From Treponema sp. (GTDB taxonomy: Bacteria > Spirochaetota > Spirochaetia > Treponematales > Treponemataceae), in NCBI GenBank assembly GCA_016286365.1, contig JAEESN010000016.1, positions 1 to 64,000 on the forward strand: 64,000 nucleotides of DNA, in the 5' to 3' direction. The translations under genes and the position numbers were made by a program. Shown in pieces: positions 1 through 64,000 of the stretch (position 1 is the first letter of the stretch; each line of letters begins with the position of its first letter). The notes beneath the pieces were generated by a model, which did no database searches, was not told where the DNA came from, and saw nothing but the letters and a program-made list of their open reading frames with translations.

Positions 1-1334
1 TCGTAGAAAACAATTATTACGAGCTCAACAAGGATCAGATTAAAAAGAAAAAGCTCATAAACGGAATTCCTGTAATTTCAAAATACAATCCAAATACTTC
101 ACAGATTACTCTTCTTTTTTCTATCCGAGGCGGAATGCTGAACTCTGGCGATAATCACGGATTTGAAGAAGTAATGGTAAGCCTTCTTGCAACAAACATG
201 CAAAAAGAATTATATACGGAAGCACAGAACGGAAAGATTAAAGGCCTTCCTTCTATTTCTTATGATATTGATTTATGCACAAGCACAATCTGTCTTGAAT
301 GCGAAAAAGAAGATTTTGAAGTCTGCTGTAAAGCTATTTCCAAAGCATTGATTTACGGAGAAATAATTCCTGCAGCCGCAGACAGGGCAGTTTCTAACAG
401 GCAGTATTCAAAGAGGCTCGAAAACGGAAGTGCAACCTATCAGATTTACTGCGCAATGATTAAAGAACTCTTCCCAAAAACAACTCTTTCTAAAATATAT
501 GACTCAGAAAAAGATATCCTTGTGAATGCAAGCTATCAGAAAATCCTGGAAACTTATCCGGCTCTTTTGGACGCTTCAAGATACACAGTCATCCTTACCG
601 GTAATTTTAGTGATAATTACGAAAAAGTTTTGAACAGCTCCATTGCCCTACTTGGAAGTCAGAACGGAAAGTTGAATTACTCATACACCAAAGCCAAGAT
701 GCCTTCTAAAAAATCTGTAAACGTAAAGATTAATCACACCTTCTTAACAGATATTCCAAAAGAAAAAGCAGGGCCGATGCCTGCAGTATTAATTCCGACG
801 ACAGAATTCTTAGACCCGGTATTGTACGCCTTTGAAGCACCCGAGCCAGGAACAAAAAATCAGGCTTTATTCGAAGCAATGCTTTATTATATTGAATACA
901 TGCTGAACCAGGAGATTAAGGAAAACAAGAGATTAAAATCTGCAAAGGCAACTGTTACACCGCAGAAATCCGTAATCAACTGCGCCGTAATCACCTTCAG
1001 TAATGTTGATCACACAAAAGAAATTGATGCTACCTGGAATGCAACGCTCCAGAAGATTAAAACACTCTTACAGTCAAACGAAGTAAATCAGGTATTGCAG
1101 AAGATTAAGGATGTATGGACAACAACACATCTTTCTGCTTCTTCGACTAACACGGGAACTGCATATCTTATGGCTTCGGGAATTGAATTTTTTAAAGATG
1201 ATCCAAAGGCTGAATATTACCTTGAACAGTATAATTACATCCAAAACGCAAAAATCGAAGATTATCTTGATATCATGAAATATTTCCCAGAACAGGTAAA
1301 CCTCAAGATTTACTCGACTGAAGGTAAGAAATAA
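1..1334 (+). CDS. M16 (insulinase-like) peptidase family protein, 3' part
   Basis: The reading frame is open from base 3 to the stop at 1334, so the gene begins left of the window and about 443 residues are visible. The visible part opens with an M16-type strand and turn (NGIPVIS, then SIRGGM). The position where active M16 domains carry HxxEH reads HGFEEVM instead. It therefore looks like the non-catalytic second half of a long M16 protein, with the zinc site expected upstream. Such proteins degrade peptides, often in the periplasm; the signal peptide would lie outside the window. It converges with the next gene, with only 4 bases between the stops. The family call comes from sequence pattern only. 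Confidence 0.72.
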   Translation, partial: VENNYYELNKDQIKKKKLINGIPVISKYNPNTSQITLLFSIRGGMLNSGDNHGFEEVMVSLLATNMQKELYTEAQNGKIKGLPSISYDIDLCTSTICLECEKEDFEVCCKAISKALIYGEIIPAAADRAVSNRQYSKRLENGSATYQIYCAMIKELFPKTTLSKIYDSEKDILVNASYQKILETYPALLDASRYTVILTGNFSDNYEKVLNSSIALLGSQNGKLNYSYTKAKMPSKKSVNVKINHTFLTDIPKEKAGPMPAVLIPTTEFLDPVLYAFEAPEPGTKNQALFEAMLYYIEYMLNQEIKENKRLKSAKATVTPQKSVINCAVITFSNVDHTKEIDATWNATLQKIKTLLQSNEVNQVLQKIKDVWTTTHLSASSTNTGTAYLMASGIEFFKDDPKAEYYLEQYNYIQNAKIEDYLDIMKYFPEQVNLKIYSTEGKK

Positions 1335-1338
1335 AAAT

Positions 1339-1995
1339 CTATTCACAGGCCGGCGAGAAAACCATATCCATCGGAACGTCATACTCTGACACTTCAAGCT
1401 CATTTTCTTCTACAAGCTGAAAGTCAAAGCACACGCCGGCGAATATTAATTTATGCGGATCCGGATAATTTTTTTTAAGACAGGACAGATAAAAATCATA
1501 AAAGCCCTTGCCTCTTCCAAGCCTTTTTCCACTCTTTGTAAACGCGCGCCCCGGAACAAGAACTAATATATTTTCAAAAGAGCTTTTATTCAAAGAACTC
1601 TCTTTATCTGCCTCTTCCCCTGAATCAATCTTGCCTTCTCTGGGAATCCTGAACTTTTTTTCTTCGCCCGCCAGAGGTTCAAGTATTTTAAAAGAGCCGT
1701 CACTCACCTGCTCTGTAATTTCAAAACCACACTCCAGAGGGTAAAAATCCATATTATTTGTTCCCGGGATAATCCGCGGAAGCCAAACCTTTTTCCCGTC
1801 CTTCATCGCTTCCTTTATCAAAGCCATTAAACAAACCTCATCCGGCAGTGCCATATAAGCAAAAACCGACGACGCATTTTTGTAAACCGAAGAAGAAAGA
1901 ATCTTTTTACAAACCTCTTCGCTCTGCACCGTAAGACTTCCTTTGTGATTTTCGAGACGTGTTTTTATAGCCTGGCGTAAAGTGGATTTTGTCAT
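1339..1995 (-). CDS. 5-formyltetrahydrofolate cyclo-ligase
   Basis: A 218-residue protein of the 5-FTHF cyclo-ligase family, which converts 5-formyl-THF to 5,10-methenyl-THF using ATP in the cytoplasm. The C-terminal signature RLGRGKGFYDFYL (about residues 157-169), preceded by LVLVPGRAF, is the family's folate/ATP loop. The N-terminal helix with TLRQAIKTRLEN also fits. Residues 108-140 form a Lys/Glu/Ser-rich insert that is probably a surface loop. No clear Shine-Dalgarno sequence precedes the ATG. The gene is convergent with the M16 peptidase and appears monocistronic. The symbols fau or ygfA are used for homologues. Confidence 0.9.
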   Translation of the reverse strand: MTKSTLRQAIKTRLENHKGSLTVQSEEVCKKILSSSVYKNASSVFAYMALPDEVCLMALIKEAMKDGKKVWLPRIIPGTNNMDFYPLECGFEITEQVSDGSFKILEPLAGEEKKFRIPREGKIDSGEEADKESSLNKSSFENILVLVPGRAFTKSGKRLGRGKGFYDFYLSCLKKNYPDPHKLIFAGVCFDFQLVEENELEVSEYDVPMDMVFSPACE

Positions 1996-2143
1996 TTAAA
2001 AAACCATTGAATTATGTATTTGATATAGATTAACTATAACACATAAAATGTTTAAATCAATTTAAAGCTGCAACACTTTGAGTAACATAATAATTCATAA
2101 ACAATTCTACTAAAACCTTTTGATTTAATAAACTTAGTTTTCT

Positions 2144-2821
2144 TTATTTCCATTCTTTTTTTCGCAGAGCTTTCAGATAGTTTTGTTTTAAATCTCTTAA
2201 GCTGCCGAAGAATGTCATTTCTGAATTAGAAAAACTGTTATTTTCAACTTTAAGTCTTATAAGTTCCATGGTACAGATAAAATCAGCAACCTGAAACAAT
2301 TTATAATCAGATGGCATTACTTTTTTGAATTTTGGATTTTGTAAAAGTGCGTTAAACACAGAAGAAAGAAGTTTGCTTACTTGAATTTGACCGTTATCGT
2401 AATAAATTTTGACATCATCAAAAGCAAGAAATTCATTGTAATGATTCCGAATAAAATGTGAAATCTGTTTTGAAAGTTTGCCTGTTGCCTCAATTGAATC
2501 TTCAAGATGTTTCTTTTCTATGTAAAAGCATTTATATTGAACATCAATTGAACGTATAAAAGCCATCATTTTATTAAAAATTCTTCGGCGTTCAATTACA
2601 TTCATTTCTTTATAGATTTCTTCTTTCCGAATAATTGGTCCGGTATGAATACATAGATTCTTGAGTCCCAAATATGAAAGCTCTGTATCAAGATGTTTAA
2701 TTTTTTCCTGAATATCTACATCTTGATTATGGAACACCATAGTTATGATGTAGTATGGAGAATGAAAACTGTATTCTCCAAAATCACCGGATTCGTCTAT
2801 AAAAATACTGAGTTCTCTCAA
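2144..2821 (-). CDS. DUF3800 domain protein
   Basis: A 225-residue protein beginning RELSIFIDESGDFG, the acidic strand that defines DUF3800 proteins, which have an RNase H-like fold and are often found in accessory or mobile regions. A second conserved acidic stretch, KIYYDNGQ, lies near residue 140, and LFQVADFICTMELI near residue 180 resembles the family's C-terminal helix. The biochemical role is not established. The start used is TTG at 2821. The only in-frame alternative upstream would translate a structured terminator, and no ribosome binding site is visible. It lies 16 bases beyond the terminator of the candidate small RNA, so its transcription is unclear. Confidence 0.75.
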   Translation of the reverse strand: MRELSIFIDESGDFGEYSFHSPYYIITMVFHNQDVDIQEKIKHLDTELSYLGLKNLCIHTGPIIRKEEIYKEMNVIERRRIFNKMMAFIRSIDVQYKCFYIEKKHLEDSIEATGKLSKQISHFIRNHYNEFLAFDDVKIYYDNGQIQVSKLLSSVFNALLQNPKFKKVMPSDYKLFQVADFICTMELIRLKVENNSFSNSEMTFFGSLRDLKQNYLKALRKKEWK

Positions 2822-2836
2822 AATATTATACCACTC

Positions 2837-2864
2837 AAAAAAAAAGGCGAGGAACTTCCTCGCC
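2837..2864 (-). terminator. Rho-independent terminator of the candidate small RNA
   Basis: The minus strand has a perfect inverted repeat GGCGAGGAA/TTCCTCGCC around one base, followed by nine T residues. Confidence 0.85.
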
Positions 2865-2900
2865 GGTAGATGGACCTGGGTCTCTCGACCAGCCCTAATG
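2837..2900 (-). ncRNA. candidate small RNA of about 64 nt
   Basis: On the minus strand a strong promoter (TTGACA, 16 nt, TAGAAT) is followed about 7 nt later by a short structured segment and then a perfect GC-rich hairpin with a 9-T tract. The segment contains a stem closed by a GAGA tetraloop (CTGGTC-GAGA-GACCCAG, one bulge). The transcript carries no ATG ORF. It does not match tRNA, tmRNA, SRP RNA or 6S RNA as I know them. It could also be an attenuated leader of the DUF3800 gene just downstream, but the terminator would stop most transcripts 16 nt before that start codon. Confidence 0.5.
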
Positions 2901-2905
2901 ACTAT

Positions 2906-2933
2906 ATTCTACCTGATTTATTGTATTTGTCAA
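2906..2933 (-). promoter_or_regulatory. Promoter of the candidate small RNA
   Basis: On the minus strand TTGACA lies at 2933-2928 and TAGAAT at 2911-2906, 16 nt apart. This predicts a start near 2899-2900. Confidence 0.6.
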
Positions 2934-2943
2934 GTTTGGAACT

Positions 2944-2983
2944 AGTCATCCTCCTAAATCTGACCAGATTTAAGGGGATGACT
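2944..2983. repeat. Imperfect palindrome upstream of the small RNA promoter
   Basis: AGTCATCC and GGATGACT form the outer arms, and AAATCTG/CAGATTT-like inner arms enclose a short loop. It sits between the tRNA-Asn terminator and the -35 box of the small RNA. It could be an operator or a second transcript end. No T tract follows on either strand. Confidence 0.4.
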
Positions 2984-3041
2984 AATAATCCTTATTTCGG
3001 AATAGATTTACCGATAGAATGAATTATAAACACTCCAGGAC

Positions 3042-3079
3042 AAAAAAAAAGGTAAACCCCTGAATCAGAGATTTACCTT
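3042..3079 (-). terminator. Terminator of tRNA-Asn
   Basis: On the minus strand GGTAAATCTCTGA pairs with CAGGGGTTTACC and nine T residues follow, immediately downstream of the tRNA. Confidence 0.8.
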
Positions 3080-3081
3080 TA

Positions 3082-3154
3082 CGGCTCTTGCTGGGCTTGA
3101 ACCAGCGACACACGGATTAACAGTCCGTTGCTCTACCGACTGAGCTAAAGAACC
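3082..3154 (-). tRNA. tRNA-Asn (GTT)
   Basis: A complete 73-nt cloverleaf on the minus strand. The acceptor arms GGTTCTT/AAGAGCC pair over 7 positions, the D-arm has AGCTCAGTCGGTAGAGC, the anticodon loop CTGTTAA gives anticodon GTT, and the T-arm has the GGTTCAAGCC loop. CCA is not encoded. A consensus promoter and a terminator flank it, so it is a single-gene unit. Confidence 0.97.
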
Positions 3155-3181
3155 TTACATTCGTTTTTCGAACGTATTGAT

Positions 3182-3210
3182 ATAATATAGAAATGCGACT
3201 TTTATGTCAA
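3182..3210 (-). promoter_or_regulatory. Promoter of tRNA-Asn
   Basis: On the minus strand TTGACA (3210-3205) is followed after 17 nt by TATTAT (3187-3182). The predicted start is about 20 nt before the tRNA 5' end. Confidence 0.8.
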
Positions 3211-3241
3211 CACTCTAAGCCAATTTTTTGGACGGTTGAAC

Positions 3242-6200
3242 CTATTTTACAAGAATAAATTCAACACGTCTGTTCTTCCAGTTGTTGTCCTTGTCTTTTG
3301 GATTTACAACCGGCTTTGTTCCGCCCATACCTTCTGTTGTGATATTCGAAGCAGAAACACCGCGCTTTACAAGGTAATCCTTGATTCCATCTGCACGCTC
3401 TTTAGAAAGAGGCATTAATCCCCTTCCCCATTCACTCATATTATCCTGAGTTTCCTCGAGCTCGTTGTCTGTTACGCGGTTTGCATGTCCCTGAATCTGA
3501 ATCTTATAATCAGGGAATTTTTTAAGAATCTCTGCAATACGATTTAAGATTTCAAGATTCTTTTTAACCTGTGCAACAGAAAGCTTTGAATTAGATTTCT
3601 GGAAGTTTGCAGCATCAGATTCAAAGATAATCGATGGAACTGCCATCTTAAGAACGTTTCCTTCCCTGATTACAAGAACGTCGATCGGGATAACACCTTC
3701 TAAGACAGTTGTCATTCCAAGGTTATCTGTAATCTTAAAGCGGTATGGATAATCCATGGCAGACTGAACGCGTTCAGCATTTCCGTTTTTATCTTTATAA
3801 ATATTACTCAAACCATCCCAGATGATTCTTTCTGTAAGCTGTTCCTTTCCTTCTGTAACCCAGAAACGTTTTCCCTTAGGATCAAGAATTTCGAAAGACC
3901 AGTTTTTAATCTGAGCCTTTGTATTTGCAGAAAGCTTGATGAATAAGTCATCATCTACACCGTCGTTATCAGGGCTAAAGTACTGTGGAGCTGTCTGAAC
4001 AGATGCCTGAGGAGGTGTAACTGTACAAACAAACGGAGTACTTATTGCATTGATTTTATTTCCCTTCTTGTATTCAACATCAAGTGTTGCAAAGAAAGTA
4101 CCTTCTACAACCTTTTTAGTTTTAGAATCGTTTCCGTGCCATGTAATCTGACCAGGAAGATTTTTCATCTCTGCATCGCTGATTGTATAAACTACAGAAC
4201 CATCCTCGCGCTTAATCTGGAATTTCCATGAAGCAAGGTCTTCCTGAACAGTCGCTTTGATTGTGAACTTCTGTTCGTCTAAAATCTTATCGTTATTTGG
4301 AGAAATACCTTCGTATTCGGCTGTGAGGTAAACCTTTGTTTCTCTGTTATCCATTACGATGTCTTTGATTTCTGTAGAGAAGCTGTTTCCCGCATCATCA
4401 GTACTGTAGATTACAACACTGTATTTTCCGTTATCTGCAAGGTTTCCGGATTCGTTTGAACCATCCCATACAAAGCTGTTTGATTTTCCGCTCCATACAT
4501 AGCTCTTTACAATCTTGTCCTTTGCGTTACGAACTTCTGCTGTCCATTTCTTTTCGTTAGTAGCATCTTTAATTGTTACAGGAAGATTATCCTTTACTCC
4601 GTCTGAATCAGGAGAGAAGAATGAATAAGGAACTTCTGCAACTAAAGAAGGATATTTTGTATCGATCTCAAAGTCACCTGTAACGGCTGATGCATCTGAA
4701 CCGTTTGCAGTTGTAATTGCAAGCGAAGCTTTATAAGTTCCGTCGTTACAGCGGATTCCTTCGTTATCTTTTCCATCCCAAACAAAACTCATAGGAAGCT
4801 TTTTAGAATCTTTTTTAGAGTAAACAACATTTCCCTTTGCATCTGTGATTTTAAAATCATATGTTGTAACATCTTTTGCTTCTGTTACAGGAGAGATTGT
4901 GATTGTATCTTTAATTCTGTCGTTGTTAGGAGAGAAAGCCTTATCTTTTGTTGCAAGAAGAAGAGTAGCTTCTGTTGTATCAAAAGTGATTTTTTCAAGT
5001 GACTGACCGCCACCTGTGTTACCCGCATCATCAGTTGCAGTAACAACAAGGATGTATTCACCCTTAGAAGCGATTTTTCCGTTATCATCAATTCCGTTCC
5101 ATACTACATTTTCTGGAGGAAGAGAACCAAAATCAAAAGTGCGTACAGTCTTTCCTGTTTCTACAGAACGAACTTCTGCCTTCCATGAAGACTGTGGAGC
5201 TCCTGATTTATCGAGTACAGAAAGATTGAAGTTTGCTTCCGGAATATTCTTTCCGCCGAATACCTTTGTTACAGCCTTAACCTGAGCTTCCGGTTTTTTA
5301 GTATCGAGTACTACAACAGGAGAAGAAATCTTTACAGGTACATATCCGTTAAGATATTTTGCAGTAACCGAAGCCTGATATTCACCATCTGGTAAAAGGT
5401 TTCCGTTTTCATCATGACCGGTAAAATCGATTGTCTCTGGAGGAACGTTTCCGCTTGTTTTCTGATTATAGGTCTTTACAGGCTTACCATTCTTTCCGGC
5501 TTCTGCAATCACAACAGACCATTCAACAAGCTTGTTACCTGTTCTTGCATCAGGAACCGGAATTGTAACGCTGAACGATACCTTCTGATTTTTGCTGTCT
5601 GTTCCCGGAGAAAAATATCTTGATCCAAGAACATAAATATTTGTAGCAGGCTTATCTGCAGAATAGATGATGTTTGTGATTGAATTTCTTGCAGAAACGT
5701 TTCCGGCCTTATCCTGAGATGTAATTTCGTAAGAATAAATTCCATCAGGAACCTGTTCGCCCTTATCGTTTGTACCATACCAGCTGAAGTCTGAAGGAGA
5801 AGAGTTTGTCCATTTTACAGTCTTTACAACCTTTCCGTCGCTTGACTTAAATACACCAGTCCATTCATCTTCCTTAGAACCACTCTGTGTGATTTTGAAT
5901 GCTGACTTTTCACCTTCACCAAAAGTCTTTTCCGAAGGCTGTTTTAATGTAACATCAGGAGCAACTGTATCTACGATTACTTCGTATTCCTTTGTCTTAC
6001 CTGTGTTGTTGTTGTCGTCTGTAGCAGTTACATAGTAGAAATATTTTCCGTCCGGAGCGGTTTCACCATTGTTCATTACACCGTTCCATGTGATTGTATC
6101 AGGAACTTCTACACCGTCTTTTGGAGCAACAAGCTGCTTGAAGAAAACCTTTGCATTTATGTTTTCCGGTAAAGCTTCCTTGTTGTTGATTGTTCTTACA

Positions 6201-6406
6201 ACATTATGTTTTGAATCCATAATGATGAGGCTCCAGGATTTGATGTAGCGCTTATCCGAAATATGAAGAGGGATTACGAGTTCATCCTGAACACCATCGC
6301 TGTTAGGAGAAATATATTTTGGTTTTGGAGCAGCAATGATTACAGTTGTGACTGCAGTTGCGATTACTGCTGTAGTAATAATCTTTTTTATAACAGATTT
6401 TTTCAT
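3242..6406 (-). CDS. FlgD-Ig repeat protein with C-terminal OmpA domain
   Basis: A 1054-residue envelope protein. A hydrophobic N-terminal segment (residues 5-26, ending IIAAPKP) acts as a signal peptide or anchor. About eight FlgD-like Ig repeats follow, each with a W-x-G...DG-x-Y signature (for example TWNGVMNNGETAPDGKY and VWDGKDNEG). Six acidic FSPNNDG-type motifs resemble calcium-binding turns. The last ~140 residues form an OmpA-like peptidoglycan-binding domain (IQIQGHANR, LSKERADGIKDYL, NRRVEFIL). The likely role is to anchor an extended periplasmic or surface structure to peptidoglycan. The gene starts 2 bases after the stop of the barrel gene and is surely co-transcribed with it. 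The start has an SD sequence (GAGGA) inside the upstream gene. Confidence 0.85.
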   Translation of the reverse strand: MKKSVIKKIITTAVIATAVTTVIIAAPKPKYISPNSDGVQDELVIPLHISDKRYIKSWSLIIMDSKHNVVRTINNKEALPENINAKVFFKQLVAPKDGVEVPDTITWNGVMNNGETAPDGKYFYYVTATDDNNNTGKTKEYEVIVDTVAPDVTLKQPSEKTFGEGEKSAFKITQSGSKEDEWTGVFKSSDGKVVKTVKWTNSSPSDFSWYGTNDKGEQVPDGIYSYEITSQDKAGNVSARNSITNIIYSADKPATNIYVLGSRYFSPGTDSKNQKVSFSVTIPVPDARTGNKLVEWSVVIAEAGKNGKPVKTYNQKTSGNVPPETIDFTGHDENGNLLPDGEYQASVTAKYLNGYVPVKISSPVVVLDTKKPEAQVKAVTKVFGGKNIPEANFNLSVLDKSGAPQSSWKAEVRSVETGKTVRTFDFGSLPPENVVWNGIDDNGKIASKGEYILVVTATDDAGNTGGGQSLEKITFDTTEATLLLATKDKAFSPNNDRIKDTITISPVTEAKDVTTYDFKITDAKGNVVYSKKDSKKLPMSFVWDGKDNEGIRCNDGTYKASLAITTANGSDASAVTGDFEIDTKYPSLVAEVPYSFFSPDSDGVKDNLPVTIKDATNEKKWTAEVRNAKDKIVKSYVWSGKSNSFVWDGSNESGNLADNGKYSVVIYSTDDAGNSFSTEIKDIVMDNRETKVYLTAEYEGISPNNDKILDEQKFTIKATVQEDLASWKFQIKREDGSVVYTISDAEMKNLPGQITWHGNDSKTKKVVEGTFFATLDVEYKKGNKINAISTPFVCTVTPPQASVQTAPQYFSPDNDGVDDDLFIKLSANTKAQIKNWSFEILDPKGKRFWVTEGKEQLTERIIWDGLSNIYKDKNGNAERVQSAMDYPYRFKITDNLGMTTVLEGVIPIDVLVIREGNVLKMAVPSIIFESDAANFQKSNSKLSVAQVKKNLEILNRIAEILKKFPDYKIQIQGHANRVTDNELEETQDNMSEWGRGLMPLSKERADGIKDYLVKRGVSASNITTEGMGGTKPVVNPKDKDNNWKNRRVEFILVK

Positions 6407-6408
6407 GA

Positions 6409-7476
6409 TTATTCATCCTCCTCCTCGTCGAGCCAGAGAGTGATTACCGGAGGAGTTGTATCTTCGGCACCAAGGTTCAAATCAAATTCTGCAGAAACTG
6501 CATTGATGTCACCCCTGATCTGTTTGTAAGAAACAGCTGTAGCAAGTTCACTTTCGCTCCATCCGTTCTTTTCCATATAAGAGTTGTTCTTAAATCCAAA
6601 GCTGAATCTGCATGAAATTCCGATTGATGGAATATAATTCTTTACACCGGATGCAACTTCTGCAAGGTTCAAACGCTCCCCGATATTGATGAAGACGATA
6701 TCTTTAATAGAACATTCAATTCCTGCATCGGCAATAAAGTTCTGGAAGCATGGAGTTGTAAGATCGAGTGATAATCCAAGCTTAAAGTATTCTGTAGAAA
6801 CAAGAGTTCCCGAAACACCGAGCTTAAATGTTGCAAGAGTCGGGAAAGCAGAAAGTTCTTCGCCGCTTCTTAAAGGAATTGATGTTGTATCGGAAAAGTT
6901 TTTTCCAAGGTTCAATACAGAAGCACCGTATCTAAAGTCTTTGATGAATCCTAAATCTCCTACCCTGTAAACAAAGCCTAAATCAACACCTAAAGACCAG
7001 TCGTTATCTGCACCCCAGAAAACACCTGAATAAAGTCCTAATCCAACAGAAAGCTTATCTGTAATTTCTTTTGCAAAGTTTGCCTTTAAGTTCAGAGTGT
7101 TATTAACATTCATGCTTTCAAAAGGAACAAAAACACCGTTTGCTAAAATTGTAACTACAGTCCATTTTGTAGGAATAAGAACGGCACCCTGGAAGGCGCT
7201 TCCGAATTTAGAAGAATCAGAAGGGTTAGAAGAAAACATTGCAGTGTAACCGAGGTTCAATGCAATACGCTGCTGATTCGAAGTTAATGCCGGATTAACA
7301 AAAGTTGATGACGGATTGGTATAAAAAAGGCCTCCGCCACATACAGAAAGGGAACCCGAATTTGCCCTCGCACTCGAAAGTTCCTTAAAATTTTCACCAT
7401 TTACTGGAGGATTGTAAGCACTTAAAGCAGTAGTAAACAAAACCATAACTGCCGTAAGCAATAATGACCGTTTCAT
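6409..7476 (-). CDS. PorV/FadL-like outer-membrane beta-barrel protein
   Basis: A 355-residue protein with a clear signal peptide (MKRSLLLTAVMVLFTTALSA, cleavage about residue 20). It then has the pattern SSARANSGS...TNPSSTFVNPAL, typical of FadL/PorV-like barrels and the spirochaete UPF0164-type proteins, and many alternating amphipathic strands. The C-terminus is acidic (LDEEEDE) instead of ending in an aromatic residue, so the tail may be periplasmic. It is the first gene of a two-gene operon with the FlgD-Ig/OmpA protein, suggesting that the barrel and the peptidoglycan-anchored protein work together. A good SD (AAGGAG) precedes the ATG. The exact substrate or role cannot be read from the sequence. 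Confidence 0.68.
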   Translation of the reverse strand: MKRSLLLTAVMVLFTTALSAYNPPVNGENFKELSSARANSGSLSVCGGGLFYTNPSSTFVNPALTSNQQRIALNLGYTAMFSSNPSDSSKFGSAFQGAVLIPTKWTVVTILANGVFVPFESMNVNNTLNLKANFAKEITDKLSVGLGLYSGVFWGADNDWSLGVDLGFVYRVGDLGFIKDFRYGASVLNLGKNFSDTTSIPLRSGEELSAFPTLATFKLGVSGTLVSTEYFKLGLSLDLTTPCFQNFIADAGIECSIKDIVFINIGERLNLAEVASGVKNYIPSIGISCRFSFGFKNNSYMEKNGWSESELATAVSYKQIRGDINAVSAEFDLNLGAEDTTPPVITLWLDEEEDE

Positions 7477-7574
7477 AAAATCTCCTTATTAAATTTTGAA
7501 TATATTATAAAGTAAAAACAATTTTTATACCATAAAGACACAATTAATCGCAATTTTTATACAGATTTTTAAGG

Positions 7575-7603
7575 TTGAAAATTCGCCAAAAGTGACTTAT
7601 TAT
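7575..7603 (+). promoter_or_regulatory. Promoter of the 7611 gene, ATG at predicted start of transcription
   Basis: TTGAAA (7575-7580), 17 nt, TATTAT (7598-7603). The ATG begins 8 nt after the -10 box and no SD sequence is present, which suggests a leaderless mRNA. Confidence 0.6.
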
Positions 7604-7610
7604 TAAAAGT

Positions 7611-9182
7611 ATGGATATTGATACAAAAGAACCGGTAAGAAAACCAGCTCCTGCACCGCAGAAAAAGACTGGATTTTTTCAAAGCCTTATGGAAAGCATC
7701 TTCAAAGCCTCTAATCCCGAAGTTGAGAAAAAAAGACGACTTAAGATAATTGCAAAAAATTATCAGAAATGCCGCTATCACAACTTCTATAAAACTTCAT
7801 CTTTAGAAGTAATGCCGCCTCTTGCAAAGCTTTTTTTTGATATTTATAAAATTATTTCTCCTGCACAGACAATTTTCAGGACAAACGATAATCCGGCTCT
7901 TTTTAAAAGACAGATTTTAAACTATTCGCTTTCAGAAAAACAGACTGCCCTGCTCGAACACTTTGACGAAGCATACATCAAAAGTCTTGCAAATCAAATG
8001 CCGCTTGAACAGCTTAAAGATAAAATATCACAGGAAATTCTTGATTTTTCGAATGAATTCAACGGCGAGCGTATTGTAAAAACAGAAAATCTTCTTAAAG
8101 CCTTTATGCTCTTTAAAGATTTCTGCTGTTTTGATTACTATCTCTTCCTTAAAAAATTCAGTCCTCACATGGTCGAGAATAACTTCAGCATGACTCCGGC
8201 ATTTTCTAAAATCAATGGAGAATATGTAGTTGATGACTTAAAAGATTTTCTTGCAGTTGCATACAACATAACAGACGAAAAAATTCTCTGGGATGATTTA
8301 TTTGAATATCTTAAATCTACACGCGGTTCTGAACTTGTTCCTTCGGGCACCTGGAAAAAAATTGTTGCTAAAATCCGTTCAATTCAGGCTTCCGAAGCAT
8401 TCGAACTCATGATTCAGCACATCACACAGAATCCGGTTTATGCACCTCATGTTTCTTTCGACGTAGAACCTTTAATCGAACCATATCTTGACAGAATTAC
8501 AGACGAAACAAATGCCATTCTTTCAAAAATCAACACTGCACAGAAAGATGCAAAAGCTTCTGACCTCTGCGGACAGATTTTTGGTAATGCAGATTTGAAC
8601 AGCCTTAAAAACTATGTTTCTTCAACTAACGACCTCTTGGGAAAGAAAAATTTAAAATCTTTCCAGTACTGTGAACCTCTGAATTATCTTAAAACCTTCA
8701 TTCTTGAATATGTTAAAAAGGATATAAGGGAATTTTACGAAGTAGTTGTTATCCGCGGTCAGTGGGATCCTTCTCTCTCTGGTCCTATGTCGAACGCTTA
8801 TCAGGATTTATTAAAGACTTCGGATCAGATTACAAATTTTGACAACGACCTTGCCGAAGACGGAACACTTGGAACAAAGATTAAAACACTTCTTCCAAAA
8901 ACACAGCACGATCCTGGAGCAGAAAACATCATAAACAGGGTTGTTGAAGATTCCAACAAGCTTGCTCATTCGTATCTTTTACAGAGCACCCAGGGACTCG
9001 TAACCATTGCAAAAACATTAAAGCTTCTTATAGAAGATTATGTTAAGCCAAAACCTGTGATGGTTCAGAACTGGCGCGAACTTGAACGATACATTGAACA
9101 TCCTATGAAGGAATTCAGCGTAAACATTTATAAAAAAATCTACCTGTTTGTTCAGCTTATGCAGCAATACCTGAGTAACTAA
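7611..9182 (+). CDS. Spirochaete-type protein of unknown function (DUF5312-like)
   Basis: A 523-residue, mostly helical, soluble protein with no signal peptide or membrane segment. I believe it belongs to a treponemal family catalogued as DUF5312, but this is recall and unchecked. The N-terminus is proline/lysine rich (VRKPAPAPQKK). The body is charged helix with regularly spaced aromatic residues. It leads a run of three plus-strand genes (7611, 9231, 10300); 9231 has its own promoter. The third gene encodes a protein of similar character (lysine- and aromatic-rich helices), so the two may act together. There is no evidence for an enzymatic function. Confidence 0.6.
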   Translation: MDIDTKEPVRKPAPAPQKKTGFFQSLMESIFKASNPEVEKKRRLKIIAKNYQKCRYHNFYKTSSLEVMPPLAKLFFDIYKIISPAQTIFRTNDNPALFKRQILNYSLSEKQTALLEHFDEAYIKSLANQMPLEQLKDKISQEILDFSNEFNGERIVKTENLLKAFMLFKDFCCFDYYLFLKKFSPHMVENNFSMTPAFSKINGEYVVDDLKDFLAVAYNITDEKILWDDLFEYLKSTRGSELVPSGTWKKIVAKIRSIQASEAFELMIQHITQNPVYAPHVSFDVEPLIEPYLDRITDETNAILSKINTAQKDAKASDLCGQIFGNADLNSLKNYVSSTNDLLGKKNLKSFQYCEPLNYLKTFILEYVKKDIREFYEVVVIRGQWDPSLSGPMSNAYQDLLKTSDQITNFDNDLAEDGTLGTKIKTLLPKTQHDPGAENIINRVVEDSNKLAHSYLLQSTQGLVTIAKTLKLLIEDYVKPKPVMVQNWRELERYIEHPMKEFSVNIYKKIYLFVQLMQQYLSN

Positions 9183-9195
9183 AATTTTTCTTTTG

Positions 9196-9224
9196 TTGAT
9201 AAACGGGCTTTAAAAGATTATAAT
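9196..9224 (+). promoter_or_regulatory. Promoter of the DUF2804 gene, leaderless arrangement
   Basis: TTGATA (9196-9201), 17 nt, TATAAT (9219-9224). The ATG at 9231 lies 6 nt after the -10 box, where transcription should start. No SD sequence is seen. Confidence 0.7.
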
Positions 9225-9230
9225 TAAAGA

Positions 9231-10283
9231 ATGTATTCAAGGAAGTTTTCAACTCCGCCAGATACCATAATCAAAAAGGGTAAAGCGAAGTTTGGTACAT
9301 ATAAAGGGATATCTCAAAAACTCGATATAAAAGGAATGCGAGCTCCTTATGCGGGTATTCCCCTTCCTACGTTTATTTCCAGATGGAGAATCAAAAGCCG
9401 CTTAATCTATCTTTTCAACACAGACAAATTTATCGGAATGACCGAATTCTTTGATTTAAAAGTTTTCGGAACCGTGCAGGTTGTCTTCTGGAATAAAGAG
9501 ACAGAAAAAAAATATACATACTTCTGTTTTATGGGACCAAGAAAAAGAATCATTCCTGTGAATACAACGGCCGGAACCTGTGTTTCTTCACGAAAAAGCC
9601 GCTATGTAAAAGTATTCTGGGGCAGAAACCACGAACACCTTGCAATGAAATTTTCTGTAAAAGGGGATGCAAACCGTCCCGACGCACAGGGAAGTTTTTT
9701 CTCACCGGCAGAATCAAAAAATCACACTGATTATCTTTTTGTTAATCCTTCTCCTGCTTCTTCGCGCTGCTCTGCAACCTGGTTTTCTACAATGGACATT
9801 CAGGGAAAAATCAATATAAGCGGAAAAGAAGAAGACAGTTCAAAGGGAATCGCTGCACTCGCAGTAAACAGAACTTATATTAAATTCCATTCAATTTCTA
9901 CACACGTATGGGGAATGGGAAAAATAAAAGACAAAAACGTAATCTTCCAGCTGCGTTCATCAAACCTGGATGCTGCAGATCAGGACAGATACAACGAAAA
10001 CATACTCATAGTCGATGGAAAAGAAACCGGACTTCCTTCGGTTGTGATGACTCATCCTTTTGGAATCAATAAGAGCTGGATAATACAGGACACAGAAAGC
10101 ATGGTAGATTTAACATTCGAACCTGTTTCTGTAAACACAAGAGCAAGAAATATAATCGCAATGCGAACAAGCTATACAACAATCTACGGAAATTTTACAG
10201 GAGTTCTTCTTGATTCAGAAGGAAACAAAACAAATCTGAAGAATTTCCCTGGAATTATAAACAGAAATCTTTTAAGGCTTTAG
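9231..10283 (+). CDS. DUF2804 family protein
   Basis: A 350-residue protein with features I associate with DUF2804: an N-terminal KGISQKLDIKGM-type segment, WFSTMDIQGKINISGK in the middle, and HVWGMGKIKDKNVIFQLRSSN with a strongly beta-rich C-terminal half. The family is widespread but its function is not established; the beta-rich pattern is reminiscent of lipocalin-like folds. It has no signal peptide. It lies 48 bases after the 7611 gene, with its own consensus promoter in that gap, and 16 bases before the next gene. The ATG coincides with the predicted transcription start. Confidence 0.65.
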   Translation: MYSRKFSTPPDTIIKKGKAKFGTYKGISQKLDIKGMRAPYAGIPLPTFISRWRIKSRLIYLFNTDKFIGMTEFFDLKVFGTVQVVFWNKETEKKYTYFCFMGPRKRIIPVNTTAGTCVSSRKSRYVKVFWGRNHEHLAMKFSVKGDANRPDAQGSFFSPAESKNHTDYLFVNPSPASSRCSATWFSTMDIQGKINISGKEEDSSKGIAALAVNRTYIKFHSISTHVWGMGKIKDKNVIFQLRSSNLDAADQDRYNENILIVDGKETGLPSVVMTHPFGINKSWIIQDTESMVDLTFEPVSVNTRARNIIAMRTSYTTIYGNFTGVLLDSEGNKTNLKNFPGIINRNLLRL

Positions 10284-10299
10284 ACAGACGGAGGAATAT

Positions 10300-12255
10300 A
10301 TGGCAGATGAAATTATGAGCAGAACAGCAGACTGGGAACCGGGAACTCTCGAAAAGACAAGGCAGAATATCGGAGATATTGACGCAAGAGAAGCCGAAGT
10401 AATGGCTAAAAAACTCGGCGGTCAAAATCTCTACGAAAAATCTTCTTCCGGAGGTTCATCTTCGGGCGGTGCTTCTAACCCAAATAAAAATGCGGGAAGA
10501 ATCATGAGAACTCCTGCCCCATCACGTCCAAGCACAACACAGGCTTCTGTCATAACTCCAAAAAGACATATCCGCGAAGATTTACCTGTTATCTCTAAAA
10601 AGATGAATAACGCAATCGACAAGCTGATGATGTCTCCTGAATATAAAATCAAACCTAATTACGGCTTTTTCAATTTTGTACGCTCATGGCAGAAAAACGG
10701 CACAGAAAAAATCCTTCCAGAATTTTATGAATATAAAATCCAGAAAGCGATTGAACATATGGAAGCCTTTATCACAGTAACAAAGACTCTTATTCAGATT
10801 GCGCCGGCTACATATAAATCAAAAATCGTAAATGGGAACGAAACAAAATTCAAATTTTTAAGAATGATTGCAGAGTGGAAAACCGTTCAGATTAAAACTG
10901 AATATGCTACCGTTAAAACTATCAAGGATTCAGTTTTAGCCTGCGATTTGACTCCACTTGTAAGGGCAATCTATAAGCCTATAATCACAGTTTACTATTA
11001 TGGAACAAATAAAATTCCAAAGCTCATAAAAGAAATCTACAACGACGAAATCAGCTACCCTGATTCTCCAAAAGATAAGCTTTCTACAATGGCAAAACAG
11101 GCTATTACAGAATGGCTCTACCTTGATACAGAAATCATCAAAAAATTCTACCCTCTTTTAATGAGGATGTGCTCAGACTCTTTTGAACCTTATCCTGATT
11201 TCTTCCAGACAAAGGTTGCAGATATCTTGAAATTTACAGGACTTCATAAGTTTGACCTTCTTCTTCCTGATAAGCCAAAAGAAGATCAGAAAAAAGAAGA
11301 TGATAAACCAAAGAATGCACCTCCACAGAAGGGTGTAAAGGATGCAACAGTAATTACAGGTCTTAAGATTTTGAATCAGATGTTCCCACAGGCAGGTTTT
11401 GACAGACTTGATGAACATCCTGATATGTACCCTTATTTCCAGCCTCTGTTTAAATTCCCTGACGGATTCAACGTTATTTCTCCTGAAAATCCTATCCAGG
11501 TAACAATGGTTTTACAGCACATTGTTGAAGAATGTTTCCAGGGCTGCAGAAACATGAAATTTGCTTCGCAGGACAATGCAAAGCAGGGTTCAGATTCAAT
11601 CCAGGATATTCTTGATGAATGGGCAGCATACCGCGAAGATTCTTTTGAACGCCTGTACTGTGAACCTCTTGTTGATTTGACAAACTCGGTTTACTCTCAG
11701 CCTGATTTTGAATCATCACACATCGGAAAAAAGATTTTGAATACACTTTTGTGGCAGACAACATATCACTTCCTTCCTAACTTTAAGTTCGACAAAATTC
11801 TTCTTGAACGCCCACAAGATGAAAGTAAATATCGTCCGCTCTTTCACAGAACCGATTTTGCCCGTAAGTACCTTACACTCGTAATCAACGAATGCGATTC
11901 AAAGGCAAAGGACAAGGGAAAGACAAACCTCATAGAAAATCCATGGGATCATTACGACTTCCAGATTCAGAACGAAGTTTCAAAACGTCTTGATGTTCTT
12001 CTTGGTGCCCAGAATAAAACAGCTACAACAAGCGCAACAAATGCAAACCTTCTTAAATACACACTCTGTTTTATTGCTGTCTTAGACTGGTGGATTAATA
12101 ATCCGGGAAGTCCTGCATATACAACAGACCCAATGCACATCTATAGAATTTCTGATGCAGACGGAAAACCGGTATTCTCTGTTCCAGAACGCTCTGACCA
12201 GAACAGCCTCTTTGTAGACGCAATCAAGGCAAACTATCAGAAAAGAGCACAGTAA
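10300..12255 (+). CDS. Spirochaete-type protein of unknown function
   Basis: A 651-residue cytoplasmic-looking protein I do not recognise. Residues 1-95 are low-complexity (SSSGGSSSGG, then Pro/Ser/Thr-rich), suggesting a flexible N-terminal tail. The rest is helical with many Lys, Phe and Tyr residues and an internal charged linker near residue 345 (PKEDQKKEDDKPK) separating two helical halves. There is no transmembrane segment. A strong SD (GGAGG) precedes the ATG. It is the last gene of the 7611-12255 run. Its stop codon directly abuts the stop codon of the convergent pseudouridine synthase gene, with no base between them. Confidence 0.6.
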   Translation: MADEIMSRTADWEPGTLEKTRQNIGDIDAREAEVMAKKLGGQNLYEKSSSGGSSSGGASNPNKNAGRIMRTPAPSRPSTTQASVITPKRHIREDLPVISKKMNNAIDKLMMSPEYKIKPNYGFFNFVRSWQKNGTEKILPEFYEYKIQKAIEHMEAFITVTKTLIQIAPATYKSKIVNGNETKFKFLRMIAEWKTVQIKTEYATVKTIKDSVLACDLTPLVRAIYKPIITVYYYGTNKIPKLIKEIYNDEISYPDSPKDKLSTMAKQAITEWLYLDTEIIKKFYPLLMRMCSDSFEPYPDFFQTKVADILKFTGLHKFDLLLPDKPKEDQKKEDDKPKNAPPQKGVKDATVITGLKILNQMFPQAGFDRLDEHPDMYPYFQPLFKFPDGFNVISPENPIQVTMVLQHIVEECFQGCRNMKFASQDNAKQGSDSIQDILDEWAAYREDSFERLYCEPLVDLTNSVYSQPDFESSHIGKKILNTLLWQTTYHFLPNFKFDKILLERPQDESKYRPLFHRTDFARKYLTLVINECDSKAKDKGKTNLIENPWDHYDFQIQNEVSKRLDVLLGAQNKTATTSATNANLLKYTLCFIAVLDWWINNPGSPAYTTDPMHIYRISDADGKPVFSVPERSDQNSLFVDAIKANYQKRAQ

Positions 12256-13629
12256 TTAAAACGGCGAAGGAACAGAAAAATGCATCTTTTCCTTCGTCAC
12301 CGGGTGCTCAAAAGTAATTTCACAGGCATGAAGCATTAATCTTTCTCCCTTACTGCACTTTCCATAAAGTGAATCTCCTTTTATTGGAAGTCCAAGCCCG
12401 TGTAAGCTCGAAGAAGCAAGTCGCAGCTGATGAGTTCTTCCTGTGTGCGGAATAAAGGTAACTCTTGTAAGACGCTTTTTTTCTCCAGTTAAAGGATTAA
12501 TATAAAGTTTTGTGCCTTCTTTTTTCCATTCTGTGATGCCTTCCTTTCCGTTAACTTCGTCGTAAATCTGATGAGGTCTGTTATTCACATCCAGTCGGAA
12601 TTTTAATTTTATAATGCCCGATATTTCTCCGTTACGGGGAGCTTTTTCGCCCTGAGCTTCTTCTAAAAGACCATCGAGTAAGGCTGTATATTTTTTCTGT
12701 ACACTCCCCTGTTCAAACTGACGGTTTAAATCCCTGTGAGCTTCTTTTGTAAAGGCAAGAACAAGGATTCCTGAAGTTTCCATATCAAGACGGTGAACGG
12801 CTGGTTGTTTAATGCATTCGGGGAAAAGAGTGCGAACCCTGGTTTCTATGCTGTCAAGCTTCTTTTTACCTCTTCCCGGAACAGAAAGAACACCCCCAGG
12901 CTTATTCACAACAATGATGTTTGAATCCCTGTATAAAATTTCGAGCCCAAGAATCGAAGGAAGAATATAACCGCAGCGTTCATCGCATGGTGTGTAAGAT
13001 ATTCCGTTTACTTTAGTTTCTGTGTCCGGTCCAAAATAGACTTCGTCCATGCTTATAATATGTAATCCGTTTTTAAATGCAAAAGAAAGAAGTTTTGGAG
13101 CACAGCAGTCACCAGTTCCTGTTGGAGGAAGCTTTCCTTCGTGTAAAGAGATAATTTTATTAAGACTGATTTTTGTTCTGTCAAAGCGTATAAAAGAATA
13201 AAGAGCAAAAACTTTTTTTAAAGAATAATCACAAAGGCTTACTCTTAGTTTTTTTTCTTTTGATGCGTCCTTATTTTCTTTTTGTAAAAGCTCTATTTTT
13301 TCTGTAAGCTCGTGAATCTTCCTGTCGTTCTTTTTTAAAGCCCTGGTAATTTTTTTTGCGCTCACAACTGGCGGAACAATTATATGCTTTTCGCCATTTT
13401 TAAAATATACAGGTTGTTCCACCTGCTTACTGATCCCGCTTACAGCATGAAGAATAATCCTGTCTTTTCCATTGCTGCACACAAGACTTCCGACCATGAT
13501 TCCCTGGTCTTTTCGCTCTTCGCTGATTTTAGAAATCTGTTTAAAAACAAGAACGCCACTTTGAATGTCCGAAATAAAATCCAGACAATAGTGGCGCGCT
13601 ATTTCCTGTTTGAACGGTGCAAACATCAT
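12256..13629 (-). CDS. RluA-family pseudouridine synthase with long N-terminal extension
   Basis: A 457-residue protein. The C-terminal ~250 residues form a RluA-type pseudouridine synthase domain: LYRDSNIIVVNKPGGVLSVPG, the catalytic HRLDMETSGILV (Asp in HRLD), KKYTALLDG and HTGRTHQLR. The preceding ~200 residues are an extension with a Lys/Glu-rich coiled-coil stretch (about residues 95-125, KKNDRKIHELTEKIE). This fits the longer RluA-like enzymes that modify rRNA or tRNA. The target cannot be assigned. It is the last gene of the long minus-strand run from hisA, 15 bases after rpiA, and has an SD (AAGG). Confidence 0.85.
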   Translation of the reverse strand: MMFAPFKQEIARHYCLDFISDIQSGVLVFKQISKISEERKDQGIMVGSLVCSNGKDRIILHAVSGISKQVEQPVYFKNGEKHIIVPPVVSAKKITRALKKNDRKIHELTEKIELLQKENKDASKEKKLRVSLCDYSLKKVFALYSFIRFDRTKISLNKIISLHEGKLPPTGTGDCCAPKLLSFAFKNGLHIISMDEVYFGPDTETKVNGISYTPCDERCGYILPSILGLEILYRDSNIIVVNKPGGVLSVPGRGKKKLDSIETRVRTLFPECIKQPAVHRLDMETSGILVLAFTKEAHRDLNRQFEQGSVQKKYTALLDGLLEEAQGEKAPRNGEISGIIKLKFRLDVNNRPHQIYDEVNGKEGITEWKKEGTKLYINPLTGEKKRLTRVTFIPHTGRTHQLRLASSSLHGLGLPIKGDSLYGKCSKGERLMLHACEITFEHPVTKEKMHFSVPSPF

Positions 13630-13644
13630 TTAAACCTTAATCAA

Positions 13645-14367
13645 TTAATGCCAGTTTCTCTGCTCAACTGTACCGTCGTCTTTTGCAACAAATACAATCG
13701 GTTTATTTTTAGAGAAGAGTCCGTTTTCTACAACACCGACGATGGAATTAATCTTATCTTCCATAAGGGCAACATCAATCGGTTTATCCCAGGTACAGTC
13801 AAGAATCTGGTTACCGTTATCTGTGATTACAGGTCCGCACTTACGAACACCTTCGCGTAAGACACATTTTGCCCCAAGAGCGTTCAATGCATTTGTAACA
13901 GGGATTCTTGCTTCTCCGATGATTTCTACAGGAACCGGAAATTTAGTACCGATTGTTTCTACTGCCTTTGAAGAATCTGCAACAACAACAAAAATCTTAG
14001 AATTGTATTCAACTAACTTTTCGCGGACGTGGGCAGCTCCACCACCTTTAATACAAAAGCAGTCCGGAGTTACTTCATCAGCGCCGTCGATTGAAAGATC
14101 AAGCTCGCCACCGATGATTTTATCGTTCATGGAATAAACAGGGATTCCATAATCCTGGCACGCATTCTGTGTCTGAAAGCTTGTAACAACAGCCTTAATG
14201 TCTTTAATTCTTCCGCTCTGAATGTGTTCTGCAAGTCTTTTTACTGCCGGCATTGCTGTAGAACCTGTTCCAAGCCCAATCTTCATGCCAGAAAAGATTT
14301 TTCCTTTTTCGATTAATGTATCTATTGCCGTATTGGCAACTAAAACCTTCTGTTCTGCCTGTGTCAT
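13645..14367 (-). CDS. rpiA: Ribose-5-phosphate isomerase A
   Basis: A 240-residue enzyme interconverting ribose-5-phosphate and ribulose-5-phosphate in the pentose phosphate pathway. The phosphate loop GLGTGSTA (about residues 31-38), the catalytic DLSIDGADEV (about 91-100), KGGGAAHVREK (about 107-117) and VVVADSSK are all intact. The length is slightly above the usual ~220. It lies 15 bases after aroDE and 15 before the pseudouridine synthase gene, in the same transcription direction. SD GGAG precedes the ATG. Confidence 0.96.
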   Translation of the reverse strand: MTQAEQKVLVANTAIDTLIEKGKIFSGMKIGLGTGSTAMPAVKRLAEHIQSGRIKDIKAVVTSFQTQNACQDYGIPVYSMNDKIIGGELDLSIDGADEVTPDCFCIKGGGAAHVREKLVEYNSKIFVVVADSSKAVETIGTKFPVPVEIIGEARIPVTNALNALGAKCVLREGVRKCGPVITDNGNQILDCTWDKPIDVALMEDKINSIVGVVENGLFSKNKPIVFVAKDDGTVEQRNWH

Positions 14368-14382
14368 TTTTTTTGCTCCATT

Positions 14383-15885
14383 TTATATGATTTCGAAATT
14401 TTTTCCCGTAAAAAGCTTGAACTGTTCATAAGCCTGATATTCAAGCATCTTATATCCGTTACAAACCCTGCAGCCCGCAAGAGAAGCACGCTTCATAACT
14501 GGTGTAACTGCCGGTTTATAGATGATATCAAAAAGTAATTCTGTTCCCTTAAAATTATAAAAGCTGATAGGATCAATCTGATCATCTTTAGTATTTGTAG
14601 AAGTCATACCAACCGAAGTTGTCTGAACTATGAGGTTTGAATATTCACTTAAAACATCAACTGAATCTGCTTCGAGCTTACAATATTCAAATCCATATTT
14701 TTCTGCAAGTTGTTTTGCGTGCGAAACTGTTCTGTTAAAGATACAAACCCTTGCTCCCATCTGTTTTAATACATAAACAATAGCTTTTGCAGCACCCCCG
14801 GCTCCGATTACTGCAACTTTTTTTCGTTTGATTCTTGTTCCGCCTAAAAATTCTTCGAGTGCCCTCTTAAAACCATAGGCATCTGTATTGTATCCCATCC
14901 ATTTGTCGCCCTGGCGCACAACAGTATTACATGCTCCTATTGCAACAACTTCAGGAGACTGTTCATTTACATAAAACAAAACTGATTCTTTATGTGGGAT
15001 TGTAACAGAAAGCCCCTTAATTCCAATCTTTTCTGCAAAATTAAGACTTTCAGAAACAAGTGGAGAGCGTACAGGAAAATAAACTGCATCTAATCCAAGA
15101 GCCTTGTATCCTGCGTTATGAATTTCGGGGCTCGAAGTTTTTACAAGCGGCCATCCTGTAATTCCATAAAGACTTGTATCTTTAGAGATGTTCTTAAAAT
15201 TATAAAGATTATTCAAGGTAACAGGATCTATGTGCCCGATTGTATTTGTATTTGCCATTGTTTCTTCCGGAGAAACATAAGTAAGATATGAATTTGAAAG
15301 AGATGCAAGAAGTCTTGAAGGAAGCCCTTCTACACCCATGGCACAAAAAATATGATTATAATCGTTCATTGCCGCACCCTCTTCAAAAAGGTTAGCAACG
15401 TCCGAAAGTTTTTTTGCCATAAAAGCGATTTTTGGAATTTCGTAACCGGTCTTCCTCATCGAATCACATTTTGCACGGAGGTTATAAACCGGTTCAGTCA
15501 TATTGTGATAACTTCGTATGATTTTTACACCAAAAGCTAAAGCCGCATCCTGAATACTCGGGATATGAAAATCATCTTCAAAATCTACGTATGCAAAGTT
15601 TTTAGCCCTATCCTGATCGGCAAATGCAAGTGCACGCCCAAAAAGATTTGTTCTTGCAAATTCTCCGCCCGTATAAAGTCCGCCGTCTACATCGCGTCTT
15701 ATAGTAAGAATACACGGATGATTAATAAGGGAAGGGAATCGTCTTGCATAAAGCTGCTCATCTTCTGAAAGATAGTCTACCCTTAGTTCGACAATATCAA
15801 TCATTTTTTCATATTTTTTAACCAGTGCAACGTTTTCTTCCAGAGTACGGCCTGTTAAAGTCATACAGATAAGCGGCTGTCCCAT
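14383..15885 (-). CDS. aroDE: Bifunctional 3-dehydroquinate dehydratase (type I) / shikimate dehydrogenase
   Basis: A 500-residue fusion catalysing two consecutive steps of the shikimate pathway. Residues 1-~225 are type I dehydroquinase: VELRVDYL, RSYHNMTEP (catalytic His) and IPKIAFMAK (Schiff-base Lys). Residues ~240-500 are shikimate dehydrogenase: SSPEIHNAGYKALGLDAVYFPV, GLSVTIPHKE (catalytic Lys), YNTDAYGF, the NADP loop GAGGAAKA and NRTVSHAKQLA. The same order occurs in plants, some chlamydiae and other bacteria. A good SD (GAGGA) is present. The gene is 36 bases downstream of the PASTA protein gene in the long minus-strand cluster. Confidence 0.95.
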   Translation of the reverse strand: MGQPLICMTLTGRTLEENVALVKKYEKMIDIVELRVDYLSEDEQLYARRFPSLINHPCILTIRRDVDGGLYTGGEFARTNLFGRALAFADQDRAKNFAYVDFEDDFHIPSIQDAALAFGVKIIRSYHNMTEPVYNLRAKCDSMRKTGYEIPKIAFMAKKLSDVANLFEEGAAMNDYNHIFCAMGVEGLPSRLLASLSNSYLTYVSPEETMANTNTIGHIDPVTLNNLYNFKNISKDTSLYGITGWPLVKTSSPEIHNAGYKALGLDAVYFPVRSPLVSESLNFAEKIGIKGLSVTIPHKESVLFYVNEQSPEVVAIGACNTVVRQGDKWMGYNTDAYGFKRALEEFLGGTRIKRKKVAVIGAGGAAKAIVYVLKQMGARVCIFNRTVSHAKQLAEKYGFEYCKLEADSVDVLSEYSNLIVQTTSVGMTSTNTKDDQIDPISFYNFKGTELLFDIIYKPAVTPVMKRASLAGCRVCNGYKMLEYQAYEQFKLFTGKNFEII

Positions 15886-15921
15886 TATAACATCCTCTAA
15901 AAACTCTTTTTAAATTAAGGC

Positions 15922-16950
15922 TTATTCTACTGTAAATTTAGAATGAACCTTATTGTTTATATAAACGTAGACCGAAGTTCCCTTCTTTAATGAATATGGA
16001 ATTGTGATGTCTCCACCTTTGTGATAGAACTCTGTGAGGACTTCGTGTTCACCTTCATCGTTGATTGTTTCGAGCTTTAATTTTACAGGAACAGGATAAT
16101 CCATGAGTGTATCTGTAAAGATTCCATAGTTGATGTCGTCGATTGCTCCGGCAGGGAATGCAAAATCAATATCTACGCGGTCAAATTCTTCTACAGTTTT
16201 AGAAACATCTTTTGTACTTACAGCACCAATTTTTTCGTCCGGTCCTGCAAGATGACTTTTAACATTCCAGATGATGTTTGTGTTTTTTGTGATTTTATAG
16301 AATTCAGAGATTTCTTTTTCGTAGAGAGCTGGAACCTGAACGTTCTTTTTAGTAGCACCTTTGCTCACTACAAGCTGAACATTTGTTGTGTTGTAAACAG
16401 GAGTACCAGCCTCTATGCTCTGTGCAAGGATGGTACCCTCTTTAGCTTCATTATATTTATAGATTGGGGAATTAAAAACTACTGTTGATTTTTTTTTTGA
16501 GTCGTCTGTTTCTCCAGCGACTGAATCAATATCTTTTCCTACGTAATCTTCAATTGTTGCTATAACCGGTCCGCGGCTTACCACAAGGGTGATATCACTT
16601 CGGCCCTTTCTGAGCGACTGCTCTTTAGGACTCTGATCCATGATAATTCCCTTTTCGACTGTATCGGAAGGACGGAGGGAAATGCTCGGGAAGAGCTGTT
16701 TTTCCTGAAGGATTAAAAGTGCATCTTCAAGCTGCATACCTGTTACCTTAGGCACAAGGCTCTTTTCCGGTCCCTTTACGCGTGCAAAGAAAACAGCACA
16801 GCAGATTAAAGCCATAACAACAATCGAACTGATTACTGTTATAACAAGAGCCGGAATATTTGATTCAAGCTTGTTATAGGTTTCTTCGATATCTACCTTC
16901 TTAAAAATCTTTTTAAAGCCTGATTTTTTTTCTTCGTTCATTTCGCTCAT
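15922..16950 (-). CDS. Membrane-anchored PASTA-domain protein
   Basis: A 342-residue protein with a short basic cytoplasmic N-terminus, one transmembrane helix (about residues 34-55, ALVITVISSIVVMALICC) and an extracytoplasmic part with PASTA repeats. The first repeat is LVPKVTGMQLEDALLILQEKQL...VSRGP; a second runs from about 130 to 200 and ends LVVSKGA; a third is degenerate. PASTA domains bind peptidoglycan fragments, usually on Ser/Thr kinases or penicillin-binding proteins. No kinase domain is present here, so it is a stand-alone sensor or scaffold. It sits 2 bases after fmt with SD AGGAG, inside a metabolic/translation cluster. Confidence 0.85.
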   Translation of the reverse strand: MSEMNEEKKSGFKKIFKKVDIEETYNKLESNIPALVITVISSIVVMALICCAVFFARVKGPEKSLVPKVTGMQLEDALLILQEKQLFPSISLRPSDTVEKGIIMDQSPKEQSLRKGRSDITLVVSRGPVIATIEDYVGKDIDSVAGETDDSKKKSTVVFNSPIYKYNEAKEGTILAQSIEAGTPVYNTTNVQLVVSKGATKKNVQVPALYEKEISEFYKITKNTNIIWNVKSHLAGPDEKIGAVSTKDVSKTVEEFDRVDIDFAFPAGAIDDINYGIFTDTLMDYPVPVKLKLETINDEGEHEVLTEFYHKGGDITIPYSLKKGTSVYVYINNKVHSKFTVE

Positions 16951-16952
16951 CG

Positions 16953-17912
16953 TTATTCTCCTAAAACAGTACCAAGAAAATCTCTTGCACCATTCATAAA
17001 GTCTTTATAATTCATAGCCTTCTTACCCTGCTTCTGTAATTCTAAAGCACGAAGAATGCCGTTTTTTGTCTTAATCAGAATTCCCAGAGCCTTATCGTAT
17101 GTAAGAACCTTTCCGGGAACTTCCCCTGAATATTCCGCCTTATCTTCCATAAAACCGGCCTTAAGAATCTTTAAGGTTTCGCCACCGGATATTGTCCAGG
17201 CACCAGGTTCAGGATTATAAGCACGTACAAAAGCTTCTATTACAGATGCATCATCATTCCATCTGATTTTTGCATCATCTTTTGTAATTATATCAGTATA
17301 CGACGAATCGCCGTTTTGAGGAATACCTTTTACCATTATTCCATTTTTAACGATGTCTTTCAATAATCCAAGAATCAAAAATGCACCTTTTTTTGCACAA
17401 TCGTCGAGTAAAGTGCCGGCAGTTTCCGTTCCATCCAAAGTAACTTCCTGCTGACTAAGGATATCTCCTTCGTCCATTTTTAAAGAGAGGGTTTGGATTG
17501 TTACTGCAGTTTTTGAATCTCTGTTTAAAATTGCTGCAGGAACCGGTGTACATCCACGGTATTTTGGTAAAAGTGAAGGATGAAGGTTTATTCCGCCAAA
17601 CTTAAAGTTGGAAAGAAACTTAGGCCCAAAGATATGACCGTAGGCAAAGCAGACAAGAATATCATACTGGGTTTTAAAAATCTCTTCGCGCGCATTTGAA
17701 TCAAGATGTTCGGGTGTAAAAACGGGAATATTTTTTTCCTGAGCAAACTGAGCAACAGGAGTTGGAACAAGCTCTTTATGACGGCCTTTTGCAGAAGGAG
17801 GATTCGAAAGAACACCAGAAATTTCATAACCGCCAGATGCCTGATTATCAAAGAGAATCTCTAGTGTCTGTCTGGAAGCCTCGGGACTTCCTGCATATAA
17901 AACTTTAATCAT
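16953..17912 (-). CDS. fmt: Methionyl-tRNA formyltransferase
   Basis: A 319-residue enzyme that formylates initiator Met-tRNA with 10-formyl-THF. The signature INLHPSLLPKYRGCTPV (about residues 106-122) contains the catalytic Asn and His, and the third catalytic residue is the Asp in LKMDEGDIL. The C-terminal tRNA-binding domain (FVRAYNPEPGAW) is present. It overlaps def by one base (TAATG), so the two are translationally coupled. Together they form the usual formylation/deformylation pair for bacterial protein N-termini. Length is normal. Confidence 0.97.
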   Translation of the reverse strand: MIKVLYAGSPEASRQTLEILFDNQASGGYEISGVLSNPPSAKGRHKELVPTPVAQFAQEKNIPVFTPEHLDSNAREEIFKTQYDILVCFAYGHIFGPKFLSNFKFGGINLHPSLLPKYRGCTPVPAAILNRDSKTAVTIQTLSLKMDEGDILSQQEVTLDGTETAGTLLDDCAKKGAFLILGLLKDIVKNGIMVKGIPQNGDSSYTDIITKDDAKIRWNDDASVIEAFVRAYNPEPGAWTISGGETLKILKAGFMEDKAEYSGEVPGKVLTYDKALGILIKTKNGILRALELQKQGKKAMNYKDFMNGARDFLGTVLGE

Positions 17913-18490
17913 TATTTTCCGGCTTTTTTTGCTTCCTTAGCGGCGATTTTTGCAGCAATCTTTCTGGCTTTTGCTTCCCGTTCCTTTTCTTTCTGCTTAG
18001 CTCTTTCTGCCCGTTTTTTAAACTGTGCAGTAGTCTTTTCTGCAAAAGCCTTGTCGCCACGGTCTATATAAAGAATTCCTTCAAGGTGGTCATATTCATG
18101 CTGGATGATTCTTGCAAGTAAACCATCTGCATCGAGTGTGAATGGTTTTCCTTTTTCGTTTAAAGCCTGAACTGTTACCTTTACAGGACGTGTGATTGTT
18201 TCATAAACCTGAGGAATACTCAAACAGCCTTCGTCGTAATCGCTTACTTCTTCCGAAGTTTTTATAATCTGAGGATTAATAAATACGCGGCGGATATCAT
18301 CGTCGGCAATAAGAACAAACATCCTCAGGCTCTTTCTAACCTGTGGTGCTGCAAGTCCAACTCCTTCCGATTCAATCATTGTTTCAAACATGTCTTGGGC
18401 AAGCTTACGGATTTCGTCGTTGACTTCTTTTACCGGCTCTGCCTTCTGTCTTAAAACATCTTCACCAAGCTTTGCTATATCTAAAATCAT
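17912..18490 (-). CDS. def: Peptide deformylase
   Basis: A 192-residue metalloenzyme that removes the formyl group from new proteins. All three family motifs are intact: GVGLAAPQV (about residues 43-51), EGCLSIPQ (about 87-94, metal Cys) and QHEYDHLEG (about 129-137, metal His residues and catalytic Glu). The C-terminal ~35 residues are a Lys/Ala-rich tail (AKKAGK at the end) that may contact ribosomal RNA. It is coupled to fmt by a 1-base overlap. Confidence 0.97.
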   Translation of the reverse strand: MILDIAKLGEDVLRQKAEPVKEVNDEIRKLAQDMFETMIESEGVGLAAPQVRKSLRMFVLIADDDIRRVFINPQIIKTSEEVSDYDEGCLSIPQVYETITRPVKVTVQALNEKGKPFTLDADGLLARIIQHEYDHLEGILYIDRGDKAFAEKTTAQFKKRAERAKQKEKEREAKARKIAAKIAAKEAKKAGK

Positions 18491-18512
18491 ATTAATCCCC
18501 GAGATTTTCTAC

Positions 18513-19880
18513 TTATTTTTCGATTCTTATTCTTGCAGCACGAGCGTGTCCGTCTAAGCCTTCTACATCGCCAAGGAACCCAGCTGCTGCCGCACTCTTA
18601 AGAATACCTGTTTTTCCGTCTTTAACCCTTAAAGTTGTAACAGTCTTAAGGAACATTCTTACACTCAAACCGCCTGTAAATCTTGCAGAACCGGAAGTAG
18701 GAAGTGTGTGGTTAATTCCGGCAGAATAATCACCGAATACTTCTGCAGAAGTGTGTCCGATGAACATTGAACCAAAATTGTGGCAGAGCTTTTCTACCTT
18801 ATCTCTTTCCTTTCCTTCTTCCAAAGCAAGTTCAAGGTGCTCCGGTGCTTTTCTATTTACAATCTCTATTGCCTGTTCAAGGCTGTCTACAAGAATAATT
18901 TTTCCGTATGTATCGATGCTCTGTCTTGCAGTTGTCTTTGTAGTCAAAGTTTCAAGCTGTGCTTCGATTTCTTTACTTACTTTAGTTGCAAGTTCTTCGT
19001 CTGTTGTAACTAAAACTGCCTGGGCAACTACATCGTGTTCTGCCTGTGCAAGTAAATCTGCAGCAACCCACTTTGGATTAGCCGATTCGTCTGCAACAAT
19101 CATAACCTCTGTAGGACCTGCAATCATGTCTATTCCGACAGTTCCATAGACTGCTTTTTTTGCAGAAGCAACAAATTTATTTCCCGGACCTACGATTACA
19201 TCAACTTTTGGAATTGACTGAGTTCCGTAAGCCATTGCTCCGATTGCCTGTGAACCGCCTACTGCATAAAGGTGATTTACTCCGCAGATATATGCTGCTG
19301 CCATAATTCCTTCGTCTGCATAAGGTTTACCGCCGACAAAAGCTTTTCCCGGAACGCCCTTTCCTGTTTTACCGGCTTCTATCTGATCATCAGGGTGAAC
19401 GCGTGGAGGTGTACACATGATTACATTTTTTACACCCGCAGCAATTGCAGGAGTTACAGTCATAATTACTGTAGAAACAAGAGGAAATCTTCCGGCAGGT
19501 ACATAACAGCCTGCATTTTCTACAGGGATTGTTTTCTGCCCCGCAAAAATTCCTGTTTCTATTTCTTCTTCAAAATCTTTAAAAGTCTTTCTCTGAAGGC
19601 TTGCAAATTTTAACGCAAGGTCGTGTGAGTAAACAAGTGCATCGTAAATATCGCGCTTCTGTATCTTTAATTTTTCGGCAGCGGCTTTTAATTCTTCGGG
19701 TGGAACTTCAAAAACTGAAGGAACTGCAACATCAAATTTATTTCCGTAAAGACGGAGGGCTGCATCACCTTTTACACGAACTTCTTCAAGAACAGATTTT
19801 ACAACCTCGTTATCGCCGTCAAAAGAACGCCCTGTAAAAAAATCCTGTTCAACATCACTATATTTCTGAATCTTAATCAT
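18513..19880 (-). CDS. hisD: Histidinol dehydrogenase
   Basis: A 455-residue zinc enzyme for the last two oxidations of histidine synthesis. Visible motifs are PVENAGCYVPAGRFPLVST, the family signature in VDVIVGPGNKFVASAK with GIDMIAGPTEV, AQAEHD (zinc/catalytic His) and INHTLPTSGSARFTGGLS. Length is slightly over the usual ~430. SD GGAAGG is clear. The gene follows the hisA-hisIE fusion by 54 bases and precedes def by 22. No other his gene besides these two is in the window, so the pathway is split over the chromosome. Confidence 0.97.
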   Translation of the reverse strand: MIKIQKYSDVEQDFFTGRSFDGDNEVVKSVLEEVRVKGDAALRLYGNKFDVAVPSVFEVPPEELKAAAEKLKIQKRDIYDALVYSHDLALKFASLQRKTFKDFEEEIETGIFAGQKTIPVENAGCYVPAGRFPLVSTVIMTVTPAIAAGVKNVIMCTPPRVHPDDQIEAGKTGKGVPGKAFVGGKPYADEGIMAAAYICGVNHLYAVGGSQAIGAMAYGTQSIPKVDVIVGPGNKFVASAKKAVYGTVGIDMIAGPTEVMIVADESANPKWVAADLLAQAEHDVVAQAVLVTTDEELATKVSKEIEAQLETLTTKTTARQSIDTYGKIILVDSLEQAIEIVNRKAPEHLELALEEGKERDKVEKLCHNFGSMFIGHTSAEVFGDYSAGINHTLPTSGSARFTGGLSVRMFLKTVTTLRVKDGKTGILKSAAAAGFLGDVEGLDGHARAARIRIEK

Positions 19881-19934
19881 ATTAAAATTTCCTTCCTCAT
19901 AAAACCGAAAATTGTTTTAGTAACTTAATAAATC

Positions 19935-21227
19935 CTATTCCTTATGGCGTTTATCAAGCTCATCATAAACATCTTTCCAGCTTACACCCTCTTTGTACAT
20001 AAGTACGTTTACAAAATATAATAAATCGGCAGCTTCCCAGATTACTTCATCCTTTCCGTCTGCTTCGCATAATTCCTCAGCTTCTTCTTCTATCTTTTCG
20101 CGAACTCTCTTTGCATCGAGTGTTGCAGTATAACTTCCAGGCTTTGGATTTGCAAATCTGTCTGCGATAATATTATACAGACGACCCATATTCGATTTTT
20201 CCTGTGGATCTGTTGTAAAGCAGGTCCAGCTTCCTGTATGACACGCAGGTCCTGTTGGAAGAACGGTTGCTAAAATACAGTCGCGGTCACAGTCAGCACG
20301 CATACGAACTAACTGAAGATAATTTCCGCTTGTATCTCCCTTTGTCCAAAGCTCATTTCTTGAACGGCTCCAGAAGGTAAGCTTTCCGCATTCAAAAGAT
20401 TTATGAACGGCTTCTTTATTTGCATAAGCCTGCATCATAACATCACCATTGACGCTCTGCGCGATAACAGGGATGAGCGAATTCGAATCGAACTTTAAGC
20501 ACGCGGTGAATGCATCTGTAAGATCAACCTTATTTGTATACAAAGCCATACCAAGCTGAACATCACAATGAAGCTTTTCAAGCTCTGCAATTTCTTCTAC
20601 ACTTGAAACACCGCCGGCAACTACTACCCTGCAATGGACTGCTTCGCGTAAAGCTTTAGCATAATCCATATTGGTTCCCTGCATGCAGCCTTCTTTTTCT
20701 ACACAAGTAAATAAAAGTTCTGAACAGAATTTTTCTGCCTGCACTGCTCCTTCAACTAAAGGAATATCAACAGTTTGGGTCCATCCCTTTACGGCAATTT
20801 TTCCCTTGATTGAATCTACAGAAATAATAATCCTGTCTTTTCCGATGGCAGAAGCAAGTTCATTTAAAAAATCTTCGTTGAGGACCGATTCACCTTTTAC
20901 AGGCTCACTCTTCCACGCAGCAGAACCGATGATTACTTTTTCTGCACCAAGGCTTACTAATTCTTTTGCCTTTTTTACAGAACGGATTCCACCGCCACAT
21001 CTTACGTTTCCATGATGAAGAAGTGATTTTAAAAGGGCTGTATTTGCAGTATTTCCTTTGGCATCTGTATTTCCCAATGCCGCATCAAGATCGATTACTG
21101 CAACTTCGCCGTACATATCAAACTTACTGATTAATGCATCTGCATCATCACGCTGTAAAACGAGTTCCTTTCCATTTTTTAACTGAACAACATGTCCATT
21201 CTTTAAATCAATTGATGAAATTACCAT
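19935..21227 (-). CDS. HisA-HisI-HisE trifunctional fusion
   Basis: A 430-residue protein fusing three histidine-biosynthesis activities. Residues 1-~245 are HisA (ProFAR isomerase): SSIDLKNGHVVQL, VIDLDAALG, VRCGGGIRS, SVDSIKGKIAVKGW and VVAGGVSS. Residues ~251-348 are HisI (PR-AMP cyclohydrolase): FWSRSRNELWTKGDTSGN and DCDRDCILATVLPTGPACHTG. Residues ~349-430 are HisE (PR-ATP pyrophosphohydrolase): KIEEEAEELCEA and WEAADLLYF. These are steps 2, 3 and 4 of the pathway. HisIE fusions are common; HisA in front of HisIE is much less so. I chose ATG 21227 over GTG 21233 because a promoter places transcription start at that ATG. Confidence 0.93.
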   Translation of the reverse strand: MVISSIDLKNGHVVQLKNGKELVLQRDDADALISKFDMYGEVAVIDLDAALGNTDAKGNTANTALLKSLLHHGNVRCGGGIRSVKKAKELVSLGAEKVIIGSAAWKSEPVKGESVLNEDFLNELASAIGKDRIIISVDSIKGKIAVKGWTQTVDIPLVEGAVQAEKFCSELLFTCVEKEGCMQGTNMDYAKALREAVHCRVVVAGGVSSVEEIAELEKLHCDVQLGMALYTNKVDLTDAFTACLKFDSNSLIPVIAQSVNGDVMMQAYANKEAVHKSFECGKLTFWSRSRNELWTKGDTSGNYLQLVRMRADCDRDCILATVLPTGPACHTGSWTCFTTDPQEKSNMGRLYNIIADRFANPKPGSYTATLDAKRVREKIEEEAEELCEADGKDEVIWEAADLLYFVNVLMYKEGVSWKDVYDELDKRHKE

Positions 21228-21233
21228 ACTCAC

Positions 21234-21262
21234 ATAATACCAAATTTAATAAGTTTATACAA
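21234..21262 (-). promoter_or_regulatory. Promoter of hisA-hisIE, leaderless arrangement
   Basis: On the minus strand TTGTAT (21262-21257), 17 nt, TATTAT (21239-21234). Six bases then separate the -10 box from ATG 21227. Confidence 0.65.
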
Positions 21263-21287
21263 ATAATGATGGAAAATGGATTTAAAC

Positions 21288-21326
21288 AAAAAAAAGACTG
21301 TCGTAAAAAGGAGGAAATCGACAGTC
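21288..21326 (-). terminator. Rho-independent terminator between hisA-hisIE and dgt
   Basis: On the minus strand GACTGTCG/CGACAGTC arms enclose a pyrimidine-rich loop (TTTCCTCC) and eight T residues follow. Neither flanking gene is transcribed into it in this direction, so it implies an unannotated minus-strand transcript starting before about 21430. Confidence 0.7.
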
Positions 21327-21481
21327 TTTTATATTGCACAATTTATCTGTATGGTTGTTGCATTATCGCTTGCACTGTTTCTATATATATAAACACCCGG
21401 CCCCCATATAGTTACAAAAAAAAATAAAAAAAATATGATTTAATTGTAGTATTTAGAGCAATTTAGGTTTATTTTATATAT

Positions 21482-22768
21482 ATGCAGAATTCTTTTTTGA
21501 ACGAAAAGTGCTGCCCTGATTCTCCAAAATGGGAAAAGGCAGTAAAACGCGAAATACCGATTTATTCCAGAAACAACGACATCCGCTCTGATTTTGAACG
21601 CGATTATACAAGAATACTCCACTGCGATGCATACAGAAGATTAAAGCATAAGACTCAAGTTTTCTTTGCGCCTCACAACGACCACATCTGTACCAGGATG
21701 GAACACGTTACCCACGTAGCATCGGTTGCATCTACAGTGGCAAAGTATCTTGGATTAAACGAACAGCTTGCTTCTGCCATTGCAACAGGACACGACATTG
21801 GACACGCACCTTTTGGTCATCATGGAGAAAACTGCCTTAATAATCTTTTAGAACAGAAGGAAGGAACAAACGCTCCTAAAAAATTCTGGCACGAAAGAAA
21901 CAGCCTCTTTTTTGCAGATTACATTGAATCACTTCCGGACCCGAATAACTATCATCAGCCTTTAAATCTTACTTATGCCGTAAGAGACGGATTAATCTGC
22001 CACTGTGGAGAAATAGATCAGCAGGGAATAAAACCACGCGAAGAAGACATAGATTTATATTCAATCAAAAGACCGGGTGTAGTTCAACCATATACCTGGG
22101 AAGGATGTGTCGTAAAGATTGCAGATAAGATTGCATACCTTGGACGCGACATAGAAGACGCAAGAGCATATCACATCCTCGACATGACTTCTTACCGTGA
22201 ATTAAGGGAAATTGTAGGTTCAACCCTCGGATTTGAGCGTAAGGGAGCACATGCATTAAGAAGCGGAAAGGCTGTAAACACAACGGTTTTAATCAATGAC
22301 CTGATTGTAGATTTATGTGAACAGTCGAGCCCCGAAAAAGGACTCTGTTTTTCTGATGAATATTTTAAATTTATCCTTGAATTAAAGAAATTTAATTTCT
22401 CGCGAATCTATAATCACTGGAGACTTCAGGAATTCCAGATTTACGCAGAAAACATAATCCAGACGATTTTCAGAACACTCATGAGGACTCAAGTTTATGC
22501 AAAAAACGGAAGGGTAAGTCAGGTATTAAGAATTTATCCAAAGCTTGCATCCACTTTCGAAGACTGGCTCATCCAGCATTCAAACTACAGACATTTTTCT
22601 TCGCACAAGCACGATTTTGTAGATAAAAAAGCCATCAATCACTATAACACAATAGAAGTGTTCGACATAAACGATAACGATTCTTTTACAAAATGTATTA
22701 TTGAATATATTTCTGGAATGACAGATCAGTTTGCAATTCAGGTTTATGAAGAGATAATTACTTTTTAA
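21482..22768 (+). CDS. dgt: dGTPase-like deoxynucleoside triphosphate triphosphohydrolase
   Basis: A 428-residue HD-domain enzyme that hydrolyses dNTPs to deoxynucleosides plus triphosphate. The family pattern is clear: SDFERDYTRILHCDAYRRL near the N-terminus, the metal-binding HVTHVASVA, ATGHDIGHAPFGHHGE (HD motif plus following His) and a distal KIADKIAYLGRDIEDA with the last Asp. Length fits the shorter dGTPase-like group. No good SD is seen; AT-rich sequence (TATTTT at 21470) precedes the ATG. The 3' end overlaps the convergent EAL gene by 11 bases. Confidence 0.92.
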   Translation: MQNSFLNEKCCPDSPKWEKAVKREIPIYSRNNDIRSDFERDYTRILHCDAYRRLKHKTQVFFAPHNDHICTRMEHVTHVASVASTVAKYLGLNEQLASAIATGHDIGHAPFGHHGENCLNNLLEQKEGTNAPKKFWHERNSLFFADYIESLPDPNNYHQPLNLTYAVRDGLICHCGEIDQQGIKPREEDIDLYSIKRPGVVQPYTWEGCVVKIADKIAYLGRDIEDARAYHILDMTSYRELREIVGSTLGFERKGAHALRSGKAVNTTVLINDLIVDLCEQSSPEKGLCFSDEYFKFILELKKFNFSRIYNHWRLQEFQIYAENIIQTIFRTLMRTQVYAKNGRVSQVLRIYPKLASTFEDWLIQHSNYRHFSSHKHDFVDKKAINHYNTIEVFDINDNDSFTKCIIEYISGMTDQFAIQVYEEIITF

Positions 22769-24680
22769 GCTTTAAAAGCTCAAGGCACTGATCAGGCGGA
22801 AGAGGACGTGAATATAAGTATCCCTGGATGTAATCTGCCCCGGCCTTTGTAACAAGATAATTCTGGTTCTGAGTTTCAATTCCTTCTACAAGAATTTCGA
22901 GTTCTGCATCCCTGAATGTAGAAACCAGGTTTCTGAATAGTGTAACATTTTTAGCGCTTTCTTCCATTGCAAGAACAAGGCTTCGGTCCATTTTTACGGT
23001 ACTGAACGGAAGCTTTACAACGTTTGCAAGATTAGAATATCCTGTTCCAAAGTCATCAAGATAGAATTTAACTCCGGCATTTGCAAGCTCTACCATGTTT
23101 TTATATACGAGCTCGTAATTATCTATAAAAATACTTTCGGTAATTTCCATTATGATGTTGTTAGGATTTAAACCGAACTTTGCGATTGTTTTTAATACAA
23201 GATCAACAATGTTCGGATTAGTCATCTGATAGACAGAAAAGTTTACCGAAACCGCATTCACAAGATTTCTGTTGTCTGCAATAAATTTACAGATTTTTTC
23301 GAAAGCAACCTGACCAAGCTTTTCTATAAGACCTTTTGTTTCTGCAACCTGAACGAATTCTGCAGGAGAGATATCGCCTAATTCAGTTCCGTTTAATCTG
23401 GAAAGAGCTTCCATATAAACAAATTTATTTTCTTTTACGCTGTAAATCGGCTGATACCACACCTGATACTGATGCGATTCAAATGTAAGCTCGCGTTTTA
23501 AAATCTGGAAGATGAGCCTTTTTCTTTCCATATCTAAAAGGACACTTTCGTCGCAGAATAAAAGATTTCTTCTTCCAGACCTTTTTGCCTTTGTTAAAAG
23601 ACTGTTTACTATATCGATTACGTTGTTATATGATTTATTTCCTTTTGCGTATTCAACAGCTACAGTGTAAAAATCAATAGGGACCGGAAGCTTGTAAGCA
23701 GAAATATCGCTGTTCATCTTTTCGATTACCTCGTAGATTTCTGCAGAATATTTTTCTACATCTTCTCTCGTGTCTGCAATTGCGGCATAACGGTTTATGG
23801 AAATATGATAGCAGCGGCGTTCAAATCTCTTAGTAAATTCCCTTCCAATAAAAAGAAGCAGCGTATTCAAATCAGAAGCGTTCATATTGTTCTGAATCGT
23901 CTGGATATTATCTATAGAAAAAACATATAAGACACCTGAGTGGGTTTTAAGCTGAACATGCTTTTCGAGTTTATGCTCGGTCATAAGACCTGTGATAAGA
24001 TCAAACTCAAGCATATCAGACTGAATCGTCATATAGGCTAAAAGAAGGGCTGCAAGGGATGAAGCACCGGTAAGAAGAATTTTTGGGAAAAAGAACTGGA
24101 AAGAAAGAACCAGCAGGGCAATCACAGGATATAAAATCATAGACATGAACATTCTAGTTGCCATGTTCTTTTTATGAGTACATATTACTATTTCTATAAG
24201 CGCCATGTAAAAGAGGGCTAAGATGTAGGTTATATTTTTCCACGGTCCGTAAGAATAACCTTTTACAGCATCTGTTGAAAAAACAATTCCCGTAAAAATA
24301 TTTACCACAAGAACTATGAGATAGAAAATATAAATAATCCATATAAGCGGATAAAGCGGATGAGTTTTTTCCCTGTACGCATAGGCAAGTTCAAGCGCAT
24401 AACCCGACATTGCTACCGGAACTATGAGTAAAAACACATAGAACATTGTCGAAACAAAAAGAGAAAGTCCCTGACTAACCTGTGTGTGATAGGTGTTTGT
24501 AAATACAGAAATGATGTCGAAAAAAGCTGCTAAACAACATCCTACACAGGCATACATGAACAGACGGTGCCTGCGTTCATAGGGTGAAAAGGATGCGAAA
24601 ACATTGTAACAAAGCAGCACAGATACAATAACTGTTACAACTTCGCCCAGAATGTAATAATCCAGGTTTTCAAAAAACAT
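22758..24680 (-). CDS. Membrane EAL-domain c-di-GMP phosphodiesterase with degenerate GGDEF
   Basis: A 640-residue protein with about seven transmembrane helices in residues 1-220 (a histidine-kinase-type 7TM sensor), a GGDEF-like domain (~230-390) and an EAL domain (~395-640). The GGDEF site reads NRYAAIAD, so cyclase activity should be lost. The EAL domain keeps all key residues: EALSRLN, SVNFS, MEITES, LDDFGTGYSNL, KMDRSLV, EGIET and IQGYLY. It should hydrolyse c-di-GMP in response to a membrane signal. Start ATG 24680 (or GTG 24683) follows a perfect TATAAT by 7 nt with no SD, suggesting a leaderless mRNA. Confidence 0.9.
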   Translation of the reverse strand: MFFENLDYYILGEVVTVIVSVLLCYNVFASFSPYERRHRLFMYACVGCCLAAFFDIISVFTNTYHTQVSQGLSLFVSTMFYVFLLIVPVAMSGYALELAYAYREKTHPLYPLIWIIYIFYLIVLVVNIFTGIVFSTDAVKGYSYGPWKNITYILALFYMALIEIVICTHKKNMATRMFMSMILYPVIALLVLSFQFFFPKILLTGASSLAALLLAYMTIQSDMLEFDLITGLMTEHKLEKHVQLKTHSGVLYVFSIDNIQTIQNNMNASDLNTLLLFIGREFTKRFERRCYHISINRYAAIADTREDVEKYSAEIYEVIEKMNSDISAYKLPVPIDFYTVAVEYAKGNKSYNNVIDIVNSLLTKAKRSGRRNLLFCDESVLLDMERKRLIFQILKRELTFESHQYQVWYQPIYSVKENKFVYMEALSRLNGTELGDISPAEFVQVAETKGLIEKLGQVAFEKICKFIADNRNLVNAVSVNFSVYQMTNPNIVDLVLKTIAKFGLNPNNIIMEITESIFIDNYELVYKNMVELANAGVKFYLDDFGTGYSNLANVVKLPFSTVKMDRSLVLAMEESAKNVTLFRNLVSTFRDAELEILVEGIETQNQNYLVTKAGADYIQGYLYSRPLPPDQCLELLKLKK

Positions 24681-24687
24681 CACATAT

Positions 24688-24716
24688 ATTATAAACCCAA
24701 ATTATTAAAAAGGAAA
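24688..24716 (-). promoter_or_regulatory. Promoter of the EAL gene
   Basis: On the minus strand a perfect TATAAT lies at 24693-24688 with a weak -35 (TTTCCT at 24716-24711). The ATG follows after 7 nt. Confidence 0.45.
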
Positions 24717-24786
24717 ATTTTAATTTTTTATAAGAAAAGAAAATAATTATGGTGAATATGGGGATTGTTTTCCGAAGGGGCTCTGC

Positions 24787-25773
24787 TTAATCTTCCCATT
24801 CACCGGTTCTGATTTCGTGGGCAATACGCTTCCAGCTGTCGTAACGTTCCTCTGTTATATCTCCACGTTCGAGTGCCGCTTTAATTTCGCAGCCGGGTTC
24901 TGTGTCGTGCTTACAGTCAAGGCCGAATTTACACTTACCGATGAATGGTTCAAACTCGCGGAAATAGAGTGCTACATCGTCTGCTTCTATGTCGTCTAAA
25001 ACAAAGCGTCTTATTCCCGGAGTATCGATGATATCTGCCTTACGTCCCTGAACGCCTTCCGTTAAAGTTTCGTTTAAAACAAGGTGGATTAAAGTACCCT
25101 TTGTAGTTGTATGATTACCGCGTCCGTATTTTTTAGAAAGGCTTCCCGTCCTTAAAACGCAGGAATTATCCATAACGTTGATTAAAGATGATTTTCCTAC
25201 TCCTGACTGCCCCACAAAAGCACTAAGATGATCTTCTAAAAGCTCTGCAAATTCCTGCATTCCTTCGCCGGTTTTGGCAGAAATCCTTAAAACCCTGTAG
25301 CCAAGCTCTTCCCAGATAGAAAGCCTTTTTTCGATTTTATTGAATTCTTCTTCGCGGCCGTCTGTCTGCATCTTTTCTGCAAGGTCCCATTTATTGCATA
25401 CAATAACCGGAGTAATTCCCTGGTGTTCTGCCTGAGCAAGCGCCCTGTCTGTAAAACGAGGTCTAAACGGAGGCTCATCGGGAGTTGTAACTAAAATAAG
25501 ATAATCAAGATTACATGCTAAAAGCTGGGGACATCTTCCCTTTACGTTCCAGCGCAAAAATGTGTTTTTTCTTGGCTTTAAAGAAATTACCTGACCTTTT
25601 TTGTCGTTTAATGAATCAACTTCGATTTCTACAACATCGCCCGGAGCAATGGGATTATAGAATTCCTTCTCTGTTTTGATTACTTTTCCCTTGATGGTAC
25701 AGTTTCTTATAACCTCGTCTTCGCATTCAACAGAGAATAAATTATTTGTTCCTGCAAGAATTAAACCTTCCAT
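24787..25773 (-). CDS. rsgA: Ribosome small-subunit-dependent GTPase A
   Basis: A 328-residue circularly permuted GTPase that checks 30S subunit maturation. An OB-fold domain (residues 1-~75) is followed by the permuted G-motifs: CNKWDL (G4) comes before SGVGKSSLINVM (G1, about residue 190) and DTPGIRRF (G3). The C-terminal zinc knuckle has C-x4-C-x-H-x5-C (GKCKFGLDCKHDTEPGC). I chose ATG 25773; a TTG two codons earlier directly follows the stop of the permease gene. The two genes abut and are co-transcribed. Confidence 0.95.
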   Translation of the reverse strand: MEGLILAGTNNLFSVECEDEVIRNCTIKGKVIKTEKEFYNPIAPGDVVEIEVDSLNDKKGQVISLKPRKNTFLRWNVKGRCPQLLACNLDYLILVTTPDEPPFRPRFTDRALAQAEHQGITPVIVCNKWDLAEKMQTDGREEEFNKIEKRLSIWEELGYRVLRISAKTGEGMQEFAELLEDHLSAFVGQSGVGKSSLINVMDNSCVLRTGSLSKKYGRGNHTTTKGTLIHLVLNETLTEGVQGRKADIIDTPGIRRFVLDDIEADDVALYFREFEPFIGKCKFGLDCKHDTEPGCEIKAALERGDITEERYDSWKRIAHEIRTGEWED

Positions 25774-25779
25774 GCGCAA

Positions 25780-27126
25780 TTAACCCCACAACAAAAGTAA
25801 AACTACAGCCGCAGCACCTGTCGTAAGAATTGTAAACGGAACTGCAACCTTAAGCCATCCGGAGAACTTAAGCGGATAGCCTTCTTTCTTTAATATACCC
25901 ATGCTCACAACATTTGCAGAAGCGCCGAATGGTGTAAGGTTTCCGCCAAGACAGCTTCCGATTAAAAGAGCAAACATATATAATTCCTTGTTCATTCCCA
26001 TAACATGGGCAAGACTTCCCGCAACAGGGAGCATGGCAATGATGTAAGGAACGTTATCTACAAAACCACTTATTACAACAGAAACTAAAAGGATGATTAT
26101 AAATCCAAGTATTTTAGATCCGCCGCAGATTTTAGAAAGGAAGAGGGCAAAGTCTTCGAGTAATCCCGCTTCCTGAATTGCACCTACGACTACAAAGATT
26201 CCGAGTAAGAAAAAGATTGTTTCCCAGTCGAGCCCTTTTACAAGTTCCCAAACTTCTTTTCCGGATTTTTTCTGACTCTTATAAAACCATACAAGAGCAA
26301 TAAGACCGAGTACAAAAACAAAAAGTCCGCTTGTATATGGAAAGTCACCCGGAATAAAGCTTACGGCTGCAAGACCAAAAATCATCACTAAAAGGATTGT
26401 GAATGGAACCCAGGAAATGACATCAGTTTTTTCTACCTGGATTTTTTCCTTTCTGTATTTTGCAAAAAAGAAATAAAAATATATACAACCTGCTAAAAGC
26501 CCTGCCTGAATAATAAAGAAAATAGAGAGGCGTCCTTCGTGAATAAAAAAGTCGTTAAAATTATAGCCCGCATAAGAAGCAAAAATCATGCTTGGAGGGT
26601 CACCTACTAATGTTGCAGTTCCTTCAAGGTTAGACATAACGGCAAGACCAATCATAAAATAAGTCGGATTCATCTTAAGCTTTTTAGAAAGAGCCAGGGC
26701 AATAGGAGCCATAACCAAAACTGTAGCAACGTTTTCTACAAAGATGGAAATAATACCTGTCATGGCAAGGATAAGGACAATCGCAATGCCAGGGTTACTG
26801 CTTTTATTTATGATTCCGTCTGCAATACGTGAAGGCACATTCGAATAAAGAAAAAGAGCTGCAATCGTCATGCTTCCAAGATAGATAAGGATAACGTTCC
26901 AGTTTATGATTTCCAAAACAGAATGAGAAAGAGCATAGATATGGGAATGAAAGCCCGAACTGCCCTCCGGTAAAGTAAAAATTACATCTGGAAGGAAGAT
27001 TCCTAAAAGAACAACTAAAACAGCCGCAATGCTTGTAAACCAGACTTTTTTACTCTGAAAGAGAATTACAAAAACATACATTAAAACCGCAATTCCAAGA
27101 ACAATCCATTTAATATAATCCATCAA
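25780..27126 (-). CDS. SLC13/ArsB-like ion-transporter superfamily permease
   Basis: A 448-residue integral membrane protein with about eleven helices. Motifs resemble the ArsB/NhaD/CitT superfamily: FVENVATVLVMAPIALAL and VDNVPYIIAMLPVAGSLA are the two inverted-repeat re-entrant segments, with GSCLGGNLTPFGASANVVSMG near the C-terminus. Such permeases exchange Na+ or carry anions (arsenite, citrate, dicarboxylates); the substrate cannot be read from the sequence. SD GAGG is present. It is followed directly by rsgA and preceded, after 84 bases, by the cyclic-nucleotide-binding gene, all in one direction. Confidence 0.85.
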   Translation of the reverse strand: MMDYIKWIVLGIAVLMYVFVILFQSKKVWFTSIAAVLVVLLGIFLPDVIFTLPEGSSGFHSHIYALSHSVLEIINWNVILIYLGSMTIAALFLYSNVPSRIADGIINKSSNPGIAIVLILAMTGIISIFVENVATVLVMAPIALALSKKLKMNPTYFMIGLAVMSNLEGTATLVGDPPSMIFASYAGYNFNDFFIHEGRLSIFFIIQAGLLAGCIYFYFFFAKYRKEKIQVEKTDVISWVPFTILLVMIFGLAAVSFIPGDFPYTSGLFVFVLGLIALVWFYKSQKKSGKEVWELVKGLDWETIFFLLGIFVVVGAIQEAGLLEDFALFLSKICGGSKILGFIIILLVSVVISGFVDNVPYIIAMLPVAGSLAHVMGMNKELYMFALLIGSCLGGNLTPFGASANVVSMGILKKEGYPLKFSGWLKVAVPFTILTTGAAAVVLLLLWG

Positions 27127-27210
27127 AAAACCTCACGCATCATTACCAGTCATCTATAACAGAATATTTTTATGCATTCCGAATATTAATCCCGATTATG
27201 CATCCTGAAC

Positions 27211-27723
27211 TCATGCATCCTCAATCTCGCTGAACAGAGCCGCATATAAAGTTGCCTTATCGTTATTTGTATCGCGGATTGTCTGAGCCATTCTCTGTGC
27301 AAGCTTTAATAAAACTCTGTAGCCTAAAAGCGGTTCTTTTTCGCAGAGCTCTTTAAACTTTTTGCAGGAAAGAGCAATACAGCTGCAGTCGTTAGAAGCC
27401 TTTACAGTTGCACTTCTTGTATCCTTACTGATTAAGGCTGTTTCTCCAAAAAAGACATTCTGATCGCTCGAAAGATTTGCAAGAGCAATAGTATCGCCGG
27501 CCGGTGTATTACGCATTACGTTTACGCTTCCCGTGTAGAGGATATAAAGTAAATCGCCATACTCCCCTTCCTTGATGATTACTTCGCCCTTTTTGAATTT
27601 TTTAATCATTATGTTTTCGTATACAAGCTTTAAAATTCTTCTGTCGTTTTCGTTATCTGCCGAAAAACCCGAAAAAAGCTGTATCTTTAATATCTTTGGT
27701 AATACTATTTCAAATTCGTCCAT
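27211..27723 (-). CDS. Cyclic-nucleotide-binding domain protein
   Basis: A 170-residue protein made of one cNMP-binding domain. The beta-roll is clear: FKKGEVIIKEGEYGDLLYILYTGSVNVM, then the phosphate-binding-cassette region FFGETALISKDTRSATVKAS (about residues 93-112), where the Arg following the Gly-Glu-Thr-Ala turn is kept. There is no HTH or catalytic domain, so it is a stand-alone sensor or regulatory subunit. It is 37 bases downstream of the RCK-channel gene, suggesting that it may modulate the channel or the following permease. SD AAGGAAAG is clear. Confidence 0.85.
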   Translation of the reverse strand: MDEFEIVLPKILKIQLFSGFSADNENDRRILKLVYENIMIKKFKKGEVIIKEGEYGDLLYILYTGSVNVMRNTPAGDTIALANLSSDQNVFFGETALISKDTRSATVKASNDCSCIALSCKKFKELCEKEPLLGYRVLLKLAQRMAQTIRDTNNDKATLYAALFSEIEDA

Positions 27724-27760
27724 AACTTTCCTTTATAAACTTATAGAATAATCCCCAGAA

Positions 27761-28948
27761 CTAACCTCTTACAAAAATTGCCTTTGTAAAGCGCGGTATG
27801 ACATAATCTGCAGGCGGAGTAAGAATTGGTTCATTACTTTTGAGTGTTTTTACCTTTTTAAGATTATCTACGATTTTACGGATATCAGGATTTTTCTGAG
27901 CCTCGCGTAAAGCATCCTTTCTTCGCTGATGGAAGTTTCCGGTATTCAAAAGAAGTCCGATTAAAACTCCCGGCTTTTTTAAAGATGTTTTATATTCGTG
28001 ATAAGTCTTTCCAATAAATGATGAAGGAATATCTTCTATTATAATACCCGTTTCGGCATCATCACCGATTAAAGTACTGATTACGTTACTATAGCCCATT
28101 CCGCTCGAAGCAGTTGCAAGAAGAGAATATTCGTAATTCTGGGTAAGGATGATTTCGTCGCAGTGTGCCATCTGAAGATGCTTTTCGAATTTTGAATCGA
28201 TGAGTTCTGCTGCAATATAAATTCCGGGACTCAGGCTTTCCATGGTCAATACAGCAAGTACGGTTCTTGAATCAATCTCGAGATTTGAATAAGCCTTTGA
28301 TTTATCCGAAATAACAAGTGCCCTTTCTGCAGTTTCTATCTGCGCACGTTTTAAAGTTGATTCATCTGCAAAATCACCGGATACATAATGAATGCCCCGG
28401 AAGCGAGGATCATCGCTGATCTGTTCAATCTGTTCGCTCGGAGCTTCGTTTATAAGGACAATCATATCGGGGGTGATGTCCGGGTTTGAATTTAAAACAA
28501 AATCCAGAATCTTATCGAATCCGGGCCGCCATCCGCATAATAAAAAATGTTTGTTCATACTCTTCAATTTTGCAAGTCCTTTGTCTTTTTTCATTAAGGT
28601 ATCCATAAACATGGATGATATTTTACCGGTAATTGTACTGATTAAGATGATTCCAAGAATAAGAAGAATTGCAGCACCAAGACGACCAAGGTAGGATTTT
28701 ACAACATAATCAAAATAGCCCGCAAATAAGGCTACGAAAGTAAACCAGATTGAATCGAATTTACTTTCAATACCGCTGTCTGTCTGAGTTTCTGATTCGA
28801 ATACCGCAATTGTGGCAAAAATAACAAGAATGATGATTACGAGAAAAATGTAAGTCTTAGGGCTTTTAAGGGCAGCTTTTAATTCCCTGAAAAAACGCCT
28901 TGTAGAATTTTTTACAATATTCTTTTTTTTTCCCGTTTTTTTCTTCAT
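27761..28948 (-). CDS. RCK-domain ion-channel-like membrane protein
   Basis: A 395-residue protein. A very basic N-terminus is followed by two transmembrane helices (about residues 33-50 and 90-110) flanking a pore-like segment, then a cytoplasmic RCK/TrkA-N domain (FLLCGWRPGFDKILDFVL, about 133-250) and a second domain. The layout resembles MthK-type or CASTOR/POLLUX-type channels. The pore segment reads FTFVALFAGYFD instead of the potassium signature TVGYGD, so selectivity is unclear. The predicted -10 box TATAGT lies 6 nt before the ATG with no SD. The gene follows argS by 21 bases. Confidence 0.75.
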   Translation of the reverse strand: MKKKTGKKKNIVKNSTRRFFRELKAALKSPKTYIFLVIIILVIFATIAVFESETQTDSGIESKFDSIWFTFVALFAGYFDYVVKSYLGRLGAAILLILGIILISTITGKISSMFMDTLMKKDKGLAKLKSMNKHFLLCGWRPGFDKILDFVLNSNPDITPDMIVLINEAPSEQIEQISDDPRFRGIHYVSGDFADESTLKRAQIETAERALVISDKSKAYSNLEIDSRTVLAVLTMESLSPGIYIAAELIDSKFEKHLQMAHCDEIILTQNYEYSLLATASSGMGYSNVISTLIGDDAETGIIIEDIPSSFIGKTYHEYKTSLKKPGVLIGLLLNTGNFHQRRKDALREAQKNPDIRKIVDNLKKVKTLKSNEPILTPPADYVIPRFTKAIFVRG

Positions 28949-28954
28949 ATATTA

Positions 28955-28983
28955 ACTATAACAATAGTTTTACATTTTTTCTA
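28955..28983 (-). promoter_or_regulatory. Possible promoter of the channel gene
   Basis: On the minus strand TAGAAA (28983-28978), 17 nt, TATAGT (28960-28955), then 6 nt to the ATG. The -35 is weak and partly inside the end of argS. Confidence 0.4.
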
Positions 28984-30793
28984 GATACGGAACGAGTACA
29001 AGATTCATTGCATTTTTGATTACCTGGAGGGTACACTGTGCAAGATAAAGTCTGGCTCCCGCAAGCTTTGCATCACCGGCATTTACAATAGAACAGGTCT
29101 GATAGAATTTACTGAAGTCCTTTGCTGTTTCGTAAACATAACCGATAACCATACTAGGATCTAAGTTTTCTGCAGCCTTTTCGATTACAGATGGATAGTC
29201 CCCAAGCTGTTTTACGAGTGTCCATTCATCTTCCGAAGTTAAAAGTGAAACGGCCTCTTCCGAAGAATCCATGCTGATTCCGTTTTCCTTTGCCTTATCG
29301 AGGATGGAATTGATTCTGGCACCCATGTACTGAAGGTATGGGCCTGTATTTCCGTTAAAGTTCAGGCTTTCTGCCGGATTAAAGAGCATGTCTTTAATTG
29401 GTGTTGCCTGAAGCATGTAATAATGAAGGGCTCCGAGTGCAATCTTTTCTGCAACTTCGTCTGTATCTTTAAGTTCACTGTCTCTTCCCCTTTCCTTGAT
29501 TGCCTGGAGAGCATCTTCGTGAAGAGAATCGATTAAATCATCAGCATCTACGACAGTACCTTCGCGGCTCTTCATTCTTCCGCTTGGAAGATTTACCATA
29601 CCGTAGCTTAAGTGATAGAGTTTATCTGCCCAGTCAAAACCAAGCTTCTTTAATATGTGGAACAAAATCTTAAAGTGATAGTTCTGCTCGCTTGCAACAA
29701 CGTAAACAAGCTGATTGAATGCCCAGTCATCGTGGCGAGAGATTGCAGTACCAATATCCTGGGTGATGTAAACAGAAGTTCCGTCCTTTCTTAAAAGAAC
29801 CTTCTCCTGATTTTCTCCATCCTTTCCCTTACCGACAACATCTGTAACATCAATACGAACAGAGCCATCATCAGCCTTAAAGAAAACGCCCTTTTCGAGC
29901 CCTTTTAAAATTTCGTCCTTACCCTTAAGATATGTTTCGCTTTCAAAATAGTATTTATCAAAAGAGATTCCTGTTCTGTCGTAAGTCTGTTTTACGCCTT
30001 CAAAATCCCATTCGTTCATTTTTTCCCAGAGAGCGTGAACTTCCTTATCGCCCTTTTCCCACTGAACAAGCATCTCTTCTGCCTGCTCGGCTGCTTCTGG
30101 GTGAGCTGTTTCAGGTTTATCTTTTTCGCCCTTAAGGTATTTATCGAATTCTACATAACACTGACCAACAAAATGATCTCCCTTCATTCCAAGACTCTGT
30201 GGTGTTTCACCTTTTTCTTCGTGGAAAAGTTTATATGCCAGCATTGATTTACAGATATGAACACCGCGGTTATTGATTAAATCTACCTTATAAACATCAG
30301 CACCTGCAGCTTTTAAAATGCGGCTTACAGATTCACCGAGTGCGTCATTACGAACGTGTCCTAAGTGAAGCGGTTTATTTGTATTTGGTGAAGAGAATTC
30401 AATCATTACCTTACGGCCTGTAAGAGGCTTTTTACCTTCCTGATTGAATGAACCGTAATTTTCTTTCTGTTTTGTAATTGTATTTAATATGGAAGAAGCC
30501 GCATCGGTCTTATTGAGTTTGATGTTTACGTATGGACCAACGGCAAGAATTTTTCCAAGCTTTGTTTCGCCTGTAAGTTCTGTAACACCACTTGCAATCT
30601 GTGGAGGTGCCATTCTAAAGGTTTTAGCAAAAGCAAACATAGGAGAACCAAGATCTCCCATTTGGGGATTAGGAGCGGCCTGTACAACAATGCTTTCTGC
30701 ACTTACGGCATCTGTCTGAATCCCGTTCTTTTTAATAAATTCGTTAACACCCTTTGCAATTATCTCTTTAAATTCTACCTTTGAATCTGCCAT
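28970..30793 (-). CDS. argS: Arginyl-tRNA synthetase
   Basis: A 607-residue class I synthetase. The N-terminal Arg-S domain (QAAPNPQMGDLGSPMF) is followed by the HIGH-type motif NTNKPLHLGHVRNDALGES (about residues 130-148) and SYGMVNLPSGRMKSREGTV at the KMSKS position, as is usual in ArgRS. The C-terminal anticodon-binding DALR domain has YLQYMGARINS upstream and ARLYLAQCTLQVIKNAMNLV. ATG 30793 was chosen over an upstream ATG because SD AGAGG lies 6 nt before it. A tRNA-Lys gene with its own terminator lies immediately upstream. Confidence 0.97.
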   Translation of the reverse strand: MADSKVEFKEIIAKGVNEFIKKNGIQTDAVSAESIVVQAAPNPQMGDLGSPMFAFAKTFRMAPPQIASGVTELTGETKLGKILAVGPYVNIKLNKTDAASSILNTITKQKENYGSFNQEGKKPLTGRKVMIEFSSPNTNKPLHLGHVRNDALGESVSRILKAAGADVYKVDLINNRGVHICKSMLAYKLFHEEKGETPQSLGMKGDHFVGQCYVEFDKYLKGEKDKPETAHPEAAEQAEEMLVQWEKGDKEVHALWEKMNEWDFEGVKQTYDRTGISFDKYYFESETYLKGKDEILKGLEKGVFFKADDGSVRIDVTDVVGKGKDGENQEKVLLRKDGTSVYITQDIGTAISRHDDWAFNQLVYVVASEQNYHFKILFHILKKLGFDWADKLYHLSYGMVNLPSGRMKSREGTVVDADDLIDSLHEDALQAIKERGRDSELKDTDEVAEKIALGALHYYMLQATPIKDMLFNPAESLNFNGNTGPYLQYMGARINSILDKAKENGISMDSSEEAVSLLTSEDEWTLVKQLGDYPSVIEKAAENLDPSMVIGYVYETAKDFSKFYQTCSIVNAGDAKLAGARLYLAQCTLQVIKNAMNLVLVPYLEKM

Positions 30794-30812
30794 AAAAACC
30801 TCTTTTCCATAC

Positions 30813-30841
30813 AAAAAAAAAGACTTCTGAAACCAGAAGTC
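30813..30841 (-). terminator. Terminator of tRNA-Lys
   Basis: On the minus strand GACTTCTG/CAGAAGTC arms around a 4-nt loop are followed by nine T residues. It lies between the tRNA and argS. Confidence 0.85.
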
Positions 30842-30847
30842 CTTCCT

Positions 30848-30920
30848 TGAGCTACACTGGATTCGAACCAGTGACCCACGCCTTAAAAGGGCGTTGCTCT
30901 ACCTACTGAGCTAGTAGCCC
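30848..30920 (-). tRNA. tRNA-Lys (TTT)
   Basis: A complete 73-nt cloverleaf on the minus strand. Acceptor arms GGGCTAC/GTAGCTC pair with one G-U, the anticodon loop CTTTTAA gives TTT, and the T-loop GGTTCGAATCC is canonical. CCA is not encoded. Confidence 0.97.
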
Positions 30921-30944
30921 ATCCGTTTTTTTGAACGTGAAGTA

Positions 30945-30973
30945 AATATATTATTTTTAATAAAAAGTGTCAA
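30945..30973 (-). promoter_or_regulatory. Promoter of tRNA-Lys
   Basis: On the minus strand TTGACA (30973-30968), 17 nt, TATATT (30950-30945). Confidence 0.8.
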
Positions 30974-31102
30974 TACCGGAAGCGTTTTTATATAACTATT
31001 TTTTATTCGTTTTAATCTTGCACAATGTTTAATGATTTGATACTATTTTATATATCTTTATTTTACATAAAGATAATATTCTTATAGAAGAGGAGTTTTT
31101 CG

Positions 31103-31579
31103 ATGAAAAAGCTTTTTTCTGTACTTGCAGTTCTCGTAACACTTGGAACTGCTAATGTATTTGCATCAACTGGTATTGGTCTTCAGGCTGGTGGTACAAT
31201 TTCTAACAGTGGATTCGGCGGAGTAGGAGCTGTAACTTTCAAAGTAAGTTCACTTCCATGTGTATTTGCTGTTACTGTACCTTCTTTTGACCCATTCGCT
31301 ATTGGTCTTACAGCTGACTGGTGGATTGCAAATCCAAAAATCCAGCAGAACTGGGGTTGGTTCTACGGTGTTGGTGTTGCCGCTGCTTTCTATACAGGCG
31401 ACTCATCTGTTTTCGGTTTAGGATTCAGAGCAGTAGTAGGAACAAACGTATTCCTTTTGAATAAGTTCCTTGAACTCTATATTGACGCTGCATGGCAGCC
31501 AATGTTCTTTATCGGTAACGGATTCAACGCAGGATTATTGAACTTCCCAATCAATGCAGGATTCCGCTTCTGGTTCTAA
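31103..31579 (+). CDS. Small outer-membrane beta-barrel protein
   Basis: A 158-residue protein with a clear signal peptide (MKKLFSVLAVLVTLGTANVFA, cleavage about residue 21). The mature part is Gly-, Phe- and Trp-rich with alternating hydrophobic residues (FGLGFRAVVGTNVFLL, LYIDAAWQPMFFIG). It ends in the aromatic strand INAGFRFWF, the typical C-terminal signal for barrel assembly. It is probably a small eight-stranded barrel of the kind frequent in treponemes. The strong SD (AGAGGAG), the codon pattern and a strong terminator directly downstream suggest high expression. Function unknown. Confidence 0.75.
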   Translation: MKKLFSVLAVLVTLGTANVFASTGIGLQAGGTISNSGFGGVGAVTFKVSSLPCVFAVTVPSFDPFAIGLTADWWIANPKIQQNWGWFYGVGVAAAFYTGDSSVFGLGFRAVVGTNVFLLNKFLELYIDAAWQPMFFIGNGFNAGLLNFPINAGFRFWF

Positions 31580-31595
31580 TCAGTACCAGATAAAG

Positions 31596-31629
31596 AAAAA
31601 AGCTTTCCCCAATCAGGAAAGCTTTTTTT
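31596..31629. terminator. Bidirectional terminator
   Basis: AAAAAGCTTTCC/GGAAAGCTTTTT arms have a T tract on the plus strand and one on the minus strand. It can serve both the barrel gene and the acp gene that converge here. Confidence 0.85.
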
Positions 31630-31705
31630 ATTTAACACAAATTTATTTATTTAACAAAACTTCTGTGCATCATGCAAGCCTAAAAAAATTAATCATCCAA
31701 AATAA

Positions 31706-31939
31706 TTAATCCTTTGCGCCCTGCTCTTTAAGATATTCAATAACATCCTTTACTCGTTCAAAGGTAATCACCTTTTCGAATTTGATGTTATATTTTTTCT
31801 CGATTTCCATTACAACCATCAGTTGAGAAAGAGAATCAAGCCTTAAATCTTCTACTATCCTTGAATTTTCATCAAACTTAAAAACATTTATAGTTGGCGA
31901 AATCTTTAAAAAGATATCTTTTAAATCATCTATAATCAT
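31706..31939 (-). CDS. acpP: Acyl carrier protein
   Basis: A 77-residue acidic helical protein with the phosphopantetheine site LRLDSLSQLMVVMEIEKKY (Ser near residue 36) in the usual DSL context. It carries acyl chains as thioesters. As the last gene of fakA-plsX-fakB-acp it probably supplies or receives acyl groups for the PlsX reaction. It could be a dedicated second ACP and not the main fatty-acid-synthase ACP. SD AGGAG is present, 9 bases after the stop of the DegV gene. Confidence 0.88.
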   Translation of the reverse strand: MIIDDLKDIFLKISPTINVFKFDENSRIVEDLRLDSLSQLMVVMEIEKKYNIKFEKVITFERVKDVIEYLKEQGAKD

Positions 31940-31948
31940 ATTAATCTC

Positions 31949-32851
31949 CTATTCTAATGGTTCATCTTCCCGTCTGATTGGGAAATACTCATAACCAGCA
32001 AGCCACGGGCCGTTATGACATCCGCTTACAGGCGACATAATTACAGCTTCGTGATTACACTCAATACCATAATCTTTTTCTATTTCTACAAGTTCTTTTA
32101 TAACAGAAGGTCCTGTATATATATGGAACAAAAGATAATCCTTTGAATCTCTGTTACCAACAATTTCTTTTATCAGTTCGCATGTTTTCTGCAGAGCTTT
32201 TTTCTGAGTTCGCACTGATGCAAGAGGGACAACTTCACCTTCACGTGAAAAGTGAATTACAGGACAAACACTAAGCATCTTACCCATAAACGCTTTTCCA
32301 CCCTTAAGGCGGCCATTATAAATAAGATAATCCAGTTTGCCATCAATGCCAATCAACTCCTGACGGGCCTTTATCCATTCTATTTCTTTTACAATTTCTT
32401 CTGTAGGAACACCCTTTTCTACAAGCTGTGCTGCCTTTATTGCAAGAAGTCCTTCGCTGAAAGATGTGATTCTTGAATCGATGACGGTAATCTTCATCTT
32501 TTCTTTATATTCTTCTGCTATGAGCCTGAGTTCGTTGTAAGTTCCTCCAAGCCCCGAACTGATTGCAATTATGATTAATTCATTATACCCCTTATTGAAA
32601 AGTTCATCAAACTGCTTTCTTACCTTTGCAGCATCGGGGATTGCTGTGGAAGGAAGATTATTTTTAGGATCTTTTATTGTTTCCTGTTCTTCGTAAAATT
32701 TTACAGGATCAAGTTCCGGGCCTTCTTCGTATTCAACTCCTTTAAAAGTCAGTCTGACCCTTATAAATCCTATATCATACTTTTTATATCTTTGCGGTGC
32801 ATATTCAATACACCCTGTTGATGTACACAAAACATAACGTTTGTTACCCAT
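31949..32851 (-). CDS. DegV family fatty-acid-binding protein (FakB-like)
   Basis: A 300-residue DegV-fold protein. The N-terminal domain has the strand CTSTGCIEYAP, the lipid-contact segment SGLGGTYNELRLIAEEY and VIDSRITSFSEGL. The second half has KLDYLIYNGRLKGGKAFMGKML, the typical DegV fatty-acid pocket helix. DegV proteins present bound fatty acids to FakA for phosphorylation. The neighbouring FakA and PlsX genes support that role. ATG 32851 is preferred over the ATG two codons upstream because SD AGGAG lies 8 nt before it. Confidence 0.9.
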   Translation of the reverse strand: MGNKRYVLCTSTGCIEYAPQRYKKYDIGFIRVRLTFKGVEYEEGPELDPVKFYEEQETIKDPKNNLPSTAIPDAAKVRKQFDELFNKGYNELIIIAISSGLGGTYNELRLIAEEYKEKMKITVIDSRITSFSEGLLAIKAAQLVEKGVPTEEIVKEIEWIKARQELIGIDGKLDYLIYNGRLKGGKAFMGKMLSVCPVIHFSREGEVVPLASVRTQKKALQKTCELIKEIVGNRDSKDYLLFHIYTGPSVIKELVEIEKDYGIECNHEAVIMSPVSGCHNGPWLAGYEYFPIRREDEPLE

Positions 32852-32863
32852 ATCCATTCTCCT

Positions 32864-33838
32864 TTAATTTGTATAAACCGATTTGTTTTCTGCAAGATTC
32901 AAAAGCATTCTCACAGTGTTCACAATCGACATTTCGTTACAGGCTCCATGCGCTTTGATTACTGTTTTTGTAACGCCTAAGATTATTCCGCCCCCAAGAG
33001 AATTAAAATCATACTGCGCCGCAAGTTCCTGTGCCAGTTTTAAATACTCCTGATTTCCTTCTTTTTTCCCTTTTTTTACTATATCTGTAATAAGTCTTCT
33101 TGCTATACCTTCCGAGACCTTTAATACCTGATTTCCGGAAAAACCGTCGCAGACTAAAACATCGCATTCGCCGGATAAGGCATTTGTACCTTCAAAGTTT
33201 CCGACAAAATTCAGACTTTTTTCTTCTTTTAAAAGCTTATGTGTTTCTTTTACAAGAGAATTCCCCTTTGTTTCTTCTGCACCATTAGAAAGAAGCCCAA
33301 TTTTGGGAGAATCTATCTTATATAAATCGTGCATAAGTTCACTTCCAAGGTGAGCAAATTTTACAAGCATATCGCTTGTGCAGTCAACATTTGCACCAGT
33401 ATCTACAAGACAGGTAAACTTACCGTTTTCGCCCGGAAGAACGGCTGCCAGACAGGGACGAACCACTTCTCCACTGCTAAGATAAAACATAGACCCAACA
33501 AGTAAAGCTCCTGTACTTCCTGCATTAATTAATCCGCATGCTTCATCGTTATTCTTTAATTCTTCAAGTGCTTTTACAAGAGAAGAATCTGTCTTTTCCC
33601 TTATGGCCATAACCGGATGATCATAATTAGAAATTACATCTGGTGCATGGATTATTTTTACACGGGCCTTGTCGGCCTGATTATCTTTTAAACATTTTGA
33701 AATTAATTCTTCATCTCCGGTAAGACAGAGTTTTAAATTATCAAACTCTTTAAGAGCAAGGCTTGCACCTTTTACAACCATTTCAGGTCCTGCATCACTC
33801 CCTAATGTGTCAATAATAACTAAGAATTGTTTCATCAT
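32864..33838 (-). CDS. plsX: Phosphate acyltransferase PlsX
   Basis: A 324-residue enzyme that makes acyl-phosphate from acyl-ACP (or the reverse) for phosphatidic acid synthesis. Motifs are VIIDTLGSDAGPEMVVKGA at the N-terminus, INAGSTGALLVGSMFYL (about residues 104-120), VDTGANVDC, LLSNGAEETKGN and VCDGFSGNQVLKVSEG. The first motif departs from the usual DAMGGD, reading DTLGSD, which is still compatible with the family. It sits between FakA and the DegV protein genes with 4 and 12-base gaps. Confidence 0.94.
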   Translation of the reverse strand: MMKQFLVIIDTLGSDAGPEMVVKGASLALKEFDNLKLCLTGDEELISKCLKDNQADKARVKIIHAPDVISNYDHPVMAIREKTDSSLVKALEELKNNDEACGLINAGSTGALLVGSMFYLSSGEVVRPCLAAVLPGENGKFTCLVDTGANVDCTSDMLVKFAHLGSELMHDLYKIDSPKIGLLSNGAEETKGNSLVKETHKLLKEEKSLNFVGNFEGTNALSGECDVLVCDGFSGNQVLKVSEGIARRLITDIVKKGKKEGNQEYLKLAQELAAQYDFNSLGGGIILGVTKTVIKAHGACNEMSIVNTVRMLLNLAENKSVYTN

Positions 33839-33842
33839 TTAC

Positions 33843-35498
33843 CTACTCAAAAGAAATTAAATAACTGTAGACATTCTGCCCGCCTTCGTAACAGACAAGC
33901 TCAATATCCTGATACATTTTTGAAATTCTTTCTTTTATTATTGTTAATTCATCCTCCGGAACATCTTTCCCAGAAAATAAAGTGCATAATTCTTTGTCTT
34001 TAATATCCGGAACTTTAGAAATCAGCTCCATCAAAGCTTCTTTTCTGTCTGGATTTACTGTCACAATATCTTTTTCTATCATCCCAAGGTAATCACCGGT
34101 TTTAATTACTTTTGAATCAATAACTGCATCCTTTGTTGCCTGAGCTACACTTACATTTACGACTTCGCTAATCCCTTCATTTACATCATTAAGCATTTCG
34201 TCTATATCTTCAAAAAAAGGATTAATCAAAGCCAGCGCTGCATTTCCTTCTGTAAAAGAGTGTGTTTTAATTACATAGACCTTTGAATCCTTATAAATTT
34301 CTTTTGCCTGTTCTGCCGTAAGGATGATGTTAGGATTATTTGGAAGAACAATGATGTTTTCTGCATTCACACTTTCAAAGGCATCTATAAATTCTTTTGA
34401 AGAAGGATTTCCTGTCTGCCCTCCTTCGATTATTTCATCTGCACCCATCTCTCTGAATAAACTTTTTATTCCATCTCCATTAGCAACAGCAACAATACCA
34501 AGTTTTTTACGAGGACTTTTCTTTTTTTCTGATTTTATAATTTTATGATGCTGAAGAGCCATGTTTTCAATCTTTACTGTAAGAAATTCGCCGTATTTCC
34601 TTAATTCATTTAATACTTTTCCAGGGTCCGGCGTATGAACATGAAGCTTTACTACATCACCTTCTTTATAACAGACAACAGAGTCCCCGCCTATTAAGTC
34701 AAGATAATCAAGGATTGGTTTAATTTCAAAAGTATCTGGATTTACCTTAGCGCTTTGAAGGCGTAAAAGACATTCCGTACAGTAACCAAAATCAAGGACA
34801 CTGTCGCGGGTAAAGGCATCTATATCAACTTCCTGAGCTTTGTTTTTTAAAGCAGGTACATCAGAAGAATCAGTGTATGACGGATCTAAAAGAACTTTAT
34901 ACATACCTTCTACAATATAAAGATAGCCCGCTCCACCCGAATCGATTACGTCGGCTTCTTTTAAAACAGAAAGCATTTCCTTAGTTTTTGGAAGAACTTT
35001 GTTTATTCCATCAAGATATGCTTTATAAAAATCTTCGATTGAGGAATCACTATTTATTAAAGAAGAAGCATATTCTCCAGCCTGCTTAAAAACTGTAAGG
35101 ATTGTCCCTTCTACAGGTTTAACAACAGCATGATAAGCTTTTTCCACTCCCGATTTATATGCATCATTTAATTCTGTTGCAGAAACTTCTTCTTTTAAAT
35201 TAAGACCTTCTTCAAATCCTTTATAAAACTGCGAGAGAATAACCCCGGAGTTTCCCCTTGCTCCGAGTAATGCACCTTGAGAAAAGGTTTTTGCAACTTC
35301 TCCAATGTTATTACCGGTTTTTTTTATGGCAGATTCAAGTCCTCCCTGAAAAGTCTTAAGCATATTGTCCCCGGTATCTCCATCGGGTACAGGAAAGACA
35401 TTTAAATCGTTTACAATCTGACAGTTTGCCTGTAAATTTCGGGCTGCCGCTTTAAGGAGAGATAAAAATGTCTCTCCATTCAAAGTTTTAATACTCAT
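33843..35498 (-). CDS. fakA: Fatty acid kinase catalytic subunit FakA (DAK2/DhaL domain)
   Basis: A 551-residue protein. The N-terminal DhaL kinase domain (residues 1-~200) has NVFPVPDGDTGDNMLKTF with the metal-binding Asp residues and GALLGARGNSGVILSQF. A middle domain (~225-325, CTECLLRL and HVHTPDPGKVL) and a C-terminal DegV-like domain (GDGIKSLFREMGADEIIEGGQTGNPS) complete the FakA architecture. It phosphorylates fatty acids carried by FakB/DegV. It heads fakA-plsX-fakB-acp, which suggests incorporation or recycling of exogenous fatty acids, fitting a host- or gut-associated spirochaete. Confidence 0.94.
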   Translation of the reverse strand: MSIKTLNGETFLSLLKAAARNLQANCQIVNDLNVFPVPDGDTGDNMLKTFQGGLESAIKKTGNNIGEVAKTFSQGALLGARGNSGVILSQFYKGFEEGLNLKEEVSATELNDAYKSGVEKAYHAVVKPVEGTILTVFKQAGEYASSLINSDSSIEDFYKAYLDGINKVLPKTKEMLSVLKEADVIDSGGAGYLYIVEGMYKVLLDPSYTDSSDVPALKNKAQEVDIDAFTRDSVLDFGYCTECLLRLQSAKVNPDTFEIKPILDYLDLIGGDSVVCYKEGDVVKLHVHTPDPGKVLNELRKYGEFLTVKIENMALQHHKIIKSEKKKSPRKKLGIVAVANGDGIKSLFREMGADEIIEGGQTGNPSSKEFIDAFESVNAENIIVLPNNPNIILTAEQAKEIYKDSKVYVIKTHSFTEGNAALALINPFFEDIDEMLNDVNEGISEVVNVSVAQATKDAVIDSKVIKTGDYLGMIEKDIVTVNPDRKEALMELISKVPDIKDKELCTLFSGKDVPEDELTIIKERISKMYQDIELVCYEGGQNVYSYLISFE

Positions 35499-35540
35499 AA
35501 AAAAATGTACCTTATAAACCTCATCACCAGACTATATTTT

Positions 35541-35569
35541 AGTATATATAGATAGTAAAGTATTGTCAA
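35541..35569 (-). promoter_or_regulatory. Promoter of the fakA-plsX-fakB-acp operon
   Basis: On the minus strand TTGACA (35569-35564), 17 nt, TATACT (35546-35541). The predicted 5' UTR is about 36 nt. Confidence 0.8.
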
Positions 35570-35605
35570 AAGTAAATAATTAATAATTCTCTTATCGTAA
35601 AATCA

Positions 35606-35635
35606 TTGATTTATAAATATTTTATGACTTATAAT
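35606..35635 (+). promoter_or_regulatory. Promoter of the PAP2 gene
   Basis: TTGATT (35606-35611), 18 nt, TATAAT (35630-35635), divergent from the fakA promoter. Confidence 0.65.
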
Positions 35636-35663
35636 ATAAAAAACAAACCAAAAGGATACAAAA

Positions 35664-36512
35664 TTGAAAAAATCAATTCTTTCTATATTAATATTATTTT
35701 CATTCCTGCCACTCCTTAATGCACAGGATTTTTACACCGGAGACAAAACAGAAGAAGTAGAAAAAAAGCCTCTCATTACATTTAATGACGGCGGACTTTT
35801 TGAATTAGATCTTTTAAAAGATTCAATAATACTTGGAAGCGGTGTTGCATTAAACGGAACATGGCTCGTCTGCGATAAGATATTTAAAGTAAACCGCAAA
35901 TCATACAACAACGAAATTTTAATTATTGATGATGTTAATTCTTTTGACCGCCTTTTTATGAAGCCTTACACACATTCTCTTGATATTGCAGGAGACATCT
36001 GTATGGCAGTAACGGTATTTACACCACTTCTTCTTTACCAGACAGATTCAAGTGACTGGTTAAAGCTTGGAATCATTTATGGTGAAACAATGCTTATGGT
36101 AAACGGAATAAAAGAAATAGGAAAACTCTGCACAACAAGACCACGTCCTTATTCATACTATCCGGGCGGACCTTCAAAAGCCTATTCAAACGGAGACTGG
36201 TGTAAATCATGGCCATCGGGACACACTTCTTTTGCCTTTGCAAGCGCCACATTCACAAGTTATGTTTTTGCCAAATATTATCCTGACTCAAACTGGAAAT
36301 ACGCCGTTATAGCAGGTACCTATACCCTTGCAACAACAACAGCAATTTTAAGAATAGAAAGCGGAAACCACTTTTTAACAGACGTACTCACAGGAGCTGC
36401 AATCGGAACTGCATGCGGATTTTTAGTTCCATGGCTTCATACCCTGAACGAAAAGACAAACAATGTAGTTACCATTTCGCCAACAGGATTCAACATCTGT
36501 CTTACTTTTTAA
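35664..36512 (+). CDS. PAP2-family phosphatase with signal peptide
   Basis: A 282-residue membrane or periplasmic phosphatase. The start is TTG at 35664, supported by AAAGGA 8 nt before it. A signal peptide (ISILILFSFLPLLNA, cleavage about residue 20) precedes the domain. The three PAP2 motifs are intact: KLCTTRPRPYS, WPSGHTSFAFA (catalytic His) and RIESGNHFLTDVLTG (nucleophile His and Asp). Substrates could be phosphatidic acid, undecaprenyl diphosphate or lipid A phosphate. Its divergent placement from the fatty-acid/PlsX operon makes a phospholipid substrate plausible, by inference only. Confidence 0.9.
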   Translation: MKKSILSILILFSFLPLLNAQDFYTGDKTEEVEKKPLITFNDGGLFELDLLKDSIILGSGVALNGTWLVCDKIFKVNRKSYNNEILIIDDVNSFDRLFMKPYTHSLDIAGDICMAVTVFTPLLLYQTDSSDWLKLGIIYGETMLMVNGIKEIGKLCTTRPRPYSYYPGGPSKAYSNGDWCKSWPSGHTSFAFASATFTSYVFAKYYPDSNWKYAVIAGTYTLATTTAILRIESGNHFLTDVLTGAAIGTACGFLVPWLHTLNEKTNNVVTISPTGFNICLTF

Positions 36513-36532
36513 ATTCTTTTTTCCATTATGTA

Positions 36533-36561
36533 TTGAATTTACATCCTAATATTGTTAAATT
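36533..36561 (+). promoter_or_regulatory. Promoter of the 36568 gene, leaderless arrangement
   Basis: TTGAAT (36533-36538), 17 nt, TAAATT (36556-36561). The ATG lies 6 nt after the -10 box and no SD sequence is visible. Confidence 0.55.
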
Positions 36562-36567
36562 TAAAAC

Positions 36568-37395
36568 ATGTATGGATTTATAATTAAAAAGAGTTTTTTC
36601 GACGACTGGGATAATCTTCTTACAGTCTTTGTAGTTAACCTGATTTGTACAATGACAGCCTTAGGACTTCTGTTCACCGGTACAAAGATTTTTTCACTTT
36701 ATGGCGAAACAGCACAGTCAAACTGGCCGCTTTTAATAATCGGATTTACAATCATTTTAACGGTTGTAGTACTCAGTATATTCTGTCTTGCCTTTGGAGA
36801 ACTTGCTGCAAAAATCGCAAACTTTGACGGCGTTTCCCTTGGAAGCTTTTTTAAGGCTATCCCTTCTGTATTAAAAGATGGAGTTCTCTTTGGTCTTTTA
36901 ATCAGCGGAATCGGAATTGTTTCCCTTTACTGTTTTGATTTTTATTTCCTTCAGATGCAGAGCCTTATTGGTTTTGCAGTCGGCATGATTCTTTTCTGGA
37001 TTGATGTAGTTATTGTTTTAAGTCTTCAGTGGTATATCCCGATTCGTTCTCTTATGCATAACAACTTTAAAAAATGCCTTAAAAAATGCCTTTTAATCTT
37101 TTTTGATAATACAGGATTTTCGATTCTCGTATTTATTCACACAATAATCATGATTCCTCTTTCTGTCTTCCTCTTAGGATTCTTCCCGGGTTTTGCAGGA
37201 ATTATAGTAAACAAGGCAAACGCTTTAAGATTAAGACTTTATAAATACGATTACCTCGAAGCTCACCCTGAACTCAACAACAAGAAAGACAGAAAAAATA
37301 TTCCATGGGATGAACTGATTTACGAAGATAAAGAAACCTTTGGTCACAGAACTCTTAAGAGTTTATTTCAACCATGGAAAATAGATAACAACTGA
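36568..37395 (+). CDS. Multi-pass membrane protein of unknown function
   Basis: A 275-residue protein with five or six membrane helices: NLLTVFVVNLICTMTALGLL, then about residues 47-72, 95-118, 126-150 and 180-210. A soluble C-terminal tail of about 55 residues follows (IPWDELIYEDKETFGHR). The layout (short N-terminus, helices, conserved tail with Trp and acidic residues) vaguely recalls YesL/DUF624-type proteins, but I cannot assign it. It starts at the predicted transcription start, so it may be leaderless. It converges with a small secreted-protein gene, with the stops 5 bases apart. Confidence 0.6.
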   Translation: MYGFIIKKSFFDDWDNLLTVFVVNLICTMTALGLLFTGTKIFSLYGETAQSNWPLLIIGFTIILTVVVLSIFCLAFGELAAKIANFDGVSLGSFFKAIPSVLKDGVLFGLLISGIGIVSLYCFDFYFLQMQSLIGFAVGMILFWIDVVIVLSLQWYIPIRSLMHNNFKKCLKKCLLIFFDNTGFSILVFIHTIIMIPLSVFLLGFFPGFAGIIVNKANALRLRLYKYDYLEAHPELNNKKDRKNIPWDELIYEDKETFGHRTLKSLFQPWKIDNN

Positions 37396-37400
37396 TAATC

Positions 37401-37787
37401 TTATCTTCTTGGAGTTACGATTCTAGGTGGTTTACCAGCATAACGGTCTCTTCCGTCGATAATATAAATTATATCTTTCTTGGAATCGTACTCAAAGGTG
37501 ATAATCTGTGAATCCAGGTGATTCTGATCAAACAGAAAACCAAGATTTGCAGATTTATTATAAGAATATTTTCTTACAATTGTTTCATCTCCAGTAGAAG
37601 CTAAAAACGCAAAACCATCATCACAGAAATAAATAGTTATAGTGTCACCGTCGATGGCAAAAGTGTAATACTTATCGATAAAAGTAGTATTTTTAGAAGA
37701 CTTATCTTCCTTTTCTGCCCTATCTGCTGCAAAGATTACGCAAGATAAAGAAAGTAAAATAATTAAAGATAAAAATAATTTTTTCAT
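37401..37787 (-). CDS. Small secreted protein of unknown function
   Basis: A 128-residue protein with a signal peptide (MKKLFLSLIILLSLSCVIFA). Cleavage before ADRAE by signal peptidase I looks more likely than lipid attachment, because the Cys lacks a proper lipobox. The mature part is charged and beta-rich (YYTFAIDGDTITIYFCDDGFAFLA, FEYDSKKDIIYIIDGRDRY) and ends in a basic Pro/Arg-rich tail. I do not recognise the family. It is 12 bases downstream of the KaiC-like gene and probably co-transcribed. SD AAGGAA is present. Confidence 0.6.
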   Translation of the reverse strand: MKKLFLSLIILLSLSCVIFAADRAEKEDKSSKNTTFIDKYYTFAIDGDTITIYFCDDGFAFLASTGDETIVRKYSYNKSANLGFLFDQNHLDSQIITFEYDSKKDIIYIIDGRDRYAGKPPRIVTPRR

Positions 37788-37799
37788 ATTCAGAATTCC

Positions 37800-38459
37800 T
37801 TATTTAGTAAATAATAAAGTCTTAGGGTCAAGATTTACGCTGCCCTTTCCATTTTTTAAAACTGCGAGCGAAATACTGTTTCCTGATGCTGCCAGATGAG
37901 CTACAGTAGCAAAATATTCAAGCTTATCTTTTGGAAGAGTTTTATCCAGTTCCGAAGCTTCACTTGTAAAACTGAACCATGCAGTCATTTTTTCAGATTT
38001 GATGAATGATGCAAAGCAGTCAATATCAGCTTTTGTGATTGCATCAAGATCAAGTCCGTCTACAACAACACTCGAAAGCTTAATTCCACCGTCTTTCATA
38101 GCCTTAATAGTATTAACAACTTTAGGTAAAGTAAAAGTCTCCTGATTGAAATTCAAAATAGTTCTGTTACGAACGATTTCGTCATTAATATCGTCAACAC
38201 TGAAATTCTTTTTCTTGGCAACTTCGGCCATAATGCTTGAATACCATGCAATAACATTTGAAGACTGCTGGTCAAAAGAAACATGAACTAAAGCCTTGTC
38301 TTCCAGAAGTGAATCAATTCCAAACTGAACGAGGATAGAAGTTTTACCCAATCCCTTCTTTGCTGTAATTAATCCCATCTCCCCTGCTTTAAGAGAAGCA
38401 TTTGTTGCCTTATCGAAAAAACGAACCGGACTGTGTTCCAATAAATCTTTCTTTTCCAT
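37800..38459 (-). CDS. RecA/KaiC-like P-loop ATPase
   Basis: A 219-residue single-domain ATPase. Walker A is GLITAKKGLGKTSILVQFG (about residues 30-48), and VSFDQQSSN follows in the place of the KaiC/RadA catalytic region. The Walker B-like strand is LSSVVVDGLDLDA (about 127-139). It resembles the single-domain KaiC/RAD55-like ATPases often found in spirochaetes, whose roles are mostly unknown. There is no DNA-binding or membrane segment. SD GGAGG is strong. A promoter TTGTAT-16 nt-TATCAT precedes it on the minus strand, upstream of 38490. Confidence 0.7.
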   Translation of the reverse strand: MEKKDLLEHSPVRFFDKATNASLKAGEMGLITAKKGLGKTSILVQFGIDSLLEDKALVHVSFDQQSSNVIAWYSSIMAEVAKKKNFSVDDINDEIVRNRTILNFNQETFTLPKVVNTIKAMKDGGIKLSSVVVDGLDLDAITKADIDCFASFIKSEKMTAWFSFTSEASELDKTLPKDKLEYFATVAHLAASGNSISLAVLKNGKGSVNLDPKTLLFTK

Positions 38460-38544
38460 ATAATTTTTCCTCCATAGCGTTTTGATTCACTAACTATGAT
38501 ACCATAAAAATGAAAAAATACAACTTAATTGGAGGGGAAAGGTT

Positions 38545-38846
38545 TTCTGTTCGTACGTTGGCCGGATGTGTGGGTGAAGCCTCGCATAATCCTTATAAAA
38601 AATACATCTGTTTGCTATGCGTACGTCCTTCTAGGCAGCGAAGCCCCGCATAATCCCTTCATAAAATCCATCTATATTCTGTCCGGACTTTCGCTATGCG
38701 GCGCAGCCCCGCACAATCCTTATAAAAAATACATCTGTTTGCTATGCGTACGTCCTTCTATGCGGCGTAGCCCCGCATAATCCCTTCATAAAATCCATCT
38801 ATATTCTGTTCGGACTTTCGCTATGCGGCGTAGCCCCGCATAGCGA
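38545..38846. repeat. Tandem A-B-A-B array of ~63-bp GC-palindrome units
   Basis: Four units follow one another: A1 38584-38647, B1 38648-38710, A2 38711-38774, B2 38775-38837. A degenerate B-like half unit precedes them at 38545-38583. A and B share a GCATAATCC start and a GC-rich palindromic end (for example TGCGGCGTAGCCCCGCA). A1-B1 and A2-B2 repeat with a 127-bp period and few differences. The last unit closes with a perfect stem GCTATGCGG/CCGCATAGC. No coding sequence or spacer structure is seen, so it is neither a gene nor a CRISPR. It fills most of the 530-bp gap between the KaiC-like gene and fusA. Confidence 0.85.
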
Positions 38847-38849
38847 AAC

Positions 38850-38876
38850 AAAAAAAACTCCCTTTACGGGAGTTTT
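38850..38876 (-). terminator. Probable terminator of fusA
   Basis: On the minus strand AAAACTCCC/GGGAGTTTT arms around 5 nt are followed by eight T residues. Confidence 0.75.
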
Positions 38877-38883
38877 CTCTATG

Positions 38884-38988
38884 ATTTATACCGCGCGTAG
38901 CGTCGGTTATGAAATTGATTTGGCGTTCACGTTTATCGTGTAACGCCATAGCATATTATACGGCAAGCGTAAGCTTGTCCGTATAATT
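38884..38988. repeat. Three GC-rich hairpins downstream of fusA
   Basis: Three imperfect palindromes follow one another: ACCGCGC-GTA-GCGTCGGT (38890-38907), GGCGTTCACG/CGTGTAACGCC (38922-38946) and ATACGGCAAGC-GTAA-GCTTGTCCGTAT (38957-38984). They are similar in style to the array to the left. Confidence 0.6.
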
Positions 38989-38990
38989 CT

Positions 38991-41084
38991 TTATTTTTTA
39001 GCAGCCTCTTTTTCAGCCTTGTGTTTAGCAATCAATTCGTCAGCAACGTTGTTTGGAACTTTACCATATTTTTCAAATTCCATTGTGAATTCACCCTTAC
39101 CCTGAGTAGAAGAACGGAGGATAGTAGAGAATCCGAACATTTCTGAAAGTGGAACTTCTGCGTTTACAGTAGATGTGTTGTTTTCATCAGTTGAATCAAC
39201 GATTACACCACGTCTCTGGTTGATAAGACCGAACAAGTTACCCTGGAATTCTGTAGGAGCTGTCATCTGAACTTTCATGATAGGTTCAAGAATAACAGGT
39301 TTTGCTTTAAGATAACCTTCGCGGAAAGCACCAATAGCTGCAATCTGGAATGCGTTATCGTTAGAGTCTACAGGGTGTGACTGACCATCATTAATAGTCA
39401 TCTTAACACCTACGATAGGAGCTCCAATCAAAGAACCTTCCTTCATAGCTTTCTGGAAACCTTTATCACAAGAAGGGATGAATTCATTAGGAATTGCACC
39501 TCCCTTAATTGCGTCTACGAATTCGTAATCTTTGTCTGCAAGTGGTTCCATGAAACCTGCAACACGACCGTACTGACCAGAACCACCAGACTGTTTCTTA
39601 TGAGTGTAGTTAAAGTCACCAGTTGTTGTAATAGATTCACGGTAAGCTACCTGTGGCTGACCAGTTACAACTTCACAGTTATATTCACGTTTCATACGTT
39701 CAACGTATACAGCAAGGTGTAATTCACCCATACCTTTGATGATTGTTTCACCAGATTCAGGATCTGTATATGTCTGGAATGTTGGGTCTTCTTTTGTAAA
39801 GCGGTTTAATGCTTTAGACATCTGAATAGCTGCCTGTTTATCTTTTGGTTCGATAGAAAGAGAAATTACAGGCTCTGGAACGAACATAGAAGCCATAGAA
39901 TAGTTGATTCCACCGCTTACGAATGTATCACCAGATGCACAGTCTACACCGAAGAGTGCTACGATATCACCTGCACATCCTTCGTTGATATCTTCCATCT
40001 GTGCAGAGTTCATACGAACAAGACGTCCAACCTTAAATCTCTTTCTTGAACGTGTGTTATAAAGTTCTTCACCTTTCTTGATTTTTCCCTGATATACACG
40101 TGTATATGTGAGCTGACCGTACTGACCATCATCAAGCTTGAATGCAAGAGCAACTGTAGGAAGGTTATCTTCTGATTTAAGTGGTACTTCTGCTTCGTTG
40201 TTATCAAGGTCAAGAGCAACGTTGTTTACTTCGTTTGGAGCTGGGAGATAGCGTGCTACAGCGTCGAGTAAAGGCTGAATACCTTTGTTTACGTGAGCTG
40301 AACCACAGAATACTCCGACAAACTGTTCTGCCAAAGTTCCCTTACGGATAGCAGCGATGATTTTTTCTTCTGCAACGCCGTCATATCCTTTTTCCATGAT
40401 TTCTTCCATTAAAGAATCATCGAACATAGAAGCTGCATCAAGAAGTTCTTCACGATACTTTTCTGCATCTGCCTGAAGGTTAGCAGGGATTTCTGCAATG
40501 CGTACATCTTCACCATTTGGTCCGTCAAAGTACATAGCCTTCATTCCAACTAAGTCTACAACACCTTCGAGTTTGTCTTCGAGACCGATTGGAAGTTCCA
40601 TCATGTATGCGTTAAGACCAAGTTTTTCGCGTAACTGCATGCGCACACGAACAGGATTAGCACCCTGGCGGTCACATTTGTTTACAAAAGCTACACGTGG
40701 TACATGATATCTTTTAAGCTGACGGTCTACAGTAATTGACTGTGACTGAACACCTGCAACGGCACACAAAATCATGATAGCACCGTCGAGAACGCGAAGA
40801 GAACGTTCAACTTCTACAGTAAAATCTACGTGTCCCGGTGTGTCGATAAGGTTGATAGTATAATCTTTCCACTGAACCTGTGTTGCAGCTGACTGGATTG
40901 TAATACCTCTTTCACGTTCCAGTTCCATGTTATCCATTACAGCACCAACACCATCTTTACCACGAACTTCGTGAATAGCGTGAATCTTGTTACAGTAGAA
41001 CAAAATACGTTCAGAAGTTGTTGTTTTTCCTGAGTCAATGTGGGCACTGATACCAATATTTCTCCATTTAGAAATATCTGCCAT
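38991..41084 (-). CDS. fusA: Elongation factor G, mitochondrial EFG1-like (spirochaete EFG1) type
   Basis: A 697-residue translocation GTPase. The G domain has [18 protein letters not shown] (P-loop), [27 protein letters not shown] and NKCDRQGA; domains II-V follow ([27 protein letters not shown]). The switch I region [19 protein letters not shown] matches mitochondrial EFG1 and the spirochaete spdEFG1 branch, not the E. coli type. In Borrelia, spdEFG1 does translocation while a second paralogue does ribosome recycling; only one EF-G is in this window. SD AGAGG precedes the ATG. Confidence 0.96.
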
Positions 41085-41189
41085 ATTGTTACCTCTTTTT
41101 AAAAATTTGTTTCCTAAATTATAAGTTATCGTTCTATTTTAATGAAAAAACGGGGCTTATTCAATATGTAAAAAATCAATTTTAAATAC

Positions 41190-41218
41190 TTACCATAAAA
41201 ATCAACCTGAGCTATAAT
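41190..41218 (+). promoter_or_regulatory. Promoter of the MarR gene, leaderless arrangement
   Basis: Weak -35 TTACCA (41190-41195), 17 nt, perfect TATAAT (41213-41218). The ATG follows after 7 nt. Confidence 0.55.
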
Positions 41219-41225
41219 ATAAGAA

Positions 41226-41669
41226 ATGGACAAGGAAATTAATGTAAATAACGGCATTTCAAAGATTTCGCAGCTTCACACCCTCATCCAGGATTTTCTA
41301 CTCCAGAAATTAGGCGAAAAGGGCTTTACGGAATTTGCATCCTCTCACGGAAATATCCTCTTTCAGCTTAATAAAACTCCCCAAATTAAAATGGGAGAAC
41401 TTTCTGCAAAAATAAACCGCGATAAATCAACAACTACCGTACTTGTTCGTAAACTGATTGCTCTTGGACTTGTTCAGGAAGAGGTAGATCCAAAAGATAA
41501 AAGAAATAAATTTATCAGCCTTACAAAAAAAGGAAAAGAATATAATCAGATGACTGATGAACTTTCGAACGAGCTTCAGAAAACATTTTACAAGGGATTT
41601 ACATCAGAAGAAAAAGAACAGTTCTGCGCATTTTTAAATAGAATAGAAGAAAATTTCATAAAACAGTAA
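41226..41669 (+). CDS. MarR family transcriptional regulator
   Basis: A 147-residue winged-helix regulator. The HTH has MGELSAKINRDKSTTTVLVRKLIALGLV (about residues 58-85), followed by the wing EEVDPKDKRNKFISLTKKGKEY, which is diagnostic of MarR. The N- and C-terminal helices would form the dimer interface. No adjacent divergent target gene points to its regulon. The next gene downstream is a diguanylate cyclase 110 bases away. The ATG lies 7 nt after a perfect TATAAT and no SD is visible. Confidence 0.9.
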   Translation: MDKEINVNNGISKISQLHTLIQDFLLQKLGEKGFTEFASSHGNILFQLNKTPQIKMGELSAKINRDKSTTTVLVRKLIALGLVQEEVDPKDKRNKFISLTKKGKEYNQMTDELSNELQKTFYKGFTSEEKEQFCAFLNRIEENFIKQ

Positions 41670-41779
41670 CTTACTCTCGATTTTTCTATTATTTATAGTA
41701 TAATTAAATGGTTATAGAACGAGATTTTTAAGTTATTTCAAAATAGTACAAACGATAATCAGTTTTGAAGGTAATCATA

Positions 41780-43069
41780 ATGAGTGAGTTGAACGGAAAA
41801 GAGATTTCGGAAATACTTTACAACAAGGTTGATGCAATTCTTGTTGTTGATGCAGAAAAAGACAGCTATCACACAATAAAAAAACAGGGACTTTTTGAAA
41901 ATTTTTTAGAGCCGGACGGAACATATAAAAAGCTCATCGAAAAACTCTGGTTTCATTTTAACGACGGTTCGGCTAATATTGCATCCGACTATCATGTTTT
42001 TATTCCGATGATAGGTCAGTTTAAGGGAAAATATGTTGACCGCATTAAATTAAAGGTTGATGAAAAAGTCCACCTTGTTCAGATTTCAATCTACCCTCTT
42101 GATGATGAAGGCGAAAAATACATCTTTATTCTGGATGAACTTGATAACAGTGAATATTTAAAGGATTTTATTACAGACAGAAAAATCGATACAATCCAGA
42201 GCTCATTCCTTTTTTCTATGTACGTAGATTTAATCAAGGATATTTCGTACAGCATCAATGTAACAGAAATTTCGAGTAACCCTCAGAATTACGACGTAAA
42301 ATATTCCGACTGGCGCAATATGATTGTAAACATGATATGGCCCGAAGATCAGAATCTTTTTATGGAGAGAACCGATCCTGAATATCTTAAGAAAAATCTT
42401 GCTCCCGGAAGAACAACATCTTTTGATTGTCAGATGAAAAATTTAAAAGGCGTATTTATCTGGGTAAGATTAATTTTCAGCCGCACGGAAACAACAAATG
42501 ATGATGACTTCCGCTTTGTCTTCATGGTTCAGGATATCCACGAAAATTCAATCAAGCTTTTTGACACATTAAAAAAATACGAAGACCTTGCTTCTAAGGA
42601 TACCCTCACGCTGATTTATAATCACGGAAGAATCGAAACAGAAATTGTAAATTCAATTGATTATTTTAATACAAAGAAAAAGCCTGTTTCTTACATGATG
42701 ATTGATATCGATTATTTTAAAAAGGTAAACGATAAGTTCGGTCATTCTGTTGGCGACATCGTATTAAAGCAGTTTGTAGACGAATTAAAATCTTTCTTAA
42801 GTACATACAACATTGTATTGGGAAGATGGGGTGGCGAAGAATTTGTTGCAGTCTGCTACGACGTAGATCTGGAAAAATCACAGAAAATTGCAGCCGAATT
42901 AAAACAGAAAATCGCCGGAACAGACTTCGAAAAAGCCGGAAAACTCACCTGCAGCATCGGTCTTACCCAGCTAAAATCCGACGACGATTCCAAAATTGTC
43001 TTTGACCGCGTAGACAAAGCCATGTACGAAGCCAAACAGAGCGGCCGCGATTGCATTGTAGTGAAATAA
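41780..43069 (+). CDS. GGDEF diguanylate cyclase with N-terminal sensor region
   Basis: A 429-residue soluble protein. Residues 1-~265 carry one or two PAS-like segments (for example FDCQMKNLKGVFIWVRLIFSR near residue 215, a PAS/PAC end). The C-terminal GGDEF domain has DTLTLIYNHGRIE, MMIDIDYFKKVNDKFGHSVGD and the intact active site RWGGEEF (about residue 355). It should make c-di-GMP. An inhibitory RxxD site is not obvious. ATG 41780 was chosen because AAGG lies 9 nt before it; a TTG five codons earlier is unlikely. It converges with the S41 protease gene after 7 bases. Confidence 0.92.
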   Translation: MSELNGKEISEILYNKVDAILVVDAEKDSYHTIKKQGLFENFLEPDGTYKKLIEKLWFHFNDGSANIASDYHVFIPMIGQFKGKYVDRIKLKVDEKVHLVQISIYPLDDEGEKYIFILDELDNSEYLKDFITDRKIDTIQSSFLFSMYVDLIKDISYSINVTEISSNPQNYDVKYSDWRNMIVNMIWPEDQNLFMERTDPEYLKKNLAPGRTTSFDCQMKNLKGVFIWVRLIFSRTETTNDDDFRFVFMVQDIHENSIKLFDTLKKYEDLASKDTLTLIYNHGRIETEIVNSIDYFNTKKKPVSYMMIDIDYFKKVNDKFGHSVGDIVLKQFVDELKSFLSTYNIVLGRWGGEEFVAVCYDVDLEKSQKIAAELKQKIAGTDFEKAGKLTCSIGLTQLKSDDDSKIVFDRVDKAMYEAKQSGRDCIVVK

Positions 43070-43076
43070 TAAGAGA

Positions 43077-44921
43077 TTATTTTTTCTTATTTAGATAATC
43101 AAGCGCATACTCCATCACAAAATCCCTAATGTTATTCTGATTTTCTTCCCAGGTGAATGCATATTCAAAGTTAAACGAAGCTGCCATTTCATACGTGAGT
43201 GGGACTTTAACATCAAGAGGAATGGTGCATGTGCGGGTATTATCTGTATCTATAAAACGGGTTTTTCCGTCATCCTCATATAACCAGTTGATTGTATAAC
43301 CAAAATTACAGATACTGTCTGTCAAAAGAACTTGTCCCCCCTGAGGCTGGCATGAACAGTTACTAGGCATAAAGCCCATAGTTGTAACATTCGGACATTC
43401 TTTCATAACACGCACAAAATAATCTCCGGCACTTACACAGAATGAGTTAGTCAGAACTACAACATTAATGTCTTTAAAAGAACCATCAGCCTGAACGTAT
43501 TCGGTAAGAAGGCGCTTGTGTTTCCCATCAATATCCGAAAAAGTTACATCTGTTACAAAAGTATGATCAGAAAAGAGGCTTGCAGTTTCACTAGCCAGAG
43601 CAGGATATCCGCCAAAATTATTTCTGGCATCTATAATCAGATTTTTCATCCCCTGAGCTTTTAACTCCTCAAGCTTACGGCGAAGATATTTTTTGAACGA
43701 TGGATATTTTCCTGTAAGATATGAAAGGATATCTCCAAAATAATTATACGTTTCACTATTCCGGAGCATATACGCAGTATCCTCGTTTATCATTTTTATA
43801 TCAAAATTTTTATCTACACCATAGCGGTTAGGATATACACCAAATGAAATAAGATACATCATGACATATTCAATTCTTTCGTAACCATAATCAAGCGGAG
43901 AAAATTCTTCGGTCTGCAGATTTCCCTCACTATTAATAAAAGTTACAAGAGCATTTGGACCTGGCTCTGATTCACCAAGTCTGGCACGATTTATAAGATA
44001 TTCTGCGATGTCCGAGCTTTCCCCCATCCCGCGTGTTGCAAGAAAAACCGGGCGGAAAAATTCTTCGTTCTCTTTTACAGGATAAGTATTTCCCTGATAG
44101 ATACATTCCACCTCTTCAAGAGCTTCTTCTATCGGTTTTCCATTCCATTCAACAATCTGAGTTCCATTGTGAATTCCAACCATATCAGGCGGACATTCTC
44201 GTAATGATACAACTGCAACTACCCTTCCGTCATCAAGTCGAAGCATTGAAAAACCGTAATCACTTCCACCAAGAAGTCTAAGTCCCCGAAGCCACGCATC
44301 TCTATCACCTTCTGGCCAATTAGAAACATGCCCATCATAAAAATAATGACCAAACGCTGTTACTGCGGCATAAAAAAGTCCTGCATCATTTGTACGTTCG
44401 GCTTCTTCGATGGCTGGCATAATCTTTTTTGCAATTGCCTGAATATCAGTTTTTTTCCAGTCCTTAAGTGAATAATATTTTTCAAGATCTTTTGTAAGCG
44501 AGATAAATGATTGGGTATATGACTGCTTTGTATAATTTCGTAAGCCTGAATTACTCGGCATTGGAAATACAAGCGTATAAATAAATCCCACTACAGCACC
44601 AATATTTAGAATAATAGAAAAAACTTTTGCTGGAATCTTCCATAAATCCAGTAGCGGATAAAATGCCGTTACAATCGCAGTAAGATAAAATGCCCCGTAA
44701 ATATGATAGTTATACCACCAGCTTCCAACAAACCTGCAGGCAATAAAATGAATCACACATACAAGAAGCGGCACAAAACAAAGCACACGCCAGATATTTT
44801 TACGAGTCTGATTTTTACCAAAAGGCTTTCGTACAATACCCAGTCCTACCGCAAAAACAAGCACCAGAACCGCCATAAAAATGGTAACCGGATCCTGCGA
44901 AAATAAACGAAGATAGATCAT
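43077..44921 (-). CDS. Membrane-anchored S41 (C-terminal-processing/tricorn-type) peptidase
   Basis: A 614-residue protein. About four membrane helices occupy residues 10-120 (FMAVLVLVFAVGLGIV and others). A periplasmic S41 protease region follows, with a PDZ-like stretch (VGIHNGTQIVEWNGKPIEEAL), IIDARNNFGGYPALA and the nucleophile motif LTNSFCVSAGDYFV (Ser before Ala-Gly). A four-helix N-terminus on an S41 domain is unusual. It likely processes envelope proteins or peptides. SD AAGGAAAA is present. Its upstream region is a near-copy of the one upstream of ldhA. Confidence 0.85.
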   Translation of the reverse strand: MIYLRLFSQDPVTIFMAVLVLVFAVGLGIVRKPFGKNQTRKNIWRVLCFVPLLVCVIHFIACRFVGSWWYNYHIYGAFYLTAIVTAFYPLLDLWKIPAKVFSIILNIGAVVGFIYTLVFPMPSNSGLRNYTKQSYTQSFISLTKDLEKYYSLKDWKKTDIQAIAKKIMPAIEEAERTNDAGLFYAAVTAFGHYFYDGHVSNWPEGDRDAWLRGLRLLGGSDYGFSMLRLDDGRVVAVVSLRECPPDMVGIHNGTQIVEWNGKPIEEALEEVECIYQGNTYPVKENEEFFRPVFLATRGMGESSDIAEYLINRARLGESEPGPNALVTFINSEGNLQTEEFSPLDYGYERIEYVMMYLISFGVYPNRYGVDKNFDIKMINEDTAYMLRNSETYNYFGDILSYLTGKYPSFKKYLRRKLEELKAQGMKNLIIDARNNFGGYPALASETASLFSDHTFVTDVTFSDIDGKHKRLLTEYVQADGSFKDINVVVLTNSFCVSAGDYFVRVMKECPNVTTMGFMPSNCSCQPQGGQVLLTDSICNFGYTINWLYEDDGKTRFIDTDNTRTCTIPLDVKVPLTYEMAASFNFEYAFTWEENQNNIRDFVMEYALDYLNKKK

Positions 44922-44964
44922 AAGTTGTTTTCCTTATTAAAATAATAGTATCACAGGTTTTCTG

Positions 44965-45032
44965 AAAAATACATTGTAAATTACTTCATAAATTATTATA
45001 TATAACCTGTAAAGCCTGCTTCCCAATAGACT
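44965..45032. repeat. 68-bp direct repeat, copy 1 (upstream of the S41 gene)
   Basis: This segment matches 46089-46156 over the same length with a few substitutions. Shared parts include AAAATACATTGTAAATT, AATTATTATAT and TGTAAAGCCTGCT. It ends 44 bp before the S41 start codon. Confidence 0.8.
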
Positions 45033-45033
45033 T

Positions 45034-46026
45034 TTACTTCACTTCATTCACAAGTTCTGCGCCGGCGGCAAAGGATTTTATATTTTCAAGAGTTGTTTCG
45101 GCAAGATTTTTTAATGCGTTGGTTGTGAGGAAGGCCTGATGTCCGGTGATGATGACGTTTGGAAATGTGAGGAGGCGTGCGAGTACATCGTCTGTCATGA
45201 TGTCGGTAGACCAGTCGTTAAAGAAATATTTACTTTCTTCTTCATAAACATCCATGCCGATTCCGCCGATGTGCCCATGCTTGAGGGCGTGAACAAGTGC
45301 TTTTGAATCTATGAGTGCACCGCGGCCTGTGTTGATGATTACGGCATCATGCTTCATCATCTTCATGCGGTCGTGATTTACTACATGCTTTGTTTCTTCG
45401 GTGAGCGGACAGTGAAGGCTTAGAACATCACTCTTCTGAAAGATTTCGTCGAGACCGACATATTCAATATTTTTTTCTTTAGCCCAATCATTATTCGGAA
45501 AAGGATCGTATGCAATGATTTTCATTCCAAACCCCTTGAGAATATCTGCCATTATGCGCCCGATTTTTCCTGTTCCAAGAATGCCGGCTGTGAGTCCAAA
45601 CAAATCTCGCCCCGTAAGTCCTTCGATATTAAAGTTTGCAGTTTTTGTCCTAAGATATGCCTGAGGAATGTGTCGGGTAAGAGCCATTAAAAGTGCAACT
45701 CCATGCTCTGCAACAGCATAAGGAGAATAAGCGGGAACCCGGACAACCTTTATTCCTGCTTCCCCGGCAGCCTTTAAGTCAACATTATTAAAACCCGCAC
45801 AACGCAACGCAATCAGTTTTACACCGCATTCAGAAAGGATCTTTATCACTTCGCTATTAACAACGTCATTCACAAAAACACAAACAACATCGTAACCATG
45901 GGCTGTGAGCGCAGTATTTTCGTTCAGCTTATAATCACGAAAATCTATTTCATAATTAAATTCTTTGTTAGCCTGAACAAACAACTTTTTATCATAAGAC
46001 CGTGTATCAAAAAAAGCAATTTTCAT
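45034..46026 (-). CDS. ldhA: D-lactate dehydrogenase-type 2-hydroxyacid dehydrogenase
   Basis: A 330-residue NAD-dependent enzyme. The substrate domain begins MKIAFFDTRSYD, with LIALRCAGFNNVDL holding the catalytic Arg context. The Rossmann fold has GILGTGKIGRIMADILKGFG and the family signature continues with LHCPLTEETKHVVN and NTGRGALID. The catalytic His is in ITGHQAFLT. The pattern fits fermentative D-lactate dehydrogenase closely. ATG 46026 was chosen because AAAGGAG lies 8 nt before it; the longer frame to 46113 overlaps the upstream repeat. The gene is flanked by the two 68-bp repeats and appears monocistronic. Confidence 0.93.
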   Translation of the reverse strand: MKIAFFDTRSYDKKLFVQANKEFNYEIDFRDYKLNENTALTAHGYDVVCVFVNDVVNSEVIKILSECGVKLIALRCAGFNNVDLKAAGEAGIKVVRVPAYSPYAVAEHGVALLMALTRHIPQAYLRTKTANFNIEGLTGRDLFGLTAGILGTGKIGRIMADILKGFGMKIIAYDPFPNNDWAKEKNIEYVGLDEIFQKSDVLSLHCPLTEETKHVVNHDRMKMMKHDAVIINTGRGALIDSKALVHALKHGHIGGIGMDVYEEESKYFFNDWSTDIMTDDVLARLLTFPNVIITGHQAFLTTNALKNLAETTLENIKSFAAGAELVNEVK

Positions 46027-46088
46027 AGCGGGACTCCTTTTTGAATGATTACAATTCTTTAATAGAAGATGATAGCACATGTAACAAA

Positions 46089-46156
46089 AAAAATACATTG
46101 TAAATTGCTTCAAAAATTATTATATTAAATATGTAAAGCCTGCTGCACAGAAGACT
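46089..46156. repeat. 68-bp direct repeat, copy 2 (upstream of ldhA)
   Basis: This is the partner of 44965-45032, offset by 1124 bp. It ends 63 bp before the ldhA start codon, so both copies occupy promoter/5' UTR positions of minus-strand genes. Confidence 0.8.
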
Positions 46157-46193
46157 ATATCCAGTAATTATTTTGTGTTTATCAGTATGTGGT

Positions 46194-46259
46194 ATGGAAA
46201 ATGAAATTTCAATTCTTGAAGAAAACTCTATTCGTTCGTTTTTTTACAGAGCTGAATAA
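46194..46259 (+). pseudogene. Possible remnant of a Bro-N-type gene start
   Basis: A 21-codon ORF, MENEISILEENSIRSFFYRAE, stands alone before an A+T-rich stretch. Its pattern (short acidic start, then an IR-x-aromatic motif) recalls the first residues of Bro-N/phage-antirepressor-like proteins common in gut bacteria. The rest of such a gene is absent. This is weak and could be chance. Confidence 0.2.
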
Positions 46260-46275
46260 GATAAAAAAACTACTC

Positions 46276-46659
46276 CTAATTATAAAAAAACCAAATGGCC
46301 TCTTGAACTCTCTTAGATGCGTTGTTCTTAATAAACATCATAATATCCTCAGAAATACACGATACAAGTTGAGAGTCACATAAATACATTGAACTGTCAT
46401 CTTCTTCTATAACGATTAAATCATCAATAGAAACACCATAAATTTTTGCAAGTGCAATCAGATTTTCAAGACATGGAAGATATTTTAGATTAGGATTTTC
46501 CCAAGTATAAATTGATTGTGGATTCTGCATTCCAAATATCTTTTGAATATCTGCGACAGTGAATCCTCTTTTCTCGCGAATTTCCTTAAGTCTCTTTGAT
46601 GTCGCTTGTACATCAATTACGGGAAGTGTAAAACCGTTATCATGTGAAATCCTATACAT
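46276..46659 (-). CDS. XRE-family HTH regulator of the AAA/VWA cassette
   Basis: A 127-residue protein. The HTH (SKRLKEIREKRGFTVADIQKIFGM...SIYTWENP, about residues 20-55) is a Cro/C1-type domain, followed by a short acidic C-terminal part (IVIEEDDSS) and a helical tail. I chose ATG 46659 because a promoter (TTGAAT-17-TATCTT) ends 7 nt before it; an upstream TTG at 46683 lies inside that promoter. It is transcribed divergently from the MoxR-type gene across 113 bp and probably autoregulates and controls that operon. Confidence 0.8.
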   Translation of the reverse strand: MYRISHDNGFTLPVIDVQATSKRLKEIREKRGFTVADIQKIFGMQNPQSIYTWENPNLKYLPCLENLIALAKIYGVSIDDLIVIEEDDSSMYLCDSQLVSCISEDIMMFIKNNASKRVQEAIWFFYN

Positions 46660-46666
46660 ATAATCG

Positions 46667-46695
46667 AAGATAGTAACAAACAATTAAAAATTCAA
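46667..46695 (-). promoter_or_regulatory. Promoter of the XRE gene, leaderless arrangement
   Basis: On the minus strand TTGAAT (46695-46690), 17 nt, TATCTT (46672-46667), then 7 nt to ATG 46659. Confidence 0.6.
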
Positions 46696-46760
46696 CCCAC
46701 TTCTACATATTTAATAATTTTTTAAACTAGAAACTTAATGTTTTTCATTATTTTCTTTCT

Positions 46761-46766
46761 TATAAT
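46761..46766 (+). promoter_or_regulatory. -10 box of the MoxR-type gene
   Basis: A perfect TATAAT lies 6 nt before ATG 46773. No convincing -35 is seen at normal spacing, so an activator may be needed. Confidence 0.45.
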
Positions 46767-46772
46767 ATAAAC

Positions 46773-47846
46773 ATGGGAATAAAAATTGATTCAAACGGAC
46801 TAAGAAAAGTGCTTGAGGAAACTCCTCCCGAGCAAAATATTATGTTAACTGGAAAACATGGAATAGGGAAGTCTCGAATTCTGGAGAATTATTTTAATGA
46901 AAAAAATCAGAAGGTTGTCATACTGTTTTTGGGACAGCTGAGCGATCCGGGAGATCTTATCGGATTACCTTATAAAAACGAAAAAACCGGGAAAACTGAT
47001 TTTATGCCTCCTTATTGGTGGCCAGATGATGGAAAAGCTGTTGTTTTATTTCTAGATGAATTGAATCGTGCACGTCCAGAAGTTTTACAAACCGTAATGG
47101 ATTTGACTCTTAATCGAAAACTCGCAGGAAAATCACTTCCAGAAGGTAGCAGAATTATAAGTGCTGCAAATGATGGAGATGAATATCAACTTACGGATTT
47201 AGACCCAGCCCTTGTATCCAGATTCAACATTTATAATTTTAATCCTGGTGTAGACGAATGGCTTTTATGGGCACAAGAAAATAAACTAGACAATCGGGTA
47301 ATAGATTTTATAGCTAAAAATCCAGAAATGCTCGATGGGAAAATTTTTAATAAAGAAGATATGGGTTTGGAAAAAACACCTGACCGACGAGCCTGGGAAC
47401 GAGTAGCTAAAATCATAAATGGTAAGAAAAATCTTGAAAACTATCACAAGATCATCATCGCTGGAATTATAGGAATGCCCGCCTCATCCAGTTTCTTTGC
47501 TTTTTGTGTAGATAAAACAATGTTATCCGCATTGGAGGTCTTATCAGCAGATTTCTCCAAGATTGAAAAAGATCTGTATTCTTACAGCATTCCAAATCTA
47601 GCTTCTTTAAATGAATCACTTTTCCGTTATCTTGAAACAAATGAATTAAAAGATGATAAAAAAGAAATCGCTTCAAACAATCTTTGTGAATACTATAATT
47701 TACTACAAAAAAATAATAAACGTGAAGCCATGGCACACTTTGCAAACCTATATTCAAACGGCACTTATACAAAAGCCATAACTTTTATCATTACTGAATG
47801 TCCACTCCTTCTTACAAAAATTACACTTTTTATAAAGGATATTTAG
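46773..47846 (+). CDS. MoxR-type AAA+ ATPase
   Basis: A 357-residue AAA+ ATPase. Walker A is TGKHGIGKSRILE (about residues 26-38), Walker B is VLFLDELNRARPEV (about 91-104), sensor 1 is RIISAAND and the Arg-finger region is LDPALVSRFNIYNF. It resembles the AAA_5/MoxR group, which works with VWA-domain partners as a chaperone or remodelling pair. Its partner is encoded directly downstream with overlapping or near-overlapping frames. The ATG is 6 nt after TATAAT, without an SD. The sequence is more A+T-rich than the surrounding housekeeping genes, suggesting an acquired cassette. Confidence 0.87.
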   Translation: MGIKIDSNGLRKVLEETPPEQNIMLTGKHGIGKSRILENYFNEKNQKVVILFLGQLSDPGDLIGLPYKNEKTGKTDFMPPYWWPDDGKAVVLFLDELNRARPEVLQTVMDLTLNRKLAGKSLPEGSRIISAANDGDEYQLTDLDPALVSRFNIYNFNPGVDEWLLWAQENKLDNRVIDFIAKNPEMLDGKIFNKEDMGLEKTPDRRAWERVAKIINGKKNLENYHKIIIAGIIGMPASSSFFAFCVDKTMLSALEVLSADFSKIEKDLYSYSIPNLASLNESLFRYLETNELKDDKKEIASNNLCEYYNLLQKNNKREAMAHFANLYSNGTYTKAITFIITECPLLLTKITLFIKDI

Positions 47847-47854
47847 ATAAGATA

Positions 47855-49120
47855 ATGACAGAAGAAGAACGGATTCGACAAATAGCTGAAGATTGGTTTT
47901 TAAGGGAACCATTACTCTTTTCTATTTATTGTACACATAAAATAACCTTAAATGAGTCTCTGCATATTCCTTTTCGTGTAGGAAAGCGAAGAATAGAATT
48001 TTCACAATCTATTTTAAAAGAATTAAATGACAAAGATTTAGAGGAATATCTTCGGGCAGAAATCCTCCGTATATTATTGAAGCACCCATATCAAAGACAG
48101 CCGCTTTTTGCAATTCCGCTTGTCCTTACTTATGCGAGTAACTACACAATAAATGATATATGTACTTTTTCTGTTCCACTTGACGGATTGGGATTATTTA
48201 ATTTACCGAAAAACTTGTGTTTCGAAGAGTATTATGCCTTGATTGCGAATTTACTTGATAAACAGAGTGAATCTTCTAATTCAAACAATGAAGATCAACC
48301 CCAAGACAATGAGGAGAATCAATCTCAAGATGATGACGAGAAACAAATCCAGAACAATTCAGGACAAGGAAGTAGTATAGTTTACAAGGATGTAAATCCA
48401 TCTGATATTTCTTTCCAAATTCCTGCAGAGACATCTGAATTATGGGAAGAAGATTCTGAAATAGAAACAATAATTAACGAAACAATTGAAAAGGCAGAAA
48501 CCACAGATGGATGGGGAAGTATTGCAGGTTCTTTAAAAGATACAATCATTGCATCCTTGCACATAACAGTAGATTATCGAAGAATACTTAGTTTTTACCG
48601 CACTTCAATCTTATCCAGCAAACGTCATCTTACTCGAATGCGTCCCAACCGTCGTTATGATTTTGATGCAATGGGTAGCCGTTACGATCTAAAATCTAAT
48701 CTACTTGTTGCAATTGATATAAGTGGGTCTATCTCGAATACTTCTCTTTCAAAGTTTTATTCAATCATCAATCGTTTTTTTAAATATGGAATTGAAAAAA
48801 TAGATATAATCCAGTTTGATACAGAAATAAAAGGTCATGTTATATCCCTAAAAAAAGCAAAAAAGAAGTTAGATATTCTTGGACGTGGTGGAACCGATTT
48901 TTCTGCTCCAATTTATTATTACAATGATCACCGAAATGAATATGATGGATTAATCATTTTTACAGATGGGGGTGGACCTCTTAACGTTTTAGAATACTGT
49001 ACATATGAAATACTTTGGGTTCTACAATCATATGAAAATTACAAGAATTTTTTGGTTAGAATAGAGAATATTAAAAAACATGGTAAAAATCGTATAACAT
49101 ATATCCCCCTTCCAAAATAG
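47855..49120 (+). CDS. VWA-domain protein, DUF2201-like (MoxR partner)
   Basis: A 421-residue protein. The N-terminal half resembles the DUF2201 putative metallopeptidase region, but the expected HExxH site is eroded (AEILRILLKHP). A Gln/Asn/Glu/Asp-rich linker follows (about residues 145-185). The C-terminal VWA domain keeps the full MIDAS site: AIDISGSIS (about 285-293), GGTDF and FTDGGG. The best start is uncertain: ATG 47798 would overlap the AAA gene by 49 bases, while ATG 47855 starts 8 bases after it. MoxR-VWA pairs typically assemble or activate a third protein; the next gene is the candidate. Confidence 0.85.
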   Translation: MTEEERIRQIAEDWFLREPLLFSIYCTHKITLNESLHIPFRVGKRRIEFSQSILKELNDKDLEEYLRAEILRILLKHPYQRQPLFAIPLVLTYASNYTINDICTFSVPLDGLGLFNLPKNLCFEEYYALIANLLDKQSESSNSNNEDQPQDNEENQSQDDDEKQIQNNSGQGSSIVYKDVNPSDISFQIPAETSELWEEDSEIETIINETIEKAETTDGWGSIAGSLKDTIIASLHITVDYRRILSFYRTSILSSKRHLTRMRPNRRYDFDAMGSRYDLKSNLLVAIDISGSISNTSLSKFYSIINRFFKYGIEKIDIIQFDTEIKGHVISLKKAKKKLDILGRGGTDFSAPIYYYNDHRNEYDGLIIFTDGGGPLNVLEYCTYEILWVLQSYENYKNFLVRIENIKKHGKNRITYIPLPK

Positions 49121-49131
49121 GAGACTCCATC

Positions 49132-49923
49132 ATGCACAATAATAACGAAAAGATAATTAATTCATTCTGGTCACAGAGGCTAAGTAATGTTGTAAAAAAA
49201 TACGGTGCCAAGACAACAAACAAAGGACAACCCCTAACTGAACTATCCGACAGTAAAACAAGGGAAGAGTATGCCCAATTTGTCTTGGACGAAGTTTTGA
49301 AAGGTATCGGAGATGCTATCCCTAAAGAAAATTTTTCATCATCCATAACAGGTCCTGATGATAATTCTTCATACAATTTTATAACCGCTTACGTTGATAT
49401 ATTCTTCAAATCAAACGAACTATATCGCCTTTGGCTTCCGTATTTTTACATTCGTTTTTTTAATGACACACTAACAGAATGCTGTATTTGTCTTGGAGGA
49501 TTCAGAGGAAGTATACATAGAAAATTCAGATGCGAAAATCATCAGGTATTTGGGAAAATTCTGGCCGATCTTTATGGAAGTATCGAAAAAGACCATGAAG
49601 AATGTAAAAAGCTAGTTGCAAAATCGGACAAGGTTCAAAAAATCGTCGGTTTGGGATTTCAAACCATTATTGAAAACCAGCTAAAAGGAAGCAAGTTAGA
49701 CTGGGCCGTGACGGAAAGAGAAAATGGCAAACTCCAGATAAATGTTCGTCTTACTCCACGAAAAATCCTGACAATGATTGTAAAAACAAACACCTTTGAT
49801 AACGACTATAAACAGATTATAGACCTTCTTGAAATATTAAATACACTTATAAATAAGAAAAAAGTTGATATCAAAATCCGTGGTGAATCATATCACGATA
49901 ATATTCAGTGGCATGAAAATTAA
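49132..49923 (+). CDS. Unknown third component of the MoxR/VWA cassette
   Basis: A 263-residue protein I do not recognise. It is predominantly helical in the first two thirds, with a Cys/His-rich stretch near residues 115-140 (TECCICLGGF...RCENH) that could bind a metal. A C-terminal region with strands follows (KLQINVRLTPRKILTMIV, KVDIKIRGESY). There is no signal peptide or membrane helix. SD AGGAGA is good. It lies 11 bases after the VWA gene, so the three form one operon. It may be the substrate or effector of the AAA/VWA pair, by inference from gene order only. Confidence 0.65.
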   Translation: MHNNNEKIINSFWSQRLSNVVKKYGAKTTNKGQPLTELSDSKTREEYAQFVLDEVLKGIGDAIPKENFSSSITGPDDNSSYNFITAYVDIFFKSNELYRLWLPYFYIRFFNDTLTECCICLGGFRGSIHRKFRCENHQVFGKILADLYGSIEKDHEECKKLVAKSDKVQKIVGLGFQTIIENQLKGSKLDWAVTERENGKLQINVRLTPRKILTMIVKTNTFDNDYKQIIDLLEILNTLINKKKVDIKIRGESYHDNIQWHEN

Positions 49924-49935
49924 TAAAGAATAAAT

Positions 49936-49970
49936 GAAAAAAACGCTGGTTCCGAACAAATCCGAACCGG
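49936..49970 (-). terminator. Terminator of the retropepsin operon
   Basis: On the minus strand CCGGTTC/GAACCAG arms enclose an 11-nt loop and seven T residues follow shortly after. Confidence 0.65.
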
Positions 49971-50005
49971 AGAGTTTATTTAAAAGAGGCTTCGATAAGC
50001 TCTCC

Positions 50006-50458
50006 TTACATTTTAGTAAAATCTATAACTTCTTTTTTTGAAGGAATTCTCATAGAAAAACAAGACTCATTATTATTTAAAGAAAAAGCAAAATCACTTT
50101 TCGAAAGAATATCCATTCCGATTATAACATCAAACAATCGACTACCTTCAACCTCTACTACAGAAAGGGACGAAAAGACTGTATCATTTGGTAGTGATAT
50201 AGAAACTTCATAAACCTGTGCAATACTCATTCCATGAGCAGAGATCATTTTCAATGCCGACACGGGACGAAGCTGACACGCACTTGCTAACCTTTTGCTT
50301 ATACATGAACTATTTGCGCCTGTATCGATGAGAGCCTTAGACTTAACAGTGATAATTTTCTCAAAATTTCCATCAATAACGGGAATGTGAAGTTCAACAT
50401 CGAGAATTATTGCCGGTTTGTTTACCGGCAACTTTATTGAAAAAGATTTAGTATCCAT
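50006..50458 (-). CDS. Retropepsin-like aspartic protease
   Basis: A 150-residue single-domain protein. The catalytic motif ALIDTGANSSCIS (about residues 42-54) and the distal FDVIIGMDILSKSDFAFS (about 112-129) are the two halves expected of a retropepsin-fold protease, which would act as a homodimer. The upstream strands VELHIPVI fit the same fold. It has no signal peptide and is probably cytoplasmic. It overlaps the upstream small gene by 11 bases, implying translational coupling. Similar two-gene units are frequent in bacteria; their physiological role is not known to me. Confidence 0.85.
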   Translation of the reverse strand: MDTKSFSIKLPVNKPAIILDVELHIPVIDGNFEKIITVKSKALIDTGANSSCISKRLASACQLRPVSALKMISAHGMSIAQVYEVSISLPNDTVFSSLSVVEVEGSRLFDVIIGMDILSKSDFAFSLNNNESCFSMRIPSKKEVIDFTKM

Positions 50459-50705
50459 ATCCCACCGCCAGATTTACATTGTAAAACATCTGAAGTTCTT
50501 CCTCTTCTGTAATACAACGCTGAACTAAAAAATCACCCTGTTTCATTCCTTTTTTTAGTGCTTCAGCAACGGCGGTTCTTTCATCAGGAAAATAGGCAAT
50601 TACTTCATTATTAGAAATCAATACTCTTTCATTTTCGTGACCAGAGATTATTTCGTTTCTTTTCATATCAAACCAGTTATAAAGAGATTCCAATTTTTCT
50701 GTCAT
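50448..50705 (-). CDS. Small partner protein of the retropepsin (DUF5678-like)
   Basis: An 85-residue protein. A helical N-terminus (EKLESLYNWFDMKRNEII) is followed by the pattern RVLISNNEVIAYFPDERTAVAEALKKG and GDFLVQRCI, which resembles the DUF5678-type partners found next to bacterial retropepsins. ATG 50705 was chosen because AGGAGG lies 7 nt before it. The stop lies inside the start of the protease gene. It might be the substrate, inhibitor or targeting factor of the protease. Confidence 0.65.
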   Translation of the reverse strand: MTEKLESLYNWFDMKRNEIISGHENERVLISNNEVIAYFPDERTAVAEALKKGMKQGDFLVQRCITEEEELQMFYNVNLAVGYGY

Positions 50706-50798
50706 AATCTGCCTCCTGTTCAAAATACAATGACATTATAGTGCATCTTATGAGAATTTGCATTAAGTTTGTAACTTAATTCGATTATCCTTATGAAT

Positions 50799-50825
50799 AA
50801 AAAAAGCAGCCCCTTAAGAGGCTAC
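50799..50825 (-). terminator. Terminator downstream of carB
   Basis: On the minus strand GTAGCC/GGCTGC arms (one G-U) around CTTAAG are followed by seven T residues. Confidence 0.7.
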
Positions 50826-50828
50826 TTA

Positions 50829-50862
50829 TAGGTGCTAAATAAAATTAGGTGCTAATTAAAAT
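50829..50862. repeat. 17-bp tandem duplication
   Basis: TAGGTGCTAAATAAAAT and TAGGTGCTAATTAAAAT are adjacent copies differing at one base. Confidence 0.85.
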
Positions 50863-50872
50863 ACCCGGAAAA

Positions 50873-50978
50873 GGTGGTTTCGACATAGGGAGCGGCACTG
50901 CGAAGCAGGGCAAAAACAGTCCAGTGGACTGTTTTTAGAGAGTCTCCGAGCAGCTATGCTGCGAAGGGCAGAACCACC
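50873..50978. repeat. 106-bp multi-arm palindromic element next to the carB stop
   Basis: Outer arms GGTGGTT (50873-50879) and AACCACC (50972-50978) enclose three hairpins: CTGC-GAA-GCAG (50898-50908), the perfect AAAAACAGTCC-AGT-GGACTGTTTTT (50912-50936) and GCAGC-TAT-GCTGC (50950-50962). A further GGAG/CTCC pair is possible. It lies 3 bases from the carB stop codon. It may protect the mRNA 3' end or be a REP- or MITE-like element. Confidence 0.75.
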
Positions 50979-50981
50979 GCG

Positions 50982-53900
50982 TTATTTTATCAATGAATGG
51001 TATTCCTGCAAACTCTTAACTCCGCCTTCGCCACCGTTACCGTTCTTTACTGCGGCAATTCCTTTTACGGCTGCTAATGCTCCGGCTAAAGTTGTGATAT
51101 ATGGAACCTTGTATTTAAGGCAAGCTTTACGGATTGTCTTACGGTCTTCTGCGTAGTTTCGTTTTGGTTTTGGTGTGTTGATTACAAGACCAACGTCCTT
51201 ATTCATAATCAAGTCGACTACATCCGGGCGGCCGGCACCGATTTTATTTACAACTTCGCATTTAATTCCATTTGAGTTATAGAAATCTGCAGTTCCCTGA
51301 GTTGCAACCAAAGTAAAGCCAAGGTCTTTCAAAGTTTTTCCAACTGTGATTACCTGGTCCTTTAAGTTTTCTTTGTTGCTCAAAGAAATCAAAACCTTTT
51401 TGTTTTCCCATGCAGCAGGTGCGTGTGGAAGTTCATCTCCGGCAGCTTCCTGTGCTTTGTAATAAGCAAGTGGGAAATCTTGTGCAAGTCCGAGTACTTC
51501 ACCGGTTGAACGCATTTCTGGTCCAAGGATCGGGTCAACTCCAGGGAAGCGAGCCCATGGAAGAACTGCTTCTTTTGCTCCGTAATAAGGAATCTTTTTA
51601 TCTTTAAGTCCGAGTGATTTTAATGATTCACCGAGCATCATGCGTGTTGCAAGACGAGCCATCTGTGTATCACAAACTTTTGATACAAGCGGAACAGTAC
51701 GAGATGCACGTGGATTTGCTTCGATAACATAAACCTTGCCGTCTTCGATTGCGTACTGCATGTTCATCAAACCGCAGACATGAAGTGCTTCTGCAATCTT
51801 CTTTGTATATTCTTTAATTGTTTCCTGACAGTTCTGTGGAATAGATACAGGAGGAATTACACACGCAGAGTCACCTGAGTGAATTCCGGCAAGCTCAACG
51901 TGTTCCATGATTGCAGGAATATAAACGTGCTCGCTGTCTGCAAGTGCATCAGATTCACATTCAAGCGCATTCTTTAAGAAGCGGTCAATCAAAAGAGGAC
52001 GATCCGGTGTAACTCCAACAGCCTTTTCTACATATTCACGTAAAGTTTTTTCGTCGTAGATTACTTCCATTCCGCGTCCGCCAAGAACGAAAGAAGGTCG
52101 AATCATAATAGGATATCCAATCTTATCTGCAATTGCCTTTGCTTCATCAAAGTCAACAGCCATTCCGCTTTCTGGCATAGGGATGTTTAATTTTTCCATC
52201 ATGTGGCGGAAGAGGTCGCGGTCTTCTGCAATGTCGATTGAATCGATTGAAGTACCAAGAATATTTACACCGTTTTCCTGAAGCTCGCGTGCAATGTTCA
52301 ATGGAGTCTGTCCACCAAACTGAACGATAACTCCGGCTGGCTTTTCTTTTTCGTAAATCTGAAGAACATCTTCTGTTGTAACCGGTTCAAAGTACAATTT
52401 ATCAGAAGTATCGTAGTCTGTAGAAACAGTTTCAGGGTTACAGTTTACGATGATTGTTTCGTATCCCATTTCCTTAAGCTGCATAGCCGCATGACAGCAG
52501 CAGTAGTCAAACTCAATACCCTGACCGATTCTGTTAGGACCACCGCCCAAAATCATGATTTTCTTTTTATTGTCTGTTGCAACAGATGTATCTTTTTCTG
52601 CGTTATATGTTGAATAATAGTAACATGCATTTTCTACACCGCTAACCGGAACGCGAAGCCATGCTTCTTTAATTCCAAGTTCGTTACGGCGGGTACGGAT
52701 ATCTTTTTCCGAAACCTTAAGAATCTTAGAAAGATATTTATCGCTGAATCCGTCTTTCTTTGCCTTGATAAGTAAATCATCAGCAGGAACACGTCCAGGA
52801 GTTTTAAGAAGTTCTTCTTCAAGGTCAACAAGTTCTTTCATCTGCTGAAGGAAGAATTCTTTTACGTAAGTAATTTCTGAAAGTTTAGAAAGTGGAACAC
52901 CCTTACGGATTGCTTCGTACAACTGGAAATAACGTTCGCTAGACTGAACCTTAAGCATTTCGCAGAGTTCTTCGGCAGATTTTTTATTAAAGTCTTTTGC
53001 AAAACCAAGACCAGAGCGTCCGTTTTCAAGCCCTCGGATTGCCTTCTGGAAAGTTTCTTTAAATGTCTTACCGATGGCCATAACTTCACCAACGGCTTTC
53101 ATAGAAGTTCCAAGTTCATCTTTTGCACCGCGGAATTTTTCAAATGCCCAGCGAGCAAATTTTAATACAACGTAGTCCCCATCAGGAGCGCCACCGAGTG
53201 TATATTTATCAAGAGTTCCGTCACGCCAGTATGGAATTTCATCAAGAGTAAGACCTGATGCAAGCTTTGCAGAAATGAGCGCGATTGGGAACCCTGTTGC
53301 CTTAGAAGCAAGAGCAGAAGAGCGCGAAGTACGAGGGTTAATTTCGATGATTACAACACGACCTGTTTTTGGATTGTGTGCAAACTGAACGTTAGTTCCA
53401 CCGATTACACCAATGCTTTCTACAATCTTAAATGCCATCTGCTGGAGGCGTTTATCAAGTTCCTTATCGATAGTCATAAATGGAGCGGCACAGAAAGAGT
53501 CACCTGTGTGAACACCGACTGCATCAATGTTTTCGATAGAACAGATTGCAACCATCTGATTTTTAGAATCGCGAACAACTTCGTATTCAAGCTCTTCCCA
53601 TCCAAGAATGCTTTCTTCTATTAAACACTGATGAGTAAGGGAAAGATCAAGTCCGTTAGAAACAATAGTGCGGAGTTCTTCTACGTTGTAACAGAAACCG
53701 CCTCCGGCACCACCCATAGTATAAGCCGGACGAACAACAATCGGATAACCGATTTCTTCTGCAATTTTTTCTGCCCCTTCTACAGTGTGACAGATATCAG
53801 AACGTGGAGTATCAATTCCAAGGTTCTTCATAGTCTCTTTAAAGATTTCACGGTCTTCACCACGTTCAATAGCATCAAGATTTACACCGATAACTTGAAC

Positions 53901-54233
53901 ACCATATTTATCCAGAACACCTGTCTTGTTTAATTCCATAGCCATATTAAGACCAGTCTGTCCACCAAGGTTTGGAAGAAGTGCATCCGGGCGTTCCTTT
54001 TCGATAATCTGACTCAATCGTTCAACATTAAGCGGTTCAATATAAGTTGCATCAGCCATAACCGGGTCAGTCATAATAGTTGCCGGATTTGAGTTAACAA
54101 GAACAATCTTATATCCAAGCTCACGCAGAGCCTTACAAGCCTGAGTTCCCGAATAGTCAAACTCACAAGCCTGTCCAATAACAATCGGTCCCGAACCGAT
54201 AATCAAAACCTTCTTAATGTCTTCTCGTTTCAT
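50982..54233 (-). CDS. carB: Carbamoyl-phosphate synthase large subunit
   Basis: A 1083-residue enzyme making carbamoyl phosphate for pyrimidines and arginine. It has the usual two homologous halves, each with an ATP-grasp domain: VLIIGSGPIVIGQ and RPAYTMGGAGGG in the first, ILGGGPNRIGQGIEFDY and RPSFVLGGRGMEV in the second. NPRTSRSSALASKATG and NPRASRTVPLVSKV mark the catalytic ends. A C-terminal MGS-like allosteric domain follows. ATG 54233 was chosen because AAAGGAG lies 11 nt before it; the longer frame to 54296 runs through a palindromic element. No carA is adjacent. Confidence 0.97.
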   Translation of the reverse strand: MKREDIKKVLIIGSGPIVIGQACEFDYSGTQACKALRELGYKIVLVNSNPATIMTDPVMADATYIEPLNVERLSQIIEKERPDALLPNLGGQTGLNMAMELNKTGVLDKYGVQVIGVNLDAIERGEDREIFKETMKNLGIDTPRSDICHTVEGAEKIAEEIGYPIVVRPAYTMGGAGGGFCYNVEELRTIVSNGLDLSLTHQCLIEESILGWEELEYEVVRDSKNQMVAICSIENIDAVGVHTGDSFCAAPFMTIDKELDKRLQQMAFKIVESIGVIGGTNVQFAHNPKTGRVVIIEINPRTSRSSALASKATGFPIALISAKLASGLTLDEIPYWRDGTLDKYTLGGAPDGDYVVLKFARWAFEKFRGAKDELGTSMKAVGEVMAIGKTFKETFQKAIRGLENGRSGLGFAKDFNKKSAEELCEMLKVQSSERYFQLYEAIRKGVPLSKLSEITYVKEFFLQQMKELVDLEEELLKTPGRVPADDLLIKAKKDGFSDKYLSKILKVSEKDIRTRRNELGIKEAWLRVPVSGVENACYYYSTYNAEKDTSVATDNKKKIMILGGGPNRIGQGIEFDYCCCHAAMQLKEMGYETIIVNCNPETVSTDYDTSDKLYFEPVTTEDVLQIYEKEKPAGVIVQFGGQTPLNIARELQENGVNILGTSIDSIDIAEDRDLFRHMMEKLNIPMPESGMAVDFDEAKAIADKIGYPIMIRPSFVLGGRGMEVIYDEKTLREYVEKAVGVTPDRPLLIDRFLKNALECESDALADSEHVYIPAIMEHVELAGIHSGDSACVIPPVSIPQNCQETIKEYTKKIAEALHVCGLMNMQYAIEDGKVYVIEANPRASRTVPLVSKVCDTQMARLATRMMLGESLKSLGLKDKKIPYYGAKEAVLPWARFPGVDPILGPEMRSTGEVLGLAQDFPLAYYKAQEAAGDELPHAPAAWENKKVLISLSNKENLKDQVITVGKTLKDLGFTLVATQGTADFYNSNGIKCEVVNKIGAGRPDVVDLIMNKDVGLVINTPKPKRNYAEDRKTIRKACLKYKVPYITTLAGALAAVKGIAAVKNGNGGEGGVKSLQEYHSLIK

Positions 54234-54264
54234 ATATGTATATACTCCTTTAATAACCTGTCTT

Positions 54265-54352
54265 AAGGAGGGGAAAGCCTTCCCCTGCGTCCGCACTTCG
54301 TTGCGGCCTACCCCTTCTACGGGCTCAAACGCCGCCCGTAACGCCTGCTTTT
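54265..54352. repeat. GC-rich multi-hairpin element in the carB 5' region
   Basis: Palindromes follow one another in an otherwise A+T-rich gap: AGGGGAA/TTCCCCT around 4 nt (about 54274-54291), CCGCA/TGCGG, and ACGGGC/GCCCGT around 9 nt. It lies between the mini-gene terminator and the carB SD, within the 351-bp gap 54234-54584. It resembles the elements at 38.5-39 kb and 50.9 kb in style, not in primary sequence. Confidence 0.6.
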
Positions 54353-54354
54353 AT

Positions 54355-54386
54355 ACAAAAAAAAACGGAATTCCAAAGAATTCCGT
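54355..54386 (-). terminator. Terminator of the mini-gene upstream of carB
   Basis: On the minus strand ACGGAATTC-TTTG-GAATTCCGT is followed by a run of about ten T residues. It starts 3 bases after the mini-gene stop codon. Confidence 0.85.
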
Positions 54387-54388
54387 CA

Positions 54389-54469
54389 TTAAAATCCACA
54401 AATAAAAATAGTATGAATAACACTAAAAACCTTGAGAATCGTCATGTTTTTAATCTGTTCAGTCTTCAT
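54389..54469 (-). CDS. 26-codon mini-gene (possible leader peptide) upstream of carB
   Basis: An ATG ORF of 26 codons starts MKTEQIKNMTILKVFSV and ends IFICGF, with the TAA almost touching a strong terminator. A -10-like TACAAT (54481-54476) lies 6 nt before the ATG and no SD is present, the same arrangement as several larger genes here. The peptide has a basic/polar start and a hydrophobic C-terminal half, so it could insert into or bind the membrane. It has no run of Arg codons, so classical arginine attenuation of carB is not supported. It may be a stand-alone small-protein transcript or a leader. Confidence 0.4.
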   Translation of the reverse strand: MKTEQIKNMTILKVFSVIHTIFICGF

Positions 54470-54525
54470 ACTGAGATTGTATATTATCAGAAAATAAGAT
54501 TTTATTCTAGTGGGGATCTTAAGAA

Positions 54526-54554
54526 TTGACGGTACGAAATAATCATAGTATATT
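54526..54554 (+). promoter_or_regulatory. Promoter of the antitoxin-like/GNAT operon
   Basis: TTGACG (54526-54531), 17 nt, TATATT (54549-54554). The SD AAGGAGG and ATG 54585 follow. Confidence 0.75.
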
Positions 54555-54584
54555 TTAATTAGATTAATATAAGGAGGTATTTAA

Positions 54585-54770
54585 ATGGCAACATCAAGTT
54601 TAAAAAAATCATTCGTAATCAGCTCGAAAAAAGAAGCAAATGCTTTTGTCAAAATGTTTTCTGACTCACTAAAAAATCCTCCTAAGCCTTTAAATGAGGT
54701 TGAATGTTCCACAATCTCACACGAACAGATGACGAAGATTATAAATGCAAAACTCGGAAAAAAAGAATAA
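54585..54770 (+). CDS. Small antitoxin-like protein
   Basis: A 61-residue basic protein (ATSSLKKSFVISSKKEANAFVKMF, then HEQMTKIINAKLGKKE). The size, a possible short N-terminal strand followed by helices, and the overlap with a GNAT gene fit the antitoxin partners of acetyltransferase toxins. A recognisable RHH or HTH domain is not certain, so the role rests on context. It has its own consensus promoter and a very strong SD. It overlaps the GNAT gene by 26 bases, implying coupled translation. Confidence 0.55.
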   Translation: MATSSLKKSFVISSKKEANAFVKMFSDSLKNPPKPLNEVECSTISHEQMTKIINAKLGKKE

Positions 54771-55350
54771 CTATAAAATCCAGCGTATCTCTGAATTGCT
54801 CTCTATGGAAAATGGAGAGCAGTATTTTTATTTGATAGCAGAATCGTTTAAATCTCCAAATAAGGACGTTGAATCTTTTTTAAAAACAAAATCCGTACAT
54901 GCTACAAGATTAAACACAGCCACAACTTATCTTGTCTATAATGAAATTTCTTCCATCAAAATTGATTTAGTCGGTTATTTTTCACTTGCAATGAAGATGC
55001 TTACAATAAAAAAAACATCTCTATCAGCCTCAAAAGAAAAAATAATCAACAGATTCGGATATTATGATGCAGATTCTGACTCATATAAAATTCCAGCTAT
55101 TTTAATTGCACAATTTGGAAGAAACTACGATGAAAAATCATCTTCGATTCCTGGTTTAGATCTAATGGATATCTGTCTTAAACAAATAAAAAATATTCTC
55201 TCCTTCTTAAGTGGAAAAACAGTCTTTCTTGAATGTGAAAAAAATCAAAAACTTATACAATTTTATAAAGAAAAGGATTTTATTTTACTGGATAACGAAG
55301 TTTTTTCCAAAAACAGCAAAGAATTAATCCAAATGTACCGATTGCTGTAG
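54745..55350 (+). CDS. GNAT-family acetyltransferase (possible toxin)
   Basis: A 201-residue protein with a GNAT-like core: VGYFSLAMKML (beta-4 region), the acetyl-CoA strand IPAILIAQFGRN, a helix GLDLMDICLKQIKNI, then KTVFLECEKNQKLIQFYKEKDFILL, the typical last beta-alpha-beta. The usual R/Q-x-x-G-x-G/A pyrophosphate loop is replaced here by GRNYDEKSSSIPG. The overlap with a small upstream gene suggests a toxin-antitoxin pair of the TacAT/AtaRT kind, but a plain acetyltransferase is possible. It converges with the XRE gene after 13 bases. Confidence 0.65.
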   Translation: MQNSEKKNNYKIQRISELLSMENGEQYFYLIAESFKSPNKDVESFLKTKSVHATRLNTATTYLVYNEISSIKIDLVGYFSLAMKMLTIKKTSLSASKEKIINRFGYYDADSDSYKIPAILIAQFGRNYDEKSSSIPGLDLMDICLKQIKNILSFLSGKTVFLECEKNQKLIQFYKEKDFILLDNEVFSKNSKELIQMYRLL

Positions 55351-55363
55351 TTTTTTCGAAAAC

Positions 55364-55693
55364 TCATTTCTCCCTTTCAATTTCATCAAGAATCGTATCT
55401 ATATATTCCTTTAGATTTTTCGTAATTGCTTTTTTTATAACTTTTATATTTTTTGATTCTTCTTTAAATGAACTGGAAATCGGTAAAAACAGTGTATGTA
55501 TGTCTACGTCCAGTGCCTTTGTAATTTTCGCCAGATTTTTATCGCTCGTCCAACATCTGGAAAGTTCAATATTCTTAACAGTCTCTTCGGATAATTCAGC
55601 TTTTTCTGCCAGTTCAAATTGAGTAAGCTTCCTTTCTTTTCTAATTCGTTTTACATTTTCACCAAGTCGATTTTGAATATCATTTGAAATCAT
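55364..55693 (-). CDS. XRE-family HTH regulator
   Basis: A 109-residue protein. The N-terminal Cro/C1 HTH is clear (LGENVKRIRKERKLTQFELAEKAELSEETVKNIE, about residues 9-42), with a C-terminal amphipathic helical part (KNLKEYIDTILDEIEREK) for dimerisation. The start is uncertain: ATG 55693 is used, and TTG 55714 would add seven residues. Neither has an SD. A perfect inverted repeat lies just upstream (55739-55763) and overlaps the divergent promoter of the 55890 operon, making that operon a likely target. Confidence 0.85.
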   Translation of the reverse strand: MISNDIQNRLGENVKRIRKERKLTQFELAEKAELSEETVKNIELSRCWTSDKNLAKITKALDVDIHTLFLPISSSFKEESKNIKVIKKAITKNLKEYIDTILDEIEREK

Positions 55694-55738
55694 ATTTATA
55701 TTTTTAATCAACAATTCATTTTACAAAATCTGTCCATA

Positions 55739-55763
55739 CAACATATTTAGTAAAAATATGTTG
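55739..55763. promoter_or_regulatory. Probable operator: CAACATATTT inverted repeat
   Basis: CAACATATTT and AAATATGTTG are perfect 10-bp arms around 5 nt. It lies between the XRE gene and the 55890 operon and touches the operon's -35 box. Confidence 0.65.
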
Positions 55764-55789
55764 CAATATGACATATACAGATGTAAAAT
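55761..55789 (+). promoter_or_regulatory. Promoter of the bPH/membrane-protein operon
   Basis: TTGCAA (55761-55766), 17 nt, TAAAAT (55784-55789). The 5' UTR is about 95 nt, ending in SD GGAGG. Confidence 0.6.
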
Positions 55790-55889
55790 TAAAACATTAA
55801 AGAGAATTTTAGGTCGTAAAAATACCTAGAAAAATCTTAAAATCCCATAAAAACGATATATTTCGTAAAAAAATTCGGAGGAAAATTGT

Positions 55890-56336
55890 ATGGCAGATTT
55901 AAAATCAGGTTTGATTTTGGACAACGGTGAAACTCTAGTAATGGAGATTGAAGCAGAACTTTGGGCTACAAGTTCAAATCCAATTGCAATGTTTATTGGA
56001 AAAATTCGTAAATTTATTGCAAAACTTTTTGGATATAAAAAGAAAGGATTTGTTGTTATTACAAATAAAAGAGTAGTAGAAGTATCAAATGAAATAAGTT
56101 GTTATTGTTTTAATGTTGGTAGACATGTAACTTATCTTCTACCAAATAGTGTAAAAGAAGTAGGTTATGCAAAAACAACAACTTGTGGTTGCTTCTGTCC
56201 TGCATATTATTTCTATTATGAAGCTTTTACACAAAAAAGAATGGTAATGCTCCCAGGTGCAGATGAAATTACAGCACAGAAGACAGTAGATGCTTTCTAT
56301 AAAGCAATTGCTGCTGCTCAAACTGGAAATGCATAA
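55890..56336 (+). CDS. PH-like (bPH) domain protein of unknown function
   Basis: A 148-residue protein. After an N-terminal strand (LDNGETLVMEIEAELWATSSNP) and an amphipathic helix (FIGKIRKFIAKLFGYKKKG), the strand FVVITNKRVVEVSNEI has the ITNKRV pattern common in bacterial PH-like domains. It continues VTYLLPNSVKEVGYAKTTTCGCFCPAYYFYYEAF and a final helix. The CGCFC cluster could bind a metal or be lipid-anchored. It heads a four-gene operon with membrane proteins, so it may act at the inner membrane face. Confidence 0.6.
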   Translation: MADLKSGLILDNGETLVMEIEAELWATSSNPIAMFIGKIRKFIAKLFGYKKKGFVVITNKRVVEVSNEISCYCFNVGRHVTYLLPNSVKEVGYAKTTTCGCFCPAYYFYYEAFTQKRMVMLPGADEITAQKTVDAFYKAIAAAQTGNA

Positions 56337-56748
56337 ACTATTTAAATTCATTTACTTGAATATTTATGCTTTCTTATTATTGTTCTGTGGAATACTGACG
56401 GGATTTTTACCTTTATCTAAAATATCAAAATTTCTAATTATTCCACAGGCAATAATAATTCTTTTTTTCTTAAAACAATCATTTCAATTATTTTCTACAT
56501 GGAGAGATAAAAAAATTAAATACCAGATATTAATTAAAAAAAATCAAAAAGAATTTATGCCAGAATCTTTTAAAATATTTATGCAGGCACCATGCGGACG
56601 CTTATTAACAAAAACTGTTTTAAAAGATTTGGGATTAAAAGAAAAATACCAGGAACTTCTTTCTTACAAAGAACCATTATTAATTTCAATAAAGAACAAT
56701 TGTAAAAAAACTGAAACAAAAATTTATATAAATGAGGATTTCAAATGA
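56329..56748 (+). CDS. Two-helix membrane protein of unknown function
   Basis: A 139-residue protein with two membrane helices (about residues 5-25, FIYLNIYAFLLLFCGILTGF, and 34-50) and a basic cytoplasmic domain (WRDKKIKYQILIKKNQKEF, then FMQAPCGRLLTKTVLKDLGL). ATG 56329 overlaps the stop of the bPH gene by 8 bases; a longer frame from 56290 would overlap more and lacks an SD. It is very rich in Ile, Lys and Phe, in line with an A+T-rich accessory block. Function unknown. Confidence 0.6.
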   Translation: MHKLFKFIYLNIYAFLLLFCGILTGFLPLSKISKFLIIPQAIIILFFLKQSFQLFSTWRDKKIKYQILIKKNQKEFMPESFKIFMQAPCGRLLTKTVLKDLGLKEKYQELLSYKEPLLISIKNNCKKTETKIYINEDFK

Positions 56749-57380
56749 CAGCTTTAGTTATTATTTTAGCAGTAATAATCACCATAATGCTAAACATAGT
56801 TTTTGCAAAAAAAATTAAGAATAGAGCAAACAGAAATTTTATGTATGCAACAAACATAATTATTTCCGTTATATTTCTTATTTTATTCTGTATAACAGGA
56901 TTCATCAAAAATAATCTTAATTCTTTTATTGATTTTGGAATTAACAAACTTGAGACAAAAGTTAATGAAATTTATCCAGGTGCCTTAGAAATTCAAATGA
57001 ATACAACTGAACTAAAAGAATTACTTGAAAAATCTCTTGATGATAAAATTGAAACAAAAGGACTGGAAGGAATTGCAACAAATATATTAAAAAACAAAAT
57101 CCAAAAATACACTTCGGAAACTTTAAAAATTTTAAATACTCTGGAAAGAGAAGAAAATAAACTATCTGTAAAAGATGCTCTGATTTCCATAAAAGAACAA
57201 TCATTACAAGCCATAACAACGGGTATACGTTTTATAAAAATAGGACTTTTCATTTTATATTTTCTTTTTATTATCTTTGCAACTTTATTTTCAAAATCTC
57301 TCCAGAAAGAGAAACAAAATCAAGGAATAGTATTCGGAGAAGACGCTGATAAAACATTTATCGGTATGGAAAATAAATAG
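56745..57380 (+). CDS. Membrane protein with helical extracytoplasmic domain, unknown function
   Basis: A 211-residue protein. Two N-terminal membrane helices (residues 3-21 and 34-53), a ~115-residue helical soluble part (NKLETKVNEIYPGALEIQMN, KNKIQKYTSETLKILN) and a third membrane helix (about 170-187) give a hairpin layout with one large domain. It starts with an ATGA overlap with the preceding gene, so it is translationally coupled. No family was recognised. The domain between the helices could sense or span the envelope. Confidence 0.6.
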   Translation: MTALVIILAVIITIMLNIVFAKKIKNRANRNFMYATNIIISVIFLILFCITGFIKNNLNSFIDFGINKLETKVNEIYPGALEIQMNTTELKELLEKSLDDKIETKGLEGIATNILKNKIQKYTSETLKILNTLEREENKLSVKDALISIKEQSLQAITTGIRFIKIGLFILYFLFIIFATLFSKSLQKEKQNQGIVFGEDADKTFIGMENK

Positions 57381-57397
57381 AGTATAAGGAGGTATTT

Positions 57398-57631
57398 ATG
57401 ACTCTAGTATTTGCTATCTTAGCACTCATAAGTGCTATCATCGGTTTGATTCCAATGCTTGGTATCTTAGAATGGATTGCATTAGTTCTTGCGATTATTG
57501 CTTTCATTACAGGCATTATTGGAGTGTTTGTACGTAAAAGAAAAGGTGGTGTAATTGCCGGATTTATTATCTCAATTATTGTACTGATTCTCTCTGTAAT
57601 CCGCTTAATCATCGGTGGAGGAATTCTCTAA
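57398..57631 (+). CDS. Small two/three-helix membrane protein (DUF4190-like)
   Basis: A 77-residue hydrophobic protein. Helices TLVFAILALISAIIGLI and WIALVLAIIAFITGIIGVFV are followed by the basic turn RKRKGG and a third helix (GFIISIIVLILSVIRLII). The layout of helix pair, RKR-type loop and Gly-rich end resembles DUF4190 proteins. SD AGGAGG is strong and codon use is closer to the housekeeping genes than that of its neighbours. It is the last gene before a strong terminator. Confidence 0.65.
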   Translation: MTLVFAILALISAIIGLIPMLGILEWIALVLAIIAFITGIIGVFVRKRKGGVIAGFIISIIVLILSVIRLIIGGGIL

Positions 57632-57638
57632 TCATTCT

Positions 57639-57690
57639 TTCTGACAAATAGTATTATTCCCTCAATAATATTATTTGTCAGATTTTTTTT
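57639..57690 (+). terminator. Terminator of the bPH/membrane-protein operon
   Basis: TCTGACAAATA-TATTATT pairs with AATAATA-TATTTGTCAGA around a 5-nt loop, followed by nine T residues. Confidence 0.9.
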
Positions 57691-57696
57691 TAACCA

Positions 57697-59883
57697 CTAG
57701 TTCTTCTTCTTTCCCTTTTTCTTAAAAGCGCGTTCTTCGAATTCTTCGACTGGGAGAGGTTTGGCAAAGTAGAAGCCCTGGATTAGGTCGCAATGCTGAT
57801 CGGCAAGGAAATCGACCTGTTCGCGGGTTTCGATTCCTTCGGCTACAATCTGCATTCCAAGTTTTTTGGCAAGTTTGATTGTGTCGCCAACGATTATGTC
57901 GGCACGGCTCTTGTCGTCTATTTCGCGGAAGAACTGGGCATCGAGTTTGATGATATCAAGCGGAAGCTCTTTTAGCGAATTGAGCGAAGAATAACCGGCT
58001 CCAAAATCATCCATAGAAACTTTAAAACCGTATTCTTTGAGTTTTCGAACAGTGTTTAAAATCACCTGCTTGTCGTCGAAGAAGGCGCTTTCTGTAAGTT
58101 CAAGCTCAATAAATTCATGTGGGACTTTGTGTGCATCGACAATTCCACAGATATGTTCTGCAAGATCATCACGGCTAAAGTGTGCACGGGAAACATTTAC
58201 CGAAACAGGAACAAGTTTTTTACCTTCCGAAAGCCATCCCGCCTGAAGCCTTGAGACTTCGTCGAGCATAAAATCATCGAGCTTTATGATAAATCCGTTC
58301 TTTTCGAAAATCGGGATAAATTTTCCAGGCGATACAAATCCGTACTCAGGATGAATCCAGCGTACAAGTGCTTCTGCCGCAGAAAGAACTTCTTTTTTGG
58401 TTGAATACTTTGGCTGAAGGTACACTTTAAACTCATGATTTTCCAGAGCCTTATCCATATCATCTTCTACGCGGCGTTCCCAAAGCTGCTCTTCGCGGAT
58501 TGAATCATCATACCACAAAACCTTATCGTTTTTATTTTCCTGCTTTGAAATTGCAGAACCCGCATTCGTAATTTTTTCCTGAATTGAATCATGCCAGCTC
58601 TGAATAAGACATGCACCTACGGTAAAGAATAAATGCTGATTGGGACGTGTTTCGTTTAAGGCCTTTGTGATTGTCTGCATTCTTATGTTCAAAAGTTCAT
58701 CATTATCGTAATGGAGTAAAAGTGCAAAATCAGATTTTTCAAGATGAACGGCGAGCTCTTTTCGTTTACGGATTATGGAATTTAAAAGCATATAAAAATC
58801 TTCCATCAGATTTTCGCCTTCTTTTAATCCATAGGCTGTAATATAATTTCTGTATTTTTCCATTCGGACATAAACCATTACTTTTCTGTCGCGCCTGCTT
58901 CTTATAAGACGCTTTGCCTTACGAACAAAATATTCTTTGTTGTGTCCGCCTGTAACAGGATCCGTAAATACAATCTTATGAACTTTTCTTCTGTTTATAA
59001 TTGCGGTTATTATCTTATAATTTTCATAAATAAAAATAAAAGCAAAACAAAGTCCCAGAACACCAAGTATAAATCCATGACGGCCAGTATCCGAATAAGT
59101 AAGCCCTACCCTCTTTTTGATTGCGACATTAACTCCCGGAACCGTTGTTTTATACATAACCCATAAGGTGTTAGAGCCGACAGTTGTTGTAGTCCAGCGG
59201 AAAAGCCTTCTTGATGAAAGTTCAGCATCTTCTCCTGAACCAAAGAATAATTTTGTATAATTTGCAATCGATGAATCTTCACCTTCTGTGGCAAAATAAT
59301 TGTAAAAGCCAAGATGTTCTGAATCACTAACTTCCTGTTTTGCACCTTTTACATCGTCATCATCATCGTCGTCGACAAAATCATCATCCTCGAGCTCCAT
59401 CTGCTTACGCTCTTCTTCGGTAAAGTAATACTTTATTTCTTCTTCGTATTCCCTTTCGATGTTTCTATCGGAAAAATAAACAAGGTTACGGTCAAGAGAT
59501 TCCTTTGAATAGTATTTAAAAAATTTTTCAGGATTTTCAATTTCATCACCATAGGAGGCAAGTATATTTTTTTCATCATCTATGATGCTCACGCCACCAA
59601 TCGCCTCGTGGTTATAATCAAGAATTTTATTAATGTCATTTATACCCTGATCACCGAGCTTTTTCTTTGCGGTGTTCCAGTTATTTTCTACATCACTGAT
59701 AATCCTTGCACAGGTTTTTGGAGCAGATGATACAAGGTTCATTCTGTCCGAATAAAAATCTATTGCAAGAACAAACAGCATAACTGCGATGATTGTCGCT
59801 TCAACTAAAAATGCTTCTATAATCTGCGGCCAGAGCGAAAACTTTCTAAGCCTTTTGATTTTTTTCTCTTTCTTTCTGCTCAT
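57697..59883 (-). CDS. Membrane EAL-domain c-di-GMP phosphodiesterase with periplasmic sensor
   Basis: A 728-residue protein. A basic N-terminus and one membrane helix (about residues 23-43) precede a ~220-residue periplasmic region with an acidic run (about 166-178, seven consecutive Asp residues). A second membrane helix (about 275-290) is followed by a degenerate GGDEF domain (the active-site position reads EKSDFALLL). A complete EAL domain ends the protein (AAEALVRW, SVNVSR, ELTESAFF, MDDFGAGYSSL, IKLDAQFF, AEGIET, IQGFYFA). It should hydrolyse c-di-GMP under control of an external signal. Confidence 0.92.
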   Translation of the reverse strand: MSRKKEKKIKRLRKFSLWPQIIEAFLVEATIIAVMLFVLAIDFYSDRMNLVSSAPKTCARIISDVENNWNTAKKKLGDQGINDINKILDYNHEAIGGVSIIDDEKNILASYGDEIENPEKFFKYYSKESLDRNLVYFSDRNIEREYEEEIKYYFTEEERKQMELEDDDFVDDDDDDDVKGAKQEVSDSEHLGFYNYFATEGEDSSIANYTKLFFGSGEDAELSSRRLFRWTTTTVGSNTLWVMYKTTVPGVNVAIKKRVGLTYSDTGRHGFILGVLGLCFAFIFIYENYKIITAIINRRKVHKIVFTDPVTGGHNKEYFVRKAKRLIRSRRDRKVMVYVRMEKYRNYITAYGLKEGENLMEDFYMLLNSIIRKRKELAVHLEKSDFALLLHYDNDELLNIRMQTITKALNETRPNQHLFFTVGACLIQSWHDSIQEKITNAGSAISKQENKNDKVLWYDDSIREEQLWERRVEDDMDKALENHEFKVYLQPKYSTKKEVLSAAEALVRWIHPEYGFVSPGKFIPIFEKNGFIIKLDDFMLDEVSRLQAGWLSEGKKLVPVSVNVSRAHFSRDDLAEHICGIVDAHKVPHEFIELELTESAFFDDKQVILNTVRKLKEYGFKVSMDDFGAGYSSLNSLKELPLDIIKLDAQFFREIDDKSRADIIVGDTIKLAKKLGMQIVAEGIETREQVDFLADQHCDLIQGFYFAKPLPVEEFEERAFKKKGKKKN

Positions 59884-60091
59884 AATTATCTCTTTGATTC
59901 TACTGCGTAATTTTTTCCTTCACATATAATTACGAGGTTTTTCTTAGTCCAATTATAACATTCTTTTATCAGGCTGACAAACTATTTACTTTTTATGATT
60001 TATATATTTTGAGGCCCGCAAAAAAATTTAATCAGCCTGACGCAATTTTTACTTCCTGATTTCTAAGAATTCGTTTAGAATAATTATTTCC

Positions 60092-60120
60092 TTGTAACTT
60101 ACCCAAATCAAGGTTATTAT
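60092..60120 (+). promoter_or_regulatory. Promoter of the lipoprotein gene
   Basis: TTGTAA (60092-60097), 17 nt, TATTAT (60115-60120). The SD AGAGGTG follows. In the rest of the gap 59884-60155 I see only a 9-bp inverted repeat, TCAGGCTGA (59969) and TCAGCCTGA (60032). Confidence 0.7.
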
Positions 60121-60155
60121 TAAAGTATCTTACTTAAATCAAAAGAGGTGATAAC

Positions 60156-61022
60156 ATGAAAAAATTAAGTAGATTTTTGATTACAGCATTCATCTTTGCA
60201 GGACTTTTCGCCGTTACAGGATGCGGTTCTACAGATGCAGATGAAACTGTTATTTCTTCGGTAGAAGCAAAACACATTAAAGTAGACGTTACAAAGAGCA
60301 ACGTAAAAGTCACTTTAACTAAAGCAGAAAACGAAAATATTGAAAAAATTGATGTTATTGAAAATTCAACTGGAAGCATCACAACAGTAGGCATGAAAGA
60401 ACCTTCGGTATCCTTTATCTGGCCGTTTGCAGAAGGCGGAAAAGAATATACTTTATGTGCTAAGATTTATGGAGACAAAACAAGCGAAGAATATGTATCT
60501 TTCAAAATCGAAGATGAATTCAAACCTGTTCTGGATTATTCTGATGCATATAAAGCTTCCATGATTTCACTTGTAGCAAAAGGAAACAAACGCTATCTTA
60601 CACTCGAAACTCCATACAGCACATTCTCTTCTTTCGTAAGCAAAGCAAAAGCTACAAATGTTGATTTTGAATTAAGCATCTATTCTGGAAAACACTACAA
60701 GGCATCTGCTTCTGATTCAGAACTCGTAGGAAAAGTTGTTACATCATTCAGCGGAAAAGGAATTATCGAACAGTACATCAAAGGAATCGATATCATCGAA
60801 GAATCATACCGCTTTGATCTTACACCTTCACAGATGAATGCAAAACTTTCTAAGAGAAAGACATATTTTGCAGTTGCAAGTGTAAGCTTCAGATTACCTG
60901 ATTATCCTGAATACATCCGCTTTACTTCACCTGGAGTTTATTCAAACGATACAATTTACACACCACTTTCTAAGAACGAAATTCCAGAATCAAAAGCAGC
61001 TGGAACAGGAGACGCTAAATAA
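60156..61022 (+). CDS. Lipoprotein of unknown function
   Basis: A 288-residue protein with a lipoprotein signal peptide: basic start MKKLSR, hydrophobic stretch, and lipobox VTGCG (Cys about residue 23). The mature part is beta-rich with an Ig- or fibronectin-like look in the first 110 residues (IKVDVTKSNVKVTLTKAENENIEKI...EYTLCAKIYGDK). An alpha/beta second half follows (YLTLETPYSTFSSF). The family is not recognised. It has its own consensus promoter and a good SD and appears monocistronic. Confidence 0.75.
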   Translation: MKKLSRFLITAFIFAGLFAVTGCGSTDADETVISSVEAKHIKVDVTKSNVKVTLTKAENENIEKIDVIENSTGSITTVGMKEPSVSFIWPFAEGGKEYTLCAKIYGDKTSEEYVSFKIEDEFKPVLDYSDAYKASMISLVAKGNKRYLTLETPYSTFSSFVSKAKATNVDFELSIYSGKHYKASASDSELVGKVVTSFSGKGIIEQYIKGIDIIEESYRFDLTPSQMNAKLSKRKTYFAVASVSFRLPDYPEYIRFTSPGVYSNDTIYTPLSKNEIPESKAAGTGDAK

Positions 61023-61048
61023 GCTTTAAGAAATTGATTTAAGGCTGA

Positions 61049-61336
61049 TTAGAGTTCTTCACTTTTAGTAAAGAATACAGAGATTCCCTCCCGGGGGAAT
61101 CTCTTTTTTAATTCATCAATAGTCTTTTTGATAAGCTTTGCTTCTTCTTTTTCTACATAAGCAAACATTACAAAGTTCATCTCGGGCCATACAGTGTCAC
61201 CGAATTTTTTTGTATTTATACCAGAGCCATAAACTTCCGGAATAATCGTATACTGAAAATTCTCAATGCGTTCGTTCAAAAGTTCTATTATATTATCCTG
61301 AATCGACTGATTCGAAATTATTTCTGCCTTGTACAT
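61049..61336 (-). CDS. PII/CutA-like small alpha-beta protein linked to an RND pump
   Basis: A 95-residue protein with a beta-alpha-beta pattern (YKAEIISNQSIQDNIIELLNER, then FVMFAYVEKEEAKLIKKTIDELKKRF and ISVFFTKSEEL). This fits the PII-like ferredoxin-like fold of small proteins often encoded beside metal or drug transporters. It lacks the PII T-loop Tyr and ATP motifs, so it is not GlnB/GlnK. It lies 2 bases after the RND gene with an SD (GAAGG), so it is co-transcribed and may modulate the pump. Confidence 0.55.
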   Translation of the reverse strand: MYKAEIISNQSIQDNIIELLNERIENFQYTIIPEVYGSGINTKKFGDTVWPEMNFVMFAYVEKEEAKLIKKTIDELKKRFPREGISVFFTKSEEL

Positions 61337-61338
61337 TT

Positions 61339-64000
61339 TTATGCCCTTCTCTTTTTCATGATTATACTATATAAAACAGGAATGATAAGCAGCGTAACAA
61401 AGGTAGAAGAAATCAAACCGCCTGTTACAGAAATCGCAATAGGACGAACCATCATTGCCTGACCGCTTGTTGCAAAGCACATAGGAAGCATACCAAGAAT
61501 TGTTGTGAGTGTTGTCATCAATACAGGGCGCAGACGGCTTACTCCCGCTTCGTAACATGCTTCTTTAAGTTCCATACCGCGTCCAACAAGAATGTTTGTA
61601 TAGTCTACAAGGATGATACCGTTATTTACTACAATACCGATAAGCATGATTATACCGATTGCTGTCATGAACGAAATAGGTTCATTGAAAATCAGGTTGA
61701 TTAAAATAACACCGATGAGGATGAACGGCATTGTCGTAAGGTTGATGATCGGAGCCTTAAATGATTCGTAGGTTGCAGCCATAACGCCGAATACAAGAAG
61801 AATAGCCATGAGAGCAATCTTTGCGTAGAATCCATACTGACTCATCGTATCGCTCCAGGCACCTTCGTAATTAACAATTACAGATTCAGGGATGATTACG
61901 TTTTCCTGAACAATCTTTTTAATTTCCTGTTCAACTACGTTATCGTTTACGGCCTTCATTCCGGGAGTATCCTTTGTGATATTGCTTGCCGTAATATGGA
62001 TGATTCGTTTTAAGTTTTCGCGGTTGATTGTTACAGGACCAAGACCTTTTTTAAGGGATGCAAAGTTTGCAACGCTCACCATTCCGCCGTTTCCGCGTAC
62101 ATAAATCGATGCAAGATCATCGATTGTTTTTCTGTCTTCGGGTCTGTAAGCAACAACTACGCTGTAATCCTTTCCGTTACTTCTGTATGTACATGCAGTT
62201 GAACCGTTAATTGCATAGTTTATTTCGCGTGCTACAGTCGTAATATCAATTCCCATCGAATAAGCACGCTCACGGTCAATCACTATTTCTACCTGAGGAA
62301 GCCCCTTGTCCATACTGATTCGAGCTTCGGAAATACTCTTGCACTGTGCAATGGCACTCTGAATCTCTTCTGCAGTTTTATACGCTGCATCAAGGTCATC
62401 GGACAAAAGAACAATATCGATTGCAGGACCCGACCACTGACCACGGAACCCTTCGCTAAAGTTAAAGCGGGCATTAGGATATTCAGAAAAATGCTTACGA
62501 AGTTTATCCTGCATAACCTGTGCAGAATCTTCTATTTTGCTTGTTTCGGGAAGAGCGATTGTGATGGAACCAGAGTTTGTGTTTCTTCCACCGATAGAAG
62601 TTGTAACAGTTTTTATTCCCTTACACTCTTCTTTTACATAGCGTTCCATTGCCATTACAACTTCCTTTGTTTCTTCGAACGGAGTTGCAGTAGCCATTGT
62701 GATATTGAGCTGAACCTGGTCATCCCTTCCAGAAGAAAGCTGATCGATATTTAGGAACGGAATACATGCAAGAGAGCCCACAAAGATTAAAATAGCACCA
62801 ATGATGGCAACGGATCTTCTTTTAAGAACAAACTTCAACATTCCAGAATAAAGCTTTGTGACTGCCTGAATGCATTTTTCAAAGAAGCCATAGATTTTAA
62901 TAAGGACAGCATTTGTAACCGGCTTTTCATTTCTGTTCGAAAGAGGGAAGAATTTTCCGGCAAGAACAGGAACAAGGAAGATAGCAACAAGAAGCGAAGA
63001 CAAAAGCGAAATTACAATTGTAAAAATCGCATCTTTAAACATCTGTCCCATCATTCCAAGCTCTTTAATAAAGAAAAGAACAGGAGCGAATACACAGATT
63101 GTCGTAAGGTTGCCCGAAACTACCGACATGAGCATTTCCTGGCTTCCAAGAATAGCCGAAACCTTTGGCTTAGCACCTCGCTGCCGGTACGCGTATATAT
63201 TGTCTATCATAACAATAGACGCATCGACAATCATACCGACCCCAAGAATGAGCCCCGTAAGTGTCATCATATTCAGCGTAAGTCCGAATGTACTCATTGC
63301 AAATAAGGTGATGACAATCGAAAGAGGAATGGAAATAGAGATGATGATTGTAGATTTAAAATTCTGTAAGAATACGAACAGAATGATGATTGCTAAAATT
63401 AAACCCTGCCAGGCAGAATCAATAAGTGTGTTGATTGTTTCGCGGATGATATCTGTTGAATCCTGAATGATTTCGAGCGAAATATCGGAAGGAAGATAAC
63501 TCTGCGCCTGATCTATTTTTTTATAAACATTGTTTGCTACTGTTACAGTGTTTGCGTCTGACTGCTTTGTTACAGAAATGTAAACACCCTTTTCTCCGTT
63601 GATGAATGATTCTGATGTAACATCACCAAAACCGATGGAAGCTTCGCCAATATCGCGAAGGCGTACTGCATAACCGTTTATTACAGAGATTACAGTCTGA
63701 TTAATTTCTTCAAGGCTTGTGTATTCACCCGTAGTTCTTACGATGTAGTTTCTGTGGCCTTCCTGAACCTTACCGCCACCAAGCTCAAGATTCTGTCTTG
63801 AAAGAGCACTTGTAACGGTCGGGACAGTGTATCCGTATGCAGCCATTCTGTTCTGATCAAGACGTACATTTACCTGTGCTGCCCTTCCTCCGTAAACAGT
63901 CGCTTCACCTACTCCGTCTGCCTGTTCAAGGATGCTTACGACGTTGCTTTCTGCAATAGCTTTTAAATCGTCTATGGAACGGTTACCGCGGATTAAAATA
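61339..64000 (-). CDS. RND-family efflux transporter (AcrB/HAE1 type), 5' part missing
   Basis: The frame stays open to the right edge, so the N-terminal ~150-200 residues and the start lie outside the window; about 887 residues are visible. Typical RND features are present: IAESNVVSILEQADGVGEATVYGG in the porter domain, the TM4 segment LGVGMIVDASIVMIDN with the acidic proton-relay residue, and the second-half helices FGVMAATYESFKAPIINL and GIVVNNGIILVDYTNI. The C-terminus is RPVLMTTLTTILGMLPM plus the final helix. It is an inner-membrane proton-driven exporter of drugs, lipids or other amphiphiles. The adaptor and outer-membrane genes are probably upstream, outside the window. Confidence 0.93.
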   Translation of the reverse strand, partial: ILIRGNRSIDDLKAIAESNVVSILEQADGVGEATVYGGRAAQVNVRLDQNRMAAYGYTVPTVTSALSRQNLELGGGKVQEGHRNYIVRTTGEYTSLEEINQTVISVINGYAVRLRDIGEASIGFGDVTSESFINGEKGVYISVTKQSDANTVTVANNVYKKIDQAQSYLPSDISLEIIQDSTDIIRETINTLIDSAWQGLILAIIILFVFLQNFKSTIIISISIPLSIVITLFAMSTFGLTLNMMTLTGLILGVGMIVDASIVMIDNIYAYRQRGAKPKVSAILGSQEMLMSVVSGNLTTICVFAPVLFFIKELGMMGQMFKDAIFTIVISLLSSLLVAIFLVPVLAGKFFPLSNRNEKPVTNAVLIKIYGFFEKCIQAVTKLYSGMLKFVLKRRSVAIIGAILIFVGSLACIPFLNIDQLSSGRDDQVQLNITMATATPFEETKEVVMAMERYVKEECKGIKTVTTSIGGRNTNSGSITIALPETSKIEDSAQVMQDKLRKHFSEYPNARFNFSEGFRGQWSGPAIDIVLLSDDLDAAYKTAEEIQSAIAQCKSISEARISMDKGLPQVEIVIDRERAYSMGIDITTVAREINYAINGSTACTYRSNGKDYSVVVAYRPEDRKTIDDLASIYVRGNGGMVSVANFASLKKGLGPVTINRENLKRIIHITASNITKDTPGMKAVNDNVVEQEIKKIVQENVIIPESVIVNYEGAWSDTMSQYGFYAKIALMAILLVFGVMAATYESFKAPIINLTTMPFILIGVILINLIFNEPISFMTAIGIIMLIGIVVNNGIILVDYTNILVGRGMELKEACYEAGVSRLRPVLMTTLTTILGMLPMCFATSGQAMMVRPIAISVTGGLISSTFVTLLIIPVLYSIIMKKRRA

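What the first reader, a model, noticed from the sequence alone, without database searches (positions are those of the whole stretch)
38545..38846. Tandem A-B-A-B array of 63/64-bp palindromic units beside fusA
Two diverged unit types alternate (A1 B1 A2 B2) with a 127-bp higher-order period, plus a decayed half unit in front. The GC-rich ends are palindromic and the spacers are A+T-rich. This suggests an ancestral A-B dimer that was duplicated, a REP/BIME-like architecture in a low-GC spirochaete.
Basis: seen in the sequence. Interest (0 to 1): 0.6.

Follow-up and report, generated by a model that had tools for sequence, protein, structure and literature searches.

The report
Unique hairpin tandem array beside fusA
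The repeat beside fusA is a real A-B-A-B tandem array of small DNA hairpins, but it occurs only at this one place and is absent from relatives, so it is a locally grown repeat rather than a dispersed REP element; chasing it exposed a separate, undescribed-looking system in the same genus in which a nuclease-like gene carries its own array of palindromes.

Summary
Window 38543-38848 is a tandem array, A1 B1 A2 B2, with 63/64-bp units and a 127-bp dimer period (A-A and B-B identity 92-95%, A-B 67-72%). Each unit boundary carries a short hairpin; the last is a perfect 13-bp stem. A decayed B fragment lies in front.

The REP/BIME reading is not supported. The unit was found nowhere else in its own genome, in about 200 genomes of the genus, or in phages, plasmids or viral contigs. 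The closest relative held has the empty site (GGGGAAAGG|CAAAAAAAA). A RAYT-like gene exists elsewhere, but its flanking palindromes differ. Best reading: a species-restricted satellite gained between the fusA terminator and the next gene, enlarged by dimer duplication, probably without dedicated function.

Looking for comparable arrays gave a more interesting result outside the given coordinates: a multi-copy, patchy PD-(D/E)XK-like protein family in Treponema whose genes carry upstream arrays of copy-specific palindromes spaced at multiples of 10.5 bp (39/43 genes upstream, 2/46 downstream). Arm sequence tracks protein relatedness, and orphan arrays with the same arms lie elsewhere in the genome. 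The fusA array is not a member: no cognate gene and a different palindrome geometry.

The parts
38543..38848 (.). gained segment: decayed B fragment plus A1 B1 A2 B2 and the closing hairpin arm
   Evidence: With it removed, the flanks read GGGGAAAGGCAAAAAAAA, identical to the closest relative L043
38545..38562 (+). decayed B fragment
   Evidence: 15 of 18 identical to B2; 4/1000 shuffles score as high
38581..38644 (+). unit A1 (64 bp)
   Evidence: 92% identical to A2
38645..38707 (+). unit B1 (63 bp)
   Evidence: 95% identical to B2
38708..38771 (+). unit A2 (64 bp)
38772..38834 (+). unit B2 (63 bp)
38631..38652 (.). hairpin H1, two stem mismatches (loop core GCGAAGC)
38694..38715 (.). hairpin H2, one stem mismatch (GCGCAGC)
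38758..38779 (.). hairpin H3, perfect 7-bp stem (GCGTAGC)
38816..38848 (.). closing hairpin H4, perfect 13-bp stem, 7-nt loop
   Evidence: -14.6 kcal/mol as DNA, 0 of 200 shuffles as good
38854..38876 (-). terminator-like hairpin downstream of fusA (AAAACTCCC-GTAAA-GGGAGTTTT then T-run)
   Evidence: read from the sequence; the pattern scan did not report it
38991..41084 (-). fusA (elongation factor G), upstream neighbour
   Evidence: ORF and synteny
37800..38459 (-). KaiC-like ATPase gene, downstream neighbour; conserved next to fusA in the genus
   Evidence: PF06745 at 27.0 bits, cut-off 26.6; 172 of 200 genomes; synteny

Best explanation
A species-restricted intergenic satellite. A segment of about 306 bp was gained between the terminator-like hairpin of fusA and the upstream region of the KaiC-like gene (shown: empty site in the closest relative). 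It grew by local tandem duplication: a 63/64-bp unit with a hairpin at its boundary doubled to an A-B dimer, the two halves diverged to about 70% identity, and the dimer then doubled recently (shown by identities; slippage or unequal recombination as the cause is inferred). The closing 13-bp perfect stem looks like a fold-back (template-switch) product (inferred). It is not mobile in trans and most likely has no dedicated function; at most its hairpins add insulation between fusA and the next gene (inferred).
For: Array and dimer structure. Unit unique in the genome and absent from about 200 genus genomes, phages, plasmids and viral contigs. fusA and the KaiC-like gene adjoin in the relatives, with intergenic regions of 11-336 bp without the array; excising 38543-38848 restores GGGGAAAGGCAAAAAAAA as in the closest relative. 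Between the two dimers, 5 of 44 hairpin positions but only 1 of 83 spacer positions differ (Fisher p = 0.019), and every stem difference changes pairing, which fits hairpin-linked mutation better than conservation of the hairpin. Local copy-number change of hairpin arrays is seen elsewhere in this lineage: the 66-bp array of contig 25 has about 2.9 copies here and 1.9 at the same place in the relative.
Against: The hairpin loops keep the form GCGNAGC in all four copies (N = A, C, T, T), which could mean selection for an especially stable mini-hairpin. The 63/64-bp spacing is six helical turns, as expected of protein-binding arrays. A 26-bp stretch of the B spacer recurs 96% identical in one other genome, unexplained. 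The empty site rests on an 18-bp match inside a poorly alignable region.
Confidence: 0.7

Rival explanations
1. REP/BIME element: a dispersed palindromic repeat copied by a RAYT transposase, here as a small BIME array.
For: Palindromic units in alternating types, intergenic location; one Y1 transposase of RAYT type in the genome.
Against: No second copy in the genome; absent from relatives; the palindromes around the RAYT-like gene are different in sequence.
Confidence: 0.04
2. Orphan binding array of a PD-(D/E)XK-like array-bearing gene (the system seen elsewhere in this genome) whose gene was lost.
For: Same genome carries orphan arrays of that system; 63/64-bp spacing is six turns of 10.5 bp as in that system; A-B dimer period also seen there.
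Against: No array with arms TATGCGG..CCGCATA anywhere else in 196 genomes; palindrome footprint 22 bp with a 7-nt loop against roughly 37-43 bp with loops of 11-24 nt; other unrelated arrays of this genome have 40-, 50-, 55- and 66-bp periods, so one in-phase value may be chance.
Confidence: 0.06
3. A regulatory or insulating element: the hairpins stop or stall read-through from fusA, or bind a protein that controls the KaiC-like gene.
For: Sits between the fusA terminator-like hairpin and the downstream gene; closing hairpin is strong; RNA fold of the reading strand is somewhat better than shuffles (z -2.4).
Against: Relatives run the same gene pair without it; no T-run after the array hairpins; no Rfam family at the gathering threshold (only a sub-threshold match); hairpins H1 and H2 are weak.
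Confidence: 0.15

Closest known systems
REP/BIME and REPIN elements with RAYT transposases
   Same: intergenic palindromes, some in arrays with two alternating types
   Different: single locus, no dispersal, no cognate RAYT; the RAYT-like gene present has other palindromes beside it
Bacterial intergenic tandem repeats (VNTR/minisatellites)
   Same: head-to-tail units, higher-order dimer, locus-specific, differs between species
   Different: each unit boundary carries a hairpin
GTAG/CGTC-tagged palindromic repeats (PMC3733652)
   Same: short stem-loops, reported also in spirochaetes
   Different: dispersed families in that paper; this unit is at one place only
Upstream palindrome arrays of the PD-(D/E)XK-like genes found here
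   Same: hairpin-spacer arrays, helical-turn spacing, A-B dimers, same genome
   Different: no gene with matching arms; shorter palindrome with a 7-nt loop

Membership tests
REP/BIME | many dispersed copies in the genome | tested here: not met
   only the window locus
REP/BIME | cognate RAYT gene flanked by the same palindrome | tested here: not met
   one RAYT-like gene (62.6 bits, below NCBIfam cut-off 80), with unrelated palindromes
REP/BIME | short imperfect palindrome in an intergenic region | tested here: met
Tandem repeat (minisatellite/VNTR type) | head-to-tail copies at one locus | tested here: met
Tandem repeat (minisatellite/VNTR type) | copy number varies between strains of the species | not testable with these tools
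   one genome per species is held; presence/absence between species shown
CRISPR array | identical repeats with unique spacers | tested here: not met
   spacers are themselves repeated (A1 and A2 spacers identical)
Palindrome array of the PD-(D/E)XK-like genes | array directly upstream of a gene of that family, or arms shared with such an array | tested here: not met
   neighbours are fusA and a KaiC-like gene; arms found as an array nowhere else
Palindrome array of the PD-(D/E)XK-like genes | centre spacing a multiple of 10.5 bp | tested here: met
   63, 64, 63 bp against the 10.5-bp rule; alone weak, since roughly a quarter of random periods would pass

The most novel reading that the evidence does not exclude
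The fusA array is an orphan target array of an array-bearing PD-(D/E)XK-like gene, that is, one more trans site of a RAYT/REP-like system built on a different enzyme, whose own gene has been lost or lies outside the sampled genomes.
Probability: 0.06. Interest if true: 0.7.

Novelty: new member of a known kind. Interest (0 to 1): 0.4.

Why it matters
On its own the array is a modest example of how hairpin-bearing tandem repeats arise and turn over between species, with an empty site and dated steps (unit, dimer, doubled dimer). Its main worth was as a lead: comparing it with other arrays of the genome exposed a family of nuclease-like genes with cognate, helically phased palindrome arrays and orphan arrays in trans. 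If confirmed, that would be a second gene-plus-palindrome partnership besides RAYT/REP, on a different protein fold, and would make it testable what such partnerships are for.

Tried and rejected
REP/BIME dispersal: rejected. Similar elements in phages, plasmids, viral contigs: none. Known RNA family: only a sub-threshold match (Phe_leader, 27.7 bits against 55). Pattern scan for promoters and terminators: nothing reported. GNA mini-hairpin core GCGNAGC as a genome-wide signal: no excess in the window (12 found, 11.6 expected). The 26-bp spacer match in another genome (L029) leads to an unrelated promoter-like region without hairpins and was left as unexplained. Literature searches for such arrays in Treponema or for the defence-candidate name gave nothing.

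Full report
Observation. The array is real. Tandem Repeats Finder reports period 64 (4.2 copies) and period 127 (2.1 copies, 94% matches, score 477) at 38578-38842; 500 dinucleotide shuffles of the intergenic region gave a single hit of score 52. Units are 64, 63, 64, 63 bp; A1-A2 are 92% and B1-B2 95% identical, A-B 67-72%. Four 22-nt hairpin sequences mark the unit boundaries. The last one is a perfect 13-bp stem with a 7-nt loop (-14.6 kcal/mol as DNA); the third is perfect over 7 bp, and the two left-hand ones carry mismatches and fold weakly. In front lies a decayed B fragment of 18 bp.

Uniqueness. Searching the own genome (2.68 Mb, 35 contigs, 99% complete) with the array or its hairpin finds only the window locus. 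In 196-200 genomes of the genus the hairpin does not occur, the arms TATGCGG..CCGCATA with any gap of 3-33 form an array only here, and the only alignment is a 26-bp stretch of the B spacer in one genome, at an unrelated promoter-like place. Phages, plasmids and viral contigs have nothing.

Empty site. The gene pair fusA / KaiC-like ATPase (PF06745, barely above its cut-off) is conserved in the genus. Intergenic regions of relatives are 11-336 bp and hold no such array. The closest relative held (KaiC-like protein 88% identical, C-terminal part of EF-G 100%) has 151 bp. Removing 38543-38848 from the window leaves GGGGAAAGGCAAAAAAAA, which is what that relative has. The rest of the two regions aligns poorly, so the gain is well supported but its exact mechanism is not; no target-site duplication is visible.

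How it grew. The dimer doubled recently: the two dimers differ at few positions. Of the differences in the comparable stretch, 5 fall in 44 hairpin positions and 1 in 83 spacer positions (Fisher p = 0.019), and each stem difference makes or breaks a pair. This fits mutation focused on hairpins, as known for quasipalindromes (for example PMC7202029), more than selection to keep the hairpins. The perfect closing stem may be a fold-back product; that is inference. I find no reason to assign a dedicated function, and put 0.15 on a regulatory or insulating role.

Not a REP. A RAYT-like gene is present on contig 29 (Y1_Tnp 62.5 bits; NCBIfam REP_Tyr_transpos 62.6 bits against a cut-off of 80). Palindromes around it read CAAGGGGGACAACCCTCGATG and its complement and do not resemble the fusA unit.

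What the comparison exposed. To see whether such arrays are common here I sampled 864 kb of the genome. It holds about ten non-coding tandem arrays of period 40-96 bp; 400 kb of a complete relative had none and 244 kb of the closest relative had one. One of the others, a 66-bp array on contig 25, is shared with the closest relative with a different copy number. Several others share one palindrome, TTTACGGACGAAA-N16-TTTCGTCCGTAAA: 20 copies in four arrays with 84- or 95-bp spacing. One of these arrays lies upstream of a gene for a 287-aa protein.

That protein belongs to a family present in 53 of 196 genus genomes, with up to 13 copies in one genome. It has no Pfam, NCBIfam or PDB match and was not found in viral contigs. 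Its conserved C-terminal part (RSKSE..., HPDF, WEHFG) matches the C-terminal 130 residues of the PADLOC candidate PDC-S68 in 38 of 38 members (best 8e-33) and, more weakly, a PD-(D/E)XK entry; I therefore call it PD-(D/E)XK-like, an inference. At least two same-arm palindromes lie within 600 bp upstream of 39 of 43 genes, against 2 of 46 downstream and none in shuffled upstream sequence. Arms differ between copies and follow protein relatedness (Mantel r = 0.60, 0 of 2000 permutations; 0.30 for pairs under 60% identity). Centre-to-centre spacings cluster at 64, 74, 84, 95 and 105 bp: for period 10.5 bp R = 0.87 over 110 spacings, and about 1e-12 with one vote per array. Some arrays come from closely related species, so these p-values are optimistic, but the pattern is strong. 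Phasing to the helix points to a protein that binds duplex DNA, and the co-variation suggests that it is the gene's own product.

The window's genome has two copies of this gene. One (contig 31) has the ACGGACGAAA array, and three orphan arrays with the same arms lie elsewhere. The other (contig 5) has TTTACATAAATTT palindromes at 95 bp, and an orphan array with nearly the same arms lies on contig 29. In the closest relative the contig-5 gene and array are missing as a block, about 2.35 kb here against 0.2 kb there, and that relative has no member of the family among the listed matches. This resembles the RAYT/REP partnership in logic, with a different enzyme. I did not find it described in the library held, which does not cover most subscription journals.

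Does the fusA array belong to it? No by the tests available: no family gene nearby, no matching arms anywhere, a 22-bp palindrome with a 7-nt loop instead of roughly 37-43 bp with loops of 11-24. It shares the six-turn spacing and the dimer pattern only, and other unrelated arrays of this genome are not in phase. I leave 0.06 for the orphan reading.

Limits. Draft genome, so copy number of the array could be collapsed; one genome per species, so no strain comparison; relatives are mostly metagenome assemblies of varying completeness; only a third of the genome was sampled for arrays.

Noticed in passing
L085:10234-11929 (G000 contig 31, about 250.2-251.9 kb) and L211:7531-8995 (contig 5); family loci L181-L230: A multi-copy PD-(D/E)XK-like protein family (no Pfam; C-terminus like PADLOC PDC-S68) whose genes carry upstream arrays of copy-specific palindromes spaced at multiples of 10.5 bp; arm sequence follows protein relatedness. 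Looks like a gene-plus-palindrome system analogous to RAYT/REP; I would rate its interest about 0.75.
   Followed up: partly
L089:15085-15508, L122:18742-19165, L134:4370-4600 (arms TTTACGGACGAAA); L089:8713-9160 (arms TTTACATAAATTC): Orphan arrays far from any family gene but with the arms of the genome's two gene-linked arrays.
   Followed up: partly
L211:7240-9593 against L246:4686-4911: The contig-5 gene and its array are absent as a block from the closest relative.
   Followed up: partly
L126:16482-16592: In-frame 42-bp palindromic repeats inside an open reading frame, with paired (compensatory) changes between copies.
   Followed up: no
L098:7131-7321 and L251:6857-6980: A 66-bp hairpin array downstream of a YebC-like gene, shared with the closest relative at different copy number.
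   Followed up: partly
L123:7458-7648: A 96-bp hairpin-rich unit duplicated at 98% identity between dnaK and dnaJ.
   Followed up: no
L136:160-220 and 1375-2220: RAYT-like transposase gene flanked by palindromes of the type CAAGGGGGACAACCCTCGATG.
   Followed up: partly
window 38880-38990: Three further, unrelated hairpins between the fusA stop and its terminator-like hairpin (ATAACCGACGCTACGCGCGGTATA; GGCGTTACACGATAAACGTGAACGCC; ATTATACGGACAAGCTTACGCTTGCCGTATAAT), absent from the closest relative; a stretch is 78% similar to another intergenic region.
   Followed up: no
L029:1501-1526: 26-bp match (96%) to the B spacer in another Treponema genome, in a promoter-like region of a mobile-looking gene cluster.
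   Followed up: partly
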